This document shows positions 1-64,000 of a stretch of 64,000 nt of DNA, in pieces. The translations under genes were made by a program, and so were the position numbers. The stretch comes from Phycisphaerales bacterium. Its GTDB lineage: Bacteria > Planctomycetota > Phycisphaerae > Phycisphaerales > UBA5793. Every line of letters begins with the position of its first letter. Within the stretch, counting starts at the first letter, position 1. Under the pieces are notes generated by a model. The model did not search any database, had not been told where the DNA came from, and was given only the letters and a program-made list of their open reading frames with translations. Where the stretch lies: positions 1 to 64,000 of the forward strand of contig JADZAS010000030.1 of assembly GCA_020852515.1 (NCBI GenBank). The letters are read 5' to 3'.

Positions 1-1
1 C

Positions 2-274
2 TCCGACGCCGCGTTCACGATCATCAACGCCACGCCCAGTGTCAACCAGTACATCGTCTACAGCCTGCGCGGGCTCGGCTCGACGTTTGTGCCGCAACTC
101 AACGTCACGCTCGATCTCGCCCAGCCGGCGCTGCTCACATCCGGCCGGGCCGACGCGCAGGGCATGCTGCAAAAGAGCGTCCACGTCCCGCCCGCCGCTG
201 CCGGCCGCACCGTGTGGTTCCAGGGGGCCGAGGCGAATCGAACGACTGGAGTGATTAGCGAGGTCGTGCGCTGA
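2..274 (+). CDS. C-terminal end of a secreted module-bearing protein (partial)
   Basis: An open frame enters from the left edge and ends in TGA. It encodes about 90 residues that are nearly the same as the last 90 residues of the next gene, starting SDAAFTIINATPS and ending TTGVISEVVR. This is the C-terminal module found on several secreted proteins of the window. Since the module is always terminal here, the missing upstream part is probably another HAF-type or propeller-type secreted protein. The DNA matches 1389-1662 with 17 mismatches by my count, so the two genes are tandem paralogues of recent origin or share a converted 3' end. The body of this protein lies outside the window. Confidence 0.8.
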   Translation, partial: SDAAFTIINATPSVNQYIVYSLRGLGSTFVPQLNVTLDLAQPALLTSGRADAQGMLQKSVHVPPAAAGRTVWFQGAEANRTTGVISEVVR

Positions 275-351
275 ATGCATGACGGGTGCTGGAGTGGACC
301 CTCGCTCGCATGGACGCAAACTACATGATGAACTCTCTGAAGGAGAATGTC

Positions 352-1662
352 GTGCAACGCCTTTTCACAGCCCAGTGGCTTCTCGGTCTCGCTGCGTGGG
401 GTTCGATCGCCTCGGCCGCGCCGCCATCCTACGAAGTGCAGTTCCTCGGCGCGAGGTACACGGCCACCGCGATCAATGAATCCGGCTCCGTTGTCGGCAA
501 CCTGGACGTAGATGGCACGCGGCTGCGCGCTGCAGTTTCACACAACGGCCTCCCCTTCGAACTTCTGCCCCTGCCACCGGGCATGGAGACCTCGCGCGCC
601 CACGACATCAATGACCAGGGCGTGGTCGTCGGCGCCGTGTGTCCCAACCAGTACGTGATCACTCAGCCGCTCGCCGCGCTTTGGAGACCCGTTGGCAACT
701 CCTACGAAGTGGAGCTGCTCGGAGTGCTTGAGGGTGATTCGTACAGCAGCGCCTATGCCATCAACACGCAGGGCGATGTCGTTGGCGGCTCGGGCTTCTT
801 TGGATGGAGCCTGACTCACCCCGTTCTGTTCACGGACACCGGTCCGATGCGACTGCCGCACATCGGCGCCGCCACCGACGTGAACGACCGCCGCCACGTC
901 GTGTCCGGCCCGCAACTGCTCGATCTGAACACCATGAACGTCCAGACCTTCCCTCTTCCGCCCGGCAACTGGCAGGGCTTCGTCAGTGCGGCCCTCAACA
1001 ACAACGACGATTTTGCAGGCTACGTCGCCGGTTACTCCGGGTGCAGCACGTTCCCCGTTCGCTACCGCCAGAGCGCGGGCTGGGACTTCCTCGGAGGATG
1101 CGCCACGACGACCAGCGCCACCGCCATCAACGATCGCGGCGACACGCTCTTCTACTACTACTTCACGTCCTCGGGCGTTTACCTGCAGGGTGAAGGGTCT
1201 TTCAGCATCGGCGAACTTATCGACCCGTCACAGGGACCATGGCTCGTCGAATGGTTCGGCGCCAATGACATCAACGAATCCCGGCAGATCATCGCCTACG
1301 CGCTCAATCTCTCGACCAACGAGCGCGGCGCCGTGCTGCTCAGCCCCATCGATCTCTACTCCCTCACCGTAACCAACCTCATCGGCGGCTCCGACGCCAC
1401 GTTCACGATCGTCAACGCCACGCCCAGTGTCAACCAGTACATCGTCTACAGCCTGCGCGGGCTCGGCTCGACGTTTGTGCCGCAACTCAACGTCACGCTC
1501 GATCTCGCCCAGCCGACGCTGCTGACCTCCGGCCGGGCCGACGCGCAGGGCGTGCTGCAAAAGAGCGTCCACGTCCCGCCCGCCGCCACCGGCCGCACCG
1601 TGTGGTTCCAGGGGGCCGAAATGAATCGCACGACAGGAGTCATCAGCGACATCGTGCGCTGA
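352..1662 (+). CDS. Secreted HAF-repeat protein with C-terminal module
   Basis: A predicted exported protein of 436 residues. I chose the GTG at 352 because AAGGAG lies six bases upstream and the product then begins directly with a signal peptide (hydrophobic LLGLAAWGSIASA, cleavage near AAPP). A longer frame reaches back to 286 without a ribosome site. The body contains at least six copies of a repeat of the form A-x-D/A-I-N-x-x-G-x-V-V-G (for example AINESGSVVG, DINDQGVVVG, AINTQGDVVG), which matches the HAF repeat family of extracellular proteins, probably beta-propeller blades. The last 95 residues are the shared terminal module. Substrate or partner is not visible. It probably acts at or outside the cell surface. 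Confidence 0.85.
   Translation: MQRLFTAQWLLGLAAWGSIASAAPPSYEVQFLGARYTATAINESGSVVGNLDVDGTRLRAAVSHNGLPFELLPLPPGMETSRAHDINDQGVVVGAVCPNQYVITQPLAALWRPVGNSYEVELLGVLEGDSYSSAYAINTQGDVVGGSGFFGWSLTHPVLFTDTGPMRLPHIGAATDVNDRRHVVSGPQLLDLNTMNVQTFPLPPGNWQGFVSAALNNNDDFAGYVAGYSGCSTFPVRYRQSAGWDFLGGCATTTSATAINDRGDTLFYYYFTSSGVYLQGEGSFSIGELIDPSQGPWLVEWFGANDINESRQIIAYALNLSTNERGAVLLSPIDLYSLTVTNLIGGSDATFTIVNATPSVNQYIVYSLRGLGSTFVPQLNVTLDLAQPTLLTSGRADAQGVLQKSVHVPPAATGRTVWFQGAEMNRTTGVISDIVR
1389..1662 (+). repeat. Direct repeat copy of 1-274 (3' ends of tandem genes)
   Basis: This 274-base stretch aligns without gaps to bases 1-274, including the stop codon, with 17 mismatches by my count (about 94 percent). Mismatches cluster in the last 60 bases. 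It encodes the C-terminal module of both proteins. Confidence 0.9.
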
Positions 1663-1748
1663 CAGTGTCGTCGCCCTTGAGCAATTTGTTCAGCCGTGCT
1701 CGGAGATTCTCGCAGAAAATGCGATCTGCACTTCAGGAGGGAATGGTG

Positions 1749-4433
1749 ATGATCCGAACGACGCGCGCGAGTCGAGTCATGAGGCTCCCATTGATCCGCG
1801 AAACCGCGGCACTTGTCCTGATTGCCTTCGCAACGGGCGCTCTCCGCGCGCAGGACCTCGGCCCATTGCGGTTCATGCCCGGCGATGACGCGGTCGCCCC
1901 GTCGATCGGACCGGTGCGCCAGCTGGCGATCGCCGCGGGCGGGCCCGGGTTTCTTGCCGTCTGGTCGGACAATCGAACCGTCATCAGCGGTCAGACCAAC
2001 GCGCCGGGCGACCCGAACGCGGGCAACATGGAGGACATCTACGGCCAACTTCTCGATGAAACGGGCGCACCGATCGGGCCGCCGGTCATCGTCGCCAACG
2101 TGGGCCGCAACCAGCGCGACCCGCGCCTGGCGTGGAACGGGCAGAACTGGCTCGTGGCCTTCGAAAGCGAAGACCCCGACTGGTACTTCGACGACCAAGT
2201 GCTCGCGGTGCGCGTGTCGCCGACGGGTGAGGCGCTCGATGCCGAGCCGATCTTCCTCTTCGGCATGGAAGACAACCAGGGCGCCTACGACCCCGCGGTC
2301 GCCAGCGACGGCCAGAACTGGCTCGTGGTTTGCGACCAGTGGGTCGGTGGCCAGCGGACGGTGCGCGCCAGGCGCGTGGCGCCGGACGGCACGGTCATCG
2401 ACGCCCAGCCGCGCAACATCCAACAGTCCAGCAGTCTGCAGTATCCGGTCGTCGATTTTGCCGGCGGCGTGTATCTGCTCGCGGCGAACAGTTACAGCCA
2501 GAACCAGTTCTATGTCCGGACATTTGACCCGAACCTCAATCCACTGACGAGTCTGACGAGCGTCGGTCCAGCCACGCCGTACCAGCACGTCGCCCTGGCG
2601 AGCAACGGATCGCGCTTCCTGGCCATCGGCGACCGCGCGCATCGCATCGAACCCAACGGCGCAAACCTCGATCCGAGCGGCATCGCGCTGGGCGGGAGCG
2701 AGACCGCGAGCTGGATCGGCAGCGCCTGGACGGGGACGCACTGGATCGCCTCGATGCGCACCTTCTCCGGCCAGGTGTACTACGACGTCAAAGCGCAGCG
2801 CATTTCCAACAGCGGCGCGCTGCTCGACCCGCAGCCGCGCCTCGTCGAAACCGCACCGCAGGGGCTCGACAACTTCGAAGCGCCCACGGGCGTTGCCGGA
2901 GCGGGAAACGGCGATGCCGCAGTCGCCTTCATCCGGCGCAATCTCCCGATGAATCACTCCGACGTGCGCGCTGCGCGCATCGACGCCGGCGGAAACGCCG
3001 ATCCGGCGCAGGACATCTCCATCGGCCTGCCGCGGCAGTCGTACACCCGCCTGTCAGAAGGTGATGAGTCGATCCTCGCCGTGTACGTCAGCGAGACATC
3101 CGGCTCGACGCGCATCCTGTCGCAGCGGATGTCGCCGGATGGCGACCCGATCGATGCGGAGCCCAACGTCATTGTCGAAATCAATGAAGAGGGCCCCAAT
3201 CCGCTCTTCACACCCAGCGTGGAGTGGAACGGCAGCACCTGGCTGGTCGTCTGGCGGGCGCGCGACGGCGGCGTGGTCGGCGTGCGCGTCTCACCCGACA
3301 ATGTGGTGCTCGACCCCGTGCCGCTGCGGATCACCCCCGGGGCGCCCGGGGGCGAGGGTTACGCCGCCGGCGCCGTCGCGGCGGCAGGCGACACGTTTGT
3401 CGTCGGCATCTTCCACACCATCAACTTCCACGAGCCGGTGCGCTACGCCGAATTCGTTCGTGTCAGCGCGGCAGGCGATGTGCTCGATCCCCTGCCGGTA
3501 TTCGTTGCCGGCGGCTTTTCGAGCGAAATGACCGGCGAAGCATTCGCGGCCGACGGCTTCCTGGCGTGGGCGCAATACGGCTCGCACGATTCGAGCGCAT
3601 CGTATATCCAGGGCGTGATCGTGCACGCCGACGGTTCCACTTCCGGCTCGCTCAGTATCGGAGCCACGGGCATGGAGCCGGACATTGCACCCGCCGGCGA
3701 CCGGGCGCTCGTCGTCTGGCAGGACGACACGACCATCCATCAGGATGACATCAAGGGCCGGTTCATCGCGCCTGGCGGATCGTTCCTCGGCGGCGAATTC
3801 ACCATCAGCGGCGCCGCGCACCCGCAGATGACGCCCGCTGCCGCGTTCGACGGATCGAACTTCGTCGTCGCCTGGACCGACTTCCGTCACCAGGTCGGCC
3901 AGGTGGATCAGTTGCGCGGCGACATCATCATGGCGCGCGTGGACGCAGATGGCACGGTGCTTGATCCCAGCGGCGTGCAGGTGACGGAGGGTCCGTTGCC
4001 GGAAACGCTGCCCGACGTCGCCAGCGCCGCTAGCCCGGCGATCATCGCCTTCAGTATGCTGCACGGGGAAGAGCGGCCCGAGATTCAGCGCTTCGGATAT
4101 CGCATCCTCGGCGGAGCCGGCGGCGGACCCGTGCTCACCATGGGCGGAACCTGCCCGGGCTCGATGCAGATCGGCGTCACCGGCGCGACGCCCGGCGGCA
4201 ACGTCGCCCTGCTGCACGCCACCGGCACGGGATCGGTTCGCATTCCGAACGGTAACCCGTGCGCTGGAACCACTCTGGGGTTGAACTCGACGGCCCAGCT
4301 CTACCGCGTGGTGCGCGCCGATGGGAACGGTTCGCTTTCACTCGATCTGCAGGTCCCGGCGCAGGCCTGCGGCCGCTACGTTCAGGCGCTGGATGCGGCC
4401 AGTTGCGCCACGAGCAATGTGGCTCGGTTGTGA
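1749..4433 (+). CDS. Large secreted propeller-like repeat protein with C-terminal module
   Basis: An 894-residue exported protein. AGGAGG at 1735-1740 is spaced eight bases from the ATG at 1749, so I prefer this over the nearby ATG at 1743 and over the much longer frame from 1602, which would overlap the previous gene. A signal peptide (LVLIAFATGALRAQ) follows. The body repeats blocks such as NGQNWLVAF, DGQNWLVV, NGSTWLVVW and DGSNFVVAWTD, each followed by R-V-x(2-3)-G-x-x-L-D-P, a pattern typical of propeller-like extracellular proteins of planctomycetes and myxobacteria. The final 100 residues are the shared module (TCPGSMQIGVTGATPGG to CATSNVARL). Function is unknown; a surface or matrix role is an inference. 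Confidence 0.85.
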   Translation: MIRTTRASRVMRLPLIRETAALVLIAFATGALRAQDLGPLRFMPGDDAVAPSIGPVRQLAIAAGGPGFLAVWSDNRTVISGQTNAPGDPNAGNMEDIYGQLLDETGAPIGPPVIVANVGRNQRDPRLAWNGQNWLVAFESEDPDWYFDDQVLAVRVSPTGEALDAEPIFLFGMEDNQGAYDPAVASDGQNWLVVCDQWVGGQRTVRARRVAPDGTVIDAQPRNIQQSSSLQYPVVDFAGGVYLLAANSYSQNQFYVRTFDPNLNPLTSLTSVGPATPYQHVALASNGSRFLAIGDRAHRIEPNGANLDPSGIALGGSETASWIGSAWTGTHWIASMRTFSGQVYYDVKAQRISNSGALLDPQPRLVETAPQGLDNFEAPTGVAGAGNGDAAVAFIRRNLPMNHSDVRAARIDAGGNADPAQDISIGLPRQSYTRLSEGDESILAVYVSETSGSTRILSQRMSPDGDPIDAEPNVIVEINEEGPNPLFTPSVEWNGSTWLVVWRARDGGVVGVRVSPDNVVLDPVPLRITPGAPGGEGYAAGAVAAAGDTFVVGIFHTINFHEPVRYAEFVRVSAAGDVLDPLPVFVAGGFSSEMTGEAFAADGFLAWAQYGSHDSSASYIQGVIVHADGSTSGSLSIGATGMEPDIAPAGDRALVVWQDDTTIHQDDIKGRFIAPGGSFLGGEFTISGAAHPQMTPAAAFDGSNFVVAWTDFRHQVGQVDQLRGDIIMARVDADGTVLDPSGVQVTEGPLPETLPDVASAASPAIIAFSMLHGEERPEIQRFGYRILGGAGGGPVLTMGGTCPGSMQIGVTGATPGGNVALLHATGTGSVRIPNGNPCAGTTLGLNSTAQLYRVVRADGNGSLSLDLQVPAQACGRYVQALDAASCATSNVARL

Positions 4434-4542
4434 GCAAGCCAATACAGGGCGAGATACCTGATCCACTGATGTGCTGATGGAAGAAAAATCCTGTCCCGGA
4501 GCGGATACCGCGGTGGGCAGAAGCCCGGAAAGTAAGTGCAAC

Positions 4543-6828
4543 ATGAATCGCACCGCCTGCGCTTCAATCGTGCTTGGTTTCGTGTTCGGTCTCGCCGCGC
4601 CGGTTCAGGCGCAGAATCCCGAGTGGAGAGTCCTCCGTCCCAGCAACAGCGGCATTCCCGGCGAGGAAATGCAGTGCATCCGCCTCGCGCCTGATCACGC
4701 GCTCTGGGTCGGCGCGCGCTGGCCGTTCTGGGGAGAAGGCGGCGTCGGCGTGCTGGACCAGCCGACTGAAGTGTGGACCACGTATTCAAACGTCGACACT
4801 CCCGTCCCCGGCGAATACATCCGCGACATCGAATTCGCCGCGAACGGCGCGGTGTGGATGGCTTCGGAGGGGGGCCTCGTGCGCAAACAGGGTGAGTCGT
4901 GGACCGTCTACAACACGTCCAACTCACCCCTGCTGCACAATGATGTGCGCAGCATCGCCCTCGACAGCCGCGGTCACGTCTGGCTCAACAACAGCAACGT
5001 CCAGAATCAGAACGCCGCACTCTTCGAGTTCGATCCCGTGAACAACACCTGGCGCAAGTTCGCGGTGCCGACCGAACTGCCCTGGCCCGATCCATGGAGA
5101 TCGCTCTCATCCGTCTTCGTGGACAGTCGCGACCGGGTCTGGGTCGGTAACGCCACGCTGACGGGAGCCGCGATGTACGACGGCCAGAGTTGGCGGTTGC
5201 TTGGGTCGAATCTCACCAGCTTCAAGCGATTCGCGGAAGACCTCAACGGCAATATCTGGCTGCTCTCCGGCGGGCTCGGATACTCCTTCTACAAGTATGA
5301 CGGCCAGAACTTCACCGAGTACAGCGCCGCCAACACCCCGTTCGTCAACACCACCATTACCTGCTTTGGCGTCGATGACGACGGGTGGTTCTACGTCGGC
5401 AACTGGGCCGGGCAGGTCATCCGCACCAGCAACTCCGGCGGAAACTGGCAGTCCTTCCTCAGCGGCCTGAACATCATCTTCAATCTCGAACCCGATCCGG
5501 CCAGCACCGGCCTCTGGGTACAGACGATCGGCGCCGTGGGACACTTCCGCAACGACGGCTCATGGGTGCGCGATTACAACTCCTACAACACCGGAATGCC
5601 GGACTTCTGGGTCGATCGATTCAACCTCGATCCGCAGGGCAATCTCTGGCTCGCGACGGGTGAAGCGGGCCTGTCGCGCTTCGACGGGCAGCACTGGCGC
5701 AACTGGGGCGCGCACAACGCCGGCTCAGAGCCGTATCCGTTTGCCGGGAACGAGCCGATGGGCGCGTTCCATATGGATCGCAATGGCGTCGGCTGGATGG
5801 GCGGTAACGGCATCGCCCGATGGATTCCTGAGACCGGTCAGTTCACGGGCTTCTGGAACTGGCAGAACAACCCCGGTATGGGGGTCAGCCAGTGGCAGTT
5901 CTTCGCCCAGGACATGAACGGGACACTCTTCTCGGCTGAGGAATACGGCGCGATCTACCGCTTCAGCGGCAGCATGTGGGTGCGCGAACCCGTGCAGGCC
6001 TACGCCGTGCTGGGCCTTCCGGGCATGCAGGCGGACTCGCGCGGCAACGTCTGGATCGCCGCGTGGTTCGACATTCACAAGTGGAACGGCTCGGTGTGGG
6101 CGCAGATCACGCTGCCGTATCGAGACTACTTCTTCGACCTCGGCGGCATTAACGACATGGCCATCGGCCCCGATGACGTGCTCTGGTTCGCCACTCCGCA
6201 GGGAATCGTGCGCTTCGACGGAGTGAACTTCACGCTCTACCGGTCTGAAACGCTGCCGCTGCCGGCCCGTTCGGTGTCGAGCATCGACATCCGCAGCGAC
6301 GGCGTCATGGGCATCGCCGCGGCCGACGATGCCAACGCATCGGGGATCGCCATCGTGCGCGGCGACATTTCCGACCCGGCGAACTGGGAAGTGCATCGCT
6401 ACGGGCAGTCACCTCAGCCGCACTGGCAGATCACTCAATCCACTTTCGATGCCGATGGCACGTACTGGGTTAGCGCGCTGAGCATGGGGATGTTTGGCCT
6501 GATCGTCGATCCCGTTTCCGCCCCGCAATTGAGTCTGACGGGTTCGTGCCCGGGCCCGATGCAGATCGGCGTCACCGGCGCAACGCCCGGCGGCAACGTC
6601 GCCCTGCTGCACGCCACCGGCACGGGATCGGTCCGCATTCCGAACGGCAACCCGTGCGCTGGAACCACCCTGGGGCTGAACTCGACGGCGCAGCTCTACC
6701 GTGTCATCCGCGCAGACGCCGGCGGCGGATTCCTGATCAATTTGAACGTGCCGCCGGGGGCGTGCGGCAGGTTCGTGCAGGGCCTTGACGCCTCAACCTG
6801 CACGACGACCAACGTCGAACCGCTCTGA
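4543..6828 (+). CDS. Secreted beta-propeller protein of two-component-regulator type with C-terminal module
   Basis: A 761-residue exported protein. The ATG at 4543 puts a clean signal peptide at the N-terminus (SIVLGFVFGLAAPVQAQ); an in-frame ATG at 4471 would add a hydrophilic leader ahead of it and is less likely. The chain carries many blades of the form G-x-x/L-W-x-A/G followed by G-x-x-x-F/Y-D-G-x-x-W/F (for example GAVWMASEGGLVR, GNLWLATGEAGLSRFDG, DVLWFATPQGIVRFDG), as in Reg_prop propellers, but no kinase or DNA-binding domain is attached. The last 95 residues are the shared module. The 3' DNA is almost identical to that of the gene before it. It is probably extracellular; ligand unknown. 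Confidence 0.85.
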   Translation: MNRTACASIVLGFVFGLAAPVQAQNPEWRVLRPSNSGIPGEEMQCIRLAPDHALWVGARWPFWGEGGVGVLDQPTEVWTTYSNVDTPVPGEYIRDIEFAANGAVWMASEGGLVRKQGESWTVYNTSNSPLLHNDVRSIALDSRGHVWLNNSNVQNQNAALFEFDPVNNTWRKFAVPTELPWPDPWRSLSSVFVDSRDRVWVGNATLTGAAMYDGQSWRLLGSNLTSFKRFAEDLNGNIWLLSGGLGYSFYKYDGQNFTEYSAANTPFVNTTITCFGVDDDGWFYVGNWAGQVIRTSNSGGNWQSFLSGLNIIFNLEPDPASTGLWVQTIGAVGHFRNDGSWVRDYNSYNTGMPDFWVDRFNLDPQGNLWLATGEAGLSRFDGQHWRNWGAHNAGSEPYPFAGNEPMGAFHMDRNGVGWMGGNGIARWIPETGQFTGFWNWQNNPGMGVSQWQFFAQDMNGTLFSAEEYGAIYRFSGSMWVREPVQAYAVLGLPGMQADSRGNVWIAAWFDIHKWNGSVWAQITLPYRDYFFDLGGINDMAIGPDDVLWFATPQGIVRFDGVNFTLYRSETLPLPARSVSSIDIRSDGVMGIAAADDANASGIAIVRGDISDPANWEVHRYGQSPQPHWQITQSTFDADGTYWVSALSMGMFGLIVDPVSAPQLSLTGSCPGPMQIGVTGATPGGNVALLHATGTGSVRIPNGNPCAGTTLGLNSTAQLYRVIRADAGGGFLINLNVPPGACGRFVQGLDASTCTTTNVEPL

Positions 6829-6862
6829 TGCCGCATCGTGCGGGGGGGGCACGCACCGGCTG

Positions 6863-6895
6863 GCCGCGGTGAGGGAGGAGCTTCCTCGCCGCGGC
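6863..6895 (+). terminator. GC-rich hairpin after the propeller genes
   Basis: GCCGCGGTGAG at 6863-6873 pairs with CTCGCCGCGGC at 6885-6895 with one G-T wobble. There is no clear run of T after it, so it is a terminator candidate only. The 226-base gap between genes holds this hairpin and a second one at 6920. Confidence 0.4.
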
Positions 6896-6919
6896 TTATC
6901 ACACCCGCAACTTTAACGC

Positions 6920-6944
6920 ACCGCTCATTCGAGTTATGAGCGGT
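6920..6944. other. Perfect 9-bp inverted repeat upstream of the coiled-coil gene
   Basis: ACCGCTCAT and ATGAGCGGT are separated by seven bases (TCGAGTT). It lies 110 bases before the next start codon. It may be an operator or the end of an RNA; nothing in the sequence decides between these. Confidence 0.5.
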
Positions 6945-7054
6945 CTCGCTCAACACGCGCTGCCCAACGTCCGACATGGATCAAGCGCGCCCGGCATCGG
7001 CTGGGCTGGATGGATGGATTCCATGTGGAATGTCTCGATAACGGGAGGTCAGCG

Positions 7055-9829
7055 ATGTCGAATCAACGGACGAATCAACTGAAGGTGGCCGGCAAGACGC
7101 TGGTGACGGCGGCCCTGGTGGCGGTCGTGGGCATCACGATGCCCTCGGGATGCACGACGACGGAAACGGCCAGCCGCAAACCGATCATCAACGTCAACAC
7201 GCCCAACGGCCGGGTGACCGAGACGCGCTCGTACATCAGCAGCGCGTCCAAGCAGTACCAGCTGCCCGAGAACTACGTGAGCGAAGCGAAGATCGGCATG
7301 GCCCGGGTCGAGCGCACGCTCGCCGACGCCGACGCCACGGCGCTTCAGCAGCAAGCGGTGCAGCGCGAGGGCACCGCCCGCCTTCAGGCCCGCCAGCAGG
7401 AAGCCGCCACGCGCGAGCAGATCGCCATGGCCGAGGCGGAGAAGCTGCAACAGCAGTACGAGGCGGAGCAGAACCGCATCTTCGCCGACATGGCCGCCAA
7501 GCAGCGTGAAATCGAGTCCAACGCTGCCCGCGACGAGGCGCACGTCAACGCGCTCATCAAGGAGCGTCAGACGGTGCAGGATGAAGTGATCTCTCGCGCC
7601 AAGGCCGAGTACGCCCAGGCGACGGCGCGCATCGAAAAGCTCCAGAACATGCGCGAGACCACCGACACCGAAGCCAAGGCCGCCATCGCCGACATGCGCG
7701 AGACCGCCAAGGCGACTCGCCAGCGCGCCGAGGCGACCGTCAACGCCATGCGCGTCGAGGCCAAGGCCGTCAGCGATCAGACCGCGGCGCAGGCCGATGA
7801 ACTGCAGATCCGCATCGACACCGTGCTCCAGCAGAGCGACGCCGAGTCCAAGCGTCTGGCCAGCAAGGCCGCCTCGATGCTCCAGGAAGCCACGGCTCAC
7901 TCGGCCGAGATCAACGCCCGCGCCGACGCCCTCACCGCGCAGGCTTCGCAGGAAGAGTACGACGTCAAGGTGAGCGCCGCCGAGTCGGAATGGGCGCAGG
8001 CGCAGTTCAATCACGAACGCTCGCTCGTCGAGGCCAACTCGAACTTCGCCCGCGCCGAAGCGCAGATCTCTCGGCTCCGGGGCGACGCGCAGGTCATCAC
8101 CGAGCGCGCCAACGCCGACTGCCAGCGCGGCATGGAAGAACTCGAGTCGTGGGCCAAAGACGCCCGCGCCGAGATCGAGAAGATCCGCATCCGCGCCAAT
8201 CGCGCCGAGTCCGTCGCTCGCAGCGAGTTCGTCAAGGCTGAAGCCGAAGCACGCGCCAACGCCATGCGCGAGACCGCGGCTCACCAGCAGGAACTCGCCG
8301 AAGAGCAGATGAAGGAAATCATCGCCGCGGCCAACGAAGAGGCGACCCGCCTGCGGGCCCAGATCATCGATGAGCTGGCGAACCAGCAGAAGCAGAACAG
8401 CGTCGAGGTGCCCGGCAAGACCGATCCCGCCGCGCCCCAGGCCGACGATCTGCACAAGGTGCCCGAGTCGCCGACCGTCACTCCCGTGACGCCGCGCGTC
8501 GAGCCCGAGTACGTCGCCGCCTTCCGCGCTTCGCTCGCCCAAGTGATGAAGGACCGCGCCACGGCTGATGCGCACACGCTGGCGCTCGAGGCCTCGTTCG
8601 CGCAGACCAAGACCAACCTCGACGCGGCCAAGAGCCAGCAGCTGGCCATCGCCGCCGAGCAGAACGCCATCGCCTCGGCTCTCGAGTCGCAGGCCAAGGC
8701 CAAGCTCGTCGAGACGATCGCCACGGCCAACGCCGAACTCGCGTTCGGCAAGACCGAGCACGATCGTTCGATCGTCGAAGCCGGCGCCTTCCGCAAGGAA
8801 GCGCTCGCCCTGGCGACCGATCTTCGCGCCCAGGCCAAGGCGACCTATGACGTGGCCGTCGCCCAGAGCAACCAGCTCAAGGCCGAGTCCGACATGACCG
8901 CTCGCAACGGCCAGACCGAGGCCACCGCGCTGCAGGCCCAGCTCGACGCGCTCAAGCGCCGCGGCAACGCCGAGTACAGCCGGCTCATGGCCGAGGCCGA
9001 CAGCGTCGGTCAGAGCCAGGCCGCGCTCGCGTCACAGTTCGACGCCCAGATTGACGCCGCCCAGCGCACGCTGACGGCTGAACTGGCCAAGCTCGATCGC
9101 TCGATCGAATCGCAGACGATCGTCGCTCAGGCGAACTACGACGAAGCGCTCGTCCGGGCCGACGTCGTGGGCAAGCGCGCGGAGGTGGAGATCGCCCGCA
9201 TTCGCGCCAAGAACGCGCTCGAGCAGTCTTTGGCCGAGGCTGAACTCGATCGCAACCGCAACCTCGTCTACGCCAGCCGCGTCAAGGGTGAGGCCGACGT
9301 CGAGCGTCTCGTGGCCACGGCCCGGGCGCAGAGCGAGCAGGCCAGCGCCCTGAACGAGGCTGAGTACGCTCACCTCCGCGCCGAGCGCGACATCGTGATG
9401 GCCAACGTCGAGGCCGGCCGCAAGACCGCCCTGGCGCAGGAAGAGGCCGTGCGAGCCCAGTTCGGCGCCCGCCTCGTGCAGGTCGATGCCGAACGCGTCA
9501 AGGATGCGGCCGACCTCTACCGCACCGAGACCTTCCGCCAGAAGAACCTCGAGCAGACGCTCGCGCAGGCGGAAGCGACCCGGGCCGAATCGCAGCAGCG
9601 CCTCGCGGCCCTGCGTGCCCAGCAGCAGGAACTGCAGATGGCTGCAATGAAGAACTGGGATCAGCGTCTGGCGGAACTTCGCAACTCGACGAAGAACTTC
9701 CAGATGAACTTCCAGGTGCCCGATCCCTCCACCACGCCCGTCCAGGCCAGTCGCGAGACGGTCAAGACCGGTGACAAGGAGCAGAACGTCGTCCAGATCG
9801 CCGACGTCCCCACGGACGGCAACGACTGA
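7055..9829 (+). CDS. Giant alanine/glutamate-rich coiled-coil protein, possible lipoprotein
   Basis: A 924-residue protein. GGGAGGT sits seven bases before the ATG at 7055; an upstream in-frame ATG at 7010 has no such site. The N-terminus has a hydrophobic segment (LVTAALVAVVGITM) followed by PSGC, a weak lipobox, and this is the only cysteine. From about residue 65 to the C-terminus the sequence is charged, Ala/Glu/Arg/Gln-rich and almost free of Pro and Gly, so it should be one very long helix or coiled coil. The break is a proline-rich hinge near residues 450-490 (EVPGKTDPAAPQ, TVTPVTP). It ends in a short polar tail. It stands alone with its own terminator. I infer a structural role in the periplasm or envelope; I do not recognise a named family. 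Confidence 0.75.
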   Translation: MSNQRTNQLKVAGKTLVTAALVAVVGITMPSGCTTTETASRKPIINVNTPNGRVTETRSYISSASKQYQLPENYVSEAKIGMARVERTLADADATALQQQAVQREGTARLQARQQEAATREQIAMAEAEKLQQQYEAEQNRIFADMAAKQREIESNAARDEAHVNALIKERQTVQDEVISRAKAEYAQATARIEKLQNMRETTDTEAKAAIADMRETAKATRQRAEATVNAMRVEAKAVSDQTAAQADELQIRIDTVLQQSDAESKRLASKAASMLQEATAHSAEINARADALTAQASQEEYDVKVSAAESEWAQAQFNHERSLVEANSNFARAEAQISRLRGDAQVITERANADCQRGMEELESWAKDARAEIEKIRIRANRAESVARSEFVKAEAEARANAMRETAAHQQELAEEQMKEIIAAANEEATRLRAQIIDELANQQKQNSVEVPGKTDPAAPQADDLHKVPESPTVTPVTPRVEPEYVAAFRASLAQVMKDRATADAHTLALEASFAQTKTNLDAAKSQQLAIAAEQNAIASALESQAKAKLVETIATANAELAFGKTEHDRSIVEAGAFRKEALALATDLRAQAKATYDVAVAQSNQLKAESDMTARNGQTEATALQAQLDALKRRGNAEYSRLMAEADSVGQSQAALASQFDAQIDAAQRTLTAELAKLDRSIESQTIVAQANYDEALVRADVVGKRAEVEIARIRAKNALEQSLAEAELDRNRNLVYASRVKGEADVERLVATARAQSEQASALNEAEYAHLRAERDIVMANVEAGRKTALAQEEAVRAQFGARLVQVDAERVKDAADLYRTETFRQKNLEQTLAQAEATRAESQQRLAALRAQQQELQMAAMKNWDQRLAELRNSTKNFQMNFQVPDPSTTPVQASRETVKTGDKEQNVVQIADVPTDGND

Positions 9830-9861
9830 TCGAAGGCGACGACTGAGTTTCGCTGACCACG

Positions 9862-9899
9862 CCACCGGCCGGGAGCCCTCTCCCGGCCGGTGGTCTTTT
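9862..9899 (+). terminator. Strong rho-independent terminator of the coiled-coil gene
   Basis: A perfect 13-bp stem (CCACCGGCCGGGA at 9862-9874 with TCCCGGCCGGTGG at 9881-9893), loop GCCCTC, followed by TCTTTTC. It lies 33 bases after the stop codon. Confidence 0.9.
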
Positions 9900-10054
9900 C
9901 TGTCCGGCGCGCGATTGAATTTCGACCGCGCTATTCCCGGGATCACGCCCGATGCAGCGCGGCGCGCCGCGCGACCTACCCTTGAGCAAAGCGCGGCGTG
10001 CGCTGCGCCGCCGCAGTCTCCGGCGCGAGCCGCCGCAACTGAAGGGTGAATCGC

Positions 10055-11302
10055 GTGGAAGCGGAAGTGATGCGCGATCTGGCCATTGCACTGGGCCTGG
10101 GGCTGCTGGTCGGGATGCAGCGCGAGTGGGCCGACAAGGCGATTGCCGGCATCCGCACCTTTGCGCTCATCGCCCTGGCCGGGGGGCTGTGCGGCCTCAT
10201 GGCCCGCGAAACGGAATCCCCCTGGACGCTCGCGGCGGGGCTGCTGGCCATCACCTGGATGTTCGCCGTCGGCAACCGGATGCGCCAGTCAGGCCCAGCC
10301 GCGGCCGGACCCGGCGTGACGACGGAGATCGCGGGCATCGTGATGTTTCTCATCGGCGCGCTGCTGCTGATGGAGCACGTGGTGCTCGGCGTGGTCACCG
10401 CCGGAGCCGTCGCGCTGCTGCTGCACTCCAAGGACCCGCTGCACCATTTCGTGGACCGTCTCGGCGCCGACGACCTGCGAGCGGTCGCGCGGCTCATTCT
10501 CATCGGCATGATCATTCTCCCCCTGATGCCCGACAAGGCCTACGGCCCTTACGACGTGCTCAATCCTTTTCGCATCTGGCTCATGGTCGTGCTCATCGTG
10601 GGCATCAGCACGGCGGCCTACGTTGCCCGGCGGCTGATCGGCGCGAAGGCCGGCACGCTGCTGACCGGCATCCTCGGCGGACTCATCTCCAGCACCGCCA
10701 CGACCGTCAGCTCCGCACGACGGGCGCATGCCACTGCCAGCGAGTCGGCGGCGGCTTCGATCATCGTGATGATCGCTTCGACGGTGGTCTTCGGCCGCGT
10801 GCTGTTCGAGGTGGCCATCGTGGCGCCGGGCCTGTTGAGCCGCGTCGCGCCGCCGCTGGCGATCATGATGGGATTCATGCTTCTGATCTGCATACTGGCG
10901 TTCGTGTCGATGCGCTCGAACCTGAATGCGCCCTCGGATGAACAGCCGCCCAAGGACCTCGCCGCGGCAGTGATCTTCGGCCTGCTCTACGCCGCGGTGC
11001 TGCTGGGCGTGTCCGCCGTGCGCGACCACTTCGGCGACGCGGCCCTGTACGTCGTCGCCGGCCTGTCGGGGCTCACTGACATGGATGCAATCACCCTGTC
11101 GAGCGCGCAACTCATGAACAACGGCTCGCTGGAAACGGAAACGGGCTGGCGGCTGATTCTGGTGGGAGCGATGGCGAACCTGCTGTTCAAGTTCGTCGCG
11201 GTGGCGCTGCTCGGCGGGCGGCCGATGATGCGGCGCATCGGCGTCATGTTTGCTGCCAGCGCCGCCGCAGGCGCGGCCCTGCTCTGGCTCTGGCCCCATT
11301 AA
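10055..11302 (+). CDS. MgtC/SapB-type membrane protein with DUF4010 domain
   Basis: A 415-residue polytopic membrane protein. I prefer the GTG at 10055 because GAAGGG lies eight bases upstream; the GTG at 10046 is nine bases longer and lacks a site. The first 130 residues match the MgtC/SapB family (ALGLGLLVGMQREW near the start, then three or four membrane segments). The remainder resembles DUF4010 with about eight more segments and a central GGLISSTATTVSSARRA stretch. Proteins of this build are found in many bacteria without a fixed transport substrate; MgtC itself affects growth at low magnesium. The next gene starts 18 bases downstream, so co-transcription is likely. Confidence 0.8.
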   Translation: MEAEVMRDLAIALGLGLLVGMQREWADKAIAGIRTFALIALAGGLCGLMARETESPWTLAAGLLAITWMFAVGNRMRQSGPAAAGPGVTTEIAGIVMFLIGALLLMEHVVLGVVTAGAVALLLHSKDPLHHFVDRLGADDLRAVARLILIGMIILPLMPDKAYGPYDVLNPFRIWLMVVLIVGISTAAYVARRLIGAKAGTLLTGILGGLISSTATTVSSARRAHATASESAAASIIVMIASTVVFGRVLFEVAIVAPGLLSRVAPPLAIMMGFMLLICILAFVSMRSNLNAPSDEQPPKDLAAAVIFGLLYAAVLLGVSAVRDHFGDAALYVVAGLSGLTDMDAITLSSAQLMNNGSLETETGWRLILVGAMANLLFKFVAVALLGGRPMMRRIGVMFAASAAAGAALLWLWPH

Positions 11303-11320
11303 GCTGAGGATCACGCGGCC

Positions 11321-11773
11321 ATGATCACGCTCAACCAGATCGACTCGCGCATTGCTTCGTTCATGCAGCGCTGGGGCGTGCGCCTGCTGCGCTGGTCGCT
11401 GGCGGTCATCTTCATCTGGTTCGGCGTTCTCAAGCCCTTCGGCCTCTCGCCCGCCGAGCCGCTCGTGCTCAAGACCGTGGACTGGCTGCCGGTGCTGTCG
11501 CCGCGGCAGTGGCTCGGCGTCATCGGCTGGTGGGAAGTGGCCATCGGCATCACCTTCCTCTTCCGCTCCACGCTGCGACTGGCCATCGCCCTGCTGGCGC
11601 TGCAGATGGTCGGCACGTTGATGCCGCTGGTCATGCTGTCCGAAATCACCTTCCAGAGCGGCCGGTACCCCTACGCCCCGACCATGGAGGGGCAGTACAT
11701 CATCAAGAATCTGCTCATCATCTCCGCAGCGCTCGTCGTGGGCGGCACCGTCCGCCGCAGAGGCGCCTCGTGA
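11321..11773 (+). CDS. Small DoxX/DUF417-like integral membrane protein
   Basis: A 150-residue protein with four predicted membrane spans: LLRWSLAVIFIWFGVLK, WLGVIGWWEVAIGITFLF, LRLAIALLALQMVGTLMPLV and IIKNLLIISAALVVGG. The order, the loop EGQYIIKNL before the last span and the length agree with DoxX-like and DUF417 (YkgB-type) proteins, which lack a firmly known reaction. It follows the MgtC-type gene by 18 bases with GAGG upstream. It is annotated by family resemblance only. Confidence 0.7.
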   Translation: MITLNQIDSRIASFMQRWGVRLLRWSLAVIFIWFGVLKPFGLSPAEPLVLKTVDWLPVLSPRQWLGVIGWWEVAIGITFLFRSTLRLAIALLALQMVGTLMPLVMLSEITFQSGRYPYAPTMEGQYIIKNLLIISAALVVGGTVRRRGAS

Positions 11774-11788
11774 ACGAATCAGATTCGT
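11774..11788. other. 15-bp perfect palindrome just after the DoxX-like gene
   Basis: ACGAATC, a central A, GATTCGT. It overlaps the stop codon of the upstream gene. It may be an operator for the following PH-like gene; a weak promoter-like pair TTGACC (11878) and GACAAT (11901) with 17-base spacing follows. The 170-base gap shows nothing else. Confidence 0.35.
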
Positions 11789-11945
11789 CGACCCTGGGCG
11801 GGGTCACCATCCTCACCCAACGGCGGCCCGCCGACGGAAGAGAAGTATGTAATGAAACACAACTCGCTCCTGCCCGGTTGACCTCGCTCCAATTGCGCAC
11901 GACAATCGCAGGCCGGCCGACCGCGTTTCTTCCCGGGAGTTGTGC

Positions 11946-12542
11946 ATGGCGAGCTTTCGTGGCCCATCCGACACCTTCATTCCGATGCACCTGCAGCACG
12001 CGGTGTCAGCGGAACTCTCAGACGGCGAGCAAGTGCTCTGGCAGGCGCAGCCGATCCCGGGACTCTACATCCGTCGGTCGTGGCCGGCGGTGCTATTTGC
12101 CATCCCATGGACGGCCTTCGCCGTGTTCTGGATGTTCGGCGCGGCTGGATTCAAGATGCCGACATTTAGCAGCGGCGCGGATCTCTTTCCCTTGTTTGGC
12201 ATTCCGTTCGTGCTCATCGGCTGCGGCATGTTCTGTTCGCCGCTGGTCCTGCGGCGCAAGGCCCGACGCACCGTCTACGTTCTCACGGACCGGCGCGCGA
12301 TCATCATCACCGGGCTGCTCTCGCTGGACGTACAGTCCTTCCCACCGGATCAGCTGGGGCAGATCCGGCGCAGGCAGCGACGTGACGGCTCGGGCGATCT
12401 CATCTTCAGAACTGAGATCGATTACGACTCTGATGGCGATCGCACGCGCCGCTATATTGGTTTCCTCGCCATTCCGGACGTCAAGTCCGTTGAACATTCG
12501 GTGCGCGACCTTCACCGGATTACTGCATCGTCGAGTGCGTGA
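11946..12542 (+). CDS. Membrane-anchored PH-like (bPH) domain protein
   Basis: A 198-residue protein. GGGAG sits seven bases before the ATG at 11946. The N-terminal third contains DGEQVLWQAQP, then two membrane spans (WPAVLFAIPWTAFAVFWMF and LFPLFGIPFVLIGCGMF), followed by a soluble C-terminal part with YVLTDRRAIII, the usual strand of bacterial pleckstrin-homology domains. It belongs with the many short, function-unknown PH proteins of planctomycetes. A 69-residue membrane protein follows 32 bases later and may be in the same transcript. Confidence 0.75.
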   Translation: MASFRGPSDTFIPMHLQHAVSAELSDGEQVLWQAQPIPGLYIRRSWPAVLFAIPWTAFAVFWMFGAAGFKMPTFSSGADLFPLFGIPFVLIGCGMFCSPLVLRRKARRTVYVLTDRRAIIITGLLSLDVQSFPPDQLGQIRRRQRRDGSGDLIFRTEIDYDSDGDRTRRYIGFLAIPDVKSVEHSVRDLHRITASSSA

Positions 12543-12574
12543 GACGGCACTGCTGACCGGCCGGAAGGAGAATC

Positions 12575-12784
12575 ATGCTCGAACTCATCCTCGCATTTCT
12601 CCTCTGTGGAGTCATCGGCAAGGTCGCCGACTCGGAAAATCTCTCGGCCATCGTCTGGGGCTGCGCCACCTTCGTCGTCGTCATCCTGTGCATGGCCATC
12701 CCCCTGCCCTACCTGCGGCTGGGCGTCGCGCTGGTCGTCATGTTCGTGCTGCTGATGCTCTACAAGATGTACGCTAAGGTCTGA
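12575..12784 (+). CDS. 69-residue membrane protein of unknown function
   Basis: A short gene with a clear ribosome site (GGAAGGAGAATC then ATG). The product is hydrophobic with probably two or three spans (LELILAFLLCGVIGKVA, AIVWGCATFVVVILCMAIPL, RLGVALVVMFVLLML) and ends in a positively charged YKMYAKV. I do not recognise a family. Its position directly after the PH-like gene suggests joint expression. Confidence 0.7.
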   Translation: MLELILAFLLCGVIGKVADSENLSAIVWGCATFVVVILCMAIPLPYLRLGVALVVMFVLLMLYKMYAKV

Positions 12785-12854
12785 GTCGTTTGCAGATTCC
12801 GGCTTATCGCCGCGGGTTCGCTGGCCGATAATCTTGAATCGGAGTGCCCCCTCG

Positions 12855-13256
12855 ATGACGCTCAGACCCGACTTTCGCGCCCTCGTTGACGCCGCAACGG
12901 CCCTGCAGGGCAAGTTCGGCCTTGAAGACGACTTCAGCGCCGCAGCCGTCGCCAGCGCGCTGCGCACCGAGGCGGGCAACGTCTACACCGGCGTGTGTCT
13001 CGACCTCGCCTGCGGCATCGGCTTCTGCGCCGAGCACGCCGCCGTCGCCGAGATGCTCAAGCACCGCGAGACGCGGATCATGGCGATCGTGGCCGTCGGC
13101 AAGCGCGGCCTGCTGCCCCCGTGCGGCCGCTGCCGCGAACTCATGCTGCAGGTCGATGCCCGCAACGCCGACACGCAGGTGCTGCTGCGCGGCGAGCGCA
13201 TCGTGCGTCTGGCCGACCTTCTCCCCGAGCACTGGCTCGAGGCGTATGAGAAGTAG
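12855..13256 (+). CDS. Cytidine-deaminase-like zinc enzyme
   Basis: A 133-residue protein of the cytidine deaminase fold. The zinc site is complete: CAE (Cys58, catalytic Glu60) and PPCGRC (Cys90 and Cys93), the C-A-E / P-C-x-x-C arrangement of Cdd-type and blasticidin-S-type deaminases. Family members remove the amino group from cytidine or related nucleosides in the cytoplasm. The start at 12855 has GGAG about ten bases upstream. The length fits the tetrameric class. Substrate cannot be fixed from sequence: it may be cytidine or a nucleoside analogue. Confidence 0.8.
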   Translation: MTLRPDFRALVDAATALQGKFGLEDDFSAAAVASALRTEAGNVYTGVCLDLACGIGFCAEHAAVAEMLKHRETRIMAIVAVGKRGLLPPCGRCRELMLQVDARNADTQVLLRGERIVRLADLLPEHWLEAYEK

Positions 13257-13285
13257 GGGCGCTCCGGGGATCGGCGGTGCTCGGC

Positions 13286-13855
13286 TCACGCCCCCAGGTG
13301 CTTGTCCACGATGAGTGTGACGACGCGGCGCATGGCTTCGATCGTGGCGTCCCGTCGCGTGACCTGCCGGGTGACGTAGGCGCCTTCCATCACCAGGCCG
13401 ATCTCCTCGGCCAGCGCCGCCGGATCCGAAGCGCCCGCGTAGCCGGCGATCTCGCGCAGGATGTCTTCCATCGCGTCCTTGTGCTCCACCGCCAGTTTGT
13501 GGGCCGGATCGTGCGGCAGCGGGAACTGCACCGCCACGTTGACGAACATGCAGCCGTTGTAGGAGTCGCCGGCGAACAACTCCGCCAGCGCGTCGGGCAC
13601 GGCGAGCAACTGGCCGCGCGGCAGGTCGCCGCCGAGGCGCCGCAGCATCTTGCGAAACGTGTTCTGCCACCACTCATCGTGCCAGCGGAGCGTCTCGACG
13701 ATGAGATCATCCTTGCTCGAAAAGTGGTTGTAGAACGTGGTCTTGGTCACGCCGACGGTGTCGAGGATCCGATCGAGACCGACGGTGTGAAATCCTTCGG
13801 TGTAGAAGAGATCGTGTGCCGTCTGAACGAGTTTTTCCTTGGTCGTCGTCGCCAC
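13286..13855 (-). CDS. TetR/AcrR family transcriptional regulator
   Basis: A 189-residue repressor-type protein. I chose the GTG at 13855, six bases after GGCAGGAG, rather than the ATG at 13882. The N-terminal 50 residues form the TetR helix-turn-helix (FYTEGFHTVGLDRILDTVGVTKTTFYNHF); the C-terminal part is the ligand and dimer domain. It is transcribed away from the OsmC gene, and three copies of ACTTGAC/GTCAAGT lie between them (13921-13949). I infer that it controls itself and the OsmC gene, perhaps in response to an electrophile or oxidant. Confidence 0.9.
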   Translation of the reverse strand: MATTTKEKLVQTAHDLFYTEGFHTVGLDRILDTVGVTKTTFYNHFSSKDDLIVETLRWHDEWWQNTFRKMLRRLGGDLPRGQLLAVPDALAELFAGDSYNGCMFVNVAVQFPLPHDPAHKLAVEHKDAMEDILREIAGYAGASDPAALAEEIGLVMEGAYVTRQVTRRDATIEAMRRVVTLIVDKHLGA

Positions 13856-13920
13856 GATGAACTCCTGCCAATCGCCCGGCATCGGCGATTGAGCCTCAGT
13901 TTATGCCTCCCGCAGCCGCA

Positions 13921-13949
13921 ACTTGACCGGGAGTCAAGTTCGACTTGAC
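13921..13949. promoter_or_regulatory. Triple palindromic operator between tetR and the OsmC gene
   Basis: Three half-sites alternate: ACTTGAC (13921-13927), GTCAAGT (13933-13939), ACTTGAC (13943-13949). The last two form a perfect 17-bp palindrome with a 3-base centre, a common shape for TetR operators. The site lies between the regulator start and the OsmC promoter at 13982. Confidence 0.7.
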
Positions 13950-13981
13950 CTGCAGTCCACGATTGCTGCACCGGCAGTCCA

Positions 13982-14009
13982 TTGTCAACGCTCAATCGCA
14001 TCGTACATT
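13982..14009 (+). promoter_or_regulatory. Sigma-70-like promoter of the OsmC gene
   Basis: TTGTCA (13982-13987) and TACATT (14004-14009) with 16 bases between them. Transcription would begin near 14016, giving a leader of about 110 bases. The operator array sits just upstream. Confidence 0.5.
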
Positions 14010-14124
14010 TGGCCAATCAATGACGAGCGCAGCCATGGATGCTGCGAGTCGCATTGACGCACGTGCAATCGTTGACCCCATGGACCTCTGAATCATTCAA
14101 CCCAGTTCTGAAAGGATCGGCACC

Positions 14125-14685
14125 ATGACCACCGCAACTGCTCATCTCAACGGCATCGACACCGACGGCATCAAGCAACTCGTCCGCACCATCAAGCAGG
14201 ACCATCGCCAGGGCCTGGCGGACTTCCGCGTCGCCACCCAGTGGAAGCACGGCATGCACAGCCAGACCCGCGTCACCGGCTGGGGCCTGGGCGGAAAGAG
14301 CCTCAAGCACTCGTTCACCATCGACATCGACGAGCCGCGCGAACTCTGCGGGCAGGACCAGTACGCCAACCCGCAGGAGTACCTGCTCGGCGCGATGAAC
14401 GCCTGCATGCTCAACACCTTCGTCGCCGTGTGCTCGCTGCAGGGCGTCGAACTCGAATCGCTCAGCTTCGAGTCCGAAGGTCAGCTCGACCTGCGCGGCT
14501 TTCTCGGCATCGACACGAGCGTCAAGCCCGGTTACGGCGAGATCCGCTACACGATCCGCGTCAAGGGCAACGGCACGCCGGAGCAGTTCCGCAAGGCGCA
14601 CGAGGCGATGATCGCCACCAGCCCCAATTACTTCAACCTCGCCAACGGCATTCCACTCCGCGCCAATCTCATCATCGAAGATTGA
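14125..14685 (+). CDS. OsmC/Ohr-family protein
   Basis: A 186-residue protein of the OsmC fold (NPQEYLLGAMNACM, then a long helix and LESLSFESEGQLDLRGFLG). OsmC and Ohr reduce organic hydroperoxides with two cysteines. Here Cys94 in NAC is the family's first cysteine, but the second position (usually in a HCP-type motif) reads ATSPNYFNL with no cysteine. It may therefore use Cys75 or Cys103, or act otherwise. AAAGGA lies eight bases before the ATG. It is divergent from the TetR gene and ends in its own terminator, so it is a single-gene unit probably controlled by that regulator. Confidence 0.85.
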   Translation: MTTATAHLNGIDTDGIKQLVRTIKQDHRQGLADFRVATQWKHGMHSQTRVTGWGLGGKSLKHSFTIDIDEPRELCGQDQYANPQEYLLGAMNACMLNTFVAVCSLQGVELESLSFESEGQLDLRGFLGIDTSVKPGYGEIRYTIRVKGNGTPEQFRKAHEAMIATSPNYFNLANGIPLRANLIIED

Positions 14686-14725
14686 CGCGCGCGGACCCGC
14701 GCCAGGCTGACCGTCTCCTCCCTGC

Positions 14726-14755
14726 AAGCCCCTGTTCGATGAACAGGGGCTTTTT
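14726..14755 (+). terminator. Rho-independent terminator of the OsmC gene
   Basis: AAGCCCCTGTTC (14726-14737), loop GAT, GAACAGGGGCTT (14741-14752), then TTT. A perfect 12-bp stem with a T run, 40 bases after the stop codon. Confidence 0.95.
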
Positions 14756-14810
14756 GATGGCGCCTGCCCCGCCGCCGCCCCCACTATCATCCGCGGGTTC
14801 GAGCACAGCG

Positions 14811-16475
14811 ATGTTCCAGAACATCTTCAACGAGTTTGCCGTCATCATGCTCATTGCCGCCGGCGTCGGCGCGCTCGGCCGGCTGCTGCGCCAGCCGCTG
14901 ATCGTCTCGTTCATCGCCGTGGGCGTGATCGCCGGTCCCGCGAGCCTGAATCTCGTCACCGCCGAGCAGGAGATCGACCTGCTGGCCAAGATGGGCATTG
15001 CCATCCTGCTGTTTCTCGTCGGCCTGCGGCTGGATGTCGGCGTGATCCGGCGCATGGGGCTGGTCGCGCTCTCGATGGGCGCCGCCCAGGTGCTCATCAC
15101 CGCAGTGCTGGCGTTTTTTCTGTGCGCGGCGCTGGGGATGGGGCGGATCTCTTCGCTCTACACCGCCGTCGCGCTCACGTTCTCCTCCACCATCATCATC
15201 GTCAAGCTGCTCAGCGACAAGCGGGAGATTGACGCCCTGCACGGCCGGCTGGCGGTGGGCATCCTGATCGTGCAGGACCTCATCGTCGTGCTGGCGATGA
15301 TCGCCCTGACGGCGCTGAGCGCCGGCGTCGGCGAGCAGGTCGAGCGGCCGTGGCTCGAAGCGCTGCTCGTGATCGCCAAGGGCGGGGCGTTTCTGCTGGC
15401 GATCGCCGCGCTGGCCCGCTTCATCCTTCCGCGCCTGGCGCACTACCTGGCGCGCTCACCCGAGCTGCTGGTGCTTTCCGCGGTGGCCTGGGCCCTGGCG
15501 CTGGCCACCGCCGCTGATGCGCTGGGCATGAGCCGCGAGGTCGGCGCGTTTCTCGCGGGGGTGTCGCTTGCCTCCACGCCCTACCGCGAAGCGATCTCGG
15601 GCCGGCTGGTGAGCCTGCGCGATTTTCTGCTGCTGTTCTTTTTCATCAGCCTCGGCGCGGGGCTCGATCTCAACATGAAAGCGCCACAGTGGGGCGCCGC
15701 GCTGGCGCTGGTCGCTTTCGTTCTGCTCATCAAGCCGCTCGTGCTCATGCTCGTTCTCTTCCTCGCCGGCTACCGGCAGCGCACCGCCCTGCTCACCGGC
15801 CTCACCGGCACGCAGATCAGCGAGTTCTCCCTCATTCTCGCAGCGCTCGGGCAGTCGCTGGGCCACCTTGGCGATTCAGACGTCGCCCTCATCACCCTCG
15901 TCGGGCTGGTCACCTTCGGCCTGTCCACCTATGTCATTCTCCACTCGCATCAGATCTCGGCGCGCCTCGCACCGCTCATGCATCGCTTCGAACTAAAGAA
16001 GCCCACGCGCGAGATGGCCGAAGACGCGGCTGTGCCCGACCAGCCCGACATCATCATCCTGGGCCTCGGGCGATACGGCCGCAACATCGCCCGGCGCTTG
16101 CGCGAGCGGGGCCGGCGCGTTCTGGGCGTCGATTTCGATCCGCACATCATTCACGCATGGAACGCGCAGGGGCTGTGGGCGGAATACGGCGACGCCGAAG
16201 ATCCGGAGATCACCTCATCACTCCCGCTGCGCAGCGCCCAGTGGGTCGTGGCGGCCCTGCCCGGTCTCCAGGCGAACCTGGCCGTGCTCAAGACCATCCG
16301 CGCGCACGGCTTCGCCGGACTCATCGCGCTGACAGCCCATTCACATGACGACGCACACGTGCTCGAACGCGCGGGCGCCGATCTCGTCCTGCTGCCCTTC
16401 TACGACGCGGCGGCGGAAGCAGTGGACCGGCTCACCACCGCCGAACCACCCCGCGCGGATCAGCCAGCGCGATGA
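14811..16475 (+). CDS. CPA2-family monovalent cation:proton antiporter with RCK (TrkA-N) domain
   Basis: A 554-residue protein. About twelve membrane spans make the Na/H exchanger domain (GVIAGPASLNLV, LTFSSTIIIVKLLSDKREID, SREVGAFLAGVSLA). From about residue 405 a cytosolic Rossmann domain follows: DIIILGLGRYGRNIARRL, with GLGRYG as the nucleotide loop, then GVDFDP. This layout is that of KefB/KefC and YbaL proteins, which exchange potassium or sodium for protons under nucleotide or glutathione control. The ATG at 14811 starts just before the first span; an in-frame ATG at 14757 would add a proline run that also overlaps the preceding terminator. Confidence 0.9.
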   Translation: MFQNIFNEFAVIMLIAAGVGALGRLLRQPLIVSFIAVGVIAGPASLNLVTAEQEIDLLAKMGIAILLFLVGLRLDVGVIRRMGLVALSMGAAQVLITAVLAFFLCAALGMGRISSLYTAVALTFSSTIIIVKLLSDKREIDALHGRLAVGILIVQDLIVVLAMIALTALSAGVGEQVERPWLEALLVIAKGGAFLLAIAALARFILPRLAHYLARSPELLVLSAVAWALALATAADALGMSREVGAFLAGVSLASTPYREAISGRLVSLRDFLLLFFFISLGAGLDLNMKAPQWGAALALVAFVLLIKPLVLMLVLFLAGYRQRTALLTGLTGTQISEFSLILAALGQSLGHLGDSDVALITLVGLVTFGLSTYVILHSHQISARLAPLMHRFELKKPTREMAEDAAVPDQPDIIILGLGRYGRNIARRLRERGRRVLGVDFDPHIIHAWNAQGLWAEYGDAEDPEITSSLPLRSAQWVVAALPGLQANLAVLKTIRAHGFAGLIALTAHSHDDAHVLERAGADLVLLPFYDAAAEAVDRLTTAEPPRADQPAR

Positions 16476-16487
16476 TCGGCCCGGCGA

Positions 16488-17024
16488 CTACTCCCCCTCG
16501 CCCGCATGGTGAAACGTCAGACGCTGCGGGTCTTTCACCACGCCCGGGAAGCGCAGCACGCGGTTGTGCATCGCCACATAGACGCCCGGCTCGACGAGTT
16601 GCACGGCCAGCAGAGCCTCGGTAAGGTTCTGCATCGCGTCGGTGTTGCGCAGTTCGTACGGCCGCATCGCGCCGGTGAGGATGATCGGCACGCGCGGCCG
16701 CTGGCCGAGCCGCTCGACGAGACGCTCACCCGTGAATTGCAGACGGTCGGTGCCGTGCGTGATGATGATGCCGTCGTGCGTTGCCGACTGCTCGCGAGCC
16801 GCCTGGGCGATGCGCTCGTGATCGGCGTCGCTCATCTCGAGCGAATCTTTGTTCATCACGGGATAGCGGTCGATGGTCACGCCGTGCAGCACAAGCGAAG
16901 CGAGCATGATCTCGAGGACGGAGCGCTGGTTGGCGAGCGTGCCGTCCGACGCGTTGTAGGTCTTTTCGATGGTCCCGCCGGTCGAGAGGATGGCGATGCG
17001 GCGGGGAGCGGCGGGTCGGATCAT
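16488..17024 (-). CDS. Half-size asparaginase-family protein
   Basis: A 178-residue protein that matches the N-terminal catalytic domain of type I/II asparaginases. Both catalytic threonine motifs are present: STGGTIEK (Thr15/Thr18 region) and THGTD (Thr89-Asp93), followed by LTGAMRPYELRNTDAMQN. Ordinary asparaginases have about 330 residues with a second domain that completes the neighbouring active site; here a stop follows soon after the first domain. Short stand-alone members occur in several phyla. The reaction would be asparagine to aspartate plus ammonia, but activity without the second domain is uncertain. It is divergent from the zinc-ribbon genes. Confidence 0.8.
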   Translation of the reverse strand: MIRPAAPRRIAILSTGGTIEKTYNASDGTLANQRSVLEIMLASLVLHGVTIDRYPVMNKDSLEMSDADHERIAQAAREQSATHDGIIITHGTDRLQFTGERLVERLGQRPRVPIILTGAMRPYELRNTDAMQNLTEALLAVQLVEPGVYVAMHNRVLRFPGVVKDPQRLTFHHAGEGE

Positions 17025-17133
17025 GCATCAGTTTATGCCGGCGTCGCAAGGGCCGCGTCAGCGCGGATTTGCCGGCGGATGGCCGCACATCATCGCAGGA
17101 TCTGGTATGATGCCCGCATCACCCGAGGGCGCG

Positions 17134-18177
17134 ATGCCAGCGACTCTGCCTCAACCCGTGCGGCCGGCCCTGACCTCTCCGCCGCCTGAGCAAGAGCGGC
17201 CGATCGAGTGCCCGCGCTGCGGCTACGACCTGCGCGGCGCGGTGCAGTCTTGGCGCGAGGCGTGCCCTCTGCAGGGCGTCTGCGCGGAGTGCGGCCTGGA
17301 GTTCGAATGGTCCCGGGTGCACTCGAATGCGACCCACCCCTGGCTGATCGAATACCACTGGCGCCGCCGGCCGATCAGCAGCCTGCTGCGCACCCTGGCA
17401 GCCATCTGCGGGCCAAAGCGATTCTGGTCTGCCGTCGATCTCACGGACCCTGTGCACTTCCGACCGACCGTGTCTCTCGCACTGCTCATGCTGGCGCTGC
17501 CGCTGATTTTCCGGTGGATCGGCGCCAGCACTTTCCTGCTGGCGCAGACGCGCTTGACGGGCTCGTGGCGTCCGTGGTGGGCATCCCGCCCCGCAACCGC
17601 AACAGACATAATGGTGGCTGCGCTGGACTGTTCATTCTGGGTGCTGAGCCCTGATGACACCGCCACCTATTACTCATCGGATGTTCCGTGGCTCGTCGTC
17701 GTGCCTCAGGTTGTGTTGTGGTGGTTCGGACTGGCCTGGCCATTACTGACGGCGCTGTGCTTTGTGCTGATCCCCATCTCTCTGCGGCGCATCCGGGTGC
17801 GTCCCGAGCACATCCGCCGCATCGGAGCATACGGAATTGTGTGGATGATGCTGCCGCTCGTGGCGCTCGCCGCGGTCGAGATGGCAGCGCTCATCATCAA
17901 TGCGGCTTCGATCTGGGCGACAGGCCGTGAGGCGTACGGCTGGTGGAACGTCTGGCTTGTGCCACTGACGGCAGGCATGCTTCCCACGCTGCCGTTCTTC
18001 TTTGCGCCCTTCGCGTACTGGTGGTGGGCCGCCGCCTGCCGCTGCTATCTCAGGCTCCCCGACAGCCGGATGGTGGCGGCGCTTCTGACGCTGCTCAGCG
18101 GCCTGATTACACTCGGCGGATTCGTCTTCATTGCTGAAACGCTCGGCGCCCACGGATGGTGGATCGAAAAGTTGTGA
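17134..18177 (+). CDS. Zinc-ribbon membrane protein, first of three paralogues
   Basis: A 347-residue protein. I use the ATG at 17134, five bases after GAGG; the ATGs at 17107 and 17110 fall inside TGGTATGAT, which looks like an extended -10 element. Residues 24-60 form a rubredoxin-like zinc ribbon (CPRCGYDLRGAVQSW, then CAECGLEFEW). A conserved linker HWRRRP is followed by about five membrane spans and an R-x-x-x-I-R-V-R-x-x-H-I motif, and then W-W-A-A-C-R-x-Y-L-R-L-P-D. The CPRCGYDLRG ribbon is widespread in planctomycetes on membrane proteins of unknown role. The next paralogue overlaps the stop codon. Confidence 0.8.
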   Translation: MPATLPQPVRPALTSPPPEQERPIECPRCGYDLRGAVQSWREACPLQGVCAECGLEFEWSRVHSNATHPWLIEYHWRRRPISSLLRTLAAICGPKRFWSAVDLTDPVHFRPTVSLALLMLALPLIFRWIGASTFLLAQTRLTGSWRPWWASRPATATDIMVAALDCSFWVLSPDDTATYYSSDVPWLVVVPQVVLWWFGLAWPLLTALCFVLIPISLRRIRVRPEHIRRIGAYGIVWMMLPLVALAAVEMAALIINAASIWATGREAYGWWNVWLVPLTAGMLPTLPFFFAPFAYWWWAAACRCYLRLPDSRMVAALLTLLSGLITLGGFVFIAETLGAHGWWIEKL

Positions 18178-19118
18178 ACCAGACCTCCGCCGCCATTGCA
18201 GCAGACGACACCGCGTCGCGAACAGGCGACGAAGTGCAGTGCCCGCGCTGCGGCTACGACCTGCGCGGCGCGGTGCAGTCGTGGCGCGAGGCGTGCCCGC
18301 TTGAAGGCCGGTGCACCGAATGCGGGCTGGAGTTCCGCTGGGGCTGGGTGCTGCGCGAGCAGGTGCACGAGTGGCTCTTTGAACATCAGTGGAGACGCCA
18401 GTGGGTTCGCAGCCTGCTCAGGACGATGGTCGCGTGCCCGCGCGGGTCGCGCATCGCGCGCGAAGCGACCATCATGCACGTCATCAGGCTCCGGCCGCTC
18501 CTGCTGCTGGCGATAATCCTCTGGCTGATCGTGGTTGCGCTGCGTGCGGGCACATTGGCTTACGCGGTGCATGCCTTCTTTCGCGCCCCCTGGAGCTGGC
18601 GATCGGGTGGCAGTCGTCTGAATGCAGGGCTTCGATGGCTTTTGCGCGATGAATTCGATTTCTTCGCGATCTACCTCGCGGCGGTAGTTCTGCTTCCGCC
18701 GCTGGCGTTCTTTTTCATCCCCGCGTCGCTGCAGCGCATCAAGGTGCGCTACATCCACCTCGCGCGCCTCGGCTGCTACTGGATGATCGGCGCTGCAACC
18801 ATGGTGCTGCTGCTCTCAATGGTGCAGGCGATCTGGCACGCCTTTGGCGCCGATGCGCCGCTTCTTCTGCGCCCGGGCGCCTGGCGCTTTCCCGCCAATA
18901 CGGCCTATTCCGACGCGAACATCGTCGTCTTCGCTCAGACGGTATTGCCGCTCTGGCTGCTCGCCATCGGCTGGGCGTGGGTCTGGTGGCGGGCGGCGTG
19001 CCGCGATTACCTGCGCCTGCCCGACGCCACGCTCACGGCTACGCTGCTCATGGTCATCGTCGCGCTCGCCTCCTATCTCGTGCAGCACGCGGTGATCGTG
19101 ATGCAGTCACTGCTGTAG
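18174..19118 (+). CDS. Zinc-ribbon membrane protein, second paralogue
   Basis: A 314-residue protein beginning at a GTG whose GTGA overlaps the stop of the first paralogue, with GGTGGA ten bases upstream; an ATG at 18156 is the alternative start. It repeats the plan of its neighbour: ribbon CPRCGYDLRGAVQSW and CTECGLEFRW, linker HQWRRQW, four or five membrane spans, the I-K-V-R-Y-I-H motif and WWRAACRDYLRLPDA near the end. Translation is probably coupled to the first gene. Function is unknown. Confidence 0.8.
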   Translation: MNQTSAAIAADDTASRTGDEVQCPRCGYDLRGAVQSWREACPLEGRCTECGLEFRWGWVLREQVHEWLFEHQWRRQWVRSLLRTMVACPRGSRIAREATIMHVIRLRPLLLLAIILWLIVVALRAGTLAYAVHAFFRAPWSWRSGGSRLNAGLRWLLRDEFDFFAIYLAAVVLLPPLAFFFIPASLQRIKVRYIHLARLGCYWMIGAATMVLLLSMVQAIWHAFGADAPLLLRPGAWRFPANTAYSDANIVVFAQTVLPLWLLAIGWAWVWWRAACRDYLRLPDATLTATLLMVIVALASYLVQHAVIVMQSLL

Positions 19119-19166
19119 CGTGCAGATGGCATCCTGGTACGATGGCTGACACGATTCGAGCGATCA

Positions 19167-20123
19167 ATGTCAACGGCAATCACTCCAACCGCTCGGCCAC
19201 ATGAGCCCGCACCCTCCCCGGGCGCGGAGCGCCCCGTCGAGTGCCCGCGCTGCGGCTACGACCTGCGCGGCGCCGTGCAGTCGTGGCGCGATATGTGCCC
19301 TCTCGGCGGCCGGTGCACCGAGTGCGGTCTCGAATTCGATTGGACCGACCTCTTCACGCGGCCGCTGCACAGCTGGCTCTTCGAGCACCAGTGGCGCCGC
19401 CGACCGGTCCGCAGCGCCCTGTTCACGATGATCACGCCAGTCGGCGGCCGGCGCATCTCCCGCGAAGTCAGTCTCATGCAGCCGATCCGTCTGGCGCCGC
19501 TCATCTGGCTGCTTGTCGGGCTGGTGCTCGTCACGATCGTCGTGCGCACCGGGCGAATCTGGTATGCCGAGGGCCTGATCAGAAACCGCTGGGGTGCGAG
19601 ATGGACGCCTCCAAGGAATATCAGTCAGGATGTGTTTCTCTGGTTGCGATTCGAATTGCAGTTCTTCGCGCTCTGCCTCGCCCCCGCGTTCACACTGCCG
19701 CTGCTTGCATTCCGGGCCATACCCACGTCGCTTCAGCGCATCAGAGTCCGCCGAGTGCACCTGGTTCGCATCTGGCTGTACTGGCTCATCGCCGCCGCGA
19801 GCATCGCCCTGCTGCTGGCCATCGTTCAACTCGGTTACGTGGCGCTCAGGTCGGATGATCTGCCCGATGCGCTCATGCCCAGCCAGTGGGAGTTCTTCTC
19901 ATTCAGGGATGGCGGGATCGCCACCGTCATCTTCATGACGGTGAAACCGATCTGGTTCCTCGTCATGGTGTGGGCGTACATGTGGTGGTGGTTTGCATGC
20001 CGGAATTATTTGCGGTTGCCCGACGCCGGACTCACCGCCGTGCTGCTCATGACTGTGGTGCTGATTGCCTCGTACCTCATCGGCTTCATCGGAGCCGAGG
20101 TGCTCGGCTGGACCTGGTTCTGA
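19167..20123 (+). CDS. Zinc-ribbon membrane protein, third paralogue
   Basis: A 318-residue protein with ribbon CPRCGYDLRGAVQSW and CTECGLEFDW at residues 26-62, linker HQWRRRPVRS, about five membrane spans, motif RIRVRRVHLVR and WWWFACRNYLRLPDAGL. The three genes share DNA of the ribbon region almost letter for letter, for example GCGGCTACGACCTGCGCGGC. A 48-base gap separates it from the second copy and contains TGGTACGAT, similar to the -10-like element before the first copy. Function is unknown. Confidence 0.8.
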   Translation: MSTAITPTARPHEPAPSPGAERPVECPRCGYDLRGAVQSWRDMCPLGGRCTECGLEFDWTDLFTRPLHSWLFEHQWRRRPVRSALFTMITPVGGRRISREVSLMQPIRLAPLIWLLVGLVLVTIVVRTGRIWYAEGLIRNRWGARWTPPRNISQDVFLWLRFELQFFALCLAPAFTLPLLAFRAIPTSLQRIRVRRVHLVRIWLYWLIAAASIALLLAIVQLGYVALRSDDLPDALMPSQWEFFSFRDGGIATVIFMTVKPIWFLVMVWAYMWWWFACRNYLRLPDAGLTAVLLMTVVLIASYLIGFIGAEVLGWTWF

Positions 20124-20138
20124 TGCCTCGATGCCGCC

Positions 20139-21299
20139 TCAATTGTCCCGGCGCACGAAGATGAAGCACGCCACCGCCAGCACCAGGCCTTCAAAGATCA
20201 GCGATGTGCCGATGATCTTCCACCACGGCCGGCTGTTCTCATATTCCTCGGCGCGGCGCATGATCTCCTGATCGCGCCGGCGGTACATGTCGCGCTGCGA
20301 ATCGTCCTCATAAGACTCGGGCTGCTCAGGCACATCAGGCTGGTCGCCGTTGAGCGCCGACATGAGCGACGACGTCGTCATGCCGCTGCTCGACTGCAAC
20401 TGCCGCTGCACGATGTTGGTCGTCGACGATGTCTTGGGCAGCAGCAGCGTCGCGAGATTCGCCGCCTGCGAAATCGGCATCCACTTCTCCACGCGGTGCT
20501 GCGCCTCGGCCAGGGCCGCTTCGTCTGCCGCCAGGCGCGTGCGATAGCGGTTCACTGCGTCGTTATCGCCCTGCTCGGCCGCCTCATTCAGACGCTGCTC
20601 GTACCACTCGATCCGCCGCGCGTAGGCGTCTCGATCCACCTCCGCGCGGATCCGGAACTGCGTGAGCAGAATGCCATCGGTCGTGTGCAGCGTGAACAGC
20701 GCCAGCCACGCCAGGAGCGTGAGCACGAGCGATGGCAGCGTCGAGCGCGTCACCACGTTGAAGAGCACCATGAGCGAATAGAGGTAGCTGAACACGAGCA
20801 CGAGGATTGGCACGGCCAGCAGAATCGGCCAGCGCCACTCGCCCACGCGCCAGCGCATGACCAGCAGCACGCCCACGCAAAAGATCGCCACCTGCAGCAG
20901 CACGAACAGCAGACTGCCGAGGTACTTGGAGAAAAACACCGTCGTCCGCCGCACCGGCTTGGACAAAATGAGATCGATCGCCCCGCCGGCGAGGAAGTTC
21001 GGAAAGATCTCCGCCGTGGATATCAGTGCGAGAATGATCGCGCCCCAGGCGAGCCACATGGACACGATCACGCTGGCAAAAGCAAAGTCCATGAACGGGC
21101 CGATGAGCGGGCTTTCCGCCTTGAGCACTTCGTTTTCGATCGTGTACAACCCATAGCCGATGCTCACGCCCTTGTCGTTAAAGCCGATCGAGCCGAACGA
21201 GAGCACGATGAGCAGCGAAATCGCCAGCACGAACCAAAACAGCTTTTTGGCGATCAGTTCGCGGTACGAATCGACGAGGATGGCCAGCACCGCCGTCAT
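20139..21299 (-). CDS. ABC-2 type transporter permease
   Basis: A 386-residue membrane protein that begins with LVDSYRELIAKKLFWFVLAIS, a typical start of ABC-2 export permeases. Spans lie near residues 20-40, 75-100, 130-150, 160-185 and 190-210. After a cytoplasmic or periplasmic segment of about 165 residues rich in charged heptads (YEQRLNEAAEQ, RLAADEAALAEA), a last span closes the protein. Its start codon overlaps the stop of the ATPase gene (ATGA), so the two are translated together. The exported substrate is not evident. The long charged insert before the last span is unusual for a simple ABC-2 permease. Confidence 0.85.
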   Translation of the reverse strand: MTAVLAILVDSYRELIAKKLFWFVLAISLLIVLSFGSIGFNDKGVSIGYGLYTIENEVLKAESPLIGPFMDFAFASVIVSMWLAWGAIILALISTAEIFPNFLAGGAIDLILSKPVRRTTVFFSKYLGSLLFVLLQVAIFCVGVLLVMRWRVGEWRWPILLAVPILVLVFSYLYSLMVLFNVVTRSTLPSLVLTLLAWLALFTLHTTDGILLTQFRIRAEVDRDAYARRIEWYEQRLNEAAEQGDNDAVNRYRTRLAADEAALAEAQHRVEKWMPISQAANLATLLLPKTSSTTNIVQRQLQSSSGMTTSSLMSALNGDQPDVPEQPESYEDDSQRDMYRRRDQEIMRRAEEYENSRPWWKIIGTSLIFEGLVLAVACFIFVRRDN

Positions 21300-22309
21300 G
21301 ACTCATCCTCCCCGCGCACAGCGCCCGGCAGGTGGGACCGCCCCGTCTTCGGGTCGCGCACCGAGCGGATGAACAGATCTTCGAGCGACTCGACGCACAA
21401 CTGGCAGCGGTGGATGACAAACTGATCGGCGCGCAGGCGGTCGATGACGGGCTGGGCCTCACGCGCTTCGCGGCCGGGCAGGGCGATGATCCGCCGCGAT
21501 CCATCCGCCGAAACGCGGCTCGACGCTCCGTTGATCTCGCTGATCCACCCAACCTCCGGGCCGGCGTACTCGATCTCAAAGCGCCGCGAGTCGCGCGTCA
21601 GTTCATCAATGGTGCCCTGCACCACGACCTTGCCCTGGAGCAGGATCGCCACGCGATTGCAGACCATCTCCACTTCGCTCAGCAGGTGCGAGTTGAGAAA
21701 GACGGTGCGGCCCTCGGCGCGCAGTTGCGCCAGCAGGTCGCGAATCTCCTTGCGTCCTTCGGGATCGACGCCGTCGGTCGGCTCATCGAGCACGACCAGG
21801 GCCGGGTCGTTCATCAGCGCCTGCGCCAGGCCGACGCGCTGCATCATGCCCTTGGAGTAACTGGCAATCTTCATGTCGCGCCACTTGCTCATGCCCACGC
21901 GCTCGAGCAGCGCCGCGGCTCGTCGCTTTCGATCGGCGCGCCCCACGCCCGAGAGCGCGCCGTAAAAGTGCAGCACCTGCTCGCCCGTGAGATAGCCTGG
22001 GAAGCGGTGGTGCTCAGGCAGATAGCCGACGCGCCGCAGCGTGGGCTTGTGGCCGACGGGCTCACCGAGCACGCGGCCCTCGGCCCGGCTGGGGCGGATC
22101 ACGGTCATCATGATCTTCACGAGCGTGCTCTTGCCCGCGCCGTTGGGGCCCAGCAGGCCGAACACCTCGCCCGGGGCGACCTGCATCGTGATCCCGTCGA
22201 GGGCGCGGATCCTGCCTCGGTACGTCTTGGACACGTGATGCAGGTCAATGCACCAGCCGTTGTTCGAAGTTGGCGCGGCTGCGGTGGAGGTCATGTCTGA
22301 TTCGGCCAC
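21296..22309 (-). CDS. ABC transporter ATP-binding protein
   Basis: A 337-residue ATPase with all ABC motifs: Walker A GPNGAGKST near residue 54, Q-loop region, signature YSKGMMQR, Walker B LVVLDEP and H-loop NSHLL. About 100 residues after the H-loop form the regulatory domain usual in drug, gliding or polysaccharide ABC-2 exporters. The first codon is GTG at 22309 with an ATG alternative at 22294. It pairs with the permease directly downstream. The transported molecule cannot be named from this pair alone. Confidence 0.9.
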   Translation of the reverse strand: MAESDMTSTAAAPTSNNGWCIDLHHVSKTYRGRIRALDGITMQVAPGEVFGLLGPNGAGKSTLVKIMMTVIRPSRAEGRVLGEPVGHKPTLRRVGYLPEHHRFPGYLTGEQVLHFYGALSGVGRADRKRRAAALLERVGMSKWRDMKIASYSKGMMQRVGLAQALMNDPALVVLDEPTDGVDPEGRKEIRDLLAQLRAEGRTVFLNSHLLSEVEMVCNRVAILLQGKVVVQGTIDELTRDSRRFEIEYAGPEVGWISEINGASSRVSADGSRRIIALPGREAREAQPVIDRLRADQFVIHRCQLCVESLEDLFIRSVRDPKTGRSHLPGAVRGEDES

Positions 22310-22425
22310 GGAAGATGATTGCGAACCCCTGCGGCTCGATCAAACCGCCGGCGGCTCATTGGGAATCGCCCGCCCCCAATTCCGCCCTGCATTCCGCGCC
22401 GGCGACCGCGGGCCGTGCCGTGCGT

Positions 22426-24513
22426 TCAGCCGCCATCGGTCTCCGGCACGGGAGTGAGCAGCGCGATCTTGGAGAGCAGCGCGTCAAAACGGTTGCGGTC
22501 TCCCTCGGTGAGCCCCGTCGCCCGGCCATTACGGATCGCCTCGGCAATGCGGTTGGCCCGCTCGACGTCGGCCGTCTTCTGGCGCAGGACGAGATCGAGT
22601 GCATCGACCCAGTCAGAGCCGCGCGACGCGTCGGCGGCGTCGAACCGGTCGAGCGCGACGAGGGCGATGTTGCGCCACCGCGCCTGCCGATCGGCCTCGT
22701 TGTCGCCCGGCGGGGCCGCCTGCACCGCGGTCAACATCGCCTCCGCATCCGCGCGGTTCCACTGCAGTTCTGCCAGGCGCAGGCACACCTGCCGGCGCAG
22801 CGCCGGCGCCAGCGTCGCCTCGCCTGCGCCGGTGCTGTTGGGCTGCTGGGGCAGCGTGAGCACGCGCGTGAGTGAGTTGATCCGCTGCAGGAGGCTGACG
22901 GACTCGTGCGTGGCCAGCAGGTTGTCGGCTTCGAGCCAGTCCGCCGGGGCAAGTGCCGACAGCGCCTGGGTGACTTCTTCACTGAACTTGGCCGGGTCGA
23001 GCACGTTCCAGCCGAGAATCAGCCGCAGCCCCTCGAGCCCGCCGCGCTTGCCCGCCGCTCGCAGGGCGAAGGGATAGACGATCGGATCGCCGGCGTTGGC
23101 CACGAGAATCTGCGGATGCAGCCCGGATGCAACCAGTCCCCGCGCCGCGGCGGCCTTGCGATCGGCCGGCGTCTGGGGCGATTCGAAGAGTTGAGTCAGC
23201 ATCGCCTGCGCCGCTTCGTTGCCGCACCACGCGAGCAGTTCCGACTCGGCCGCGCTGAGGTTCGCGGCGTCTGTTTCAGCGAGCCGCGCGGCGATCTGAT
23301 CGAGGCTGTCGGGAGCAACGAGACCCGCCACGGTGGCCGTCAGCACCGCCGAGGCGCTCCCCTTGGGCCGCGCCGTCATCAGAAAGCGCTCGACCAGCGC
23401 CGGCACGGCCTCAGCCGACGCCGTTTGAGCGAGCACGGCGAGGATCGCCGCTTCCATCTCGGGGTCCTGCGTCTGGGCCAGGGCGGGACCGACCAGACTC
23501 GCCGCCCGGGTGGCATCGACCAGCGCCAGGCGCCGGATCGCCGGCGGCCGCAGCGCCGGCGCCGGATCCGCAATGATCTTCTCCAGTGCCGCGATGACCT
23601 CGGGCGTCAGGTTCTCCGCGTTGAGCACCCGCTGCTCGACGAGATCGAGCCCGAGGCGGCGCACAGGGACGCGCGGATCCTGCAGCAGCGACAGCAGCAG
23701 CGCATTGCGCTGCGCCGCGTCGGTGAGCGTGTAATTGCGATTCAAAGCGGTGAGCAGGTCGCTCGTGAGCGAAGCGACGTCGCGCTGGAGGACCTGGATG
23801 CGCACCAGCGCATCGCTGCGCTCGCGTTCGAGCCGTCGCAGTTTTCGGCGGATGAGTCCCTCGCGGCCCTGGATGCGATTGTTGCGCCACCACGACTGCC
23901 AGCGCGTCATCGAGTCGCCGTGATCGGCGCCAGTGACGGAAACCAGCGCCTGGAGCGCCGCGGCGCGCACCTGCGCATCGGCGCCGGCGTCGAGGCAGTT
24001 GATGAGTTCATCGACGACCTCGACCTCGGTAAAGCGGCTCAGCGCCGCGATGAGGCTGATCTTCTCGGACGCGGGCGCCTCCGGCCGGCGAAGCCGATCG
24101 ATGAGCCGGGGCAGCACGGCCGTGGAATACGACCCGATCGCATCGGCCAGATCCGCCAGGAGTTCAGGCGGCGCGGCGATGAGATCGTTCAGCAACGGGT
24201 CGAACAACTGTTCAGGCGGGACGTCCATGTCGCGAATGGACGTGCAGATGAGGGTGACGAGTTCGGGCCGGTCGAAGTCGCCTAGTCGCTCGCTGATCAC
24301 CTGCATGGACTCATCCCAGCCGCTCTCAAGAAGTCGCCGGGCCGCGGTCCGCTGCACGTTGAGGTCGGCCGGCGAGGTGGACAGCACGGACTTCCAGATT
24401 TCGAGATCCGCCCGCTGAGACTCGGTCAACTGAGCCCCGGCCGGCGGCGCCCAGCCCATCAGAAGTGACGCAAGGCACGCAAGGAGAAGAGATTGAAGCG
24501 TTCGGCAGCGCAT
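22426..24513 (-). CDS. Exported HEAT-repeat-like protein
   Basis: A 695-residue protein with a signal peptide (LLLACLASLLMGWAPPAGAQ). The mature chain is built of paired helices. Several units read like HEAT repeats, such as LPRLIDRLRRPEAPASEKISLIAAL and AQVRAAALQALVSV. WQSWWRNN near residue 220 is a motif often seen at the end of HEAT arrays in planctomycete proteins. The central part has another run of ARM/HEAT-like helices. It is likely a periplasmic scaffold; no enzyme motif is seen. It is divergent from the TPR gene and shares the intergenic region 24514-24688. Confidence 0.75.
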   Translation of the reverse strand: MRCRTLQSLLLACLASLLMGWAPPAGAQLTESQRADLEIWKSVLSTSPADLNVQRTAARRLLESGWDESMQVISERLGDFDRPELVTLICTSIRDMDVPPEQLFDPLLNDLIAAPPELLADLADAIGSYSTAVLPRLIDRLRRPEAPASEKISLIAALSRFTEVEVVDELINCLDAGADAQVRAAALQALVSVTGADHGDSMTRWQSWWRNNRIQGREGLIRRKLRRLERERSDALVRIQVLQRDVASLTSDLLTALNRNYTLTDAAQRNALLLSLLQDPRVPVRRLGLDLVEQRVLNAENLTPEVIAALEKIIADPAPALRPPAIRRLALVDATRAASLVGPALAQTQDPEMEAAILAVLAQTASAEAVPALVERFLMTARPKGSASAVLTATVAGLVAPDSLDQIAARLAETDAANLSAAESELLAWCGNEAAQAMLTQLFESPQTPADRKAAAARGLVASGLHPQILVANAGDPIVYPFALRAAGKRGGLEGLRLILGWNVLDPAKFSEEVTQALSALAPADWLEADNLLATHESVSLLQRINSLTRVLTLPQQPNSTGAGEATLAPALRRQVCLRLAELQWNRADAEAMLTAVQAAPPGDNEADRQARWRNIALVALDRFDAADASRGSDWVDALDLVLRQKTADVERANRIAEAIRNGRATGLTEGDRNRFDALLSKIALLTPVPETDGG

Positions 24514-24562
24514 GATGTGGCGTAATCAGCAAAGATCGACGATCAAGGGCTTTCGTGTCGAT

Positions 24563-24592
24563 TTAACTGACGATTGCTTGGCGGAGTATAAT
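24563..24592 (+). promoter_or_regulatory. Promoter of the TPR gene with perfect TATAAT
   Basis: TATAAT at 24587-24592 with TTAACT at 24563-24568, 18 bases apart. Transcription would start near 24599 and give a leader of about 90 bases before the ATG at 24689. Confidence 0.6.
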
Positions 24593-24688
24593 CCGGGCAA
24601 TTCCGGAGAGTCTCCTTCGATTCAAGGTCCGACCTGATTTACCGTCAGTTTCCTCTACGTTGAATCGGCCCGGCGAGGTTTGAATTTC

Positions 24689-26047
24689 ATGAGCGAATGG
24701 CAGAGCGGCGAAGAACACGTTCAGCGGGCGCATGAACTCTTCGAACTGGGCCGCTGGGAAGAGGCCGAGGCCGAACTGCGCAAGGCCCTGGCGCTCAACC
24801 CCCATCAGCCGGACTGGACCTACAACCTCGGCCTCACGCTTGAGGCCGCTGGCCGCCTCGAAGAGGCCATCGAAGCCTTCAAAGCCACCCACGCGCTCGA
24901 TCCACACAACCACCAGGCCCTCGTCAGCCTGGGCGTGAACCTCGGCCGCATCGACCAGCCCACCGAGGCGCTGGCGGCGCTGGGCAAGGCCGTCGCGCTC
25001 GAACCCTCGAACGAATCGGCCTACTGCCCGCAGATCGCCGCCCTGACGATGCTCAACCGGCACGACGAAGCCGAGCAGGTCTACTACCTCGCCCGGCAGA
25101 TTCGCGACGAGTGCCCGGTGTGCTGCGCGCACCTGGGCGAAAGTCTGCTCCAGCGCCGGCTGTTTGAAAAGGCGATCTGGTGCTTCAAGGAAGCGGCCCG
25201 ACTCGATCCGCGCATGCCGCGCGTCCACGCCCGCCTCGCCGCCGCCTACGCCGCGCTCGGCCAGCCCGAGCAGGCCCTGCGCCTGTATCTGCGCGACCTG
25301 CGCGAGGATCCGGGCAACATCGGTACGCTGCTCGATCTCGGCCAGCATCTCTTCGCGATGGATCGTCTCGCCGAAGCCGCCGAGAAGTTCCGTCGCATCC
25401 TCGAACTTGAGCCGGCCAACAGCGACGCGCATTTCCACTTGGGCCAGATTGCCCTCAAGGCCCAGCACTACCAGGCCGCGGCGCTCGAGTTCGAACTCGT
25501 CGCCAAGCTCAACGCCGAGTACCCCGGCGTCGCGCTCAACACGGCGATCGTCGCCTTTCACACCGGCCGGCACGATCTGGCCCGCCGCCATCTCAACGCC
25601 GTCATGGAGACGCTCACCGCCGACGAGCCTGATCTGATCGGCCTGGCGGACCTGCTGCACAAAGTCGGCCTCAACGACCAGGCCTTGGTCGCGCTGCGCC
25701 TGCTGGTCGATCGCGAGCCGGGCGCGGCCGAGGGCTGGCATCGCATCGGCGTGCTCCTGCTTAAGAGAGGCGACTACGAGGGCGGGATCGACGCCACGCG
25801 CCAGGCGCTGCGCATCGACGCCTCGCACGAGCGCGCCAATCACAACCTGCTGCTGGCCTACATCCGCTCGGGCCGGTTGAGTCGGGCCCGCGTCATGCTG
25901 CGCCGGGCCCAGAAGGCCGCCCCGCACGATCCGACCATCCGCCGCCTGGCGGTTCGCTTCCAGACCCTCTGGCTCGTGCACGGCATCGGCCGCGGGCTCA
26001 GGCGCCTCATCGAGCGACGGCTCGGCCTGGGCGCCAGCCACAATTGA
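24689..26047 (+). CDS. Tetratricopeptide-repeat protein
   Basis: A 452-residue soluble protein without signal peptide. The ATG at 24689 has GAGG about ten bases upstream; the TTG at 24680 is less likely. About ten TPR units follow one another (AHELFELGRWEEAEAELRKAL, NLGLTLEAAGRLEEAIEAF, and so on) from residue 10 to about 415. A basic helical tail (RGLRRLIERRLGLGA) ends the chain. TPR arrays bind other proteins; no catalytic domain is attached. The gene is monocistronic, with the PilZ cluster convergent to it. Confidence 0.9.
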   Translation: MSEWQSGEEHVQRAHELFELGRWEEAEAELRKALALNPHQPDWTYNLGLTLEAAGRLEEAIEAFKATHALDPHNHQALVSLGVNLGRIDQPTEALAALGKAVALEPSNESAYCPQIAALTMLNRHDEAEQVYYLARQIRDECPVCCAHLGESLLQRRLFEKAIWCFKEAARLDPRMPRVHARLAAAYAALGQPEQALRLYLRDLREDPGNIGTLLDLGQHLFAMDRLAEAAEKFRRILELEPANSDAHFHLGQIALKAQHYQAAALEFELVAKLNAEYPGVALNTAIVAFHTGRHDLARRHLNAVMETLTADEPDLIGLADLLHKVGLNDQALVALRLLVDREPGAAEGWHRIGVLLLKRGDYEGGIDATRQALRIDASHERANHNLLLAYIRSGRLSRARVMLRRAQKAAPHDPTIRRLAVRFQTLWLVHGIGRGLRRLIERRLGLGASHN

Positions 26048-26172
26048 CCGGCGCAGGTCAGATGCAACCACCGTGAAGCACCCTCAATCAAGCGCCAGGT
26101 CCAGTCGTCCCCCAACGCTGCGAACAACTGCTCCGCCGCGGCGCGACCGATGCCGCGCGGCTGCCGTCAGGC

Positions 26173-26616
26173 CTATGCCGCCCCGCGCTCCGGAAGGCTT
26201 CGCTTCTGCGCCGGCCGCAGCGCCAGTTGCGGCCCGGATCGGGTTCGCATGACCAGCAGCCCGTCGCCGCAACCTGATTCCGCCGACCACTTCGCGCCGA
26301 CGATATGAGCACCAAGGGAGGGATCGAAGCGGCAGTGCACTGCCTCGATGTCGCGAATCCTGCCGCTGCTGCCATCGCACTGGAGCAGTACGGAGCCGCG
26401 CGTGCCGACCGCCACGGCGATCTCGCAGATCAGTCCGATTCCCCCCAGCCCGAGATCGCAGCATCTGATCGAGACCGGCTCGATCGGCGTTCCCTGCGGG
26501 AACCAGCACACCTGACACTGGTCATTCCAGTCGAAGCGCTCGTGCGCGCGATTGGTGCGCCCCTTCGGCTTGCCGTATTGCGGCTGACTACTCTGAACCC
26601 CTTCGCCGGCATTCAT
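26173..26616 (-). CDS. PilZ-domain protein, third gene of a tandem set
   Basis: A 147-residue protein. I chose the ATG at 26616, preceded by GGGAGGAC; the frame extends upstream without a ribosome site. RAHER (Arg23, Arg27) is the RxxxR motif of PilZ domains, and DLGLGGIG stands where DxSxxG is expected, so the serine is replaced by glycine. The barrel strands follow (VLLQCDG, VHCRFDPSLGAHIVGAKW). PilZ proteins bind cyclic di-GMP and pass the signal to motility or matrix systems. The nonstandard second motif may lower binding. It lies 14 bases after the middle paralogue. Confidence 0.75.
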   Translation of the reverse strand: MNAGEGVQSSQPQYGKPKGRTNRAHERFDWNDQCQVCWFPQGTPIEPVSIRCCDLGLGGIGLICEIAVAVGTRGSVLLQCDGSSGRIRDIEAVHCRFDPSLGAHIVGAKWSAESGCGDGLLVMRTRSGPQLALRPAQKRSLPERGAA

Positions 26617-26630
26617 GGCCGTCCTCCCCC

Positions 26631-27101
26631 TCAGCGAGACCCGAACTTGTGCTCCACTAGCTCCGGAGGCCGGCTCAGGCGGCAGACATCCCGCCGCGCC
26701 CGCAGCAGGCCGACGATCAGCCGTGGCCCGTCCGGAGTCATCTCCGCTTTGACTTCCGGCAGCCCGGCCGGCTCGCCGATCCACTGAGCGCCGATCAAGT
26801 GGGACATCGATCCCATGAGGTAGCGGCAGTGGACCACCTTCGCGTAATGCAGCTTCAACTGTCGGTCGGCGCCGACGAACATGACCAGACCGATCGAGCC
26901 CGGATGGATCATGTTCGGGCAGATCAGGCCGATGCCGCCCGCGCTGAGGTCCGTTGTGCCCACCACGACGGGACGACCGATCATCGAGTCACGAACCCAA
27001 GACACATGAACCCAGTGACGCCACTCATAGCGATCATGAAGCCGGTCGGACGCCGCGCCCCCCGACGGGGCAAGAGGTTTTGAACTCCACCAATTCTCCA
27101 C
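26631..27101 (-). CDS. PilZ-domain protein, second gene of a tandem set
   Basis: A 156-residue protein starting at GTG 27101, just after GGAGGGGG; a GTG at 27134 is the longer option. Both cyclic di-GMP motifs are intact: RLHDR (Arg20, Arg24) and DLSAGG, followed by strands ending in VHCRYLMGSMSHLIGAQW. A 50-residue tail follows. It shares with its two neighbours the aromatic W after the RxxxR motif and the H-C/G-R-Y/F-x-x-x-x-x-x-H-x-I-G block, so the three form one local family. It is probably a cytosolic second-messenger receptor. Confidence 0.75.
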   Translation of the reverse strand: MENWWSSKPLAPSGGAASDRLHDRYEWRHWVHVSWVRDSMIGRPVVVGTTDLSAGGIGLICPNMIHPGSIGLVMFVGADRQLKLHYAKVVHCRYLMGSMSHLIGAQWIGEPAGLPEVKAEMTPDGPRLIVGLLRARRDVCRLSRPPELVEHKFGSR

Positions 27102-27264
27102 GGGTCCCCCTCCGAGGCGGTTATCCGCTCGCACGGCATGGCGAGAGTGCCGCCGCCATCAATCATTTCGCACCATCAGGGGTTTCGCTTTGATGCTCGT
27201 GAGCCAAACCGCTCAACAGCGGCCAGCCGGCTCGCATCATCCGATAGAGTTGACCTGTTTTCGC

Positions 27265-27690
27265 TCAGATCATGCGGGGGGGCAGGTCCGAATCGAATTC
27301 GAGCCGCAGGCCCGACGCCGTCTGCACGACCTTGACGGCCGGCGCGTTCTCGGGCGCAGCGATCCAGCGACAACCGATAACATGCGCTTTGCGCTCCGGC
27401 ACATATCGGCCGTGCAACACCTCGATCCAGCGCACGCTGTGTCCGGCTGATCCCTCCGAGAGCAGCACTGCACCGCAGCGGCCGGTGTGGATCCACGGCG
27501 AGGAGAGCAGCGCCACGCCGCCTGCGCTGAGATCCTGCGTGCGCAGGATCACCAGCGTTCCCCGGCCGTGCTCATCTAGCCAGAGCACCTGCACGCGGGT
27601 TTTCCAGTCGAAGCGGTCGTAACGGCGCTTGCCCGCCCCGGCCACCGGGACCGCATCGCCATCAGCCCTGGAATGTGTCGCGGAACTCAT
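27265..27690 (-). CDS. PilZ-domain protein, first gene of a tandem set
   Basis: A 141-residue protein. I prefer the ATG at 27690 over a longer frame to 27783 because the family match begins soon after it, though the ribosome site is weak. RRYDR (Arg22, Arg26) and DLSAGG are intact PilZ motifs, followed by LHGRYVPERKAHVIGCRW. It is separated from the middle paralogue by 163 bases in which I see no gene. The three proteins probably read the same signal (cyclic di-GMP) and differ in partners. The partner genes are not adjacent. Confidence 0.75.
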   Translation of the reverse strand: MSSATHSRADGDAVPVAGAGKRRYDRFDWKTRVQVLWLDEHGRGTLVILRTQDLSAGGVALLSSPWIHTGRCGAVLLSEGSAGHSVRWIEVLHGRYVPERKAHVIGCRWIAAPENAPAVKVVQTASGLRLEFDSDLPPRMI

Positions 27691-27839
27691 GTCTACCCGG
27701 CCCCTCGCAGGCGGGACACGCCGGACCCGCCGCTCTCTCATCGGCAAGATTCTGCATCTGATCTCGCCGCCCATGCCCGCCATCCGGTTTCGCGGTACAT
27801 ATAGAATGGTTTTTCCGTTCCGGATAAGAAAGGCCCCCG

Positions 27840-28397
27840 ATGCCCCTGACTGCCCATGAGGCTCGAACGTTGATGCACGAATGGGTCGCCAGCCCGGCCC
27901 TGCGCATCCATATGGAGTGCGTCGCCGCCTGCATGGCCTCCTACGCCCGAGAACTCGACCCCGCCCAACTTGAGCGCTGGGTCGTCACCGGCCTGCTCCA
28001 TGACTTCGACTATGAAAAGCACCCGTCGCGCGAGGAGCACCCGTTCGTCGGCGTCGCTCATCTTGAATCCATCGGCGTTGATGACGAGATCCGCACCGCC
28101 ATACTCGGCCATGCGGAATACAGCGGCGTGCCGCGCGACACGCCCATGGCCCGCACCCTCTTTGCGGTGGACGAGCTGGCCGGATTCATCGTGGCGTGCG
28201 CCAAGGTCCGGCCCAACGGCCTGGCCGATCTCGAAGCCCGGAGCGTGAAGAAGAAACTGAAAGACAAAGCCTTCGCAGCCGCCGTGAGCCGCCAGGACAT
28301 CGAACAGGGCATTGAAGAACTCCAGGTCGATCGCGACGCCCACATTCAGCGCTGCATCGACGCCATCGCGGCCCAGGCGCAGCGACTCGGTCTGTAG
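27840..28397 (+). CDS. HD-domain metal-dependent phosphohydrolase-like protein
   Basis: A 185-residue protein with the HD fold: His24, HD pair in GLLHDFDYEKHP (His54, Asp55), a second histidine stretch near HAEYSG and DELAGF. This is the single-domain HDIG type annotated in many genomes as hydrolase of unknown substrate; family members cut nucleotides or cyclic dinucleotides. It lacks the GYP motif of cyclic-di-GMP phosphodiesterases. The upstream region has an AT-rich stretch around 27797-27806 that may be a -10 element. It lies beside the PilZ genes but on the other strand. Confidence 0.8.
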   Translation: MPLTAHEARTLMHEWVASPALRIHMECVAACMASYARELDPAQLERWVVTGLLHDFDYEKHPSREEHPFVGVAHLESIGVDDEIRTAILGHAEYSGVPRDTPMARTLFAVDELAGFIVACAKVRPNGLADLEARSVKKKLKDKAFAAAVSRQDIEQGIEELQVDRDAHIQRCIDAIAAQAQRLGL

Positions 28398-28412
28398 TCA
28401 CCCCGCCAGTGG

Positions 28413-28601
28413 TCAGGCAGCGTCGATCATCACCTGCCGCAGTTCAGGATCCGAAAGCAGCGCGCGAAGGATCTTCCGCTGTGCTCGGATGCACACCCGC
28501 TCGACCTCCGCGGAACTGACCTCCGCGCCATAGCGGTCGCTGAGCACCTGCGCGATCGACTCGAACGACCGCTTTGGCTCAGTCTCGGGTTGAGTCTCCA
28601 T
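28413..28601 (-). CDS. 62-residue protein of unknown function
   Basis: A short frame (METQPETEPKRSF to QVMIDAA) that follows the basic small protein by 28 bases. It is acidic at the front and then has two helices with Cys and Arg (VERVCIRAQRKILRALL). The open frame extends far upstream, but only through the repeat-coded region, so I start at the first ATG. No family is recognised. It may be translated with the gene before it; a GTG at 28622 is an alternative start. Confidence 0.5.
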   Translation of the reverse strand: METQPETEPKRSFESIAQVLSDRYGAEVSSAEVERVCIRAQRKILRALLSDPELRQVMIDAA

Positions 28602-28629
28602 GTGCGTGCGGCCCGGCCTCACGACGCCC

Positions 28630-28812
28630 TCACTTTGACTTTGACTCTGACTTTGACTTCGACTTGGTGCGGCCTTCCTTGCCTCGCTGCTTGTTGACGG
28701 TGCGCGCCGCGATTTCCTTGGCGCGGTCCTTGCTGCGACCCTGTTCACGTTCGCTCTCCTTGACGTGCTCGTACTGACGCTCGTCCTTCTTCGTCCATGA
28801 TTTCTTAGGCAT
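28630..28812 (-). CDS. Small basic protein of the family often annotated as plasmid stabilization protein
   Basis: A 60-residue, very charged protein starting MPKKSWTKKDERQYEHVK. AGGAG sits seven bases before the ATG at 28812. The central block DRAKEIAARTVNKQRGKEGRT is, from memory, the conserved core of small chromosomal proteins carrying the label plasmid stabilization protein; the label is not backed by a clear toxin-antitoxin function. The C-terminus is a lysine-serine tail (KSKSKSESKSK) coded by five near-identical hexamers, so its length could vary between strains. Confidence 0.65.
   Translation of the reverse strand: MPKKSWTKKDERQYEHVKESEREQGRSKDRAKEIAARTVNKQRGKEGRTKSKSKSESKSK
28633..28662. 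repeat. Hexanucleotide microsatellite CTTTGA x5 coding a Lys-Ser tail
   Basis: Five consecutive six-base units (CTTTGA, CTTTGA, CTCTGA, CTTTGA, CTTCGA on the plus strand) encode the K-S/E-S repeats at the C-terminus of the small basic protein. Confidence 0.8.
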
Positions 28813-29022
28813 AGGGTGGCTCCTCTCGTGCAATGAGTTGCTGCGGCCGCCCGGTGTCGGGTTTGCCTCACAACAATGTCAAAACCATACCGGTTGCTCC
28901 TGATCGACCGGTGAAATTGTGATGAAATCCTGCTCATCAGGGCGGTTTCCCCCGGCCGCGACGGCGCAACGGGATACTTTGCCTAGCGACAGCCGCTCGC
29001 ACTTCGGTTACGCTCGCTCAAC

Positions 29023-30303
29023 GTGACCGCGCCAACATCCATCGAACCGCACCCGGACCCGCAGTCGTCGTCAACGACCCCAGGCGCACACGACGACCTG
29101 CATTCCGGCCACCTCTACTGGCCGACGCGCAGCCGGTCTGCGCCGCTCGAGCCCGCCGCGCTCGCGCCCGCACAACTCGACGCAGTCATCCTCGGCGCGG
29201 GGATCACCGGCGCCTTCGTGGCCCACGCCCTGGCCCGGGCCGGCGTGAGCGTCGGCGTACTCGATGCGCGCGGCCCGGGCCGCGGCAGCACCGCCGCCAG
29301 CACCGCGCTTCTCCTCTACGAACTCGACACGCCGCTCACTGAGCTCTCGACGCGCATCGGGCCCCCCGCCGCAGCCGAGGCGTACCTTGCCGCCTGGCGC
29401 GCGCTGGGTGACTTGCGGGCTCTCGTGGCCGACCTCGACGACGACGCCGATCTCGCAGCGCGCCCGAGCCTGCACCTCGCAGCCCATCGCCGCGACATGC
29501 GCCGCCTCAAGGCCGAGGCGAAGGCCCGCAGCGAACTGGGCATCGCCGTCGAAATCCTCGGCCAGCGCGACCTTCGCGATCGCTTCGGCATCAACCGGCC
29601 CGGCGCGCTGCTCAGCGCCGATGCGTTCGAAGTCGATCCGCTTCGGCTCACCATGGCGCTGCTCCGCTCGGCGCAGCGCGCCGGCGCCGTCCTGCTGCCG
29701 CCCGGCGTCGTGGACGCTTCCGCGCTCGCTGACAGGGGCCGGCCTTTTCGATTGCGCTCGACCTGCAGCGGCGCCATCAGCGCGCGCCACGTCGTCATCG
29801 CCACCGGCTATGAAACGCCCGATGAGTTTGCCGAGATCGCACGCCGCGTCCAACTGCGCAGCACCTACGTCGTCGCCACCGAACCGCTGCCCGCCGAGCC
29901 GTGGCCGCAGCGCGCCCTGCTGTGGGACACCGGCGAACCCTATCTCTACGCCCGCACAACTGCCGACGGCCGCGTGCTCATCGGCGGGGAGGACGAGCCC
30001 TTCATGGCCGCCGATCGGCGCGATGCGCTCATTCCGGCCAAGTCGCGCCGCCTGCTCAAGCAGTTGCGCGAACTGGCGCCGGGAATCGATCCCCGCCCGG
30101 CGTTTCAGTGGGCCGGCGCCTTCGCCCAGACGCACGACGGCCTGCCCTGGATCGGCCGGCATCGCAACTGGCCCGACGTGCACTTTGCGCTTGGCTATGG
30201 CGGCAACGGCATCACCTTCAGCCTCATCGCCGCGCAAATCATCGCCAACAGCATCACGGGCCATGCCGACCCGCGCGCCCAACTCTTCGGCTTCGGCCGC
30301 TAA
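29023..30303 (+). CDS. FAD-dependent oxidoreductase of the DAO (glycine oxidase / amino acid dehydrogenase) family
   Basis: A 426-residue flavoprotein. The dinucleotide loop is AVILGAGITGAFVA near residue 55, followed by VGVLDARGPGRGSTAAST, as in DAO-family enzymes. The second FAD contact is VVIATGYETPD and the C-terminal flavin motif is FALGYGGNGITFS. Members oxidise amines or D-amino acids. The 30-residue N-terminal extension (HPDPQSSSTTPGAHDD) is polar. It includes LYWPTR, a motif seen in related FAD enzymes before the core. The start is GTG at 29023 without a strong ribosome site. An acetyltransferase gene follows 56 bases later. Confidence 0.85.
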   Translation: MTAPTSIEPHPDPQSSSTTPGAHDDLHSGHLYWPTRSRSAPLEPAALAPAQLDAVILGAGITGAFVAHALARAGVSVGVLDARGPGRGSTAASTALLLYELDTPLTELSTRIGPPAAAEAYLAAWRALGDLRALVADLDDDADLAARPSLHLAAHRRDMRRLKAEAKARSELGIAVEILGQRDLRDRFGINRPGALLSADAFEVDPLRLTMALLRSAQRAGAVLLPPGVVDASALADRGRPFRLRSTCSGAISARHVVIATGYETPDEFAEIARRVQLRSTYVVATEPLPAEPWPQRALLWDTGEPYLYARTTADGRVLIGGEDEPFMAADRRDALIPAKSRRLLKQLRELAPGIDPRPAFQWAGAFAQTHDGLPWIGRHRNWPDVHFALGYGGNGITFSLIAAQIIANSITGHADPRAQLFGFGR

Positions 30304-30359
30304 ACGCGCCCGCACGGCTGCCGCGCGAATACCATGCTCGCGCCCCAGCGGAGCCTGCC

Positions 30360-30932
30360 ATGGTGCACCTGCGTCTGACGACCGAATCGGATATCCCGGC
30401 GATCGTGGACATCGCCAACTGGTACGCCGCCAACACCCCGGCCAACTTCGCCGTCACGCCCGAGCCGGTGTCGATTTGGATTGACGCCTGGCGCCAGCAG
30501 CGCGAGAAGTACGCCTGGTTCGTCGCCGAGCAGGCGGGCGAGGGCATCGTCGGTTTCGCCAAGGCCTCGCCGTTTCGCGCGCGCTGCGCCTACCTGTGGA
30601 CCATCGAAACCACCGTCTACCTCCGTGCCGGCTGGCACGGCCGGGGAATCGGCCGCGACCTCTACGAACGCGTGCTCTCGATCAGCCGCCGCCAGGGATA
30701 CCGCAAGGCCATCGGCGGCATCACCCTGCCGAATCCTGCGAGCGTGAGCCTGCACGAGCACTTCGGGTTCCGACACGTGGGCACCATGTTTCGCGTCGGC
30801 TGGAAGTTCGGCCAGTGGCACGACGTGGGGTTCTGGGAATTGGAATTCGACGGCGGCGACTCGCGGGAACCCACTGAAAACATTGCACTTGTGGCCGAAG
30901 TGCTCGCAAATCCCGCTCCGACTGCCTCTTGA
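30360..30932 (+). CDS. GNAT acetyltransferase, phosphinothricin-acetyltransferase-like
   Basis: A 190-residue N-acetyltransferase. GGAG lies six bases before the ATG at 30360. It opens with LRLTTESDIPAIVDIANWYAANTPANF, the usual start of the Pat/YncA/ArsN2-like subgroup. The acetyl-CoA loop is WHGRGIG near residue 95, and the C-terminal NPASVSLHEHFGFRHVG is the subgroup signature. Such enzymes acetylate small amines, for example methionine sulfone, phosphinothricin or organoarsenic compounds. The exact substrate is not visible. It may share a transcript with the FAD oxidoreductase. Confidence 0.85.
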   Translation: MVHLRLTTESDIPAIVDIANWYAANTPANFAVTPEPVSIWIDAWRQQREKYAWFVAEQAGEGIVGFAKASPFRARCAYLWTIETTVYLRAGWHGRGIGRDLYERVLSISRRQGYRKAIGGITLPNPASVSLHEHFGFRHVGTMFRVGWKFGQWHDVGFWELEFDGGDSREPTENIALVAEVLANPAPTAS

Positions 30933-31075
30933 ACTACAGTTTGTGGTAGAATCATCCGCCGGGCAAGGCCAATAAAATCACGCTTGCCCGGCGCGCGCCC
31001 GCCGCCTCGCCTGCATCGGCCGCGCCTGCGACATCGGCCATCCTTTACTGGCGACTAACCAAAGGAGAGACTCAG

Positions 31076-32254
31076 ATGAAGATCGTCATTGCCACCGCCA
31101 GCGCGCTGCTGGTTGCCTCGTCCACTCTTGCCGGCCCGCCGCCTGCGGGTACGGACGTCACCCAGATCGTCCGCCAGGCGGACGAGACGACGCTCAAGTG
31201 CGAGCAGATCACCTACGACTTCCGCTTCCAGCCGCTGGAAGGCGCACCGCCATCGATCCAGTCCGCCTCGGGCCAGGTCAAGGCGATCATGGGCGACTCG
31301 ATGGAGGAAAGCCCCTTCTGGGTCGAGATCGACAACCCCAACACCGACGGACCCATCGGCTCCAATCCCATCAAGATCATCTCCTTCGACGGCGAGAAGT
31401 ACTACGAACTCGACTACGAAAAGAAGACGCTCCGCTGGGCCGGCGCCGACAACGGCGGCGAAGATCTCGTCGGCCTCGCGCCGCGCTACATGATGATCGA
31501 ATTCGTCCACCCCACGCCGTTCTCGGATGAACTTAACGGCGAGTCGCTCAAACTCGAGGGCACGAAGGAGATCAACGGCGTCGAGTGCGACGTCGTCCAC
31601 GTCGTCTACGCCGAGTCGATGGGCGAAGCCCGCTGGTACTTCGGCCAGAAGGATCACCTCCCCCATCGCGTCGAGCGCCTCAGCGGCGGCTACTCCGTCG
31701 AACTCGACCACGTGAACCCCAAGGTCAAACTCAAGGCCGCTGAATTCGCCCTCGAAGCGCCCGAAGGCTTCACCACGACCGAATACGAACGCCCCGAAGC
31801 GCCCAAGCCGCTGGCCGTCGGAGTCGAAGCGCCTGACTTCGAACTCCAGTCCGGCGAAGGCAAGACCGTTCGCCTCAAGGACCTGCGCGGCAACGTCGTG
31901 CTCATCGACTTCTGGGCCACCTGGTGCGGCCCGTGCAAGTTGGCCATGCCCGGCGTGCAGGAAGTCCACGAACACTTCAAGGACAAGAACGTCAAGGTCC
32001 TGGGCATCAGCACGTGGGAGAACGGTGACAAAGTCAATGATCCCATCAAGTACATGAAGGATCAGGGCTTCACCTACGGCCTGCTCGTCGAAGGCGATGA
32101 GGTCGCCGCGGCTTACAAGGTGCGCGGCATCCCGACCTTCTTTGTCGTCGACAAGGAAGGCAAGGTCGCCTACGTCAATGTCGGCTACGACCCCGAAGGC
32201 GAAAAGAAACTCATCAAGGTCATCGACGAACTGCTCACCAAGGGCGGCGTCTGA
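31076..32254 (+). CDS. Exported thioredoxin-fold protein (TlpA/ResA type) with N-terminal outer-membrane-lipoprotein-like domain
   Basis: A 392-residue protein. AAAGGAGAG lies upstream of the ATG and a signal peptide (IATASALLVASSTLAG) follows. Residues 25-235 form a beta-rich domain resembling the LolA/DUF2092-like fold (QADETTLKCEQITYDF, YYELDYEKKTLRW, DVVHVVY). The C-terminal 140 residues are a redoxin of the AhpC-TSA/TlpA type, with active site WCGPCK (Cys284, Cys287) and cis-proline in RGIPTFFVVD. This pairing is common in planctomycetes. It is probably a periplasmic thiol-disulfide reductant. An inverted repeat follows that may end its transcript. Confidence 0.85.
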   Translation: MKIVIATASALLVASSTLAGPPPAGTDVTQIVRQADETTLKCEQITYDFRFQPLEGAPPSIQSASGQVKAIMGDSMEESPFWVEIDNPNTDGPIGSNPIKIISFDGEKYYELDYEKKTLRWAGADNGGEDLVGLAPRYMMIEFVHPTPFSDELNGESLKLEGTKEINGVECDVVHVVYAESMGEARWYFGQKDHLPHRVERLSGGYSVELDHVNPKVKLKAAEFALEAPEGFTTTEYERPEAPKPLAVGVEAPDFELQSGEGKTVRLKDLRGNVVLIDFWATWCGPCKLAMPGVQEVHEHFKDKNVKVLGISTWENGDKVNDPIKYMKDQGFTYGLLVEGDEVAAAYKVRGIPTFFVVDKEGKVAYVNVGYDPEGEKKLIKVIDELLTKGGV

Positions 32255-32276
32255 TCCACCACTGATCGGCACTAAA

Positions 32277-32323
32277 AAAAGGTGCCAGGTACCTCTCCCA
32301 AAAAAAGGTACCTGGCACCTTTT
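32277..32323. terminator. Long inverted repeat AAAAGGTGCCAGGTACC between convergent genes
   Basis: Two perfect 17-bp arms (32277-32293 and 32307-32323) enclose 13 bases. The arms have A runs on the left and T runs on the right, so the hairpin could end transcription from both sides. The right arm reaches the stop codon of mnmE. The same sequence read as protein gives KKRCQVP and RYLAPF, spurious peptides I have seen annotated in other planctomycete and deltaproteobacterial genomes, so this is probably a dispersed palindromic element. Confidence 0.75.
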
Positions 32324-33713
32324 ATTTTCCGATGCAGAAGCCGGCGAAGATGCGGCCGAGCACGTCGTCGGGCGAGATCGCGCCCGCAAGTCGGCCGAGC
32401 GCATCGAGCGATCCTCGCATCGAAGCGGCGACCAGTTCCGGCTCGCGCAAAGCCACCGGCATCCGCGGCCCTCTCGCATCAATCAGCGAACAGGCATCCC
32501 GCAGATGCCTCGCCGCCTCGCGCAGGCACTGCTCGTGCCGCGGCAGCAGCGCCAGCGTCTCAGCGCCGAGCGACGCCACCCGATCCGACAGCGCCTCGCC
32601 GATGCGCTGCCGCAACTCGCTCAGACCCTCTCCCGTGACCGCGCTCACTCGAAGCGCGCCCGGCGCAAGCGGGGCCTGCCCGCCCGGCGCCAGATCCGAC
32701 TTTGACTGCACGATGAACCGAGCGGCGAGTGACTGTTCAACTGGGGCCGTTGCAGGCGAGCATCCGCCATCGCGATCGCCGCCCATCGGAGGGACGAGTT
32801 GCACAAGCAGATCCGCCTGCTCGATGGCGCGCTGCGCCGCCGCCTGCATCTGCGGGTTCAGACCCGCGGGTGATTCGTCAAACCCTGCAACATCCACGAG
32901 CAGCACTTCCGGCGAAAGTGGATCGGCCGGATCCAGGTGCATCGGCTCGACAAGGACATCGCGCGTCGTGCCGCGCTCGGCGCTCACGACCGCTCGGCGC
33001 CGGCCGAGCAATGCGTTGTAGAGCGTCGATTTGCCCGCGTTGGGCGGACCGACGAGCACCACCGTCGGCAGCGCGCTGAGCGCTTCGCTGCCCACGGCTC
33101 GCGCCAGCGTCTGGTCGATCGCGTCGATGATCGCACTCAGCCGGCCGGCCAGATCGTCAGGCGCGATGGCCACCACGTCCTCCTCGTCGGTGAAGTCGAT
33201 GCCGGCCTCAACCAGCGCCAGCGCCGCGGCAAGGCGGTCGCACAGATCGGCGGCAATGCGCCCGAGCCGGTTGCCGCTCAGCGCCTGCGCGGCGCGGAGT
33301 TGAGCATCCGACGCCGCCGCGATCAGCGCTGCAACCCCCTCCGCCTGCGTGAGCGTCAGCCGGCCATTGAGCCAGGCGCGGGCGGTGAATTCGCCCGGCT
33401 CGGCGTGCCGCGCCCCGGCGTCGATGGCCGCGCTGGTCACTCGTCCGATCAGCGTCGGGTTTCCGGGAATCGCGATTTCGATCACATCCTGGCCGGTGTA
33501 ACTCTGCGGCCCGGGAAAGCACAGCAGCAGGCACGGGCAGCCCCCGCCGAGCCGGTGCGTGCGGACGCCGCGTTGCCGCTCGATGGGCCGGTGCGATTGG
33601 GCGCTGATGGCTTCAAGCACGGACCACGCCTGCGGCCCGGACAAGCGGATCAAACTGCGCCGCGAGGCGCCGGCAGCCGAGGCGCGCGCCACGATGGTGT
33701 CTGCAAAGTTCAT
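32322..33713 (-). CDS. mnmE: tRNA uridine-5-carboxymethylaminomethyl modification GTPase MnmE
   Basis: A 463-residue protein. It has the folate-binding N-terminal domain (DTIVARAS, IRLSGPQAW, PQSYTGQDVIEI, HAEPGEFTARAWLNGRLTL), a helical domain split around a GTPase domain, and the hallmark C-terminus FCIGK. In the GTPase domain G1 is GPPNAGKST (222-230), G2 GTTRD and G3 DVAG (usually DTAG). G4 reads QSKSD instead of NKxD, a weakened guanine-recognition motif. With MnmG it modifies the wobble uridine of several tRNAs. It lies just downstream of yidC in the same direction, the classic arrangement. The ATG is at 33713. Confidence 0.95.
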   Translation of the reverse strand: MNFADTIVARASAAGASRRSLIRLSGPQAWSVLEAISAQSHRPIERQRGVRTHRLGGGCPCLLLCFPGPQSYTGQDVIEIAIPGNPTLIGRVTSAAIDAGARHAEPGEFTARAWLNGRLTLTQAEGVAALIAAASDAQLRAAQALSGNRLGRIAADLCDRLAAALALVEAGIDFTDEEDVVAIAPDDLAGRLSAIIDAIDQTLARAVGSEALSALPTVVLVGPPNAGKSTLYNALLGRRRAVVSAERGTTRDVLVEPMHLDPADPLSPEVLLVDVAGFDESPAGLNPQMQAAAQRAIEQADLLVQLVPPMGGDRDGGCSPATAPVEQSLAARFIVQSKSDLAPGGQAPLAPGALRVSAVTGEGLSELRQRIGEALSDRVASLGAETLALLPRHEQCLREAARHLRDACSLIDARGPRMPVALREPELVAASMRGSLDALGRLAGAISPDDVLGRIFAGFCIGK

Positions 33714-33754
33714 CGGCGCCAGAGTCTATCGCCGCTCGGCCGTTCGTGATTCAC

Positions 33755-35974
33755 TCAGCGCGACCGGCCGGACCGCTGCGCGCGGTTAGGCACTTTTTTC
33801 GTCGGCCGCGCCGCCACGGGTTTGGCGTCCTTGTCGAGATCGAGCGAGTCGATGTGCGAGCGGATGTACCGGCTCTCGAGAATACCCACCGTGCTCGAAG
33901 TCATGATGTAGAGCGTCAGCCCGCTGGGCGCCGTGTAGAGCATGATCGGGAACACGAGCGGGAAGACGATCTTCATGATCTTCTGCTGCTGCGCCTGCTC
34001 GGGCGTCATGTTCGGGTTCGGCGGCGTCATGTACTTCTGCTGCAGGTAGAAGATCACGCCCATGAGAATCGGCAGCAGGTTAATGCTCGACACCGAGCCC
34101 ACGAGCGGAATCTTTTCGAGATACGGCCCGATCTTCGGGATGCTGCCCAGGATCGAGTGGCCAAGCGAAATGAAGTGGTCCGGCTGCGAAAGATCGGCCA
34201 AAAACGCCCAGTTGCCGAACATCTGAAACACGCCGTAGAACGCCGGCTGCTGGCGCAACTCGATCGCGAAGTAGAGCATCGCGTACAGCGCGATCCAGAT
34301 CGGCGATTGGAGCAGCATCGGCAGCATGCCCAGGCACCCCGCTGGGTTGATGTTGTGCTCGCGGTAGAGCGCCATCTGCTCCTGCTGGAGCTTCTTGGGG
34401 TTGTCCTTGTACTTCTCCTGGAGCTTCTTCATCTCCGGCTGAAGTTTGGCCATGCCCCTGCTCATGCGCTGCATCGACACCTGGCCCTTCTTGGTCAGGG
34501 GATGCAGCAGCACGCGCACGAACAGCACGAGAATGATGATCGCCACCGCCCAGTCGTGGACGCCGATCCCCACGCCGGCGATGCGGATCACGTCGCCCTC
34601 GATCAGCCGCAGGAACCACAGAAGAAAGTGCGTGAGCCACTGGAATGTGCACCACGCACAGGTCAACTGGTAAACGACGAGTTCCTTGAGGTTGAACGCC
34701 TGGTACGGCTGCTCGGCGGCGAGCAGCGAACTGCGCAGCGGCCCGGCGTACACGCCCAGGTCGAGATTCCGGGTCTGGCCGGGCGAGAGTTGCACCTCGT
34801 TGCCCACCAGTTTCAGATTCATGTAGAGCGTGTCGGCAGCCTTGTCGTCGATGTCGCTCAGCCGCGGCGCCGGCGAGTTCACCCACATCTCGACGCGATC
34901 GACCTGGTCGAGAGCCCGGGCCAGATTCGCTTCGGGGTTCTCCACGGCCCGGTGCACCGCAAAGCCGAAATACCGGTTCGTCGTCGCCGCCCAAGCCAGC
35001 GTGTAGTTGCGCTGCAGGCTCGTCGCATTAGGCCAGATGAACTGGCTCTCGGGCGCATCGCCGGTTTCCCGGGCCCGCTCGATGGCGTCCTTGATTACGG
35101 TGTGGCGGCGGAGCAGGAAATCGCTTTCGTGGGCCAGCACTTCTGACGCGCTGCGCGGATCGAGGTAACCGAAGCGCACCCGCCGGAAGTCGCCGTAGCC
35201 GTTCTGCGAATAGGGCAGGTCGCCCGGGCCCCACTGCTCGAGGCTCACCGTCATCGGTTCGCTCGTCTCATTGCGCAGAGACTGGTGGAGCGTGACCTCG
35301 CCTTCGGAGTCGCCCAGTTCATAGCGGCGCGACACCGTCAGCACCGGCCGGTCCTGGGCATCCACGACCACCGCCTCGAATTCGCCCGGCGCGATCTGCC
35401 GGAACCAGCGAGGATCGTCGAATGCATCGACGCGTTCGCCGTTGATGTAGATTCGGCGTATGCCCAGCGCGGGCCGGCTGTCGGGCTGGCCGTCGAGCAG
35501 CGTGTATCGATCGTCGGACGACCGCTCGCGGCTCTCATAAAAATCAGCCAGCGTTATCTGCGAGAGTCCAGCTCCGTACGGGCTGAACTCGAGCATCAGT
35601 CGCGCTGCGTTGTCGGGCGAGTCCAGATTGCCCAATGGCGCCAGCGGCCCGGACTCCTGCGGCTGGAAGTGCAGGCCCGTCGGAACCGCTGCCGGCGGCT
35701 GTTCATCACCGGGTGGGCCGATCTCATCCGGTGACGACTGAGCCGCTTGCCCCTCGGGCTGCTGGTCGGCGCCGGTATCGTCCATCGCCTGGTCGTCGCT
35801 CTCGCCTTCAGCCGGGGGCTGAGTCTGCGGCTGAGACTCGGGTTGCACAGCCGGCGCGGCTGGGCCCGGCTGCTGCTTCGACTGGCCCGCGCCGCGGATG
35901 AGCACCGCCACAATGGCCAGCCCGACCAGGATGACCAATGACGTAATGAGGAATCGCTTGAATCGCGGTGACAT
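33755..35974 (-). CDS. yidC: Membrane protein insertase YidC
   Basis: A 739-residue protein, longer than the 550 usual for proteobacteria. One N-terminal span (FLITSLVILVGLAIVAVLI) is followed by a Pro/Gln-rich linker (residues 30-100), a large periplasmic beta domain (to about 440) and the conserved insertase core. Span 2 contains LFVRVLLHPL with the catalytic arginine of the hydrophilic groove, followed by the cytoplasmic coiled hairpin (MAKLQPEMKKLQEKYKDNPKKL) and GCLGMLPMLLQSPIWIALY. The C-terminus is basic (RPTKKVPNRAQRSGRSR), fitting ribosome contact. YidC inserts and folds inner-membrane proteins. mnmE follows 41 bases downstream. Confidence 0.95.
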   Translation of the reverse strand: MSPRFKRFLITSLVILVGLAIVAVLIRGAGQSKQQPGPAAPAVQPESQPQTQPPAEGESDDQAMDDTGADQQPEGQAAQSSPDEIGPPGDEQPPAAVPTGLHFQPQESGPLAPLGNLDSPDNAARLMLEFSPYGAGLSQITLADFYESRERSSDDRYTLLDGQPDSRPALGIRRIYINGERVDAFDDPRWFRQIAPGEFEAVVVDAQDRPVLTVSRRYELGDSEGEVTLHQSLRNETSEPMTVSLEQWGPGDLPYSQNGYGDFRRVRFGYLDPRSASEVLAHESDFLLRRHTVIKDAIERARETGDAPESQFIWPNATSLQRNYTLAWAATTNRYFGFAVHRAVENPEANLARALDQVDRVEMWVNSPAPRLSDIDDKAADTLYMNLKLVGNEVQLSPGQTRNLDLGVYAGPLRSSLLAAEQPYQAFNLKELVVYQLTCAWCTFQWLTHFLLWFLRLIEGDVIRIAGVGIGVHDWAVAIIILVLFVRVLLHPLTKKGQVSMQRMSRGMAKLQPEMKKLQEKYKDNPKKLQQEQMALYREHNINPAGCLGMLPMLLQSPIWIALYAMLYFAIELRQQPAFYGVFQMFGNWAFLADLSQPDHFISLGHSILGSIPKIGPYLEKIPLVGSVSSINLLPILMGVIFYLQQKYMTPPNPNMTPEQAQQQKIMKIVFPLVFPIMLYTAPSGLTLYIMTSSTVGILESRYIRSHIDSLDLDKDAKPVAARPTKKVPNRAQRSGRSR

Positions 35975-36065
35975 GAATGGAACCCGTCAATGCTGATCGT
36001 TCATCGCCGGCAGAGCCGCGCCCCGCGCGGCGAGACGGCCCGCCGCCCCGGCCGCGGCGCCCGGC

Positions 36066-36830
36066 TCACCGGCCCTCGTAGAGGCGATCCGCGAGCCAGT
36101 CGTTCAACTGCGCGATGGCCTTGATCTTCCGCGCCACGGTATCGATGTCATAGCCGACCCGGTGGAATTCCACCGAGCCGTCTTCCAGAACCACGTAACT
36201 CGCACGCGGGTCGTTGTCGCGCGGCTGGCCGACCGAACCCACGTTGATCATGCACTTCTCGCCGTCCTGGAACGTGAACTTGTTCTTCAACTCCGCCGGG
36301 CCGTAAAAGTCGGGCTCATCCGTAAACACGCCCGGCACGTGCGTGTGTCCGACCACGGCGCAGCGGTCGATGCGCTCGAAGATCTGCTGGATCTTGAGCG
36401 TGCCGTTGATCGCATCGTCGGGGAAGACGTATTCATTGATCGGCCGGCGCGGCGAGCCGTGCACGGCGATGATCTGGTTCTCGCTGCCGAACTTCACCCG
36501 CACGCGCAGCTGGCTCAGAAACGCCCAGCGGCGAGCCCGGGCCTTCTCGTCCTGCTCGTTCTCGAACTGGGCCCGCGTCCAGTAGGCCGCCTGCTCGGCG
36601 CCGGGGTTGAAGTTGGTCGGCTCGTAGAGCACCCCGAAATCGTGGTTGCCCAGCAGCGACCACTGGCACCGGGCCTCGACGAGATCGACGCATTCGAGCG
36701 GCTCGGGTCCGTAGCCGACGATGTCGCCCAGACAGACGATGCCCTCGACGTTCTGGGTCTCGATGTGCGCGAGCACGGCCCGGAGCGCCTCGGCGTTGCC
36801 ATGGATGTCTGAGATGACCGCGAGGCGCAA
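36066..36830 (-). CDS. Calcineurin-like metallophosphoesterase
   Basis: A 254-residue cytosolic enzyme with all metal-binding motifs in order: SDIHGN (Asp8, His10), LGDIVGYG, LLGNHDF, AVHGSP and VVGHTHVP. It belongs to the YfcE/DUF2437-like diadenosine-tetraphosphatase-related group that hydrolyses phosphodiesters or phosphoproteins. The first codon is TTG at 36830, chosen because GGAG lies seven bases before it and SDIHGN must be near the N-terminus. It stands alone on the minus strand upstream of yidC. Confidence 0.85.
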   Translation of the reverse strand: MRLAVISDIHGNAEALRAVLAHIETQNVEGIVCLGDIVGYGPEPLECVDLVEARCQWSLLGNHDFGVLYEPTNFNPGAEQAAYWTRAQFENEQDEKARARRWAFLSQLRVRVKFGSENQIIAVHGSPRRPINEYVFPDDAINGTLKIQQIFERIDRCAVVGHTHVPGVFTDEPDFYGPAELKNKFTFQDGEKCMINVGSVGQPRDNDPRASYVVLEDGSVEFHRVGYDIDTVARKIKAIAQLNDWLADRLYEGR

Positions 36831-37055
36831 GGGTTGGCTCCACCGCTAACAAAAATGCCGGTCGCCGGAACGGCAAACCGGTTCCCGATCCTATTGGGAT
36901 CCGGGCAAACCGTCAATCACCGCGAGCCGCAAGCCCAGTGCCAATTCCACGCTACCATCGGGTTCATTTCGCCGGCTGACCCGCCACGAAGTTCATCGGC
37001 GGCGCGGCCGGCGCCCCGCCGGGCTTGATCGGCGCACCATCCAAGGACCTCTCAA

Positions 37056-38519
37056 ATGGCCGATTCTCAGTTCGATCTCATTGTCATCGGTGGCGGGCCC
37101 GGCGGCTATGTCGGCGCCATCCGTGCCTCACAACTGGGCATGAAAGTCGCCTGCGTCGAGCGCGACCGGCTCGGCGGCGTCTGCCTCAACTGGGGTTGCA
37201 TCCCGACCAAGGCCCTGCTCAAGAGCGCCTATCTCTACCAGGAAGTCGCCAGGCACGGCAAGGAATGGGGCTTTGAATACGAGCGGCTGACCCACAACTG
37301 GGAGAAGGTCATCGGCCGCAGCCGCGGCGTGGCCGACACGCTCAATAAGGGCATCCACTACCTCTTCAAGAAGAACAACATCATGCACTTCGAGGGCCAC
37401 GCGAAGATCACCCGCTCGGCCAAGGCCACGCTGCCCTGCGAAGTGCAGGTCTTCGACAAACCCGGCGGCACAAAGCAGCACACCATCACCGCGCCCAAGG
37501 TGCTTGTCGCCACCGGCGCCGCGCCGCGCGAACTGCCGTTTGCCCCCTTCGACGGCAAGACCGTCATCGGCTCGAAGGAAGCGATGACCATGGCCGTGCA
37601 GCCCAAGCGCATGCTCATCGTCGGCGCGGGCGCCATCGGCGTCGAGTTCGCCTATTTCTACAACGCCTTCGGCACCGAAGTAACCATCGTCGAAATGCTC
37701 GACCGCCTGCTGCCCATCGAAGACGATGACGTGAGCAAGGTGCTCGAGCGCGAGTTCAAGAAGTCGGGCATCAACATCCGCACGAGCCACATCACCAAGA
37801 AGATCGAAAAGACGCGCAGCGGCCTGGCGGTGACCATCGCCGCAACAGGCGACGAGAGCAAGACGGAGACGATCGAGACGGACGTGGTGCTCGTGGCCAT
37901 CGGCGTGCGCGGCCGCTACGACGGCCTGTTCGATGCGGCGCTGGGCATCGAGACCTTCAAGGACCACATCAAAGTTGCCTACAAGGACGTGGAAGATCCG
38001 ACTTACCAGACCAGCGCCCCGGGCATCTACGCCATCGGCGATGTCATCGGCCCGCCCTGGCTCGCCCACGTCGCCAGCGAGGAAGCCGTCGCCTGCGTCG
38101 AACGCATGAACGGCCACGACTGCGTCGGCGTCGATTACGACTCGATCCCCGGCTGCACCTACTGCCACCCGCAGGTCGCCAGCATCGGCAAAACCGAACG
38201 GGCGCTCAAGGAAGAGGGCCTCGTCGCCGGGAAGGACTACAACGTCGGCAACTACGGCCTCAAGGCGCATGGCAAGGCGATCGCCGAGGGCGAGAACGTC
38301 GGCATGGTGAAACTGCTCACGAGCATTCCGCACGGCGAGATCCTCGGCGCGCACCTCATTGGCGCTGAAGCGACGGAACTCATCGCCGAGTTCGCGTTGG
38401 CGCGAAGCGTCGAAGCGACCGCCGAGGACATCATCAACACGGTGCACGCACACCCGACGATGAACGAAGCAATCCACGAAGCCGCGCTGGCCAGCGAAGG
38501 CCGGATGATCCACGGGTGA
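37056..38519 (+). CDS. lpdA: Dihydrolipoyl dehydrogenase (E3)
   Basis: A 487-residue flavoenzyme. It has an FAD loop GGGPGGYVG, redox-active disulfide GGVCLNWGCIPTK (Cys43, Cys48), NAD loop GAGAIGVEF, second FAD site GIYAIGDV and C-terminal base HPTMNEAIHE. It reoxidises lipoamide of pyruvate and 2-oxoglutarate dehydrogenases or the glycine cleavage system. No E1 or E2 genes are adjacent, so it is unlinked here. AAGGA stands about ten bases upstream of the ATG. Confidence 0.95.
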   Translation: MADSQFDLIVIGGGPGGYVGAIRASQLGMKVACVERDRLGGVCLNWGCIPTKALLKSAYLYQEVARHGKEWGFEYERLTHNWEKVIGRSRGVADTLNKGIHYLFKKNNIMHFEGHAKITRSAKATLPCEVQVFDKPGGTKQHTITAPKVLVATGAAPRELPFAPFDGKTVIGSKEAMTMAVQPKRMLIVGAGAIGVEFAYFYNAFGTEVTIVEMLDRLLPIEDDDVSKVLEREFKKSGINIRTSHITKKIEKTRSGLAVTIAATGDESKTETIETDVVLVAIGVRGRYDGLFDAALGIETFKDHIKVAYKDVEDPTYQTSAPGIYAIGDVIGPPWLAHVASEEAVACVERMNGHDCVGVDYDSIPGCTYCHPQVASIGKTERALKEEGLVAGKDYNVGNYGLKAHGKAIAEGENVGMVKLLTSIPHGEILGAHLIGAEATELIAEFALARSVEATAEDIINTVHAHPTMNEAIHEAALASEGRMIHG

Positions 38520-38600
38520 AGCGAGAGCGGGCGCGTCACAAGGCGTCGCGCCTCGCATGGTTATACCCGATGTCTCAGCGCTGCCGCAGTCGGTCTCGAC

Positions 38601-40337
38601 CTACGGCGTCGGCACGGGCCGGCTCGTCGCACACGTCGAAAGATCAATCGCCTGAATGAGGATGCGCCCGCCGCAGGCGACGTTGGGCGCGTTGGCGCTC
38701 AGCAGCGCGACGCCCGAGCCGTCGGCGGTTACCGTTCGCGCCAGCGTCACCGGGCTGCCCAGGCACAGACGCGTGCCGGCGCAGGGCATGTTGTTGGGAA
38801 TGGTGAACCCGCCCGCCGAGCGCGAGTGCACAAACGCCACGCGGCCCACCGGCGTGCAGTCAAAGGCGCGGATGGCCAGCGTGCCCGGGCAGGCCCCGGC
38901 GACGGTGAGATCGATCGGCACGGTGCCGATGGTGCCCGTGTTCGTCCGCAGCCGCTGCGCGTGGATGTCGCTCTGCCCCGTGCCGCCGTGCTCCCAGACG
39001 AGCATCGCGCTGTTGGCGATCGAGATGGCATTGGCCGTGAGGCGCGATCGCCCGGTTCCGCCCGGCGTAAGCGACACGATCCCGGGCGCCCAGCGCAGGA
39101 TGCCCGCATCCGTCACCCCGGCCGCGCGCACGGTGTCATCGTCAAAGCCGGCGCTCTCGATGAAACACACCGTCGCCTTGCCGTCGGCAAAGATGGTGTT
39201 GATCGAGCGGTAATCCATTCCGGCGCTGACCGGCCGCAAGACAATGCCGCTGTCGCCCCACAGCCGGCTGCCCGAGCCGTCGATGCGCTGGCCGTACACG
39301 CCGCGATTGGCCTGCCCGTTGCTCTGCTCCATCCAGAAGACGTAGATGCTGTCCGTGGCGGCGTCGTACGCCGCGGAGGGCGAAACGCGATCCTGCAGGC
39401 TGTTGATCGAGACGGGTACGCCGTTGTGCGCGAAGAGTTCATTGCCATCGGCGTCCACGTGCTGCACGTAACACTGCAGCGAGCCGCTCGTGTTGTACCA
39501 TGCGAACACGCCGCCGCCCGAGCCGTCTTCGACGAACGGCGGGAAGTTGCCGAACTGCAGCGATCCGCCGTCGAACACCTTCACATGCCCGCCCGTCCAC
39601 CGGGGCGCGCCCCTCGTGCTGATGCGCTGGGCATAGAGATGCTTGGGCGCGTTGAAACTCGTGGACTGCACCCAAGAGACGATCACGTCGCCGTTCACGC
39701 TGGGATGGAGGTCGGCAAGCGAGAGCGAAGCGCCGTTCGGATCGCTGAGGATCGTCTCGCTGCTCCAGAGAACATTGCCGTCCGCGTCGAGGCGCTGAAG
39801 GTGAACATTCTTCTCCTGCGTCCAGGCGACGACGCACTGGCCGTCGCTGGTGCCGGCAATCTTCGGCGACGCCACGAAGGCGCTGCCATTGCTGAACTGC
39901 ACGCCGTTGGCGCCCCATGGCATCGAGCCGTCCTTGCCCACGCGCTGGGCGGTGATCTTCGTGCCGCCGAAGCGGTCATCGCGAAACGCGAGCAGCGCAA
40001 AGCCGCTGCGATCGACATCCAGGCCGTAGTCCTGCGTCGAACTGAAACTGCGATCGGCGATGAGCAGGCCGTTGTGGGGGAAGGTCTCGTTGCCCTGCGG
40101 GTCGATGAGTTGCAGCGCGATGTCGTAGCCGTGGCCGATGTTGCGCTGCCAGACGAGAAAGTCGCGGCCGTCCACGTCGCCGTCCGCCGCCGCGGACTTG
40201 GGCTGGATCTCATCGCCGGTCAGGTCGGCGATGATGAGGTCAGTCGGCTGCGTGCAATTCTGTGCGATGGCCCCGGCGCTCAGCAGGCCAAGGGCGACTC
40301 CAGCCGAGCAGGCAATCAAACGACGCGATGTACACAT
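38601..40337 (-). CDS. Secreted propeller-like repeat protein with a diverged C-terminal module
   Basis: A 578-residue exported protein. The ATG at 40337 follows GGGGAGAAGAAG and starts a signal peptide (CSAGVALGLLSAGAIAQN); the longer frame to 40454 is not supported. The body has repeats similar in style to the gene at 1749, such as DGRDFLVWQ, RSGFALLAFRDDR, GQCVVAWTQ and NSAMLVWEHG, each followed by a block with Q-R-x-x-x-x-G. The last 100 residues (GACPGTLAIRAFDCTP, NNMPCAGTRLCLG, ACGGRILIQAIDLSTCATS) align with the terminal module at 4.4 kb and 6.8 kb, but without DNA-level identity. It is therefore a separate, older copy. Function unknown. Confidence 0.85.
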   Translation of the reverse strand: MCTSRRLIACSAGVALGLLSAGAIAQNCTQPTDLIIADLTGDEIQPKSAAADGDVDGRDFLVWQRNIGHGYDIALQLIDPQGNETFPHNGLLIADRSFSSTQDYGLDVDRSGFALLAFRDDRFGGTKITAQRVGKDGSMPWGANGVQFSNGSAFVASPKIAGTSDGQCVVAWTQEKNVHLQRLDADGNVLWSSETILSDPNGASLSLADLHPSVNGDVIVSWVQSTSFNAPKHLYAQRISTRGAPRWTGGHVKVFDGGSLQFGNFPPFVEDGSGGGVFAWYNTSGSLQCYVQHVDADGNELFAHNGVPVSINSLQDRVSPSAAYDAATDSIYVFWMEQSNGQANRGVYGQRIDGSGSRLWGDSGIVLRPVSAGMDYRSINTIFADGKATVCFIESAGFDDDTVRAAGVTDAGILRWAPGIVSLTPGGTGRSRLTANAISIANSAMLVWEHGGTGQSDIHAQRLRTNTGTIGTVPIDLTVAGACPGTLAIRAFDCTPVGRVAFVHSRSAGGFTIPNNMPCAGTRLCLGSPVTLARTVTADGSGVALLSANAPNVACGGRILIQAIDLSTCATSRPVPTP

Positions 40338-40532
40338 CTTCTTCTCCCCGCCCCATGCTCTGTTGGTCTCAGAAAGCCGTCGCTGCGGCGCGGCAGGTAA
40401 TTTGGGCCCCGTCGCCGGAACGCGTAGCGTACCAGATTTTGCATCTGAGTGCAACAGAAAACCACAATGGACTCCAGCAAACCCCGCGGGGAAAGTGATC
40501 GGGCAATGGAACGTGAGCCAGTTCCAACCCGC

Positions 40533-41012
40533 TTACAGCTCCGGGAACGTGAGCCCGAAGCGCTCGCACAACCCCGGAATGCTGCCCAGATCCATCTCGA
40601 GCTTGTACTTGGCGGCGATGGCGGCGAACTGCTCGACATCCCCCCATGCGGCTGCGACTTCACGAAAGAAGTCCTCGAAACCGCCAGGGCTGATAATCTC
40701 GATGATCTCGCACGGCTCATCGCCGGCATTCCAGAACGTGTGCCACTGGCCCCGCGGCTTGAAGACCCACGTGCCCGGTTCGGCGGTAACGACTTCATCG
40801 CCCAGCAAGGCTCCCAGCCGGCCGCGCAGGACATAGGAGTACTCATCCTCGTTCCTGTGCCGGTGCAGCGGCGCGGCCAAAGCCCGCGGCGCGATGGGGT
40901 GGTGAACCACCGAAAATCGCCCCCCCGCCTCGGCCGCATCGATCTTCCATCGAACGCCCAGCCCGCCGAAATCGAAAAATGCTCGCTCATCGGCCTTGAT
41001 CGCCGTCGCCAT
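40533..41012 (-). CDS. Cupin-domain protein
   Basis: A 159-residue single-domain cupin. AAGGAG sits six bases before the ATG. Motif 1 is LHRHRNEDEYSYVLRG, with two histidines and a glutamate as metal ligands, and motif 2 is PGTWVFKPRGQWHTFWN. Cupins of this length include isomerases, dioxygenases and small-molecule sensors; nothing narrows the substrate. It is divergent from the arsR operon, with about 160 bases between, but shows no arsenic link. Confidence 0.85.
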   Translation of the reverse strand: MATAIKADERAFFDFGGLGVRWKIDAAEAGGRFSVVHHPIAPRALAAPLHRHRNEDEYSYVLRGRLGALLGDEVVTAEPGTWVFKPRGQWHTFWNAGDEPCEIIEIISPGGFEDFFREVAAAWGDVEQFAAIAAKYKLEMDLGSIPGLCERFGLTFPEL

Positions 41013-41134
41013 GTCTCGCTCCTTCTGTCGGGAAAGGCCATCATCGACGCACCGGGTCCGACGTCAAGCCGGGCCAGAGCCCCATTGCGCCAAGCGGCAA
41101 GCGACAGCGATGCTCAGGTTCCGCAGCGGGCCGC

Positions 41135-41162
41135 TTGACAACAGCCGGCGCCATGCTATCAT
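41135..41162 (+). promoter_or_regulatory. arsR promoter, near-consensus
   Basis: TTGACA at 41135-41140 (perfect -35) and TATCAT at 41157-41162 with a 16-base spacer. The expected transcription start (41168-41170) coincides with the arsR ATG at 41170, so the messenger appears leaderless. Confidence 0.8.
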
Positions 41163-41180
41163 TTGCACGATGACGCAAAT
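41161..41180. promoter_or_regulatory. Probable ArsR operator over the start codon
   Basis: ATTTGC (41161-41166) and GCAAAT (41175-41180) form a perfect inverted repeat with an 8-base spacer. It overlaps the last base of the -10 element, the transcription start and the first codons of arsR, where a repressor would block initiation. Confidence 0.65.
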
Positions 41181-41655
41181 ACGCAAGAACCCGCCCGCCT
41201 CCAGCCACTCTCGCCCGAATCGCTGCTGCCCCAATCTCGCCGACCTGCTCGACCCCAAACTCTTCCGCGCCCTGGCCGACGCCAACCGCCTCTCCCTGTT
41301 CATGCGCCTGGCCGCGTGCGGCGAGCCCTGCACCGTCGGCCAGCTCAACGCCTGCTGCCCCGTCGATCTCTCCGTCGTTTCGCGCCACCTGGCCATCCTC
41401 CGCGACGCCGGGGCCCTCGAGTCAACCAAGCGCGGCAAAGAGGTCTACTACCGCGTGAACTTTGAGCGGCTCGTGCCGGTGATGCGCGGCATCGCCGGGG
41501 CTCTCGAGAACTGCCAGTGCGAAACCAACTCCTGCTGCTTCAGCGCCATTGACCGCGCCGCCACTCCAATATCCGCACCGCCGTCCACGTCGGCCCGGCG
41601 CCAACCGCCGCGCCGAAAAACTGACTCTCAATCCCGAAAGGAACGATCCTCATGA
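41170..41655 (+). CDS. arsR: ArsR/SmtB-family arsenic-responsive repressor
   Basis: A 161-residue winged-helix repressor. The recognition region is NACCPVDLSVVSRHLAIL, in which Cys62-Cys63 take the place of the metalloid-binding CxC of classical ArsR. Further cysteines occur at 19-20, 50 and 54 and in a Cys-rich tail (ENCQCETNSCCF). The last 35 residues are polar and basic. The next gene, arsM, overlaps the stop by four bases (ATGA), which argues for arsenite as inducer. No Shine-Dalgarno precedes the ATG, in line with a leaderless transcript. Confidence 0.9.
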   Translation: MTQIRKNPPASSHSRPNRCCPNLADLLDPKLFRALADANRLSLFMRLAACGEPCTVGQLNACCPVDLSVVSRHLAILRDAGALESTKRGKEVYYRVNFERLVPVMRGIAGALENCQCETNSCCFSAIDRAATPISAPPSTSARRQPPRRKTDSQSRKERSS

Positions 41656-42515
41656 GTACCCGAGAAGCCGAAATCCGCGAGCACGTTTCGCAGGCCTACA
41701 CCAGGGCCGTCACCACGCCTGGCGGCGGTTGCTGCGGCGGAATGAAACCCGAGCAGAAAGGCGTCGCGGTCAAGTGCGCCGGCTATGGCGAAGACCTCGC
41801 CGACCTGCCCGCCGACGCCGTCGAGAATTCCTTCGGATGCGGCAACCCGCTGGCCTTTAGCGAGGTTCGCGTCGGCGACACCGTCATCGATCTGGGCAGC
41901 GGCGCGGGCATCGACCTGCTCATCGCCGCGAAGAAGACCGGGCCCACCGGCCGCGTCATCGGCATCGACATGACCGACGCGATGATCGCTCGCGCCAACG
42001 CCAACATCGCCGACGCCGGCGTAAGCGACTACGTCGAGGTCCGCAAGGGTCTCATCGAGAACCTGCCCGTGGACAGCGGCACGGTGGACTGGGTCATCTC
42101 CAACTGCGTCATCAATCTCTCGCCCGAGAAGGACAAGGTGTTCGCCGAGATCGCCCGCGTTCTCAAGCCCGGCGGCCGCATGCTGGTGTCCGACATCGTC
42201 GTCGACAGCCTGCCCGAAGAACTCCGGCGTAACCAGGCACTGTACAACTCCTGCGTCGCCGGCGCGATCAGCGAGAAGGACTATCTCGCCGGCCTGCGCA
42301 AGGCCGGACTCACCGACGTCGAGGTCAGGAAGCGCCACGTCTACGACGACTGCCAGCTTGAAGCCCTCATCGAAAGCGAGATCGTTGAACCGAGCGAGCG
42401 CAAGAGCGGCTGTGGATGTGGCTGCGCAGCTCCAGTGGATGTCGATGTCGCCCAGATGGCCACCCGCGCCGCCGGCAAGGTCGCCAGCATCAGTGTGTAC
42501 GCCCGCAAGGCCTGA
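41652..42515 (+). CDS. arsM: Arsenite S-adenosylmethionine methyltransferase ArsM
   Basis: A 287-residue methyltransferase. The SAM site is VIDLGSGAGID with acidic residue in GIDMT. The three arsenite-binding cysteines of the family are present: Cys63 (SFGCGNP), Cys152 (SNCVINL) and Cys201 (YNSCVAGA). Additional cysteine pairs occur near residues 27-28 and in GCGCGCA near 250, which are common in ArsM. It converts arsenite to methylated species in the cytoplasm. It overlaps arsR and has AAAGGA upstream. No arsB, arsC or acr3 is nearby, so detoxification here rests on methylation. Confidence 0.95.
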   Translation: MSTREAEIREHVSQAYTRAVTTPGGGCCGGMKPEQKGVAVKCAGYGEDLADLPADAVENSFGCGNPLAFSEVRVGDTVIDLGSGAGIDLLIAAKKTGPTGRVIGIDMTDAMIARANANIADAGVSDYVEVRKGLIENLPVDSGTVDWVISNCVINLSPEKDKVFAEIARVLKPGGRMLVSDIVVDSLPEELRRNQALYNSCVAGAISEKDYLAGLRKAGLTDVEVRKRHVYDDCQLEALIESEIVEPSERKSGCGCGCAAPVDVDVAQMATRAAGKVASISVYARKA

Positions 42516-42523
42516 GCGAATCA

Positions 42524-42622
42524 GCCGCGAAGAGGCAGAGAGTTCAGCCGCAAAGAGGCACAGAAGGCACAAGAGGCAGTTGATCAGATAGCCGTCTTGC
42601 GCCTTTTGTGCCTCTTCGCGGC
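42524..42622. repeat. Intergenic inverted repeat of the AAAGGCAC family, copy 1
   Basis: GCCGCGAAGAGGCA (42524-42537) pairs perfectly with TGCCTCTTCGCGGC (42609-42622). Inside are AAAGAGGCACAGAAGGCAC and GCCTTTTGTGCCTCTT. It fills the gap between arsM and argF'. Confidence 0.75.
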
Positions 42623-42663
42623 GAGCCGGATTTGCGGCCGGCTGAGTCCGCCTAGCATGGTCC

Positions 42664-43668
42664 ATGCGACACTTTCTCACCACCGCCGACTGGTCCCGCG
42701 ATGATCTCCAGCGCCTTCTCGACGAAGCCAAGCGCCTCAAGGCCGATCCGATTCAGCCGCGTCTGAAAGACAAGACCATCGCCCTGCTGTTCTTCAATCC
42801 CTCGCTGCGCACGCGGAGCAGTTTCGAGATCGGCGCATTCCACCTCGGCGCCCACGCCGTCGTTCTCGAGCCCGGCAAGGGCGCCTGGCCGATCGAGTTC
42901 GAAGAAGGCGTCGTGATGGACAAAGAGCCCGAAGAGCACATCGCCGAAGTCGCGCGCGTGCTCTCGCGCTATTGCGACGCCATCGGCGTGCGGGCGTTCC
43001 CCAAGTTCATCGACTGGTCGATCGACCGGCAGGACCGCGTCATCAACCAGTTCGCCCGCTACGCCACCGTGCCCGTCATCAACATGGAGACCATCACCCA
43101 CCCCTGCCAGGAGATGGCGCTCATGCTCGCTCTGCAGGAGCGATTCGCCGGCCAGTGCGATGGCAAGAAGTTCGTGCTCACCTGGACCTACCACCCCAAG
43201 CCGCTCAACACCGCCGTCGCCAATTCGGCCCTGATCATCGCCGCCAAGTTCGGCATGGATGTGACCCTGCTCTGCCCCACGCCCGAGTACGCCCTCGACG
43301 AGCGCTACATGACGCTGGCCAGGCAGTACACGAGCGAGAACGGCCGCAGCCTCACCATGACCCACGACATCGAAGCGGCCTACAAGGGCGCCGACATCGT
43401 CTACGCCAAAAGCTGGGGCGCGCTGCCGTACTTTGGCAAGTGGGAGCCCGAGAAGCCGATCCGCGACAAGCACAAGCACTTCATCGTCGATGAAAAGAAG
43501 ATGGCCCTGACCAACCGCGGCCTCTTCAGCCACTGCCTTCCCGTGCGCCGCAACGTCAAAGTCACCGACGGCGTACTCAATTCACCCAACTGCATCGCCA
43601 TCGAAGAGGCGGAGAATCGCCTGCACGTGCAAAAGGCGATCATGGATGAACTCATCAACCGCACGTGA
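42664..43668 (+). CDS. argF': N-acetylornithine carbamoyltransferase (AOTCase)
   Basis: A 334-residue carbamoyltransferase. The carbamoyl-phosphate motif is FFNPSLRTR (near residue 49) and the closing loop is HCLPVRRNV at 290. Several features match the acetylornithine type known from Xanthomonas and Bacteroidetes rather than ordinary OTC: AWPIEFEEGVVMD, PVINMETITHPCQE, LTWTYHPKPLNTAVANS and KSWGALPYFG. It would transfer carbamoyl to N-acetylornithine, giving acetylcitrulline for arginine synthesis. That implies a downstream acetylcitrulline deacetylase elsewhere. It is monocistronic and flanked by repeats. Confidence 0.9.
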   Translation: MRHFLTTADWSRDDLQRLLDEAKRLKADPIQPRLKDKTIALLFFNPSLRTRSSFEIGAFHLGAHAVVLEPGKGAWPIEFEEGVVMDKEPEEHIAEVARVLSRYCDAIGVRAFPKFIDWSIDRQDRVINQFARYATVPVINMETITHPCQEMALMLALQERFAGQCDGKKFVLTWTYHPKPLNTAVANSALIIAAKFGMDVTLLCPTPEYALDERYMTLARQYTSENGRSLTMTHDIEAAYKGADIVYAKSWGALPYFGKWEPEKPIRDKHKHFIVDEKKMALTNRGLFSHCLPVRRNVKVTDGVLNSPNCIAIEEAENRLHVQKAIMDELINRT

Positions 43669-43685
43669 TCGGGCATCCAACTTCC

Positions 43686-43783
43686 AACCCAAAGACACCA
43701 CGGCACAAAGACACAAAGATAACCTCGAATTTGATTGGAAGGGCTCAGCAATCCCTTTGTGCCTTCGTGACTTTGTGGCGTTG
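43686..43783. repeat. Intergenic inverted repeat of the AAAGGCAC family, copy 2
   Basis: CAAAGACACCACGGCACAAAG on the left pairs imperfectly with CTTTGTGCCTTCGTGACTTTG on the right. It occupies the gap between argF' and the sirtuin. Confidence 0.7.
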
Positions 43784-43809
43784 TATTGAGCGTTCACGTC
43801 CCGACTGGA

Positions 43810-44571
43810 ATGAGCGTGGCCGATTCGCAGTTCCATCCTGAGTTTCTCGCCGCTCTGCGCGACGCGAAGCACATCGCCATCCTCACCGGCGCCGGCGTCT
43901 CAGCCGAGAGCGGCGTGCCGACTTTTCGCGATGCGCTCACCGGCCTGTGGGCGAAGTTCGACCCGATGCAGCTCGCCACGCCCGAGGCCTTCTCGCGCGA
44001 CCCGGCGACCGTCACGCGCTGGTACGACGAGCGGCGACTGAACGTACTCAAGTGCGCGCCGAACCCGGCGCATCTTGCGCTGGCGCAGTGGCAGCGATCA
44101 TGCGCCGCGGCCGGCCGAACCTTCACGCTCATCACGCAGAACGTCGATCGGCTCCACCAGGCGGCGGGAAGCACCGACGTCATCGAAATCCACGGCTCGC
44201 TCATCGAGTGGCGCTGTCTCATCACTCAGCGGGTGCATGAGTTTCGAGAAGGGCCCTTCCCGCAGTATCCGCCGCGCTCCGAGGCCGGGGGGCTGCTGCG
44301 ACCCAACGTCGTGTGGTTTGGTGAGGCGCTGCCCGAGGAGGCTGCCCGCGCCGCGGAGCACGCCGCCGGCTTCTGCGATGTCTTCATCTCGATCGGCACC
44401 AGCGCCGTCGTCTACCCCGCCGCCGGCTACCTCCACCTCGCCAAGTCGTCGGGCGCCATCACCGCCGAGATCAATCGCGATCCCACGCCGGCAACCGACG
44501 TGGTGGATTACGCCATGCGGGGGCAGGCGGGAACGATTCTCCCGGCGTTGCTGCAGGCTCTGCAGACCTGA
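43810..44571 (+). CDS. Sir2-family NAD-dependent deacylase without the zinc cysteines
   Basis: A 253-residue sirtuin. Rossmann-fold motifs are GAGVSAESGVPTFRD (27-41) and TQNVDRLHQAAG (109-120), and the catalytic histidine is in HGS (128). Tyr72 and Arg75 match the Y-x-x-R pair that marks class III sirtuins with desuccinylase preference. The zinc module normally has four cysteines. Here only Cys136 (EWRC) remains, and the segment before GGLLRPNVVWFGE reads PPRSEA. The enzyme would remove acyl groups from lysines using NAD. The ATG at 43810 was chosen over a TTG at 43786. Confidence 0.9.
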   Translation: MSVADSQFHPEFLAALRDAKHIAILTGAGVSAESGVPTFRDALTGLWAKFDPMQLATPEAFSRDPATVTRWYDERRLNVLKCAPNPAHLALAQWQRSCAAAGRTFTLITQNVDRLHQAAGSTDVIEIHGSLIEWRCLITQRVHEFREGPFPQYPPRSEAGGLLRPNVVWFGEALPEEAARAAEHAAGFCDVFISIGTSAVVYPAAGYLHLAKSSGAITAEINRDPTPATDVVDYAMRGQAGTILPALLQALQT

Positions 44572-44638
44572 TGCTGCCGCCGCTCTCTCCGCGCGATGCC
44601 GTGCGGACCGCGGGCTGTCTTCCCTACCATGCCATTCC

Positions 44639-46093
44639 ATGAATGCTGAATCATCCCAGCAGCGAACCGCGCGCCTCGCCCAACTCGACCACGCCCACGT
44701 CTGGCATCCCTTCACGCCGATGCGGCAGTGGCGCCAGGCCGAGCCGATCATCATCGACGCGGCCGAGGGCGATGAACTCATTGACACCGAGGGTCGTCGC
44801 TACATCGACGGCGTGAGTTCGCTCTGGTGCAACATGCACGGCCACCGCGTGCCCGAGATCGACGCCGCCATCCGCGCCCAACTTGATCGCGTGGCGCACA
44901 GCACGATGCTGGGGCTTGCTTCGACGCCGTCCATCGAACTGGCCGCGCGCCTCGTCCACGCGGCTCAGCGTCTCAATGAGGCGCGGCGCCGGAGCGATCT
45001 TCCCGATCGCGCGCCGCTCAATAAGGTCTTCTACTCCGACGCCGGCGCGACCGCAACGGAACTGGCCATCAAAATGGCCGTGGGACGCCAGCACCACACC
45101 GGCCACCCGGGCCGCAAGACCATCATCGCCTTCAGCGGCGCGTACCACGGCGACACGGTCGGCGCCATGAGCGTGGGCTACAGCGAAACCTTTCACCGGC
45201 CGTTCTCATCGCTTACGTTCAGCACCGTCTTCGCGCCGGCGCCGGATGTGACCAACGCCCCCGAGGCAAGAGACATCGACTGGCCATGGCACGACGAGTC
45301 GCTTCGCCAGGAGGTGCGCGACCGCTGCCTGAATCAACTCGACGCCATTCTCGATGCGCACGCGGGCTCGATCGCCGCCGTGATGATTGAGCCGCTCGTG
45401 CAGGGCGCTGCAGGGATCGTCACTCATCCGCCCGGATTTCTTGCCGGCGTGGCCCGTCGCTGCGAGCAGCGCGGCATCCCGCTGATTGCCGATGAAGTCG
45501 CCGTAGGCTTCTGCCGCACCGGCACGCTCTTTGCCTGCGAGCACGAGGGCGTCGTTCCCGACATTCTCTGCCTGGCCAAGGGCATAAGCGGCGGCTACCT
45601 GCCGCTGGCCGCGACGTTGTGCACCGATGAAATCGAGCAGGCGTTCTGCGGCGAGCCGTGGGAGCACAAGACGCTCTACCACGGACACACGTACACCGGC
45701 AATCCGCTCGGCTGCGCTGCGGCGCTGGCCAATCTCGATCTCATCGAGCAGCGCGACACCTGCGCCAACGTGCAGCGCAACGCAGCAAGCATGAGCCGGT
45801 CCCTGGCGCTGCTGCGCGATCATCCCCACGTCGGCGACGTGCGGCAGTGCGGCGTGATGGTCGGCATCGATCTCGTCGCTTCGCGCAGGCCGCGCGTGCC
45901 GCTGAACCCGCGCGCCCGCACCGGACACGCCGTCTGCGCCGCCGCCCGGCCGCGCGGGCTGATCATCCGGCCGCTGGGCGACACGATCATTCTCAACCCC
46001 ATGCCGGGCATGAAGGCCGATACACTTGAGAGGATGATGCGGATCGTCATCGACACCATCGGCGATTTCGATTTTGCCGCTTCGGCGGACTGA
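44639..46093 (+). CDS. bioA: Adenosylmethionine-8-amino-7-oxononanoate aminotransferase
   Basis: A 484-residue class III aminotransferase. It opens with the BioA-specific [12 protein letters not shown], then [21 protein letters not shown] and TMLGLASTP. The pyridoxal-phosphate lysine is Lys314 in [15 protein letters not shown], and [12 protein letters not shown] and [14 protein letters not shown] are also typical. It converts KAPA to DAPA in biotin synthesis with SAM as amino donor. No other bio genes are near. It is somewhat longer than the 430 residues of E. coli BioA because of a middle insert ([12 protein letters not shown]) and loops. The glycosyltransferase gene follows 22 bases later. 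Confidence 0.95.
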
Positions 46094-46115
46094 CCGCGGC
46101 GGCACGGAGATCTGC

Positions 46116-47189
46116 ATGCTCGTCGCCCTCATGATCGACGAAGAGATTGGCCGATGCGAGCGCGACTGGTTCAATCGCACCGTGGTCGGGCTCATCTCCG
46201 CGCGGCAGCGCGTCGTGCGCCTGCTGCCCGACACCATGCCCGACGATCCGCGCGTAGCGCTGACGCCGCGCCTGGCCTACCGCGCTTCGGGCCTGCCGTG
46301 GACGCTCAGCGCCTCGATCCGCCAGATGGCTGAATCGCTCCAGTCGCCAAAGCCCGATGTCATTCACGCGATCGGCGCCGGCGCGTGGCGCGGAGCGATG
46401 ACGCTGGCCGGGCTGCTCGATTGCCCGGTGGCGCTCTCCGTCTGGTCGCGCGAGGAGGCGCGGGCGGCACAGCGGCATGCATCATCGGCGCACCTCGGCG
46501 CGGTTCTGCCCGCGGGCGAAGCGCTGGCGCGCCTCTGCGGCCGCGGCGTGCCGCGCGAACTCATACAGACGGTTCCGATCGGCGTGTACGTCGCGCCCGA
46601 GCCGCACCGCATTCTGGCGCAGGTCGAGTTCAGCGTCGCGGTGGTCCTCGCCGGCCGCGGCGCGCCCTACAGCGCCATTGAAGGCGTGATCGACGGCTTT
46701 GCCATGGTGGCGCCGGACTTCCGCCAGGTAACGGTGTTTGCCGACCTCGATGAAGCCGTCAAAGCCCGGGCCTGGCGCCGCGCCGGCGACCGGTCGGTGC
46801 GCGACCAGTTCAGCCTCATCCCCGACGTGCTCGAACACCGCGAACTGGTGCTCTCGGCAAGCGTCCTCGCCGTGCCCTTCGCCACGGGGCGCAACAACAG
46901 TTTCCTGCTGCAGGCGATGGCGGCGCCCATGGCCACGATCGCCGTCCCCGACCCGTACATCGACGTGCTCTATGGCCAGGACGCGGCCACCCTCCTCGAA
47001 CACATTGAGCCCGCGGCGTGGGCCACGGCGCTGCGGCGGCTGCTCTCAAGCCCGGACGCCGCCCGGGAACGCGCGGAAAGTGCGCGTCGCATCATCGCCC
47101 AGCGCCACTCCATGAGCGCCCAGAGCGACCTGCTCTGCGCCACCTACGAGCGCATGGTCACCGGCGGAAACGTCACCCTTTCGGCCTGA
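46116..47189 (+). CDS. GT4-like glycosyltransferase
   Basis: A 357-residue protein. CGGAG sits six bases before the ATG at 46116. The plan is that of GT-B glycosyltransferases: an N-terminal domain with PDVIHAIGAGAWRGAM (residues 80-100), and a C-terminal domain ending in a family-4-like segment (VLSASVLAVPFATGRNNSFLLQAMAAPMATIAVPDPYIDVL). The usual E-x7-E motif is replaced by N-x-x-x-x-Q-A, so it is a diverged member. It may transfer a sugar in the cytoplasm; activity is not certain. It is probably translated with bioA, but has no biotin connection. Confidence 0.65.
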   Translation: MLVALMIDEEIGRCERDWFNRTVVGLISARQRVVRLLPDTMPDDPRVALTPRLAYRASGLPWTLSASIRQMAESLQSPKPDVIHAIGAGAWRGAMTLAGLLDCPVALSVWSREEARAAQRHASSAHLGAVLPAGEALARLCGRGVPRELIQTVPIGVYVAPEPHRILAQVEFSVAVVLAGRGAPYSAIEGVIDGFAMVAPDFRQVTVFADLDEAVKARAWRRAGDRSVRDQFSLIPDVLEHRELVLSASVLAVPFATGRNNSFLLQAMAAPMATIAVPDPYIDVLYGQDAATLLEHIEPAAWATALRRLLSSPDAARERAESARRIIAQRHSMSAQSDLLCATYERMVTGGNVTLSA

Positions 47190-47270
47190 AACGGCGCCCC
47201 GGTGGTCCGTCGCGCCAAATTTGCGGCGGAAAAAACTTTTAGTTGTAAATCAAAGCGGCCGCGTCAGTTA

Positions 47271-47310
47271 CGCAATGTCAATCGGCATATGCCTTGTTTT
47301 TCATATTGCG
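47271..47310. other. AT-rich structured stretch after the glycosyltransferase gene
   Basis: CGCAAT (47271) pairs with ATTGCG (47305) around the palindrome GGCATATGCC. The 47210-47350 stretch is much richer in A and T than its surroundings. It precedes a perfect terminator at 47360. It may be part of a 3' untranslated region or a small RNA; no open frame is convincing. Confidence 0.3.
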
Positions 47311-47359
47311 TCGGCTCAAGTTTGTCCGATTTTTGGAATGATCATCTTTCTCCCCTCCG

Positions 47360-47393
47360 CCCCGTTGCCGCCTTGTGTGGCAACGGGGTTTTT
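47360..47393 (+). terminator. Rho-independent terminator 170 bases after the glycosyltransferase
   Basis: CCCCGTTGCC (47360-47369), loop of nine bases, GGCAACGGGG (47379-47388), then TTTTT. It works on the plus strand only, so it ends the bioA-glycosyltransferase messenger or a short RNA from the AT-rich stretch before it. Confidence 0.95.
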
Positions 47394-47429
47394 CATCTGG
47401 GGCAGGGAGAATCGGCCGGCGGCGCCGCG

Positions 47430-48440
47430 CTATGCCCGGATCAACTGCTGCAGTTTGCGCGGCGACTCGCCCTGGCCCGTGCGGATACTCAGCCGCACCG
47501 CCTCGCACACCGCCAGCGTGGACGGCTGAGGGTAGGGCTCGCGCGGCACGCGACGGGGATCCAGGATCGCGTCGATCTCATCGGCCAGCAGGTCCGCCGG
47601 GGCGGCCGCGGCGCCGCGAGCCGACGGCCGCTCGAAGCGGTTCTGCTCCATCACGGCGCCGGCCGGATCGACCCACTCCAGGTCGTGATCGGTCATGCGG
47701 ACGCAGCCGTTCTCGGCCAGGACGGTGACGCCCCGGGCCCACGTCCCGCCGCAGTCGCTCACGTGGATGCTCGCGCAGCAGTTCTGCGCAAAGCGGGCGT
47801 TGACGGTGATGTGGCCGTGCAATTCGCGCAGGGTCTCGGGCTGGTTCGAGGTCGGCCCGCTCATGGCGGCGTCGAGCAGTTCGATGGGCCCGCAGAGGCG
47901 CTCGACGGTATCGACCGCGTCAGTCAGTCGCGCGTAGAGCGAGCCGCGCGAGCCGCGGCAGCGCATCATCACGTTCACCGATCGGATCGCACCGAGGTTC
48001 TCGCGCAGATCGTCAAACAGGCGCATCGGCGCGCTGTGGCGCATGGCGGGCACGAGCCACACCGGCGACTTCACGCCCTCGAGCGATGCGTCGGAAATGC
48101 CGTCGGCGATCGGCTCAAGCGTGAGCGTGGCGCTGGCTTTGTCAAAGATGGTCTTTCGCTCATCGCGGACAATGCCGCCCAGCGTGAGCAGCACGAGCAC
48201 ATCGTGCGATACGTGGTGCACGGCCTGGCGCAGGTCATCGGTCTTCTCGGCCTGGAAGCGCGTCGAGAGTTCGGCCGCCGCGGCGGGGTTGGGCGCGCCG
48301 ATGGCCGCGAGGTCCAGCCGCGTCGCCTGGCGCCATTCATCGATGAGATCGGCGTGCTCCGCCTCGCACCAGATGATGGCCCGCCGACCCGTCGGCGTTG
48401 CCGCAACGCCGTCACCATCGACTTTGGACACTTCGGCCAT
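47430..48440 (-). CDS. Gfo/Idh/MocA-like oxidoreductase-related protein
   Basis: A 336-residue cytosolic protein. The N-terminal 110 residues resemble a Rossmann domain (RRAIIWCEAEHADLI, LDLAAIGAPNPAAAAEL, VSHDVLVLLTLGG). The C-terminal part has the beta-sheet pattern of Gfo/Idh/MocA enzymes (IRSVNVMMRCRGSRG, HGHITVNARF, VTVLAENGCVRM). The family's glycine-rich NAD loop and the E-K-P motif are not clear, so it may not bind NAD. It is convergent with the glycosyltransferase and divergent from rnpB. Function cannot be named. Confidence 0.6.
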   Translation of the reverse strand: MAEVSKVDGDGVAATPTGRRAIIWCEAEHADLIDEWRQATRLDLAAIGAPNPAAAAELSTRFQAEKTDDLRQAVHHVSHDVLVLLTLGGIVRDERKTIFDKASATLTLEPIADGISDASLEGVKSPVWLVPAMRHSAPMRLFDDLRENLGAIRSVNVMMRCRGSRGSLYARLTDAVDTVERLCGPIELLDAAMSGPTSNQPETLRELHGHITVNARFAQNCCASIHVSDCGGTWARGVTVLAENGCVRMTDHDLEWVDPAGAVMEQNRFERPSARGAAAAPADLLADEIDAILDPRRVPREPYPQPSTLAVCEAVRLSIRTGQGESPRKLQQLIRA

Positions 48441-48510
48441 GCCACAGTGTATCGAGGCCAGGGCGCGGCTGCCGCGAACCAGCGCAGCGCGGAGCGACTA
48501 TCATCTCGTG

Positions 48511-48959
48511 TCGCCGCGGATGCGACGATCGCTCCGGGAGCACGCTTCCGGGGAGGAAAGTCCGAGCACGGCAGGACACGGTGATGGGTAACACCCACCG
48601 GCTCGAACAGGGCGCTTCGGCGCCGCGGTCGCGGGCCAGGGAAAGTGCCACAGAAAACACACCGCCGATGATTGGGCCCCGCGCCCGAAACAGGCAAGGG
48701 TGAAAAGGTGCGGTAAGAGCGCACCGCCCGATTGGTGACAATCGGGGCATGGCAAACCCCACCGCGTGCAAGGTCGCACAGTTCCCGGCTGGTCCGGCCA
48801 ATGGGAACGGGTAGACCGCTGCGTGACGGCGCTTCGGCGTTTTCACGCCCCGTCGCGGCAACGCGCCGGGCAGAGAAATGATCGTCCCGCGCCGGCCGCG
48901 AGCCCCCGTCAAGGAGCAGGCCAGCGCGGAACAGAACTCGGCTTACCATCCGCTGCCGA
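48511..48959 (+). ncRNA. rnpB: RNase P RNA (class A)
   Basis: Conserved core elements occur in order: GAGGAAAGTCCG (48553), GGCAAGGGTGAAAAGG with GCGGTAAGAGCGCACCG (about 48690-48730), GGCAAACCCCACCG (about 48750), CAGAGAAATGATCG (48871) and ACAGAACTCGGCTTAC (48931). The first and last elements form P4. Helix P1 pairs GCCGCGGATG (48513) with CATCCGCTGC (48947). TATCAT at 48499 fits a -10 element, with transcription beginning near 48511. A hairpin at 48970-48998 follows. It is the catalytic RNA that matures tRNA 5' ends. Confidence 0.97.
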
Positions 48960-49035
48960 CCGTTCACTGCACACGCCTTGATGACCTCAATGCGTGTGTC
49001 GGTGCGCGCTGATCCAGTCGGACGTTTAGCGCTTG

Positions 49036-49164
49036 AGCACCAAGACGCAAAGGCACAAAGACACGAAGAAGAACTGAATCGGAGTGAACCGGGGGCGCTG
49101 ATTTCGATTCAATTCAAAACTGGCATTCTGATTTGTGACGTCGTGCCGTTGTGACTTTGTGCTG
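49036..49164. repeat. Intergenic inverted repeat of the AAAGGCAC family, copy 3
   Basis: CAAGACGCAAAGGCACAAAG on the left faces CGTCGTGCCGTTGTGACTTTG on the right, as in the copies near 42.5 and 43.7 kb. The stretch from rnpB to the transposase (about 450 bases) holds this repeat, the cinA-end duplicate and a REP hairpin, and no gene. Confidence 0.65.
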
Positions 49165-49228
49165 AATGTGTTGGACCCCCGACGACCGCTCACGTTGCTC
49201 CGCGATCTCCGCGCCTCCGCGTGAGGTC

Positions 49229-49262
49229 TCACACCTCGACGCGTGGCCGATACTCGCCGAGC
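49229..49262. repeat. Duplicate of the last codons of cinA
   Basis: These 34 bases match 50184-50217, the stop codon and last ten codons of cinA (minus strand), with three mismatches. Read on the minus strand they still encode L-G-E-Y-R-P-R-V-E-V-stop. They lie immediately outside the left REP hairpin. Confidence 0.85.
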
Positions 49263-49264
49263 CG

Positions 49265-49396
49265 GGTGCCGTGGTCTGGAGGGAGGCTTTGCGACCGGAA
49301 GGCCACGCGGGGGCGGTGGGAGGTTCGTTGACCTTGTTCGTCAATCGTGCGATCGCGTGGCCTGCGCTCCCGGAGCGTCGCTTAGACCACGGCACC
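49265..49396. repeat. REP/BIME hairpin, left side of the RAYT gene
   Basis: It begins GGTGCCGTGGTCT and ends AGACCACGGCACC, a perfect 13-bp terminal inverted repeat. Inner arms (GGCCACGCG and CGCGTGGCC) also pair. The first 50 bases recur at 49962. Confidence 0.9.
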
Positions 49397-49416
49397 CGGC
49401 GGAGTAGGATCTCTCG

Positions 49417-49953
49417 ATGGAGAAGCGGCGCCATCGCAAGCGATACGAGCACGGCGGTGATGCGCGATACCTTACGTTCTCGTGCTTTCGCAGACTCCCT
49501 CTGTTTGGCAATGACCGGATCAAAGATGCATTCGCGGAGCATCTCGAAATCCGGCGACAGCGCGATGGGTTCCGACTCATCGCGTGGGTCATCATGCCGG
49601 AACACGTTCATCTGCTGCTGGTCCCGGCGCCGACACAGGAGTTGCCGCCCGTACTGCGCGGCCTCAAGGAGCCATTCGCCAGGATGATGCTCAAAACCTG
49701 GCGCGAACTCAACGCGCCAATACTGTCGCGGCTGGTTGATTCGCGAGGATTGACACGATTCTGGCAGCGCGGTGGAGGCTATGACCGGAACATCGTGAGC
49801 GAGCACGAGTTGTTGGAAAAGACCGAGTACATTCACAACAACCCCATGCGCCGCAGCCTCGTGGAAAAGGCGACGGCTTGGCCATGGTTGTCGGCACGCT
49901 GGTACGCAGGAGACCGTGGCGGGCCAGTCTCAATTGATCCGCTGCGGCCATAG
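49417..49953 (+). CDS. REP-associated tyrosine transposase (RAYT)
   Basis: A 178-residue Y1 transposase of the IS200/IS605-like RAYT group. It opens with RRHRKRYEHGGDARYLTFSC, has the HUH metal site MPEHVHLLL (His63, His65) and the catalytic tyrosine in TEYIHNNP (Tyr138), followed by WPWLSARWY. Such enzymes cut and join single strands at REP hairpins and are usually domesticated single-copy genes. Here it stands between two hairpins with the same termini. The start at 49417 is ATG, with TAGGAT nearby. The frame is intact, so it may still be active. Confidence 0.95.
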   Translation: MEKRRHRKRYEHGGDARYLTFSCFRRLPLFGNDRIKDAFAEHLEIRRQRDGFRLIAWVIMPEHVHLLLVPAPTQELPPVLRGLKEPFARMMLKTWRELNAPILSRLVDSRGLTRFWQRGGGYDRNIVSEHELLEKTEYIHNNPMRRSLVEKATAWPWLSARWYAGDRGGPVSIDPLRP

Positions 49954-49961
49954 TTCATCGG

Positions 49962-50172
49962 GGTGCCGTGGTCTGGAGGGAGGCTTTGCGACCGGAAGGC
50001 CACGCGGGGGCGCGGTGAGTGGGCCGTTCTGGCTGCGCGTCTATCGCGCTGTCGCGTGGCCTTCCCTCACAGAGCTTCGGTCAGGCCTCGGCACCCTGCT
50101 CAGAGTCGTTCGCCTGTTTGCTGCGCGATCGCGTGGCCTGCGCTCTCAGAGCATCGCTTAGACCACGGCACC
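49962..50172. repeat. REP/BIME hairpin array, right side of the RAYT gene
   Basis: It starts with the same 50 bases as the left element (GGTGCCGTGGTCT onwards) and ends AGACCACGGCACC. It is longer (211 versus 132 bases) because a degenerate end (GGCCTCGGCACC, near 50085-50096) is followed by a further tail, so it looks like one full hairpin plus a second 3' half. It stops 11 bases before the cinA stop codon. Confidence 0.9.
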
Positions 50173-50183
50173 CTAACGCCGAC

Positions 50184-51494
50184 TCACACTTCCACGCGCG
50201 GCCGATACTCGCCGAGCATTTCGGGAAGTAGGCCGTCGTTGGCGAGGTGGAAGTGGAGCATCGCCAGGGCGGTGATGGCCGCGCGCTGGCGGATCATCTC
50301 GCGATTGCCAGGGAAGACGAACCGCCGCACGTGCGAACTCGGCTCGCCGTCTTCGTCGATGAACGCCAGGGCGACAAAGACGGTGCCGACGGGCTTAGCG
50401 CTGCTGCCGCCGTCGGGCCCGGCGATGCCGGTGATCGCCAGGGCAAAGCTCGAGCCGCTCTGGGCCAGCGCGCCGATGGCCAGCTGGTCCGCCGTGAGCC
50501 CCGACACGGCGCCGTGCTGCTCGATGGTCTCGGGCGCGACATCGAGCAGGTCGATCTTGAACTCGTTGCTGTAGGTCACCCAGCCGCCGCGGTAGACGGC
50601 GCTGGCCCCGGAAACTTCGGTCACCATCGAGCCCAGCAAGCCGCCGGTGCATGATTCGGCGGTGGCGAGGCTGGCACTGCGCGCCGCCAGTTGGCGCACG
50701 ACCACGCCGGCGAGCGTGTCATCATCCTTGCCGAAGGCGTAGACGCCCAGGCGATCGCGAACCGTGCGCGCCGCGGTCACGACGAGGTCTTCCACGTCCG
50801 GCCCCGATCCGTCGGCGCGGATGCGCACGCTGACGACAAAGTCGCGCACGAGCGTGCCGACGACGGGCTGGGCGTCGCGCTGCATGAGGTCTTCGATCAT
50901 TTCGCCGACTTTGCTTTCGGCGAGGCTCACGCTGTGGATCCAGGTGGTGAGGCAGCGCTGAGCGCCGTTGGTCAGTTGGCGCAGCGCCGGCTCGACGTGC
51001 TCGGCCCACATGTGCTTCATCTCGCCGGGCACGCCGGGCATGACGAACACGCGGGCCTCGCCGATCTGCGCGCGCAAGCCTGGAGCCGTGCCCAGAGCGT
51101 TGGGGATCAGGGCCGCCGAGGTCGGCCGCTGCACCTGCTGGAGGTTGCGGCGGGGCATGTCCATACCTCGCTTCTCGAAGCGCACCTTGAGCAGCGTCAG
51201 GGCCCGCTCATCCGTTTCGAGGCTTTCGCCCATCGCGTCGGCCAGCGCCTGCCGCGTCAGATCATCTTCAGTGGGGCCCAGCCCGCCAGTGATGAGCAGC
51301 ACGCCCACGCGCCGGCCCGACTCGGCGATGGAGTCAGCGATGGACCGGCGATCGTCGGGCAGCGCGAGGTGAAACGCCGTCTCAATCCCGAGGCCGAGCA
51401 GTTGCTCGCTCAGCCACGTGCTGTTGGTGTCGACGCGATCGCCGCTGGTGAGTTCATCGCCGATGGTGAGGATGCCGGCCGTGATTGCGCTCAT
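50184..51494 (-). CDS. cinA: CinA-family protein (competence-inducible; nicotinamide-nucleotide amidohydrolase domain)
   Basis: A 436-residue two-domain protein. The N-terminal part is the molybdopterin-binding-like domain (ILTIGDELTSGDRVDTNS, LLITGGLGPTEDD, VFVMPGVPGEM). The C-terminal 160 residues are the CinA amidase domain (SLATAESCTGGLLGSMVTEVSGAS, YSNEFKIDLL, AITGIAGPDGG). Homologues deamidate nicotinamide mononucleotide and recycle pyridine nucleotides. It is the last gene of the leftward pyrF-pyk run. The right REP element ends 11 bases beyond its stop, and a copy of its final codons lies beyond the RAYT block. Confidence 0.95.
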   Translation of the reverse strand: MSAITAGILTIGDELTSGDRVDTNSTWLSEQLLGLGIETAFHLALPDDRRSIADSIAESGRRVGVLLITGGLGPTEDDLTRQALADAMGESLETDERALTLLKVRFEKRGMDMPRRNLQQVQRPTSAALIPNALGTAPGLRAQIGEARVFVMPGVPGEMKHMWAEHVEPALRQLTNGAQRCLTTWIHSVSLAESKVGEMIEDLMQRDAQPVVGTLVRDFVVSVRIRADGSGPDVEDLVVTAARTVRDRLGVYAFGKDDDTLAGVVVRQLAARSASLATAESCTGGLLGSMVTEVSGASAVYRGGWVTYSNEFKIDLLDVAPETIEQHGAVSGLTADQLAIGALAQSGSSFALAITGIAGPDGGSSAKPVGTVFVALAFIDEDGEPSSHVRRFVFPGNREMIRQRAAITALAMLHFHLANDGLLPEMLGEYRPRVEV

Positions 51495-51552
51495 GCGGCA
51501 ATACTATCAGCAAGATCGCGCGGCCGAATGAGGCATTCGCCCCGATCGGCGC

Positions 51553-53043
51553 TCAGCGCTGGCCCGCGCGGCCGCGATACCCCGTGGATGGGTCGCCGAC
51601 GTGGTGCACCGCCAGCGAATTCGTCGAGCCCACCCGACCGCTCGGATGCCCCGCGAGAATGACCACCGGTTCGCCGCGATTCACCCAACCCCGGCTCAGC
51701 AGCAGTTCATCGAACAGCTCGGTGAACTGATCGAGATCGGGTGGCATGGTGATGGCCACCGGCGTCACGCCGTTGAGCACCGTGATGCGCCGCAGCGTCG
51801 AAAGATCATCCGAGCCGATGACGATGGGAATGCGAAAGTTGTTCTGGCTCAGGTGCAGCGCCGTCAGGCCCGACTCGGTCGCCGCGACGATGACTTTCGC
51901 CCGCACATCCTGCGCGATCATCCACGCGCCATGCGCGATGGCCGCGGTCCAGTGACCCTTCATGCGCTCGGTGGTCATCGGCGGCGGCCGGTGCGGCGTG
52001 CTGCGCACATACTCTTCGGTGGCCGCGGCGATGCGGCTCATCGTGTCCACCGCCAGCACCGGATAGGCGCCCACGGCCGTTTCACCTGAGAGCATGACGG
52101 CGTCAGCGCCGTCGAGGATCGCGTTGGCCACGTCGCTGGCTTCAGCGCGCGTCGGCGAGGCATTGGCGATCATCGTTTCGAGCATCTGCGTGGCGACGAT
52201 GCACGGCTTGCCGCGACGCTGGGCGGCATCGACGAGCCGCTTCTGGATCGCGGGCACTTCGGCCAGATCCATCTCCACGCCAAGATCGCCGCGGGCGACC
52301 ATGATCACTTCGGCCGCGTCGAGGATCGCTTCGATGTTGTGCAGCGCTTCGGGCCGCTCGATCTTGGCGATAATCGGCAGCGAGCGCCTCCCGCTGCCTT
52401 TCATCATCTCCAGAATGCGCCGGTGCAGCAGTTCGACGTCCGACGCCTGGCGCACAAAACTCATCGCAATGAAGTCGAGTTCGTTTCGGATGGCCCACTC
52501 GAGGCAGACGTAGTCCTTCTCCGTCACGCAGGGTAGTTTGACCTCGGTATTGGGCAGGTTGACGCCCTTGCCGCTGGTGATCAGCCCACCGGTGGTGACG
52601 CGGCAGACGATCTCATCGGGCTTCTGTTCGACGACGAGCATGCGAATGGCCCCGTCGTTGATCAGAAGTTTCTGCCCCGTCGCCACGTCACTGACCAGGC
52701 CAAGGTAGGTCGATGAGAAGCGCGGCCCCGTGGCGACGATGGGATCGCGCTGAAAGACAACGTCCTGACCCGCCTCGACGTGCACGCCGCCGTCGATGAC
52801 CTGCCCAACGCGGATCTTCGGGCCAGACAAATCGCCCAGCACCCCGATCGGGTAGCCGAGTTCGGCTTCCACCTGGCGCACGTGGCGAAGTACCTGCAGG
52901 TGATCGTCCAGCGTGCCGTGCGAGAAGTTGAGCCGAAAGACCGAGGCCCCGGCTTCGACGAGTTTGCGAATCGTCGCGGCGTCGCTGGTCGCCTTGCCCA
53001 GCGTTGCGACGATCTTGGTGAGAGTGTTGCGGCTTCGCCACAT
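51553..53043 (-). CDS. pyk: Pyruvate kinase
   Basis: A 496-residue glycolytic enzyme with full motifs: TKIVATLGKAT, FRLNFSHG, DLSGPKIR, the active-site signature IIAKIERPEAL with the catalytic lysine, VARGDLGVE, and ATQMLETMI. The effector domain follows (AHGAWMIAQDVRAKVIVAATESG). It converts phosphoenolpyruvate and ADP to pyruvate and ATP. It lies 11 bases downstream of the binding-protein gene and 58 bases upstream of cinA, all on the minus strand. Confidence 0.97.
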   Translation of the reverse strand: MWRSRNTLTKIVATLGKATSDAATIRKLVEAGASVFRLNFSHGTLDDHLQVLRHVRQVEAELGYPIGVLGDLSGPKIRVGQVIDGGVHVEAGQDVVFQRDPIVATGPRFSSTYLGLVSDVATGQKLLINDGAIRMLVVEQKPDEIVCRVTTGGLITSGKGVNLPNTEVKLPCVTEKDYVCLEWAIRNELDFIAMSFVRQASDVELLHRRILEMMKGSGRRSLPIIAKIERPEALHNIEAILDAAEVIMVARGDLGVEMDLAEVPAIQKRLVDAAQRRGKPCIVATQMLETMIANASPTRAEASDVANAILDGADAVMLSGETAVGAYPVLAVDTMSRIAAATEEYVRSTPHRPPPMTTERMKGHWTAAIAHGAWMIAQDVRAKVIVAATESGLTALHLSQNNFRIPIVIGSDDLSTLRRITVLNGVTPVAITMPPDLDQFTELFDELLLSRGWVNRGEPVVILAGHPSGRVGSTNSLAVHHVGDPSTGYRGRAGQR

Positions 53044-53054
53044 GGATCGGACTC

Positions 53055-54581
53055 TTATCGGCTCGATTCACTCAACTCTACGATCGCGGCGTAATTCGAG
53101 CGGAAGAACTCCGCCCAGGCGATGCGGTCACGCTCGGCCTTGAGCGGGTCATAGCCCCTGGCCAGGCCCTCGGTCGAGCGGGCCAGTTTCCAGTCGGCGC
53201 GAATCGCGGCCAGGTGCTCGGCCGAGTCGAGCGAGACCACCGCGCCGTCGAGCAGCGTCACCGTCGGCATGGCATTGAACAGCCGCCGCATCTCAGCGAC
53301 CCTCGCATCATCAGCCGGCAGCGCGTGCATCGCCTCCCACGCCGCGCGCAGTTCGTCGAGATTGTCGATCGCCATCGCGCCCAGCAGCGGCGCGACGAAA
53401 CTGCGCATACTGGGGTCCCACGAGTCAATCGGCTCGGCGAGTTCAAACGGATTCACCGCGTCGATCAAGCGATCGAAGTACTGCTCGTACATGATCCGCC
53501 GCGCCGGCAGGCGGCGCAACTCGAACTGTCGCGGCCCGAGATCACCCTCGCTTTGCGCGAGTGGGAAGTCCCACAGCGCCTGACCCTCAATCGTCAGGCA
53601 ATACTCGATGAAGCGGACGGCCAGTTCAGGATTCGGCCCGCCGTTGAGCAGGCTGATCGGATCGGGATCGATGTCCGACAGGCGCGGCGGATCGACGTAG
53701 CCGACTCGCTCGCTGCCGTCGGCGTTGCGGATGAACTGCGCCTGCGTGCGACCGTAGAAGTCGATGCACATGCCCATCGCCGCCTCGCCGAGGCTCACGT
53801 CGATGGGGATCTTGCTCGACGAGTCGGCGAAGTAGCGCGTGTTGGCGGCCGATTCGCGCAGGATGCGCCAGCCTTCGCGCCAGCCGAGCCGCTGAAGGAT
53901 GACCTCGAGCGCCGTGGCGATCGAACCCGACTGACCCGGGTCGGCCAGCGCCACCCAGCCCACCAGGCGCGGGTCGGTCATGTCTTCCCACGTCTGCGGC
54001 CGCTTGACACCGAGTCGATCGAGCACGTCGATGTTGTAAACGATGCCGAAGCCCGACACAGCCGTGCCGAACCAGTGCAGGCCCGGCTCGTAGAGCACGT
54101 TGCGGCCGATTTCGTTCTCGCCGTACCACTCGTGCAACTGTTCGGCGCTGAACTCGACGGCGATGCTCACCGTCGCGGAGTGCGGCTGGCCGTCGGGCCC
54201 GACGGCCGTGATGGGCCTCATCATCTGGTTGTGTTCGTAACTGCCGCCGCCAAAGAGCAGGTCATAACTCATCGAGCCCGGGCGGATCGGCCCGCGCCGC
54301 AGCGCCGCTTCGTATTCGGCGAAGAGTTGGCGGCGGATTTCAGATGTGCCGCCGGGCGTGCGCCAGTCGATGACCACGCCGCGCCCGCCGTAGTGGGCTC
54401 GGTGCCAGCGATCGAAACCGAGCGCAAACTCGGTGCGGATCTGCTCGTTGTGCGGCGTGATGATGACCAGGCGCAGCGCCTCGCCGTCCACCGCTTCGGC
54501 GCGCGGCCGAAAGAGAAACGGCACGCCGAGCACGACGAGCAGGGCCGGCAGAAAACTCCACTTGAGCCAGTCAACGCGCAC
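53055..54581 (-). CDS. Extracellular solute-binding protein of the iron(III)/thiamine-like class
   Basis: A 508-residue protein with an N-terminal membrane anchor (FLPALLVVLGVPFLF), then a two-lobe periplasmic-binding fold: LRLVIITPHNEQIRTEFALGF, WFGTAVSGFGIVYNIDVLDRLG, PQTWEDMTDPRLVGWVALADP, GEAAMGMCIDFYG and NPELAVRFIEYCLTIEGQ. These match the AfuA/FbpA-like (type II) binding proteins for iron or other ligands. No permease or ATPase is in the run, so it is an orphan here. It starts at GTG 54581, 35 bases after pyrF, and is very close to pyk. Confidence 0.8.
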   Translation of the reverse strand: MRVDWLKWSFLPALLVVLGVPFLFRPRAEAVDGEALRLVIITPHNEQIRTEFALGFDRWHRAHYGGRGVVIDWRTPGGTSEIRRQLFAEYEAALRRGPIRPGSMSYDLLFGGGSYEHNQMMRPITAVGPDGQPHSATVSIAVEFSAEQLHEWYGENEIGRNVLYEPGLHWFGTAVSGFGIVYNIDVLDRLGVKRPQTWEDMTDPRLVGWVALADPGQSGSIATALEVILQRLGWREGWRILRESAANTRYFADSSSKIPIDVSLGEAAMGMCIDFYGRTQAQFIRNADGSERVGYVDPPRLSDIDPDPISLLNGGPNPELAVRFIEYCLTIEGQALWDFPLAQSEGDLGPRQFELRRLPARRIMYEQYFDRLIDAVNPFELAEPIDSWDPSMRSFVAPLLGAMAIDNLDELRAAWEAMHALPADDARVAEMRRLFNAMPTVTLLDGAVVSLDSAEHLAAIRADWKLARSTEGLARGYDPLKAERDRIAWAEFFRSNYAAIVELSESSR

Positions 54582-54616
54582 CCGTCAGTCTCCAGAACCC
54601 CGACTCGCCATGGCGC

Positions 54617-55516
54617 TCACGCCGGCGCGATTTCGCCGATCTCCCCGGCAAAGACCTGCGCCGCCTCCGCCACGGCGTCCGCCCATGGCTGCGAGTCGTC
54701 CCTTTCGTAGGCGTAGATGACGCTGCGGCTGGCGGTGATGATCGCGCCGCGCCCGTCTTGGTTGAAGCATGCCTGCACATCCTCCGCGCCGCCGCCCTGC
54801 GCGCCGTACCCGGGGACAAGGAAGATGCAGCGCGGCATGAGCGAGCGCAGCGAGGCGATCTCATCGCGCTTGGTGGCGCCGACCACGGCGCCGAGGTCGC
54901 TGTAGCCGAGCGTACCCATGTGCTCGCGCGCCAGGCCATCGACAACGCTGCCCACATGTTCGGCAACGCTGAGTCCGCTTTCGAGTCGAGCCTGCTGGAT
55001 CGCATCGCCACCGGGGTTGCTCGTTCGCACGAGCACAAACGCGCCCCGCCCGCCCCTGCAGAACGGCTCGATCCCGTCGCCGCCAAGATAGCCGTTGATC
55101 GTCACCGCATCGGGCACGGCCAGTCGCGGCGCCAGTTCATCGCGATCGACCCACGGCTCGAAGATGCCCGCCGCATAGTGATCGGCGGAGATGCCGATGT
55201 CGCCGCGCTTCGCGTCGAGAATGACCATCAGCCCAAGGTCGTTGGCGTCGGCGATCAGGCTGTAAAGCGTTTCGACGCCTTCATCGCGATAGCGCTCGAA
55301 GCACGCGCTCTGAAATTTGACTGCGGGCACGACGTCGGCGACGGCGTCGAGCACCGTGGAGCAGTATTCGCTGATCGCCGCCAGCGCCGAGCGAGGCCCG
55401 TCGATGCGCCGCCGCAGTTCGCCCGGCAGCCGCTCGTGCACCGGGTCGATCCCCACGCACACGGGCGAACCCTTGCGGCCGATCGCGTTCAGCAGCCGGT
55501 CTGAGAAGTGCTCCAC
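54617..55516 (-). CDS. pyrF: Orotidine 5'-phosphate decarboxylase (type 2)
   Basis: A 299-residue enzyme of pyrimidine synthesis. The catalytic stretch is LDAKRGDIG (Asp101, Lys103, Asp106). VCVGIDPVHERLP near the start and VGATKRDE, FLVPGYGAQGG and GAIITASRSVIYAY further on are typical of the long bacterial/actinobacterial type. The start is GTG at 55516, seven bases after GGAG; the open frame extends to 55678 without any family match. It is the first gene of the leftward run. It is divergent from the DUF971 gene. Confidence 0.95.
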   Translation of the reverse strand: MEHFSDRLLNAIGRKGSPVCVGIDPVHERLPGELRRRIDGPRSALAAISEYCSTVLDAVADVVPAVKFQSACFERYRDEGVETLYSLIADANDLGLMVILDAKRGDIGISADHYAAGIFEPWVDRDELAPRLAVPDAVTINGYLGGDGIEPFCRGGRGAFVLVRTSNPGGDAIQQARLESGLSVAEHVGSVVDGLAREHMGTLGYSDLGAVVGATKRDEIASLRSLMPRCIFLVPGYGAQGGGAEDVQACFNQDGRGAIITASRSVIYAYERDDSQPWADAVAEAAQVFAGEIGEIAPA

Positions 55517-55607
55517 GTACTGGCTCCGGTGGTCTGGACGCACGAGTTTAGGCCGCCGCCGCGCTACCATTGCGCAATCCGCGCGGCCATCGCCCGCGCC
55601 TCCGGCC

Positions 55608-55961
55608 ATGCTCGCCAAACCCCAACATCTCGACATCAAGCGCGATCGCGGCCTGACGGTGGAGTGGGCCGACGGCACGACGTCGTTCTACTCCGTGGCC
55701 TATCTGCGCAAGTGGTCTCCCTCGGCCGAAGCACGCGAACTGCGCGACCAACTGGCCCGCAACCCGCTCGCGGTGCTGCCGAAATCGGCCGTGTCCGACG
55801 GCACGCCGCTCACGATCGTCGATGCCGAATTCGTCGGCCACTACGCGATCAAGATCCATTTCTCCGACGGCCACGACACCGGGCTCTACTCGTGGGATTA
55901 CTTGCGCGAGATCGATCCCGCCAACCGCAGACCCGATTCGCCCCGTGAGAGCCAGGGATGA
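55608..55961 (+). CDS. DUF971-domain protein
   Basis: A 117-residue protein matching the DUF971 / gamma-butyrobetaine hydroxylase N-terminal domain: KRDRGLTVEWADGTTSFYSVAYLRKWSP, then IHFSDGHDTGLYSWDYLREI. Stand-alone members occur beside Mrp-type iron-sulfur carriers and in planctomycetes; their biochemical role is open. The next gene overlaps the stop by four bases (ATGA), so the two are coupled. Confidence 0.85.
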   Translation: MLAKPQHLDIKRDRGLTVEWADGTTSFYSVAYLRKWSPSAEARELRDQLARNPLAVLPKSAVSDGTPLTIVDAEFVGHYAIKIHFSDGHDTGLYSWDYLREIDPANRRPDSPRESQG

Positions 55962-56446
55962 CCGATCGCGCCTGCGAAGCGCCGCTGCCCGGGCCGGCGG
56001 AAGGGACCAGCGTTGATTGGCTGCGCCTGGGCTGCCCGCACCGTGATCCGTTCACGCTGCGTCTGCGGGTCGGTCCGCAGCACATCAGCCGCATCATCCC
56101 GCACGTGCCCAACACGCTATTCGTTCAGTGGCTCGAATCGATGGCCGTGGCGCACAGCGACTCGCTGGGCTACACCGACCAGTGGCACATCGAGCGCGAC
56201 CTGATCTGGTTCGTGCGCCGGCACGAGATCGACTATCTCGCCGAGGTGATGCTCGGCGACGAGTTGCTCATGGCGACATGGGTGGAGGGCTTCAACAAGA
56301 CGAGTTCGCCTCGCCGCTACCTGATCTACCGGCCAAGTGATGACAAAGTCGTCTGCCGGGCGATGACCATCTGGGTGCTCGTCTCGCGCAGCGCCAGCAA
56401 GCCGCAGCGCATCGACCCGGAGATGGCGGGGCGCTATCTGGCCTGA
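55958..56446 (+). CDS. Hotdog-fold acyl-CoA thioesterase (4HBT type)
   Basis: A 162-residue protein with a 30-residue leader and one hotdog domain: LRLRVGPQHISRIIPHVPNTLFVQWLESMAVAHSDSLGYT is the long helix region, followed by strands VMLGDELLMATWVEGFN and RAMTIWVLVSRSASKPQRI. The pattern is close to YbgC/FadM-like thioesterases, which cleave acyl-CoA. It is coupled to DUF971 by overlapping codons. Its 3' end runs 13 bases into the convergent SWIM gene. Confidence 0.8.
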   Translation: MTDRACEAPLPGPAEGTSVDWLRLGCPHRDPFTLRLRVGPQHISRIIPHVPNTLFVQWLESMAVAHSDSLGYTDQWHIERDLIWFVRRHEIDYLAEVMLGDELLMATWVEGFNKTSSPRRYLIYRPSDDKVVCRAMTIWVLVSRSASKPQRIDPEMAGRYLA

Positions 56447-57363
56447 TCGTCAGCTCCGTCCACCGTCTCCTCGATCACCTGCTGACTCACCAGGTCATAA
56501 CAGGTGGCGAGCAGGCCGAGGATGCGGAAGCGGCTGTCGGGGAACGGCGACGGGCCCAGGCGGCGCACCAGAACGTGCGACACCTCCGGCCGCGCCAGGC
56601 GCGTTTCAAAGTTGAGGATTTCCGGCCGCAGGTCATAAAACGAGTCAATCGCGCGCTCCAGCGCCAACGGCTCGGCGCCCGCGAGCGAGCGGTCGAGCGG
56701 CTGGTGGGCCGTGGCCGGGCCGGCGCCCGAGTCGATGGTGCGCTGGAGGCGGATGCGCTCGGCGAGTTCGATCGGATCGACGCCGCGCACCGTCCACGCG
56801 AGGGCCGGGTTGTTGTCGAGCCGTTCGGTGAGCAGGTGCGCCGCGGCCGCGCCGTGCTTGCACCAGCCGCTGCCACCGCGGTCGCGAATCGTCGGGCAGG
56901 TGCACGTGGGCGCCTCGACGGCGTCGCCCGTCTTGGGAAGCAGTCCCAGTTGAAGCGACTCAAGCACGGCGAGCAGTTCATCGCTCACCTCGCCTTCAGC
57001 CAGGCCGTGCGCCAACCGCGCCTCGCCCGCCAGCGCGTTGATGAGCCGCTCGATGGTGTCGTGGTCGAAGCGCGGCAGGTTCAACACCCAGCGGTACGCC
57101 CGGGCGTGGCGGCCCTGCACGCTGGCTTCAACGCGCCCGGGCAGGATGTCCAAACTGACGATCTGCCCCAACCGCGCGTAGTTCATCCCCTCTTCGAACT
57201 TCGCTGCGTCGCCGACCGAATCGCGGGCGAACTCGAGCCACTGCCGCGCCAGGCGGTGCGAACCGAGCCGGTCCGCCTTGACGTTGAGTTTGAGCCCACG
57301 GCGCACGCGCCGCGGCTTGTCGGGCAGGCGATGAGGGTATCGGCTGGAAGGCGAGGTGCTCAC
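56434..57363 (-). CDS. SWIM zinc-finger protein paired with the SNF2 helicase
   Basis: A 309-residue protein with one SWIM finger near residues 150-175: CTCPT, then CKHG (C-x-C-x(n)-C-x-H). The region before it (RLARQWLEFARD, GMNYARLGQIVSLDILPGRVEASVQG) is typical of bacterial SWIM proteins. SWIM domains bind DNA or proteins. The start codon overlaps the stop of the helicase gene by four bases, so both are made together and probably act as one remodelling complex on DNA or nucleoprotein. Confidence 0.85.
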   Translation of the reverse strand: MSTSPSSRYPHRLPDKPRRVRRGLKLNVKADRLGSHRLARQWLEFARDSVGDAAKFEEGMNYARLGQIVSLDILPGRVEASVQGRHARAYRWVLNLPRFDHDTIERLINALAGEARLAHGLAEGEVSDELLAVLESLQLGLLPKTGDAVEAPTCTCPTIRDRGGSGWCKHGAAAAHLLTERLDNNPALAWTVRGVDPIELAERIRLQRTIDSGAGPATAHQPLDRSLAGAEPLALERAIDSFYDLRPEILNFETRLARPEVSHVLVRRLGPSPFPDSRFRILGLLATCYDLVSQQVIEETVDGADDQAR

Positions 57364-60300
57364 GGCATCGCCTCCTCCGTGGTCGCGTCATCCATCTCTT
57401 CACCGCCGCCGGGCACATCCTCGTAGCGCAGCGCCAGCACTTCGCGCAACTGGTCGGTGCTCAGTTCGGTCAGCCACTGCTCGCCGCTGCCGACGACGTT
57501 CTCGGCCAGTTCCGTCTTCTGCTCGATCATCTCGTCGATTCGCTCCTCGAGCGTGCCCGAGCAGACGAACTTATGCACCTGCACGGCCCGCGTCTGGCCG
57601 ATGCGGAACGCGCGATCGGTGGCCTGGTTCTCGACGGCGGGATTCCACCACCGGTCGAAGTGGAAGACGTGATTGGCGGCGGTGAGATTGAGGCCGAAGC
57701 CGCCGGCCTTGAGCGACAGGATGAACACCGGGCACGTTCCGTCGCGCTGCTGAAAACGGTCGATCATCTCCTCGCGTTTGCCCATGGGCGTGCCGCCATG
57801 CAGGAAGAGGACCTCGACGCCGAGTTCCTTGCGGATCATCGAAGCCAGCAGGTGCCCCATCTCGCGGAACTGCGTGAACACCAGGGCCGCATCGCCCTCG
57901 GCGACGACTTCTTCGAGCATCTCGACGAGGCGCGCCGTCTTGCCGCTGCGGACGGGCTTGACAATCGCGCCCTTGCCTTCCTCGCCGTCGCGCAGGAAAT
58001 GAGCCGGGTGATTGCAGATCTGCTTGAGTTTCACCAGCGTCGCCAGCACGAGGCCGCGCCGCTGGATGCCCTCGCTCGCGTCGGCCTGCTGGAGCATCGT
58101 CTGCACCGTCGCCTCGTACAGCCGCGCCTGCTCGGGCGTGAGCGAGCAGTAGATCTTGTATTCGAGTTTGTCGGGCAGATCGGCGATGACGTTGGGATCG
58201 GTCTTCAGCCGCCGCAGCACAAACGGCTGGATGAGATGCCGCAACTGCTCGATGCGCCGCTGGTCGCGGTAGCGTTCGATGCCCAGCGCGAACTGGCGGC
58301 GGAACTCGTGCGACGAGCCGAGATACCCGCTGTTGAGAAAATCCATGATCGACCACAGTTCGCTCAGGCGGTTCTCGACCGGCGTGCCGGTGAGCGCGAT
58401 GCGCCGGTCGGCCTGCAGGTCGCGGATCGCCATCGACTGCTTGGCGGTGGGATTCTTGATGTTCTGCGCTTCATCAAGGCACACGCGCCACCAGCGGATG
58501 CGACCGAGCGTCTCGCGATCGCGGTGCACCAGCGCGTAGGTGGTGATGACCACGTCGTGCTGCTGGGCGTTGAGGATCATCTCCTCGCCCGTCGCCCGCG
58601 TCACACCGTGGTGCACCAGGACGCGCAGCTCCGGCGAGAAACGCCGCAACTCGCGCACCCAGTTGCCCACGACCGACGTCGGTACCACCAGCAGCGTCGG
58701 CCCGGCAGAACGGTCGCCGTTCGCATCCGGCTCGCGCTCGGCCAGCAGCAGCGCGATGAGTTGAATCGTCTTGCCCAGGCCCATGTCGTCGGCGAGGCAG
58801 GCGCCAAGGCCGAAGCGGTCGAGGAACGCCAGCCAACTGAGGCCCTTGACCTGGTAAGGACGGAGATTGCCGACGAAGTCATCGGGCTGGGGCAGGATCG
58901 GCATGGTCCGCGCATCGGCGCCTGCGGCGCTCGTGCCAAAGAGCTGCCCCACCCAGCCGTCGGCGTCCATACCCAGCACCGGCAAGCCGGCCGACTCAGG
59001 CGTCGTCCCGTACGCCATGCGCAGCGCCTCGCGCAGGGTGATCTCACCCTCCTCCGCCTGCTCGTAGAACGTCTGCGCCCCTGCCAGGTCGCGCGGCCTG
59101 ATTTCCACCCATTCGCCGTGCAGGCGAACAAGCGGCGAACGCTGCTGCGCAAGGCGCTCGAATTCGTCTCGCGTGAGAATGTGGTTGCCGATGGCCACCT
59201 GCCACTGGTACTGCACGATCGAATCGAGCCCGATGGCCGCACGCGTGCCGTTCACGCGCGCTGCGCCCGGCGAGAGGTCCACGTCGGCGCTGTGCACCTT
59301 GAGCCGCGCCGACAGCCGCGCCTCGGGCCGATCCCACCAGCCGGGCACGACCACGCCGAAACCCGATTCCTCCAGAACCCGCCGCGCCTCGCGCAGGAAC
59401 AGATACGCCTGGTCCGTCGTGAGTTCGACGCTGACGGGGTGCGCCTCGACCAGCGCCGGCTCGAGCGGCGCGAAGAGTTTCGACGCCCGCTTGAGTTCGC
59501 CCAGGAGCAGGTCGTGCGGCTGATCGATGCGCAGCCCCTCCACCACCTGCACGTCGCCGGAGAACGACCAGACCTCCGCCGCACCGATGCGCACGCCCGG
59601 TTCATCAACCGATTGCAGATGCAGCGTGAGCGGCCAGAGCACGCCCCGGTCGGGCGCGTACAACTCGCCGTCGTCCTTGAGTTCGCCCGGCTCTTGGAGT
59701 TCGAAGCACAGACGGAACGCGCGTCCCTGGCCGACGTCATAGAGGCGCCCCAGCCACTGCCGCACCCCGCGCATCAACTGCACGGCGTTGGAGACCGGCA
59801 GTTTCATCTGCGACTCGCGCCCGAGAAGACTGGTGAGCCAGGCGACGTGCTGGTCGCTGAGCGGGTCGCTCTCTTCGATCGCCTCGGGGATGCCGTCTTC
59901 GGCGAAGAGGCGCCTGATCTCGGCGTCCGCCACGCCATTGGTCATTTCGTCGATGATGGTCCACGAATCGCCCGCGGCCTCATCCACGGCGCAGCGCGCG
60001 ATGGCGGGCATGTGGCGCACCAGCGTGCCCATTCGCCCGGCCACGTCCTCGTCGCCGACCCACAGCCGCCAGTGCCCGCGGAGCATCCCACCCAAGTCCT
60101 GTTCGAGCGTGGGGATAAACCGCTGGGCCACGAGCAACTCAGCGATGAAGCGCCCGACGCGGATCCAGTACTCGATCGAACTGCCCAATCGAATCGAATC
60201 GGGCAGGTCGTCGCAGGCGCGGTCCAAGGCGCTGAGCGTCTGCAGCACCCGCTCGGCCGGCACGGCGACTGCAGGCGTTTCCCAAGCGCACAGCGACTCG

Positions 60301-60611
60301 GCGGCCACGGCTGACGCGTCCAGCCCGGCCTCGGTCAGCGCCAACGGGCTCGGCGCCGGCGCCGGGCCCAGCGAGGGCAGTTGGAGGCGCAGCGAGCAGG
60401 GCGCCAGAGAGGAGCGGTCTACCCCGAGTTCGGCCAGTGCTTCTTCAAGCGCGGCCAAGGGAGGTGAATAGGGATGAGCGGGCGCATGGCCGTCGCCGCC
60501 CGCGGGCGCGGCCGCTCCATTGGACAGCGGCGGCGCTGACCGAACCGCTTCGGTGGACTCCGCCCAGAACGCCAGTCGATGCGCGGACCAGTTGGCGTGA
60601 ATAATCAACAT
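57360..60611 (-). CDS. SNF2-family DEAD/DEAH helicase (HepA-like)
   Basis: A 1083-residue ATPase. Motif I is DDMGLGKT (about residue 607), motif II is CLDEAQNIKNP (about 710), motif III ALTGTPVENR, and the C-terminal helicase half has FILSLKAGGFGLNLTAANHVFHFDRWWNPAVENQATDRAFRIGQ. The first 480 residues are the extra domain of the bacterial SNF2/SNF2_assoc type. I start at the ATG 60611 (GGGAG upstream); the frame extends to 60677 through the tRNA side. Such pairs with a SWIM protein are known in actinobacteria, cyanobacteria and planctomycetes and may act in transcription recycling or repair. Confidence 0.9.
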   Translation of the reverse strand: MLIIHANWSAHRLAFWAESTEAVRSAPPLSNGAAAPAGGDGHAPAHPYSPPLAALEEALAELGVDRSSLAPCSLRLQLPSLGPAPAPSPLALTEAGLDASAVAAESLCAWETPAVAVPAERVLQTLSALDRACDDLPDSIRLGSSIEYWIRVGRFIAELLVAQRFIPTLEQDLGGMLRGHWRLWVGDEDVAGRMGTLVRHMPAIARCAVDEAAGDSWTIIDEMTNGVADAEIRRLFAEDGIPEAIEESDPLSDQHVAWLTSLLGRESQMKLPVSNAVQLMRGVRQWLGRLYDVGQGRAFRLCFELQEPGELKDDGELYAPDRGVLWPLTLHLQSVDEPGVRIGAAEVWSFSGDVQVVEGLRIDQPHDLLLGELKRASKLFAPLEPALVEAHPVSVELTTDQAYLFLREARRVLEESGFGVVVPGWWDRPEARLSARLKVHSADVDLSPGAARVNGTRAAIGLDSIVQYQWQVAIGNHILTRDEFERLAQQRSPLVRLHGEWVEIRPRDLAGAQTFYEQAEEGEITLREALRMAYGTTPESAGLPVLGMDADGWVGQLFGTSAAGADARTMPILPQPDDFVGNLRPYQVKGLSWLAFLDRFGLGACLADDMGLGKTIQLIALLLAEREPDANGDRSAGPTLLVVPTSVVGNWVRELRRFSPELRVLVHHGVTRATGEEMILNAQQHDVVITTYALVHRDRETLGRIRWWRVCLDEAQNIKNPTAKQSMAIRDLQADRRIALTGTPVENRLSELWSIMDFLNSGYLGSSHEFRRQFALGIERYRDQRRIEQLRHLIQPFVLRRLKTDPNVIADLPDKLEYKIYCSLTPEQARLYEATVQTMLQQADASEGIQRRGLVLATLVKLKQICNHPAHFLRDGEEGKGAIVKPVRSGKTARLVEMLEEVVAEGDAALVFTQFREMGHLLASMIRKELGVEVLFLHGGTPMGKREEMIDRFQQRDGTCPVFILSLKAGGFGLNLTAANHVFHFDRWWNPAVENQATDRAFRIGQTRAVQVHKFVCSGTLEERIDEMIEQKTELAENVVGSGEQWLTELSTDQLREVLALRYEDVPGGGEEMDDATTEEAMP

Positions 60612-60677
60612 GAAACCGGCGTGACTCCCTTCGCCGCCCTGGCCCCGAACTTGTGCCCGGCCGGGGCTGGTCGCCAA

Positions 60678-60750
60678 TGGTCGCGCTGGGACTCGAACCC
60701 AGGACCTGCGGATTAAAAGTCCGATGCTCTACCAACTGAGCTACGCGACC
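60678..60750 (-). tRNA. tRNA-Lys (anticodon TTT)
   Basis: A full cloverleaf on the minus strand: acceptor GGTCGCG pairs with CGCGACC, D arm GCTCAGTTGGTAGAGC, anticodon loop CTTTTAA, T arm CTGGGTTCGAGTCCCAG. CCA is not encoded. Base 27-43 of the anticodon stem is a mismatch (T-C). It lies 66 bases upstream of the helicase start in the same direction. Confidence 0.95.
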
Positions 60751-61041
60751 GCGAAGAGGGACGGTAAGCATCCCCCCGCAACCGATCAATGATTTGCGGC
60801 CTGCCGACGCGCAAATCGGTGGTTTTCGAGCCGGTTCACGGGTTTGCTTGGGGAGCCGGTTTGACTGCCGCGGTCGTATCGGACCGCGGCCGGGCCGCCT
60901 CGATCAGGCAAGCCGCTGCGGCCAAAGTTGCCATCACCCGCCTTGCGGACGTTCAGCATCGGGCGTCGGCTGCCGATACTTCTTGAAGCCGTCGCGCCGT
61001 CCCGTGCGGCAAGTCCGCAGACGCAGGCACAGGAGTGGGTT

Positions 61042-62019
61042 ATGCCGCATCGCGACATCATTGACCGGTTTCGGGCCAATGAGAACCTGCCGTCTCTTCC
61101 CGGAGTCGCGCTCGAGGTGCTCTCGCTGACGGAGCAACCCGACTGCACCATCGAGCAACTGGCCAACGTCATCCAGAACGACCCGGCTATCACCGCCCGC
61201 ATCCTCAAGATCATCAATTCGCCGCTGTTCGGCGTCGCCAAGGGCATCACGTCCATCAAGCAGGCCTCGACCTTGCTGGGCATGCGCAAACTGCGCATCA
61301 TGGCCCTGAGCTTTTCCATCGTGCAGGCAATCCGCCGGCCACAGTCCGACGGCTGCTTCAATTACGAAGCGTACTGGCGCCAGGCGCTGACCGCAGCCGT
61401 CGCCGCTCGCCTGCTGGCCACGAAGACGGCCCGGCCTCTTTGTGAAGATGCGTTCGTCGCCGGCTTGCTGCACAACATCGGCATCGTCGCCGGCTATCTC
61501 ACGGCTCCAGACCTCTTCCAGCCACTGCTCAACCGGAGCGGGAAGACGGGCTGGTGGACGGTGGAGGACGAACGGGAATTGCTCGGCGCGACGCACGCGG
61601 TGCTCACCGCCGAACTGCTCATCGTCTGGGGCCTGCCCGACGCCCTCAGCAGCGCCGTGCGCCAGTACCGCGACGCTCAGCCGCTTCCCGTCGGCGCCTT
61701 CACCACCCCCGATCTGCCGCATCTGATCGCGGCCGGCGTGTGCATTGCCGATCTCTTCGCCGGCGACGCGACGGTTGCCGACATCGAACAGTGCCGCACG
61801 CGCTGCATTCAGCTGACAGGCATCGACCGCGACCTGCTTGAGCAGGTGCTCGACGCGGTGGCGACTCGGGTGCAGGAGATCGCGGGAATGCTCGTGGTCA
61901 AAATCGGCCCGACGCTGTCGTATGAGCAGATCCAGCGGCAGGCGGAGAGCCAACTGGCGCAGGCCATCGCCGGCCCCGCCGCACCCGAGCCGCGCAAACG
62001 CCGCGATCGCGCGGCCTGA
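61042..62019 (+). CDS. HDOD-domain signalling protein
   Basis: A 325-residue cytosolic protein. AGGAG lies six bases before the ATG at 61042. Residues 15-215 form the HDOD domain (LPSLPGVALEVLSLTEQPDCTIEQLANVIQNDPAITARIL, INSPLFGVAKGITSIKQA, LGMRKLRIMALSFS, AFVAGLLHNIGIV). HDOD is related to HD-GYP domains but lacks metal ligands and is used as an adapter in signalling, chemotaxis and type III/DNA damage circuits. No second domain is attached; the tail is basic (PEPRKRRDRAA). It is convergent with plsC. Confidence 0.9.
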   Translation: MPHRDIIDRFRANENLPSLPGVALEVLSLTEQPDCTIEQLANVIQNDPAITARILKIINSPLFGVAKGITSIKQASTLLGMRKLRIMALSFSIVQAIRRPQSDGCFNYEAYWRQALTAAVAARLLATKTARPLCEDAFVAGLLHNIGIVAGYLTAPDLFQPLLNRSGKTGWWTVEDERELLGATHAVLTAELLIVWGLPDALSSAVRQYRDAQPLPVGAFTTPDLPHLIAAGVCIADLFAGDATVADIEQCRTRCIQLTGIDRDLLEQVLDAVATRVQEIAGMLVVKIGPTLSYEQIQRQAESQLAQAIAGPAAPEPRKRRDRAA

Positions 62020-62034
62020 CGCCTGCAGCGAAGC

Positions 62035-62799
62035 TCACGCGTCCGGGTCAGGCTGTCGGATCCGCGCGAGAATCGGATCATCGCACGCATAGTCGCCCGG
62101 ACCCGGAGCCGGGTAGCGCCCTCGTGACGCGACGCGAATCTCGTGGCGCAATTCGAGGCGCATCGCGTCGATGCGCGACTTGAGCAGATCGAGCATGCCC
62201 GCAGCGCCCGCCGCCGCCAGTTCGTCATAAGGCACGACCGGTCCGAACCTGATGCGGATGTGGCCGCGCCACTTTGGCGCAGCGCCGCGCGGCCAGGCGT
62301 CGTACGCGCCTTCAATCGCCATCGGCAGCACCGGCACCTTGGCGCGCCGGATGAGCAGCGCTGCGCCCGACTTGAACGGGTTCATGGCCCCGTCGTGCGT
62401 GCGGCTGCCTTCGGGATAGATCAGGACCATCCGCCCCGCGCGAAGATGCTCGATCGTGGTCTTGATCGACGACGCATCGGGCTTGCTCTGGTCGATCGGA
62501 ATGGCGTTGAAGGTGCGGATGACCCAGCCGAAGACCGGGTTCGTAAACAGCGGCACCTTGGCGACGAAGTGAAAGTGCCGGCGGCTGCCCACGGCCATCA
62601 GCGGCGGGTCGAAGTTCGTCTGGTGGTTGCCCACCACCAGCACTCCGCCGCGCGGCGGGATGTGCTCGCGCCCCGATACGCGCATGCCATAGAGCAGCGT
62701 GAAGAACGTGCGGATGCCGTACCAGCAGAAGTCGTATGCGACCACGCGCGGCAGCGGCACACCGGGGTCGCGCAAGCGGTACCTCTCAAGCAGCGACAT
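62035..62799 (-). CDS. plsC: 1-acyl-sn-glycerol-3-phosphate acyltransferase (PlsC family)
   Basis: A 254-residue acyltransferase with motif I NHQTNFDP (His59, Asp64), motif II region HFVAKVPLF, and YPEGSR (about 128), then PVLPMAIEGAY. One N-terminal hydrophobic helix anchors it to the inner membrane. It adds the second acyl chain to lysophosphatidic acid. The start codon overlaps the stop of cmk by one base, the common cmk-plsC arrangement. Confidence 0.9.
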   Translation of the reverse strand: MSLLERYRLRDPGVPLPRVVAYDFCWYGIRTFFTLLYGMRVSGREHIPPRGGVLVVGNHQTNFDPPLMAVGSRRHFHFVAKVPLFTNPVFGWVIRTFNAIPIDQSKPDASSIKTTIEHLRAGRMVLIYPEGSRTHDGAMNPFKSGAALLIRRAKVPVLPMAIEGAYDAWPRGAAPKWRGHIRIRFGPVVPYDELAAAGAAGMLDLLKSRIDAMRLELRHEIRVASRGRYPAPGPGDYACDDPILARIRQPDPDA

Positions 62800-63524
62800 C
62801 AGCCTCCAACCCCCCGGCGCAATGCCGGCAGCCGCTGGCGCACATGGTGCTCAAGGTGCGCCAGCACCTGGTCGTGCGACAGGTCCGTCGTATCCACCAC
62901 GATCGCATCATCGGGAATGATCAGCGGCCCGGTCTCGCGGTTGCGGTCGGCGGCGTCGCGCTCGATGATCTCCCGCAGCAGGCGCGCTTCATCGACTTGC
63001 TGGCCCGCCGAGCGGAGTTGATCCGCGCGGCGCTGGGCCCGCGCTTCGGGCGAAGCGTCGAGAAAGAACTTCACCGCCGCATCGGGAAAGACGACCGATC
63101 CCTGGTCGCGCCCTTCGCTCACCAGCCTCGGATGCGCCACCGCGATGCGCCGCTGCTGCTCGACGAGGACCGCGCGAACCTCGGTGCTGCGCGCCACGAT
63201 CGAAGAACCCAGCGTGATGTCAGCATCGCGCAGCCGCTCGGTGATGTCGCGCTCATGCGGGCTGGTGATGAGCAGGCGCGGCGGATCGGCGGTCCAGTCG
63301 AAGCGCAGCACCGCCTGCTGCACCGCACGGGCCACGCCCGGTCCGTCGCCGAAGTCCACGCCGCGATCCAGCGCCACCACCGCCGCGGCGCGGTACATGG
63401 CACCGGTGTCGAGAAACTCGAGGCCGAGTCGGCTGGCCAGCAGTCGCGCCGTCGTCGATTTGCCTGTCCCGGCCGGTCCGTCGATGGTGATGATGACGTG
63501 CTCGGGCTTTGACATGATCATCAC
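62799..63524 (-). CDS. cmk: Cytidylate kinase
   Basis: A 241-residue nucleoside-monophosphate kinase. The P-loop is GPAGTGKST (16-24), followed by LDTGAMYRAAA, then SEGRDQGSVVFPDAAVKFFLDASPEARAQRR and RDAADRNRETGPL, the Cmk-specific CMP-binding and lid segments. It phosphorylates CMP and dCMP. Two ATGs (63524, 63515) are possible starts, with GAGG near. It overlaps plsC. The next gene upstream is the partial one at the right edge. Confidence 0.95.
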   Translation of the reverse strand: MMIMSKPEHVIITIDGPAGTGKSTTARLLASRLGLEFLDTGAMYRAAAVVALDRGVDFGDGPGVARAVQQAVLRFDWTADPPRLLITSPHERDITERLRDADITLGSSIVARSTEVRAVLVEQQRRIAVAHPRLVSEGRDQGSVVFPDAAVKFFLDASPEARAQRRADQLRSAGQQVDEARLLREIIERDAADRNRETGPLIIPDDAIVVDTTDLSHDQVLAHLEHHVRQRLPALRRGVGG

Positions 63525-63572
63525 GCCTCGCGGCGGTCTTCCATTGATATCCGCGCCGCCGCAGAAGGCGCC

Positions 63573-64000
63573 TCAGGCAGTCTCCAGCATGGCTTCGATA
63601 CCGCGGCGCGCCCCGTTGATGGCATGAACTGCATCGCCCGCGCCCTGGTAATCCAACGCAAGTATCTGCTCGTAGCCCACCGCTCGCAACGCAGCAATGC
63701 AGTCGGGCAGGCGGGAAGGCTCGCTCTCCACCGCCGGCTTCTTCTTCGACGTCTTCTTGCGGATGGTTTTCTTCGTCTTCTTCCTGGACGCGGGCGCCTC
63801 GTCGGGCTCCAGCTCTGCTTCCGGTGGCTCGGTCGGCGGCGGTTCGGGCTCATCGGCAAGGGGTCCGAGGGCCTCCACGTCGTGTTCGCCGAAACTCGCC
63901 AGCACCGCGCCGGCATAGGGCGCCGTCTGGCGAAGCGCCGCCACGCAGTCCTGCGTTCGGCAGGCAGCTTCAAAGGTCGGCAGCGTGCCAATGCGGAACC
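63573..64000 (-). CDS. C-terminal part of a sugar-isomerase-like (TIM-barrel) protein, partial
   Basis: An open frame enters from the right edge and ends at 63573, 49 bases before cmk. The 142 residues visible open with FRIGTLPTFEAACRTQDCVAALRQTAPYAG. After GEHDVEALGPLADEPEP follows a low-complexity insert rich in Pro, Glu and Lys (RKKTKKTIRKKTSKKK). The end, LRAVGYEQILALDYQGAGDAV, reads like the last helix-strand of xylose-isomerase/AP2Ec-type TIM barrels (sugar phosphate isomerase/epimerase). The charged insert inside a barrel end is unusual. The catalytic part is outside the window. Confidence 0.55.
   Translation of the reverse strand, partial: FRIGTLPTFEAACRTQDCVAALRQTAPYAGAVLASFGEHDVEALGPLADEPEPPPTEPPEAELEPDEAPASRKKTKKTIRKKTSKKKPAVESEPSRLPDCIAALRAVGYEQILALDYQGAGDAVHAINGARRGIEAMLETA

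Follow-up and report, generated by a model that had tools for sequence, protein, structure and literature searches.

An Ig-like C-terminal module on at least 209 proteins of a Phycisphaerales genome evolves in concert and may be a sorting or attachment domain

The window, by which we mean the whole 64,000-nucleotide stretch of Phycisphaerales DNA analysed here, opens with the end of a cut gene followed by three genes for exported proteins, and all four end in a version of one module, which comes in two forms, A and B (Table 1). With the stop codon excluded, the form B module of the cut gene spans positions 2-271. Beside the module genes, positions 7010-9829 encode a long Ala-, Glu- and Arg-rich protein, probably a coiled coil, and the DNA directly downstream of P0002 is also conserved in Phycisphaerales UBA5793 (L191).

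Table 1. Module-bearing genes, their modules and the homogenised tracts in the window.
Feature	Position	Strand	Evidence or remark
Form B module, stop included (cut gene)	2..274	+	94% identity to 1389-1662; exact overlap with the last 94 bp of contig C13
P0003, HAF-repeat exported protein	352..1662	+	TIGR02913 E 4.7e-6, DUF3466 E 1.4e-4
Form B module of P0003	1363..1659	+	AlphaFold2 pLDDT 97.6, folded as 1351-1659
P0001, exported protein; body without Pfam match	1749..4433	+	
Form A module of P0001	4131..4430	+	Genome search with module
Homogenised tract in P0001	4152..4308	+	149/157 identical to matching part of P0002
P0002, exported protein, beta-propeller (Reg_prop) body	4543..6828	+	PF07494 E 1.2e-16
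Form A module of P0002	6529..6825	+	AlphaFold2 pLDDT 96.1, folded as 6517-6825
Homogenised tract in P0002	6547..6703	+	Counterpart of 4152..4308
Further exported protein with module (open frame)	38601..40454	-	
Form A module at C-terminus of the 38601..40454 protein	38619..38909	-	E 3.0e-19; fifth copy in window

An earlier note on this DNA had described P0001 and P0002 as unrelated bodies with a common end of 95 residues. BLAST finds no relation between the bodies, and the shared module measures about 100 residues. The note's count of about 7 differences in 147 positions between 4162-4308 and 6557-6703 is exact, and six of the seven fall at third codon positions. Per 30-nt block from 4152 to 4301, P0001 and P0002 are identical at 27-29 positions, compared with 8-20 outside, and the best ungapped 147-nt match between the bodies reaches 69/147. 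The suggestion that the HAF protein (P0003) and the cut gene carry a distant version of the same pattern also held: profiles of forms A and B are homologous by hhalign (probability 98.4%, E 8e-15), and the HAF tail and the cut-gene tail are 94% identical over 274 nt. The "truncated gene" at the left edge does have the tail, but its truncation is an assembly break, the first 94 bases of the window contig being the last 94 of contig C13, on which the open frame of the cut gene runs to 891 aa.

The module occurs in at least 209 proteins of this 4.7-Mb genome. One module per form, used as query at E up to 1, gave at least 149 (form A) and 99 (form B) matches, and together the two queries marked at least 213 places (for the form A query, 150 of 193 candidates were scored). 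Two of these places run off contig ends, one (C13:608259) is a non-homologue, two are fragments and one is the second module of a protein that has two; another module protein, C35:46883, lies outside the 213 places. Of 211 closed frames, 210 matched a module profile, and these correspond to the 209 proteins. The two fragments, which are included in the 209, are module remnants with no full in-frame module (C25:172796-172900 and C11:658-741), perhaps decayed genes or frameshifts.

In all 209 carrier proteins the module is the last element, and 172 of 210 entries end 2-4 residues past the last model position. It is present once in each protein except for one, which has two tandem copies. Since the whole-genome search was unbiased towards C-termini, this count is a fair test of position. 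Elsewhere, 121 of 122 closed module frames (78 loci, in planctomycete-labelled records except for one set) were likewise C-terminal; in the single clear exception, L199:2751-4136, the module is followed by 113 more residues that form a Cys-rich stretch. The proposal that carriers have signal peptides is mostly borne out by a heuristic that was positive in 181 of 207 module frames and in 44 of 119 control frames drawn from the same pieces of DNA; it considers starts within the first 150 residues of each stop-to-stop frame and overlooks some visible signal peptides, including that of P0001. The module thus has the profile of a sorting tail, being strictly C-terminal on signal-peptide proteins of varied body.

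When the signal peptide and module were removed, 187 bodies of at least 40 aa fell into 59 BLAST families, with 40 singletons. Pfam matches in 67 members included FG-GAP, SBBP, HAF/DUF3466, RCC1, beta helix and CBM96 among the non-enzyme bodies, and peptidases S8, M14 and M28, GDSL lipase and GSDH among the enzymes; propeller bodies are also among the carriers. The module is not always joined to a cargo, as 16 proteins consist of signal peptide and module alone, mostly encoded in runs of two or three adjacent genes. Around six such arrays, the neighbours (10 frames scanned) were ordinary genes or had no match, with no secretion or sortase genes among them. The module-bearing family shows a strong expansion of HAF-repeat matches (96 in the window's genome, G000, 73 in G297 and 108 in G301), and nine order mates have 0-9.

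The module is predicted to be a folded domain with no membrane span, in agreement with the earlier note. AlphaFold2 models both forms as an all-beta, Ig/Fn3-like beta sandwich, at a mean pLDDT of 96.1 for form A (73 sequences) and 97.6 for form B (24 sequences). The two models agree in strand order, and in each a short helical turn precedes the penultimate strand. Form A has four conserved cysteines that form B does not have. The closest solved structures by VIA-align, among the rows listed, were Ig/Fn3, nanobody and neocarzinostatin-type folds, with Z up to 8.8 (form A) and 9.7 (form B) and Ig/Fn3-like matches at Z 7-10, and Foldseek against the PDB gave no match at E 0.001 or better. The one match in a sequence search of solved structures was at chance level (E 0.47). 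The modelled Ig/Fn3-like arrangement is common and indicates no function.

No existing domain family was found to cover the module, in that no Pfam or NCBIfam model recurs over it in 67 scanned members (best 25 of 34 and best 25 of 30 families listed). We judged CarboxypepD_reg on the P0002 module (E 0.056) and weak matches of Neil1 and MefB on the cut-gene tail to be chance. A PHROGs search returned nothing, plasmid records had no match to form A or form B, and no description of the module was found among the open-licence PubMed Central papers listed.

Form A was found in 19 of 294 genomes of the phylum, the window's own included, and the broader form B profile in 38 of 294; among the order and class mates listed, neither form was found. 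Five further genomes of the window's GTDB family were searched, and all have at least 150 module matches; two of a distant family (f61) have 79 and 59, and two order mates searched have none. These counts describe a patchy distribution with two strong expansions. The WYBR01 records (L199, L200 and L208), titled Vicinamibacteraceae, hold many modules; the other carriers here are planctomycetes only, and we regard these records as probably misnamed.

On homologous bodies, the module fills the slot of other C-terminal tails. The genome has 15 PEP-CTERM genes, none of them a module gene, and two exosortase matches (PF09721), whose substrates would be the PEP-CTERM proteins; the module therefore adds to this route and is not the sole one. 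For four of the 15 PEP-CTERM proteins, the same genome encodes a module-bearing protein with a homologous body: L288 matches C26:54691 (81% over 168 aa), L289 matches C2:67760 (66%), and L281 and L293 match C19:7745 (46% and 41%). Between L288 and C26:54691, protein and DNA homology ends exactly where the PEP-CTERM tail of one and the module of the other begin. The L288-type body was found at 37 places in 9 of 151 genomes of the order, and the 30 loci that were read carry 8 module tails (all within the window's genus), 9 PEP-CTERM tails, 10 dockerin-like tails and 3 other or cut ends. Between G000 and G297, orthologues have the same type of tail, module with module and PEP with PEP.

The dockerin-like tails, a double EF-hand, are a third alternative found in order mates; examples are L301, L308, L312 (G418) and L392 (G002), most with a Cys at or near the end. 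HAF-repeat frames vary in the same manner: among the matches listed in the window's genome, 19 of 21 have the module and 2 are tail-less, and four frames read from order mates have one PEP-CTERM tail and three EF-hand tails. The six genomes of the module-bearing family have 15, 22, 15, 15, 13 and 6 PEP-CTERM matches; for 19 order mates the median is 39 and the range 2 to at least 150 (Mann-Whitney p 0.002, uncorrected for kinship, the six genomes being one clade).

Syntenic loci of other genomes reveal concerted evolution of the modules. The locus is syntenic in UBA5793, which has both P0001, in part, and P0002, and in KLAP200 (L192), which has HAF in part and most of P0001. Identity between P0001 and its UBA5793 orthologue is 79% both for the body and for the module outside the tract, and falls to 68% within the tract; between the two paralogues, tract identity is 95% in the window and 69% in UBA5793. 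The tract of P0001 is 87% identical to that of its KLAP200 orthologue, below its identity to its own neighbour. For form B, the two modules of the window's genome agree at 253 of 270 positions, and the HAF module agrees with its KLAP200 orthologue at 227 of 270, despite HAF bodies that are 91% identical. Of 390 pairs with homologous bodies, which are not mutually independent, 100 had a four-fold-site identity that was greater in the module by over 0.2, and in 8 the module fell short by the same margin. The syntenic and four-fold-site comparisons together indicate that modules are homogenised within genomes and diverge between them; gene conversion or tail exchange may be the cause. In several assemblies, contigs terminate within a module (window 1-94 with C13, L192 and L226), and such repeats probably break assemblies of this clade.

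The earlier note had likened the module to PEP-CTERM and T9SS tails as a sorting, anchoring or maturation signal. The first comparison gained from the tail swaps on homologous bodies. Like the module, PEP-CTERM/exosortase (EpsH) tails (TIGR02595, PF09721) are confined to the C-terminus of signal-peptide proteins with a wide range of unrelated bodies, they occupy the same slot, and an exosortase is present in the genome. A PEP-CTERM tail is a short motif with a membrane span and an Arg cluster that is cut by exosortase, whereas the module is predicted to fold as an all-beta domain of about 100 residues and has no Pro-Glu-Pro-like motif, membrane span or basic cluster. The T9SS comparison fared less well: its markers were undetected, and membership of that system is unsupported. 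The T9SS CTD (Por_Secre_tail, PF18962) is, like the module as modelled, a single-copy C-terminal beta-sandwich on diverse exported proteins; its profile had no matches in the window's genome at E 0.1, it was not among the VIA-align rows listed, and the translocon marker SprA was found in 0 of 294 planctomycete genomes in a search in which control genomes were equally silent.

In order mates, type I dockerin-like tails alternate with the module on one body family, but they consist of two EF-hand-like loops ending in Cys (we named them by eye), whereas the module is predicted to be all-beta and Ig-like, and the duplicated EF-hand calcium-loop motif is absent from its consensus. The NCBIfam "choice-of-anchor" families resemble the module system in that one body type takes alternative C-terminal tails, and a choice_anch_R body is present in the module set; those models describe the body, while the module itself is without a model.

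We think it rather likely that the module serves as a folded C-terminal domain for sorting or attachment. Such a role is consistent with its position at the very end, its presence in single copy behind an export signal on unrelated bodies, the tail swaps and its uniformity within genomes. Against it stand the exosortase and PEP-CTERM proteins of the same genome, the one internal copy, the silence of the SprA search (in controls as well) and the lack of secretion or sortase genes beside the stand-alone arrays, and the PEP-CTERM deficit comes from a single clade. The signal-peptide-plus-module proteins also speak against it, as a pure cargo signal does not predict them. These same proteins, together with the dockerin-like alternatives, which are themselves binding tails and alternate with the module on one body, keep a non-covalent binding module as the main rival: the Ig-like domain would bind a polysaccharide, S-layer or matrix component with no dedicated export machine. 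The predicted beta-sandwich fold would suit this reading, which we nevertheless consider unlikely, given that binding modules are generally found at internal and N-terminal positions and in tandem as well, whereas this one is C-terminal in 209 of 209 proteins of the genome, with a single two-copy protein, and that Pfam scans matched no CBM family to the module among the families listed.

It is less probable still that the module merely finishes and protects the C-terminus of exported proteins, as a folding or protease-resistance cap. A compact predicted fold would be apt for a cap, the four conserved cysteines of form A would suit disulfides outside the cytoplasm, and the module is found on any body, but homologous bodies exist without it or with a membrane or EF-hand tail, and a cap does not lead one to expect uniformity within genomes. 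Least probable, and very much so, is a recombining domain cassette with no shared cellular role, whose spread and homogenisation would come from recombination among repeats. Module DNA that is far more alike than the bodies, and contigs that break inside modules, would follow from such a cassette, but copies with as little as about 22-30% identity keep the frame, the C-terminal position and the structural core, and tail type is kept between species.

As a sorting or attachment domain, the module could work as follows. The signal peptide would export the proteins, and the Ig-like module at the very C-terminus would then be recognised by one common partner, candidates being a surface receptor or an outer-membrane machine for translocation or attachment. 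This putative partner would bring widely differing bodies to one extracellular location or keep them there, and concerted evolution, perhaps by gene conversion or tail exchange, could reflect that all tails face the same partner. More tentatively, and with somewhat more doubt than belief, we propose that a clade of Planctomycetota has an undescribed pathway for export or surface attachment, in which an Ig-like tail on at least 209 exported proteins partly replaces PEP-CTERM and evolves in concert within each genome to match a co-evolving putative receptor or translocon.

For a sorting tail to evolve in concert across unrelated genes would be unusual in itself, and would explain why assemblies break inside module genes. 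The module would also be a handle for pulling out the machine that reads it, with the tail swaps on matching bodies as ready-made controls. It looks like an undescribed address label and, if this is right, it would be the label of the largest class of secreted proteins in this planctomycete family, a class of about one gene in twenty (a rough estimate from the 4.7-Mb genome) that Pfam and NCBIfam leave unnamed.

Follow-up and report, generated by a model that had tools for sequence, protein, structure and literature searches.

The locus raises the question of how the last codons of cinA came to stand a second time, joined to no gene, on the far side of a block of REP elements and a RAYT transposase. 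The stretch that we analysed (the window) covers positions 1-64000 of contig C30 of a 4.72-Mb draft genome (G000). It was compared with four congeneric genomes, G001, G002, G003 and G004, and the search for further copies of the duplicated segment also took in G005. By cinA amino-acid identity, G004 is closest to G000 (91%), followed by G001 (83%) and by G003 and G002 (76-77%). The order (Gfo/Idh-like gene)-rnpB-cinA-pyruvate kinase is kept in the congeners with various insertions, and that of rnpB and cinA is conserved throughout G000-G004; gene names besides rnpB, cinA and RAYT were read from translations. The features of the rnpB-cinA interval in the window are:

48512-48961, plus strand: rnpB, RNase P RNA class A, the far flank of the interval (Rfam RF00010, 187.7 bits).
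49198-49225, no strand assigned: copy of a dispersed short repeat (CTCCGCGATCTCCGCGCCTCCGCGTGAG) adjoining the ghost's stop codon, with more copies in G000 and G004.
49229-49262, minus strand: the ghost, joined to no gene, which repeats the final 34 bases of cinA, TGA included, with alleles CCA, GTC and GAG.
49264-49397, no strand assigned: the REP pair beside the ghost, with 1 base between its tip and the ghost (arms inverted, tip consensus GGGTGCCGTGGTC).
49417-49953, plus strand: RAYT, a REP-associated tyrosine transposase of 178 aa (NCBIfam NF047646, E 6e-25; Pfam Y1_Tnp, E 4e-9).
49961-50096, no strand assigned: REP pair on the cinA side.
50125-50173, no strand assigned: single REP closest to cinA, orthologous in G001.
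50174-50183, no strand assigned: 10-base spacer from REP tip to cinA stop, matching the spacer of G001 at 6/10 positions.
50184-50217, minus strand: the live copy, the last 34 bases of cinA, with alleles CCG, GTG and GAA.
50184-51494, minus strand: cinA, 436 aa, intact (TIGR00200, 292 bits; Pfam CinA, 171 bits).

Other repeats also occur in this DNA. Dispersed short inverted-repeat elements (CACAAAGGCACAAAG...CTTTGTG and CTCACGCGGAGGCGCGGAGATCGCGGAG) are found in the intergenic DNA of G000 and G004 (window 49040-49225; L054, L055, L057-L065), and the G004 rnpB (G004:C72:38272-38885; L051, L067) holds two additional palindromic stretches (CCGCCACTAAATCGA...TCGATTTAGTGGCGG and a relative) that its congeners lack. 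The start of the window carries two long direct repeats, 1-274 with 1389-1662 (94%) and 4152-4321 with 6547-6716 (93%).

The 34-base repeat is real and chance is excluded. As the original prediction had it, 49229-49262 and 50184-50217 stand in the same orientation with three mismatches, being identical at 31 of 34 positions (32/35 if one shared base is added, 49228-49262 and 50183-50217); about 2e-6 such pairs would be expected within 3 kb in a random 64-kb sequence of the same composition. A genome-wide pattern search allowing up to 3 mismatches found exactly two copies in G000, and no compared relative carries the duplicate without the block; many genomic copies, or such a relative, had been named as counting against the insertion first proposed. 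The ghost comprises the last ten cinA codons plus the stop with zero amino-acid change, and all three mismatches to the live copy fall at third codon positions and are synonymous, a feature absent from the original prediction. On one side the ghost adjoins a REP tip, and on the other its own stop codon is followed by ordinary intergenic DNA.

The block does lie exactly between the two copies, with the far copy abutting a REP tip, as had been claimed. The gaps, given at first as 3 and 11 bases, have to be revised: with the REP tip GGGTGCCGTGGTC as the edge, 1 base (49263) separates the block from the ghost and 10 bases (50174-50183) separate it from cinA. Read from the ghost, the order is 1 base, REP pair, RAYT gene, REP pair, single REP and 10 bases. 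The transposase scores 87.8 bits against NF047646 (cut-off 80) and belongs to the RAYT family, and with inverted REP pairs on both sides of RAYT and dispersed REPs in the genome (30 matches to the tip in G000, one mismatch being allowed) the arrangement is that of a REPtron. RAYT is the sole mobility gene identified; no integrase gene was found in the block, where the family search covered RAYT and the other listed open reading frames overlap RAYT or the REPs. The junction at the ghost reads GGC|TCGG, which appears to match the C|T cut context of REP transposases.

At the three differing sites the two copies carry the alleles of different lineages. The live end (CCG, GTG, GAA) agrees with G004, and the ghost (CCA, GTC, GAG) agrees with the live cinA of G001; in GTC and GAG the third base is the outgroup state too, and CCA is common to the ghost and G001 only. 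The live copy differs from the G004 end at 1 of 34 positions (33/34 match) and the ghost at 4 of 34, in an allele phylogeny whose basis of 34 bases is short. One account would be that the ghost is a recent copy of G000's own cinA end, made by slippage, tandem duplication or insertion and then left to random decay. Beyond the existence of the repeat, only the known tandem REPIN clusters with duplicated flanks (PMC3116915) speak for this. Three random hits would all be synonymous in about 2% of cases, and three random mutations would all give the G001 base with P ~6e-5, so the ghost does not look like a recent copy of this gene end and we give that account hardly any credence. The allele pattern indicates either that the ghost split from the live copy before the changes in G000/G004 or that it stems from another lineage.

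Along its whole length, up to the last base, G000 cinA resembles that of G004 uniformly and no foreign tract was found in it; the live end is thereby shown to have been inherited vertically. Since separation, the ghost has undergone 0-1 changes of its own. DNA free of constraint would be expected to gather 5-9 over the depth from G004 to G001, and a ghost that was coding until recently 1-3. At the REP loci that were compared, most of the intergenic sequence defies alignment already between G000 and G004, so a 34-mer that had long been non-coding would hardly be expected to persist. Together these observations suggest that the ghost was probably coding until recently, in some other genome.

G001 carries a REP-RAYT-REP block at the same site, 10 bases past the cinA stop and with a homologous spacer, and the ghost is undetected there. 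G004, G003 and G002 have neither block nor ghost, and the G004 interval holds a 3.3-kb insert with other REPs instead. Between G000 and G001, RAYT is 88% identical in amino acids and 86% in DNA, and cinA is 81% identical in DNA; divergence at 4-fold sites is 0.35 for RAYT and 0.39 for cinA. Given the same distance, the homologous spacer and this similar divergence, sequence comparison indicates that the block is either old at the cinA locus or exchanged within the genus. No copy of the ghost with up to 3 mismatches was found in G001-G005 apart from the live cinA ends. A decayed ghost behind the G001 block left no trace beyond chance (~10-25% of shuffles score equally), and the best score in the G004 interval lies inside the shuffle range. 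An imported rnpB end is likewise unsupported, as sites are G004-like up to 49009.

We therefore consider it probable, as the simplest account, that the two gene ends descend from the cinA genes of different species and that DNA of a relative recombined here, leaving a junction of two cinA haplotypes. Transfer or recombination from a relative's cinA locus had been offered originally as the alternative to insertion, and it is now favoured: the three synonymous mismatches, the G001 bases in an almost unchanged ghost, the G004-like live end, and a block that occurs in G001 without the ghost and is absent from G004, G003 and G002 all point that way. Against it, the donor lineage of the ghost was not found among the compared genomes, and the RAYT divergence, being near that of cinA, suggests that the block may be vertical rather than newly imported. 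The contig, apparently from a MAG, might also have joined two strains at a REP repeat. REPs are repetitive, the copies look like those of two species, and the identified congeners are Planctomycetota/Phycisphaerales MAG records. However, the flanks on either side show the usual level of identity to G004, and the contig would have been joined at the unique ghost sequence rather than within a shared repeat, so that another genome would need the same REP-ghost junction; we regard an assembly chimera as very unlikely.

A survey of 39 REP clusters in G000, G001 and G004 bears on the origin of such duplications, for which a check at other clusters had been proposed; one similar case was found and none of the rest was convincing. 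At G004:C14:25769-25964 (L106), a REP pair lies between two genes, with a copy of a unique 21-base direct repeat, GCTGAGCGCGGCGG(A/G)CACTGA, on each side; the copies are identical at 20/21 and lie 16 and 2 bases from the REP tips. The orthologous gene border in G000 (L148, G000:C15, just upstream of 165164) is an empty site with one copy and no REP, and the REP is absent from this site in G001, G002 and G003 as well. The layout resembles that at cinA, and here too GC|T is a possible reading of the joint. No clear foreign tract was seen in the neighbouring gene. By comparison with its empty site, L106 is a datable REP insertion with what looks like a target-duplication signature.

Three further candidates for a similar duplication were rejected. 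L128 and L099 gave the strongest hits, but to repeats of other kinds: at L128 the repeat is dispersed, with 26 copies in G004, and at L099 it was judged dispersed by its appearance. L072 is weak. A REP insertion at G000:C30:222828, compared with G004, has fairly clean flanks and no duplication. Among RAYT genes of the order, 33 other loci were long enough for a search (one being the G001 cinA block), and none had a convincing gene-end duplication; an 85-base repeat at L029 belongs to a tandem gene duplication and was dismissed as a RAYT-flank duplication. Short single-pair repeats occur at RAYT loci L210, L225 and L226. L128 itself (G004:C58:131815-132323) is a tandem array of REP pairs in which a 49-base dispersed repeat, whose core occurs 26 times in G004, and a 36-base spacer recur with each pair, the array ending in a third copy of the 49-mer. 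At L200 (G003:C40:11000-19390), a prepilin-like gene stands as two tandem copies (78% identical in DNA over 1.5 kb) that are separated by a RAYT and by a densely packed array of a different repeat family. A 100-base coding segment (L114, G004:C23:4397-4496) is 98% identical to G001:C33:64364-64463, against 83% between G004 and G000, which hints at DNA exchange among congeners; nothing is unusual about the wider locus.

Insertion-made duplication could account for the ghost if the first insertion of the block behind cinA, in an ancestor of G000, G001 and G004, copied ~34-44 target bases. The second copy would then have persisted in G000 with hardly a change and been lost from G001 and G004, and the live copies would have drifted synonymously. 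The geometry suits this account, running copy, 10 nt, REP to REP, 1 nt, copy, much as L106 runs copy, 16 nt, REP pair, 2 nt, copy with its 21 bases (20/21) and its single-copy empty site in G000; the ghost's GTC and GAG third bases, as outgroup states, are also ancestral. However, the ghost must have stayed almost unchanged (P of at most one change ~0.001-0.06), the far side of the G001 block holds no trace beyond chance, and the remaining REP clusters lack such a unique duplication. As target-site duplications, the L106 copies qualify at 20/21, and the cinA copies carry the alleles of different lineages. The original doubt that RAYT/REP insertion makes long duplications was a fair one, since IS200/IS605 elements are described as being without larger target duplications (PMC2817692); on the other hand, flanking sequences are known to be repeated along with REPINs in tandem REPIN clusters of Pseudomonas (PMC3116915). 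A tandem REPIN-type array with duplicated flanks of this kind is present in G004:C58. The idea that the block duplicated its target on insertion has thus become less likely, given the foreign alleles and the G001 block without a ghost. Because L106 leaves an insertion-linked origin possible, the ancestral duplication keeps a modest minority chance.

If a relative's DNA did recombine at the locus, as we favour, the event would have linked the outer REP tip with the final 34 bases of another cinA allele. A block-less donor haplotype would then have read as a live cinA end, CCACGCGTCGAGGTGTGA, followed by GACCTCACGCGG. On a first route, the block might have come with the relative's cinA end, for instance as a circle closed at the REP flank GGC|TCGGCG, which would integrate through short cinA homology and require no foreign DNA beyond the block; the native flanks on both block sides agree with this. 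On a second route, a relative that lacks the block may have contributed the segment from its cinA end to rnpB, joined to the REP tip in a recombination that had homology at one end alone, with rnpB as the anchor. Sites remain G004-like as far as 49009, which leaves little room for an imported rnpB flank and speaks mildly against this second route. The free end might have been supplied by a RAYT cut at C|T: the junction GGC|T fits what RAYT could leave, and a circular, RAYT-cut intermediate is plausible. GCT is a candidate microhomology common to the REP flank of G001 (CACCCGGCTGG), taken as a proxy for the native flank, and cinA (AATGCTCGG). The outcome would resemble an attL/attR pair at a gene end, with cinA left intact. 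The REP-tip joint and the 21-base duplication in G004 also fit a duplication made by insertion and to that extent count against recombination between two alleles.

A bolder possibility is that RAYT excises the REP block together with 35-45 bases of the adjoining gene end and that the resulting circle goes on to integrate at that gene end of another strain or species. C|T cuts offset from the REPs, far on one side and near on the other, would leave 20-35 base duplications. We think this unlikely; if true, REP elements would travel between species with a portable attachment site.

The insertion mechanism of REPs and REPINs has been described as unresolved (PMC3116915, PMC8266576), and the evidence called for is junctions that can be dated and whose empty sites are known. 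The cinA locus and L106 provide two junctions at which REP tips are joined to duplicated gene-border DNA, one of them between the alleles of two species. Should RAYT be the maker of such joints, the mechanism of mobility could be tested in vitro; should they arise by recombination, the case shows how REP blocks can spread among related species without transposing.

Three known systems come close to this locus. Integrative elements may use gene 3' ends as att sites, in which case the gene end is restored and duplicated beyond the insert with synonymous differences. The cinA end is likewise restored and duplicated on the far side with synonymous differences, but the cinA block differs in having RAYT, and no detected integrase, as its mobility gene. 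Homology-facilitated illegitimate recombination proceeds through 3-10 bp of microhomology; circularised DNA integrates with partial gene duplication, and E. coli yields both kinds of product from incoming DNA (PMC3240628). One homologous side, a putative short-identity junction (GCT) and a partial gene duplication liken the locus to such single-crossover integration, whereas the duplicate here spans 34 bases against 109-950 bp in E. coli and the junction falls at a REP tip (PMC3240628). REP transposases cleave DNA at C|T next to REPs, join it there and transfer strands (PMC8266576), and the cinA block has the known REPtron organization, with RAYT between inverted REP pairs, dispersed REPs and REP pairs near gene ends. 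It differs in that the RAYT block is enclosed by a duplicated gene end with apparently foreign alleles, which is not described in the REP/RAYT papers cited here; with one gene end on either side of a RAYT block, in the versions of two species, the locus is a further, new form of these known arrangements.
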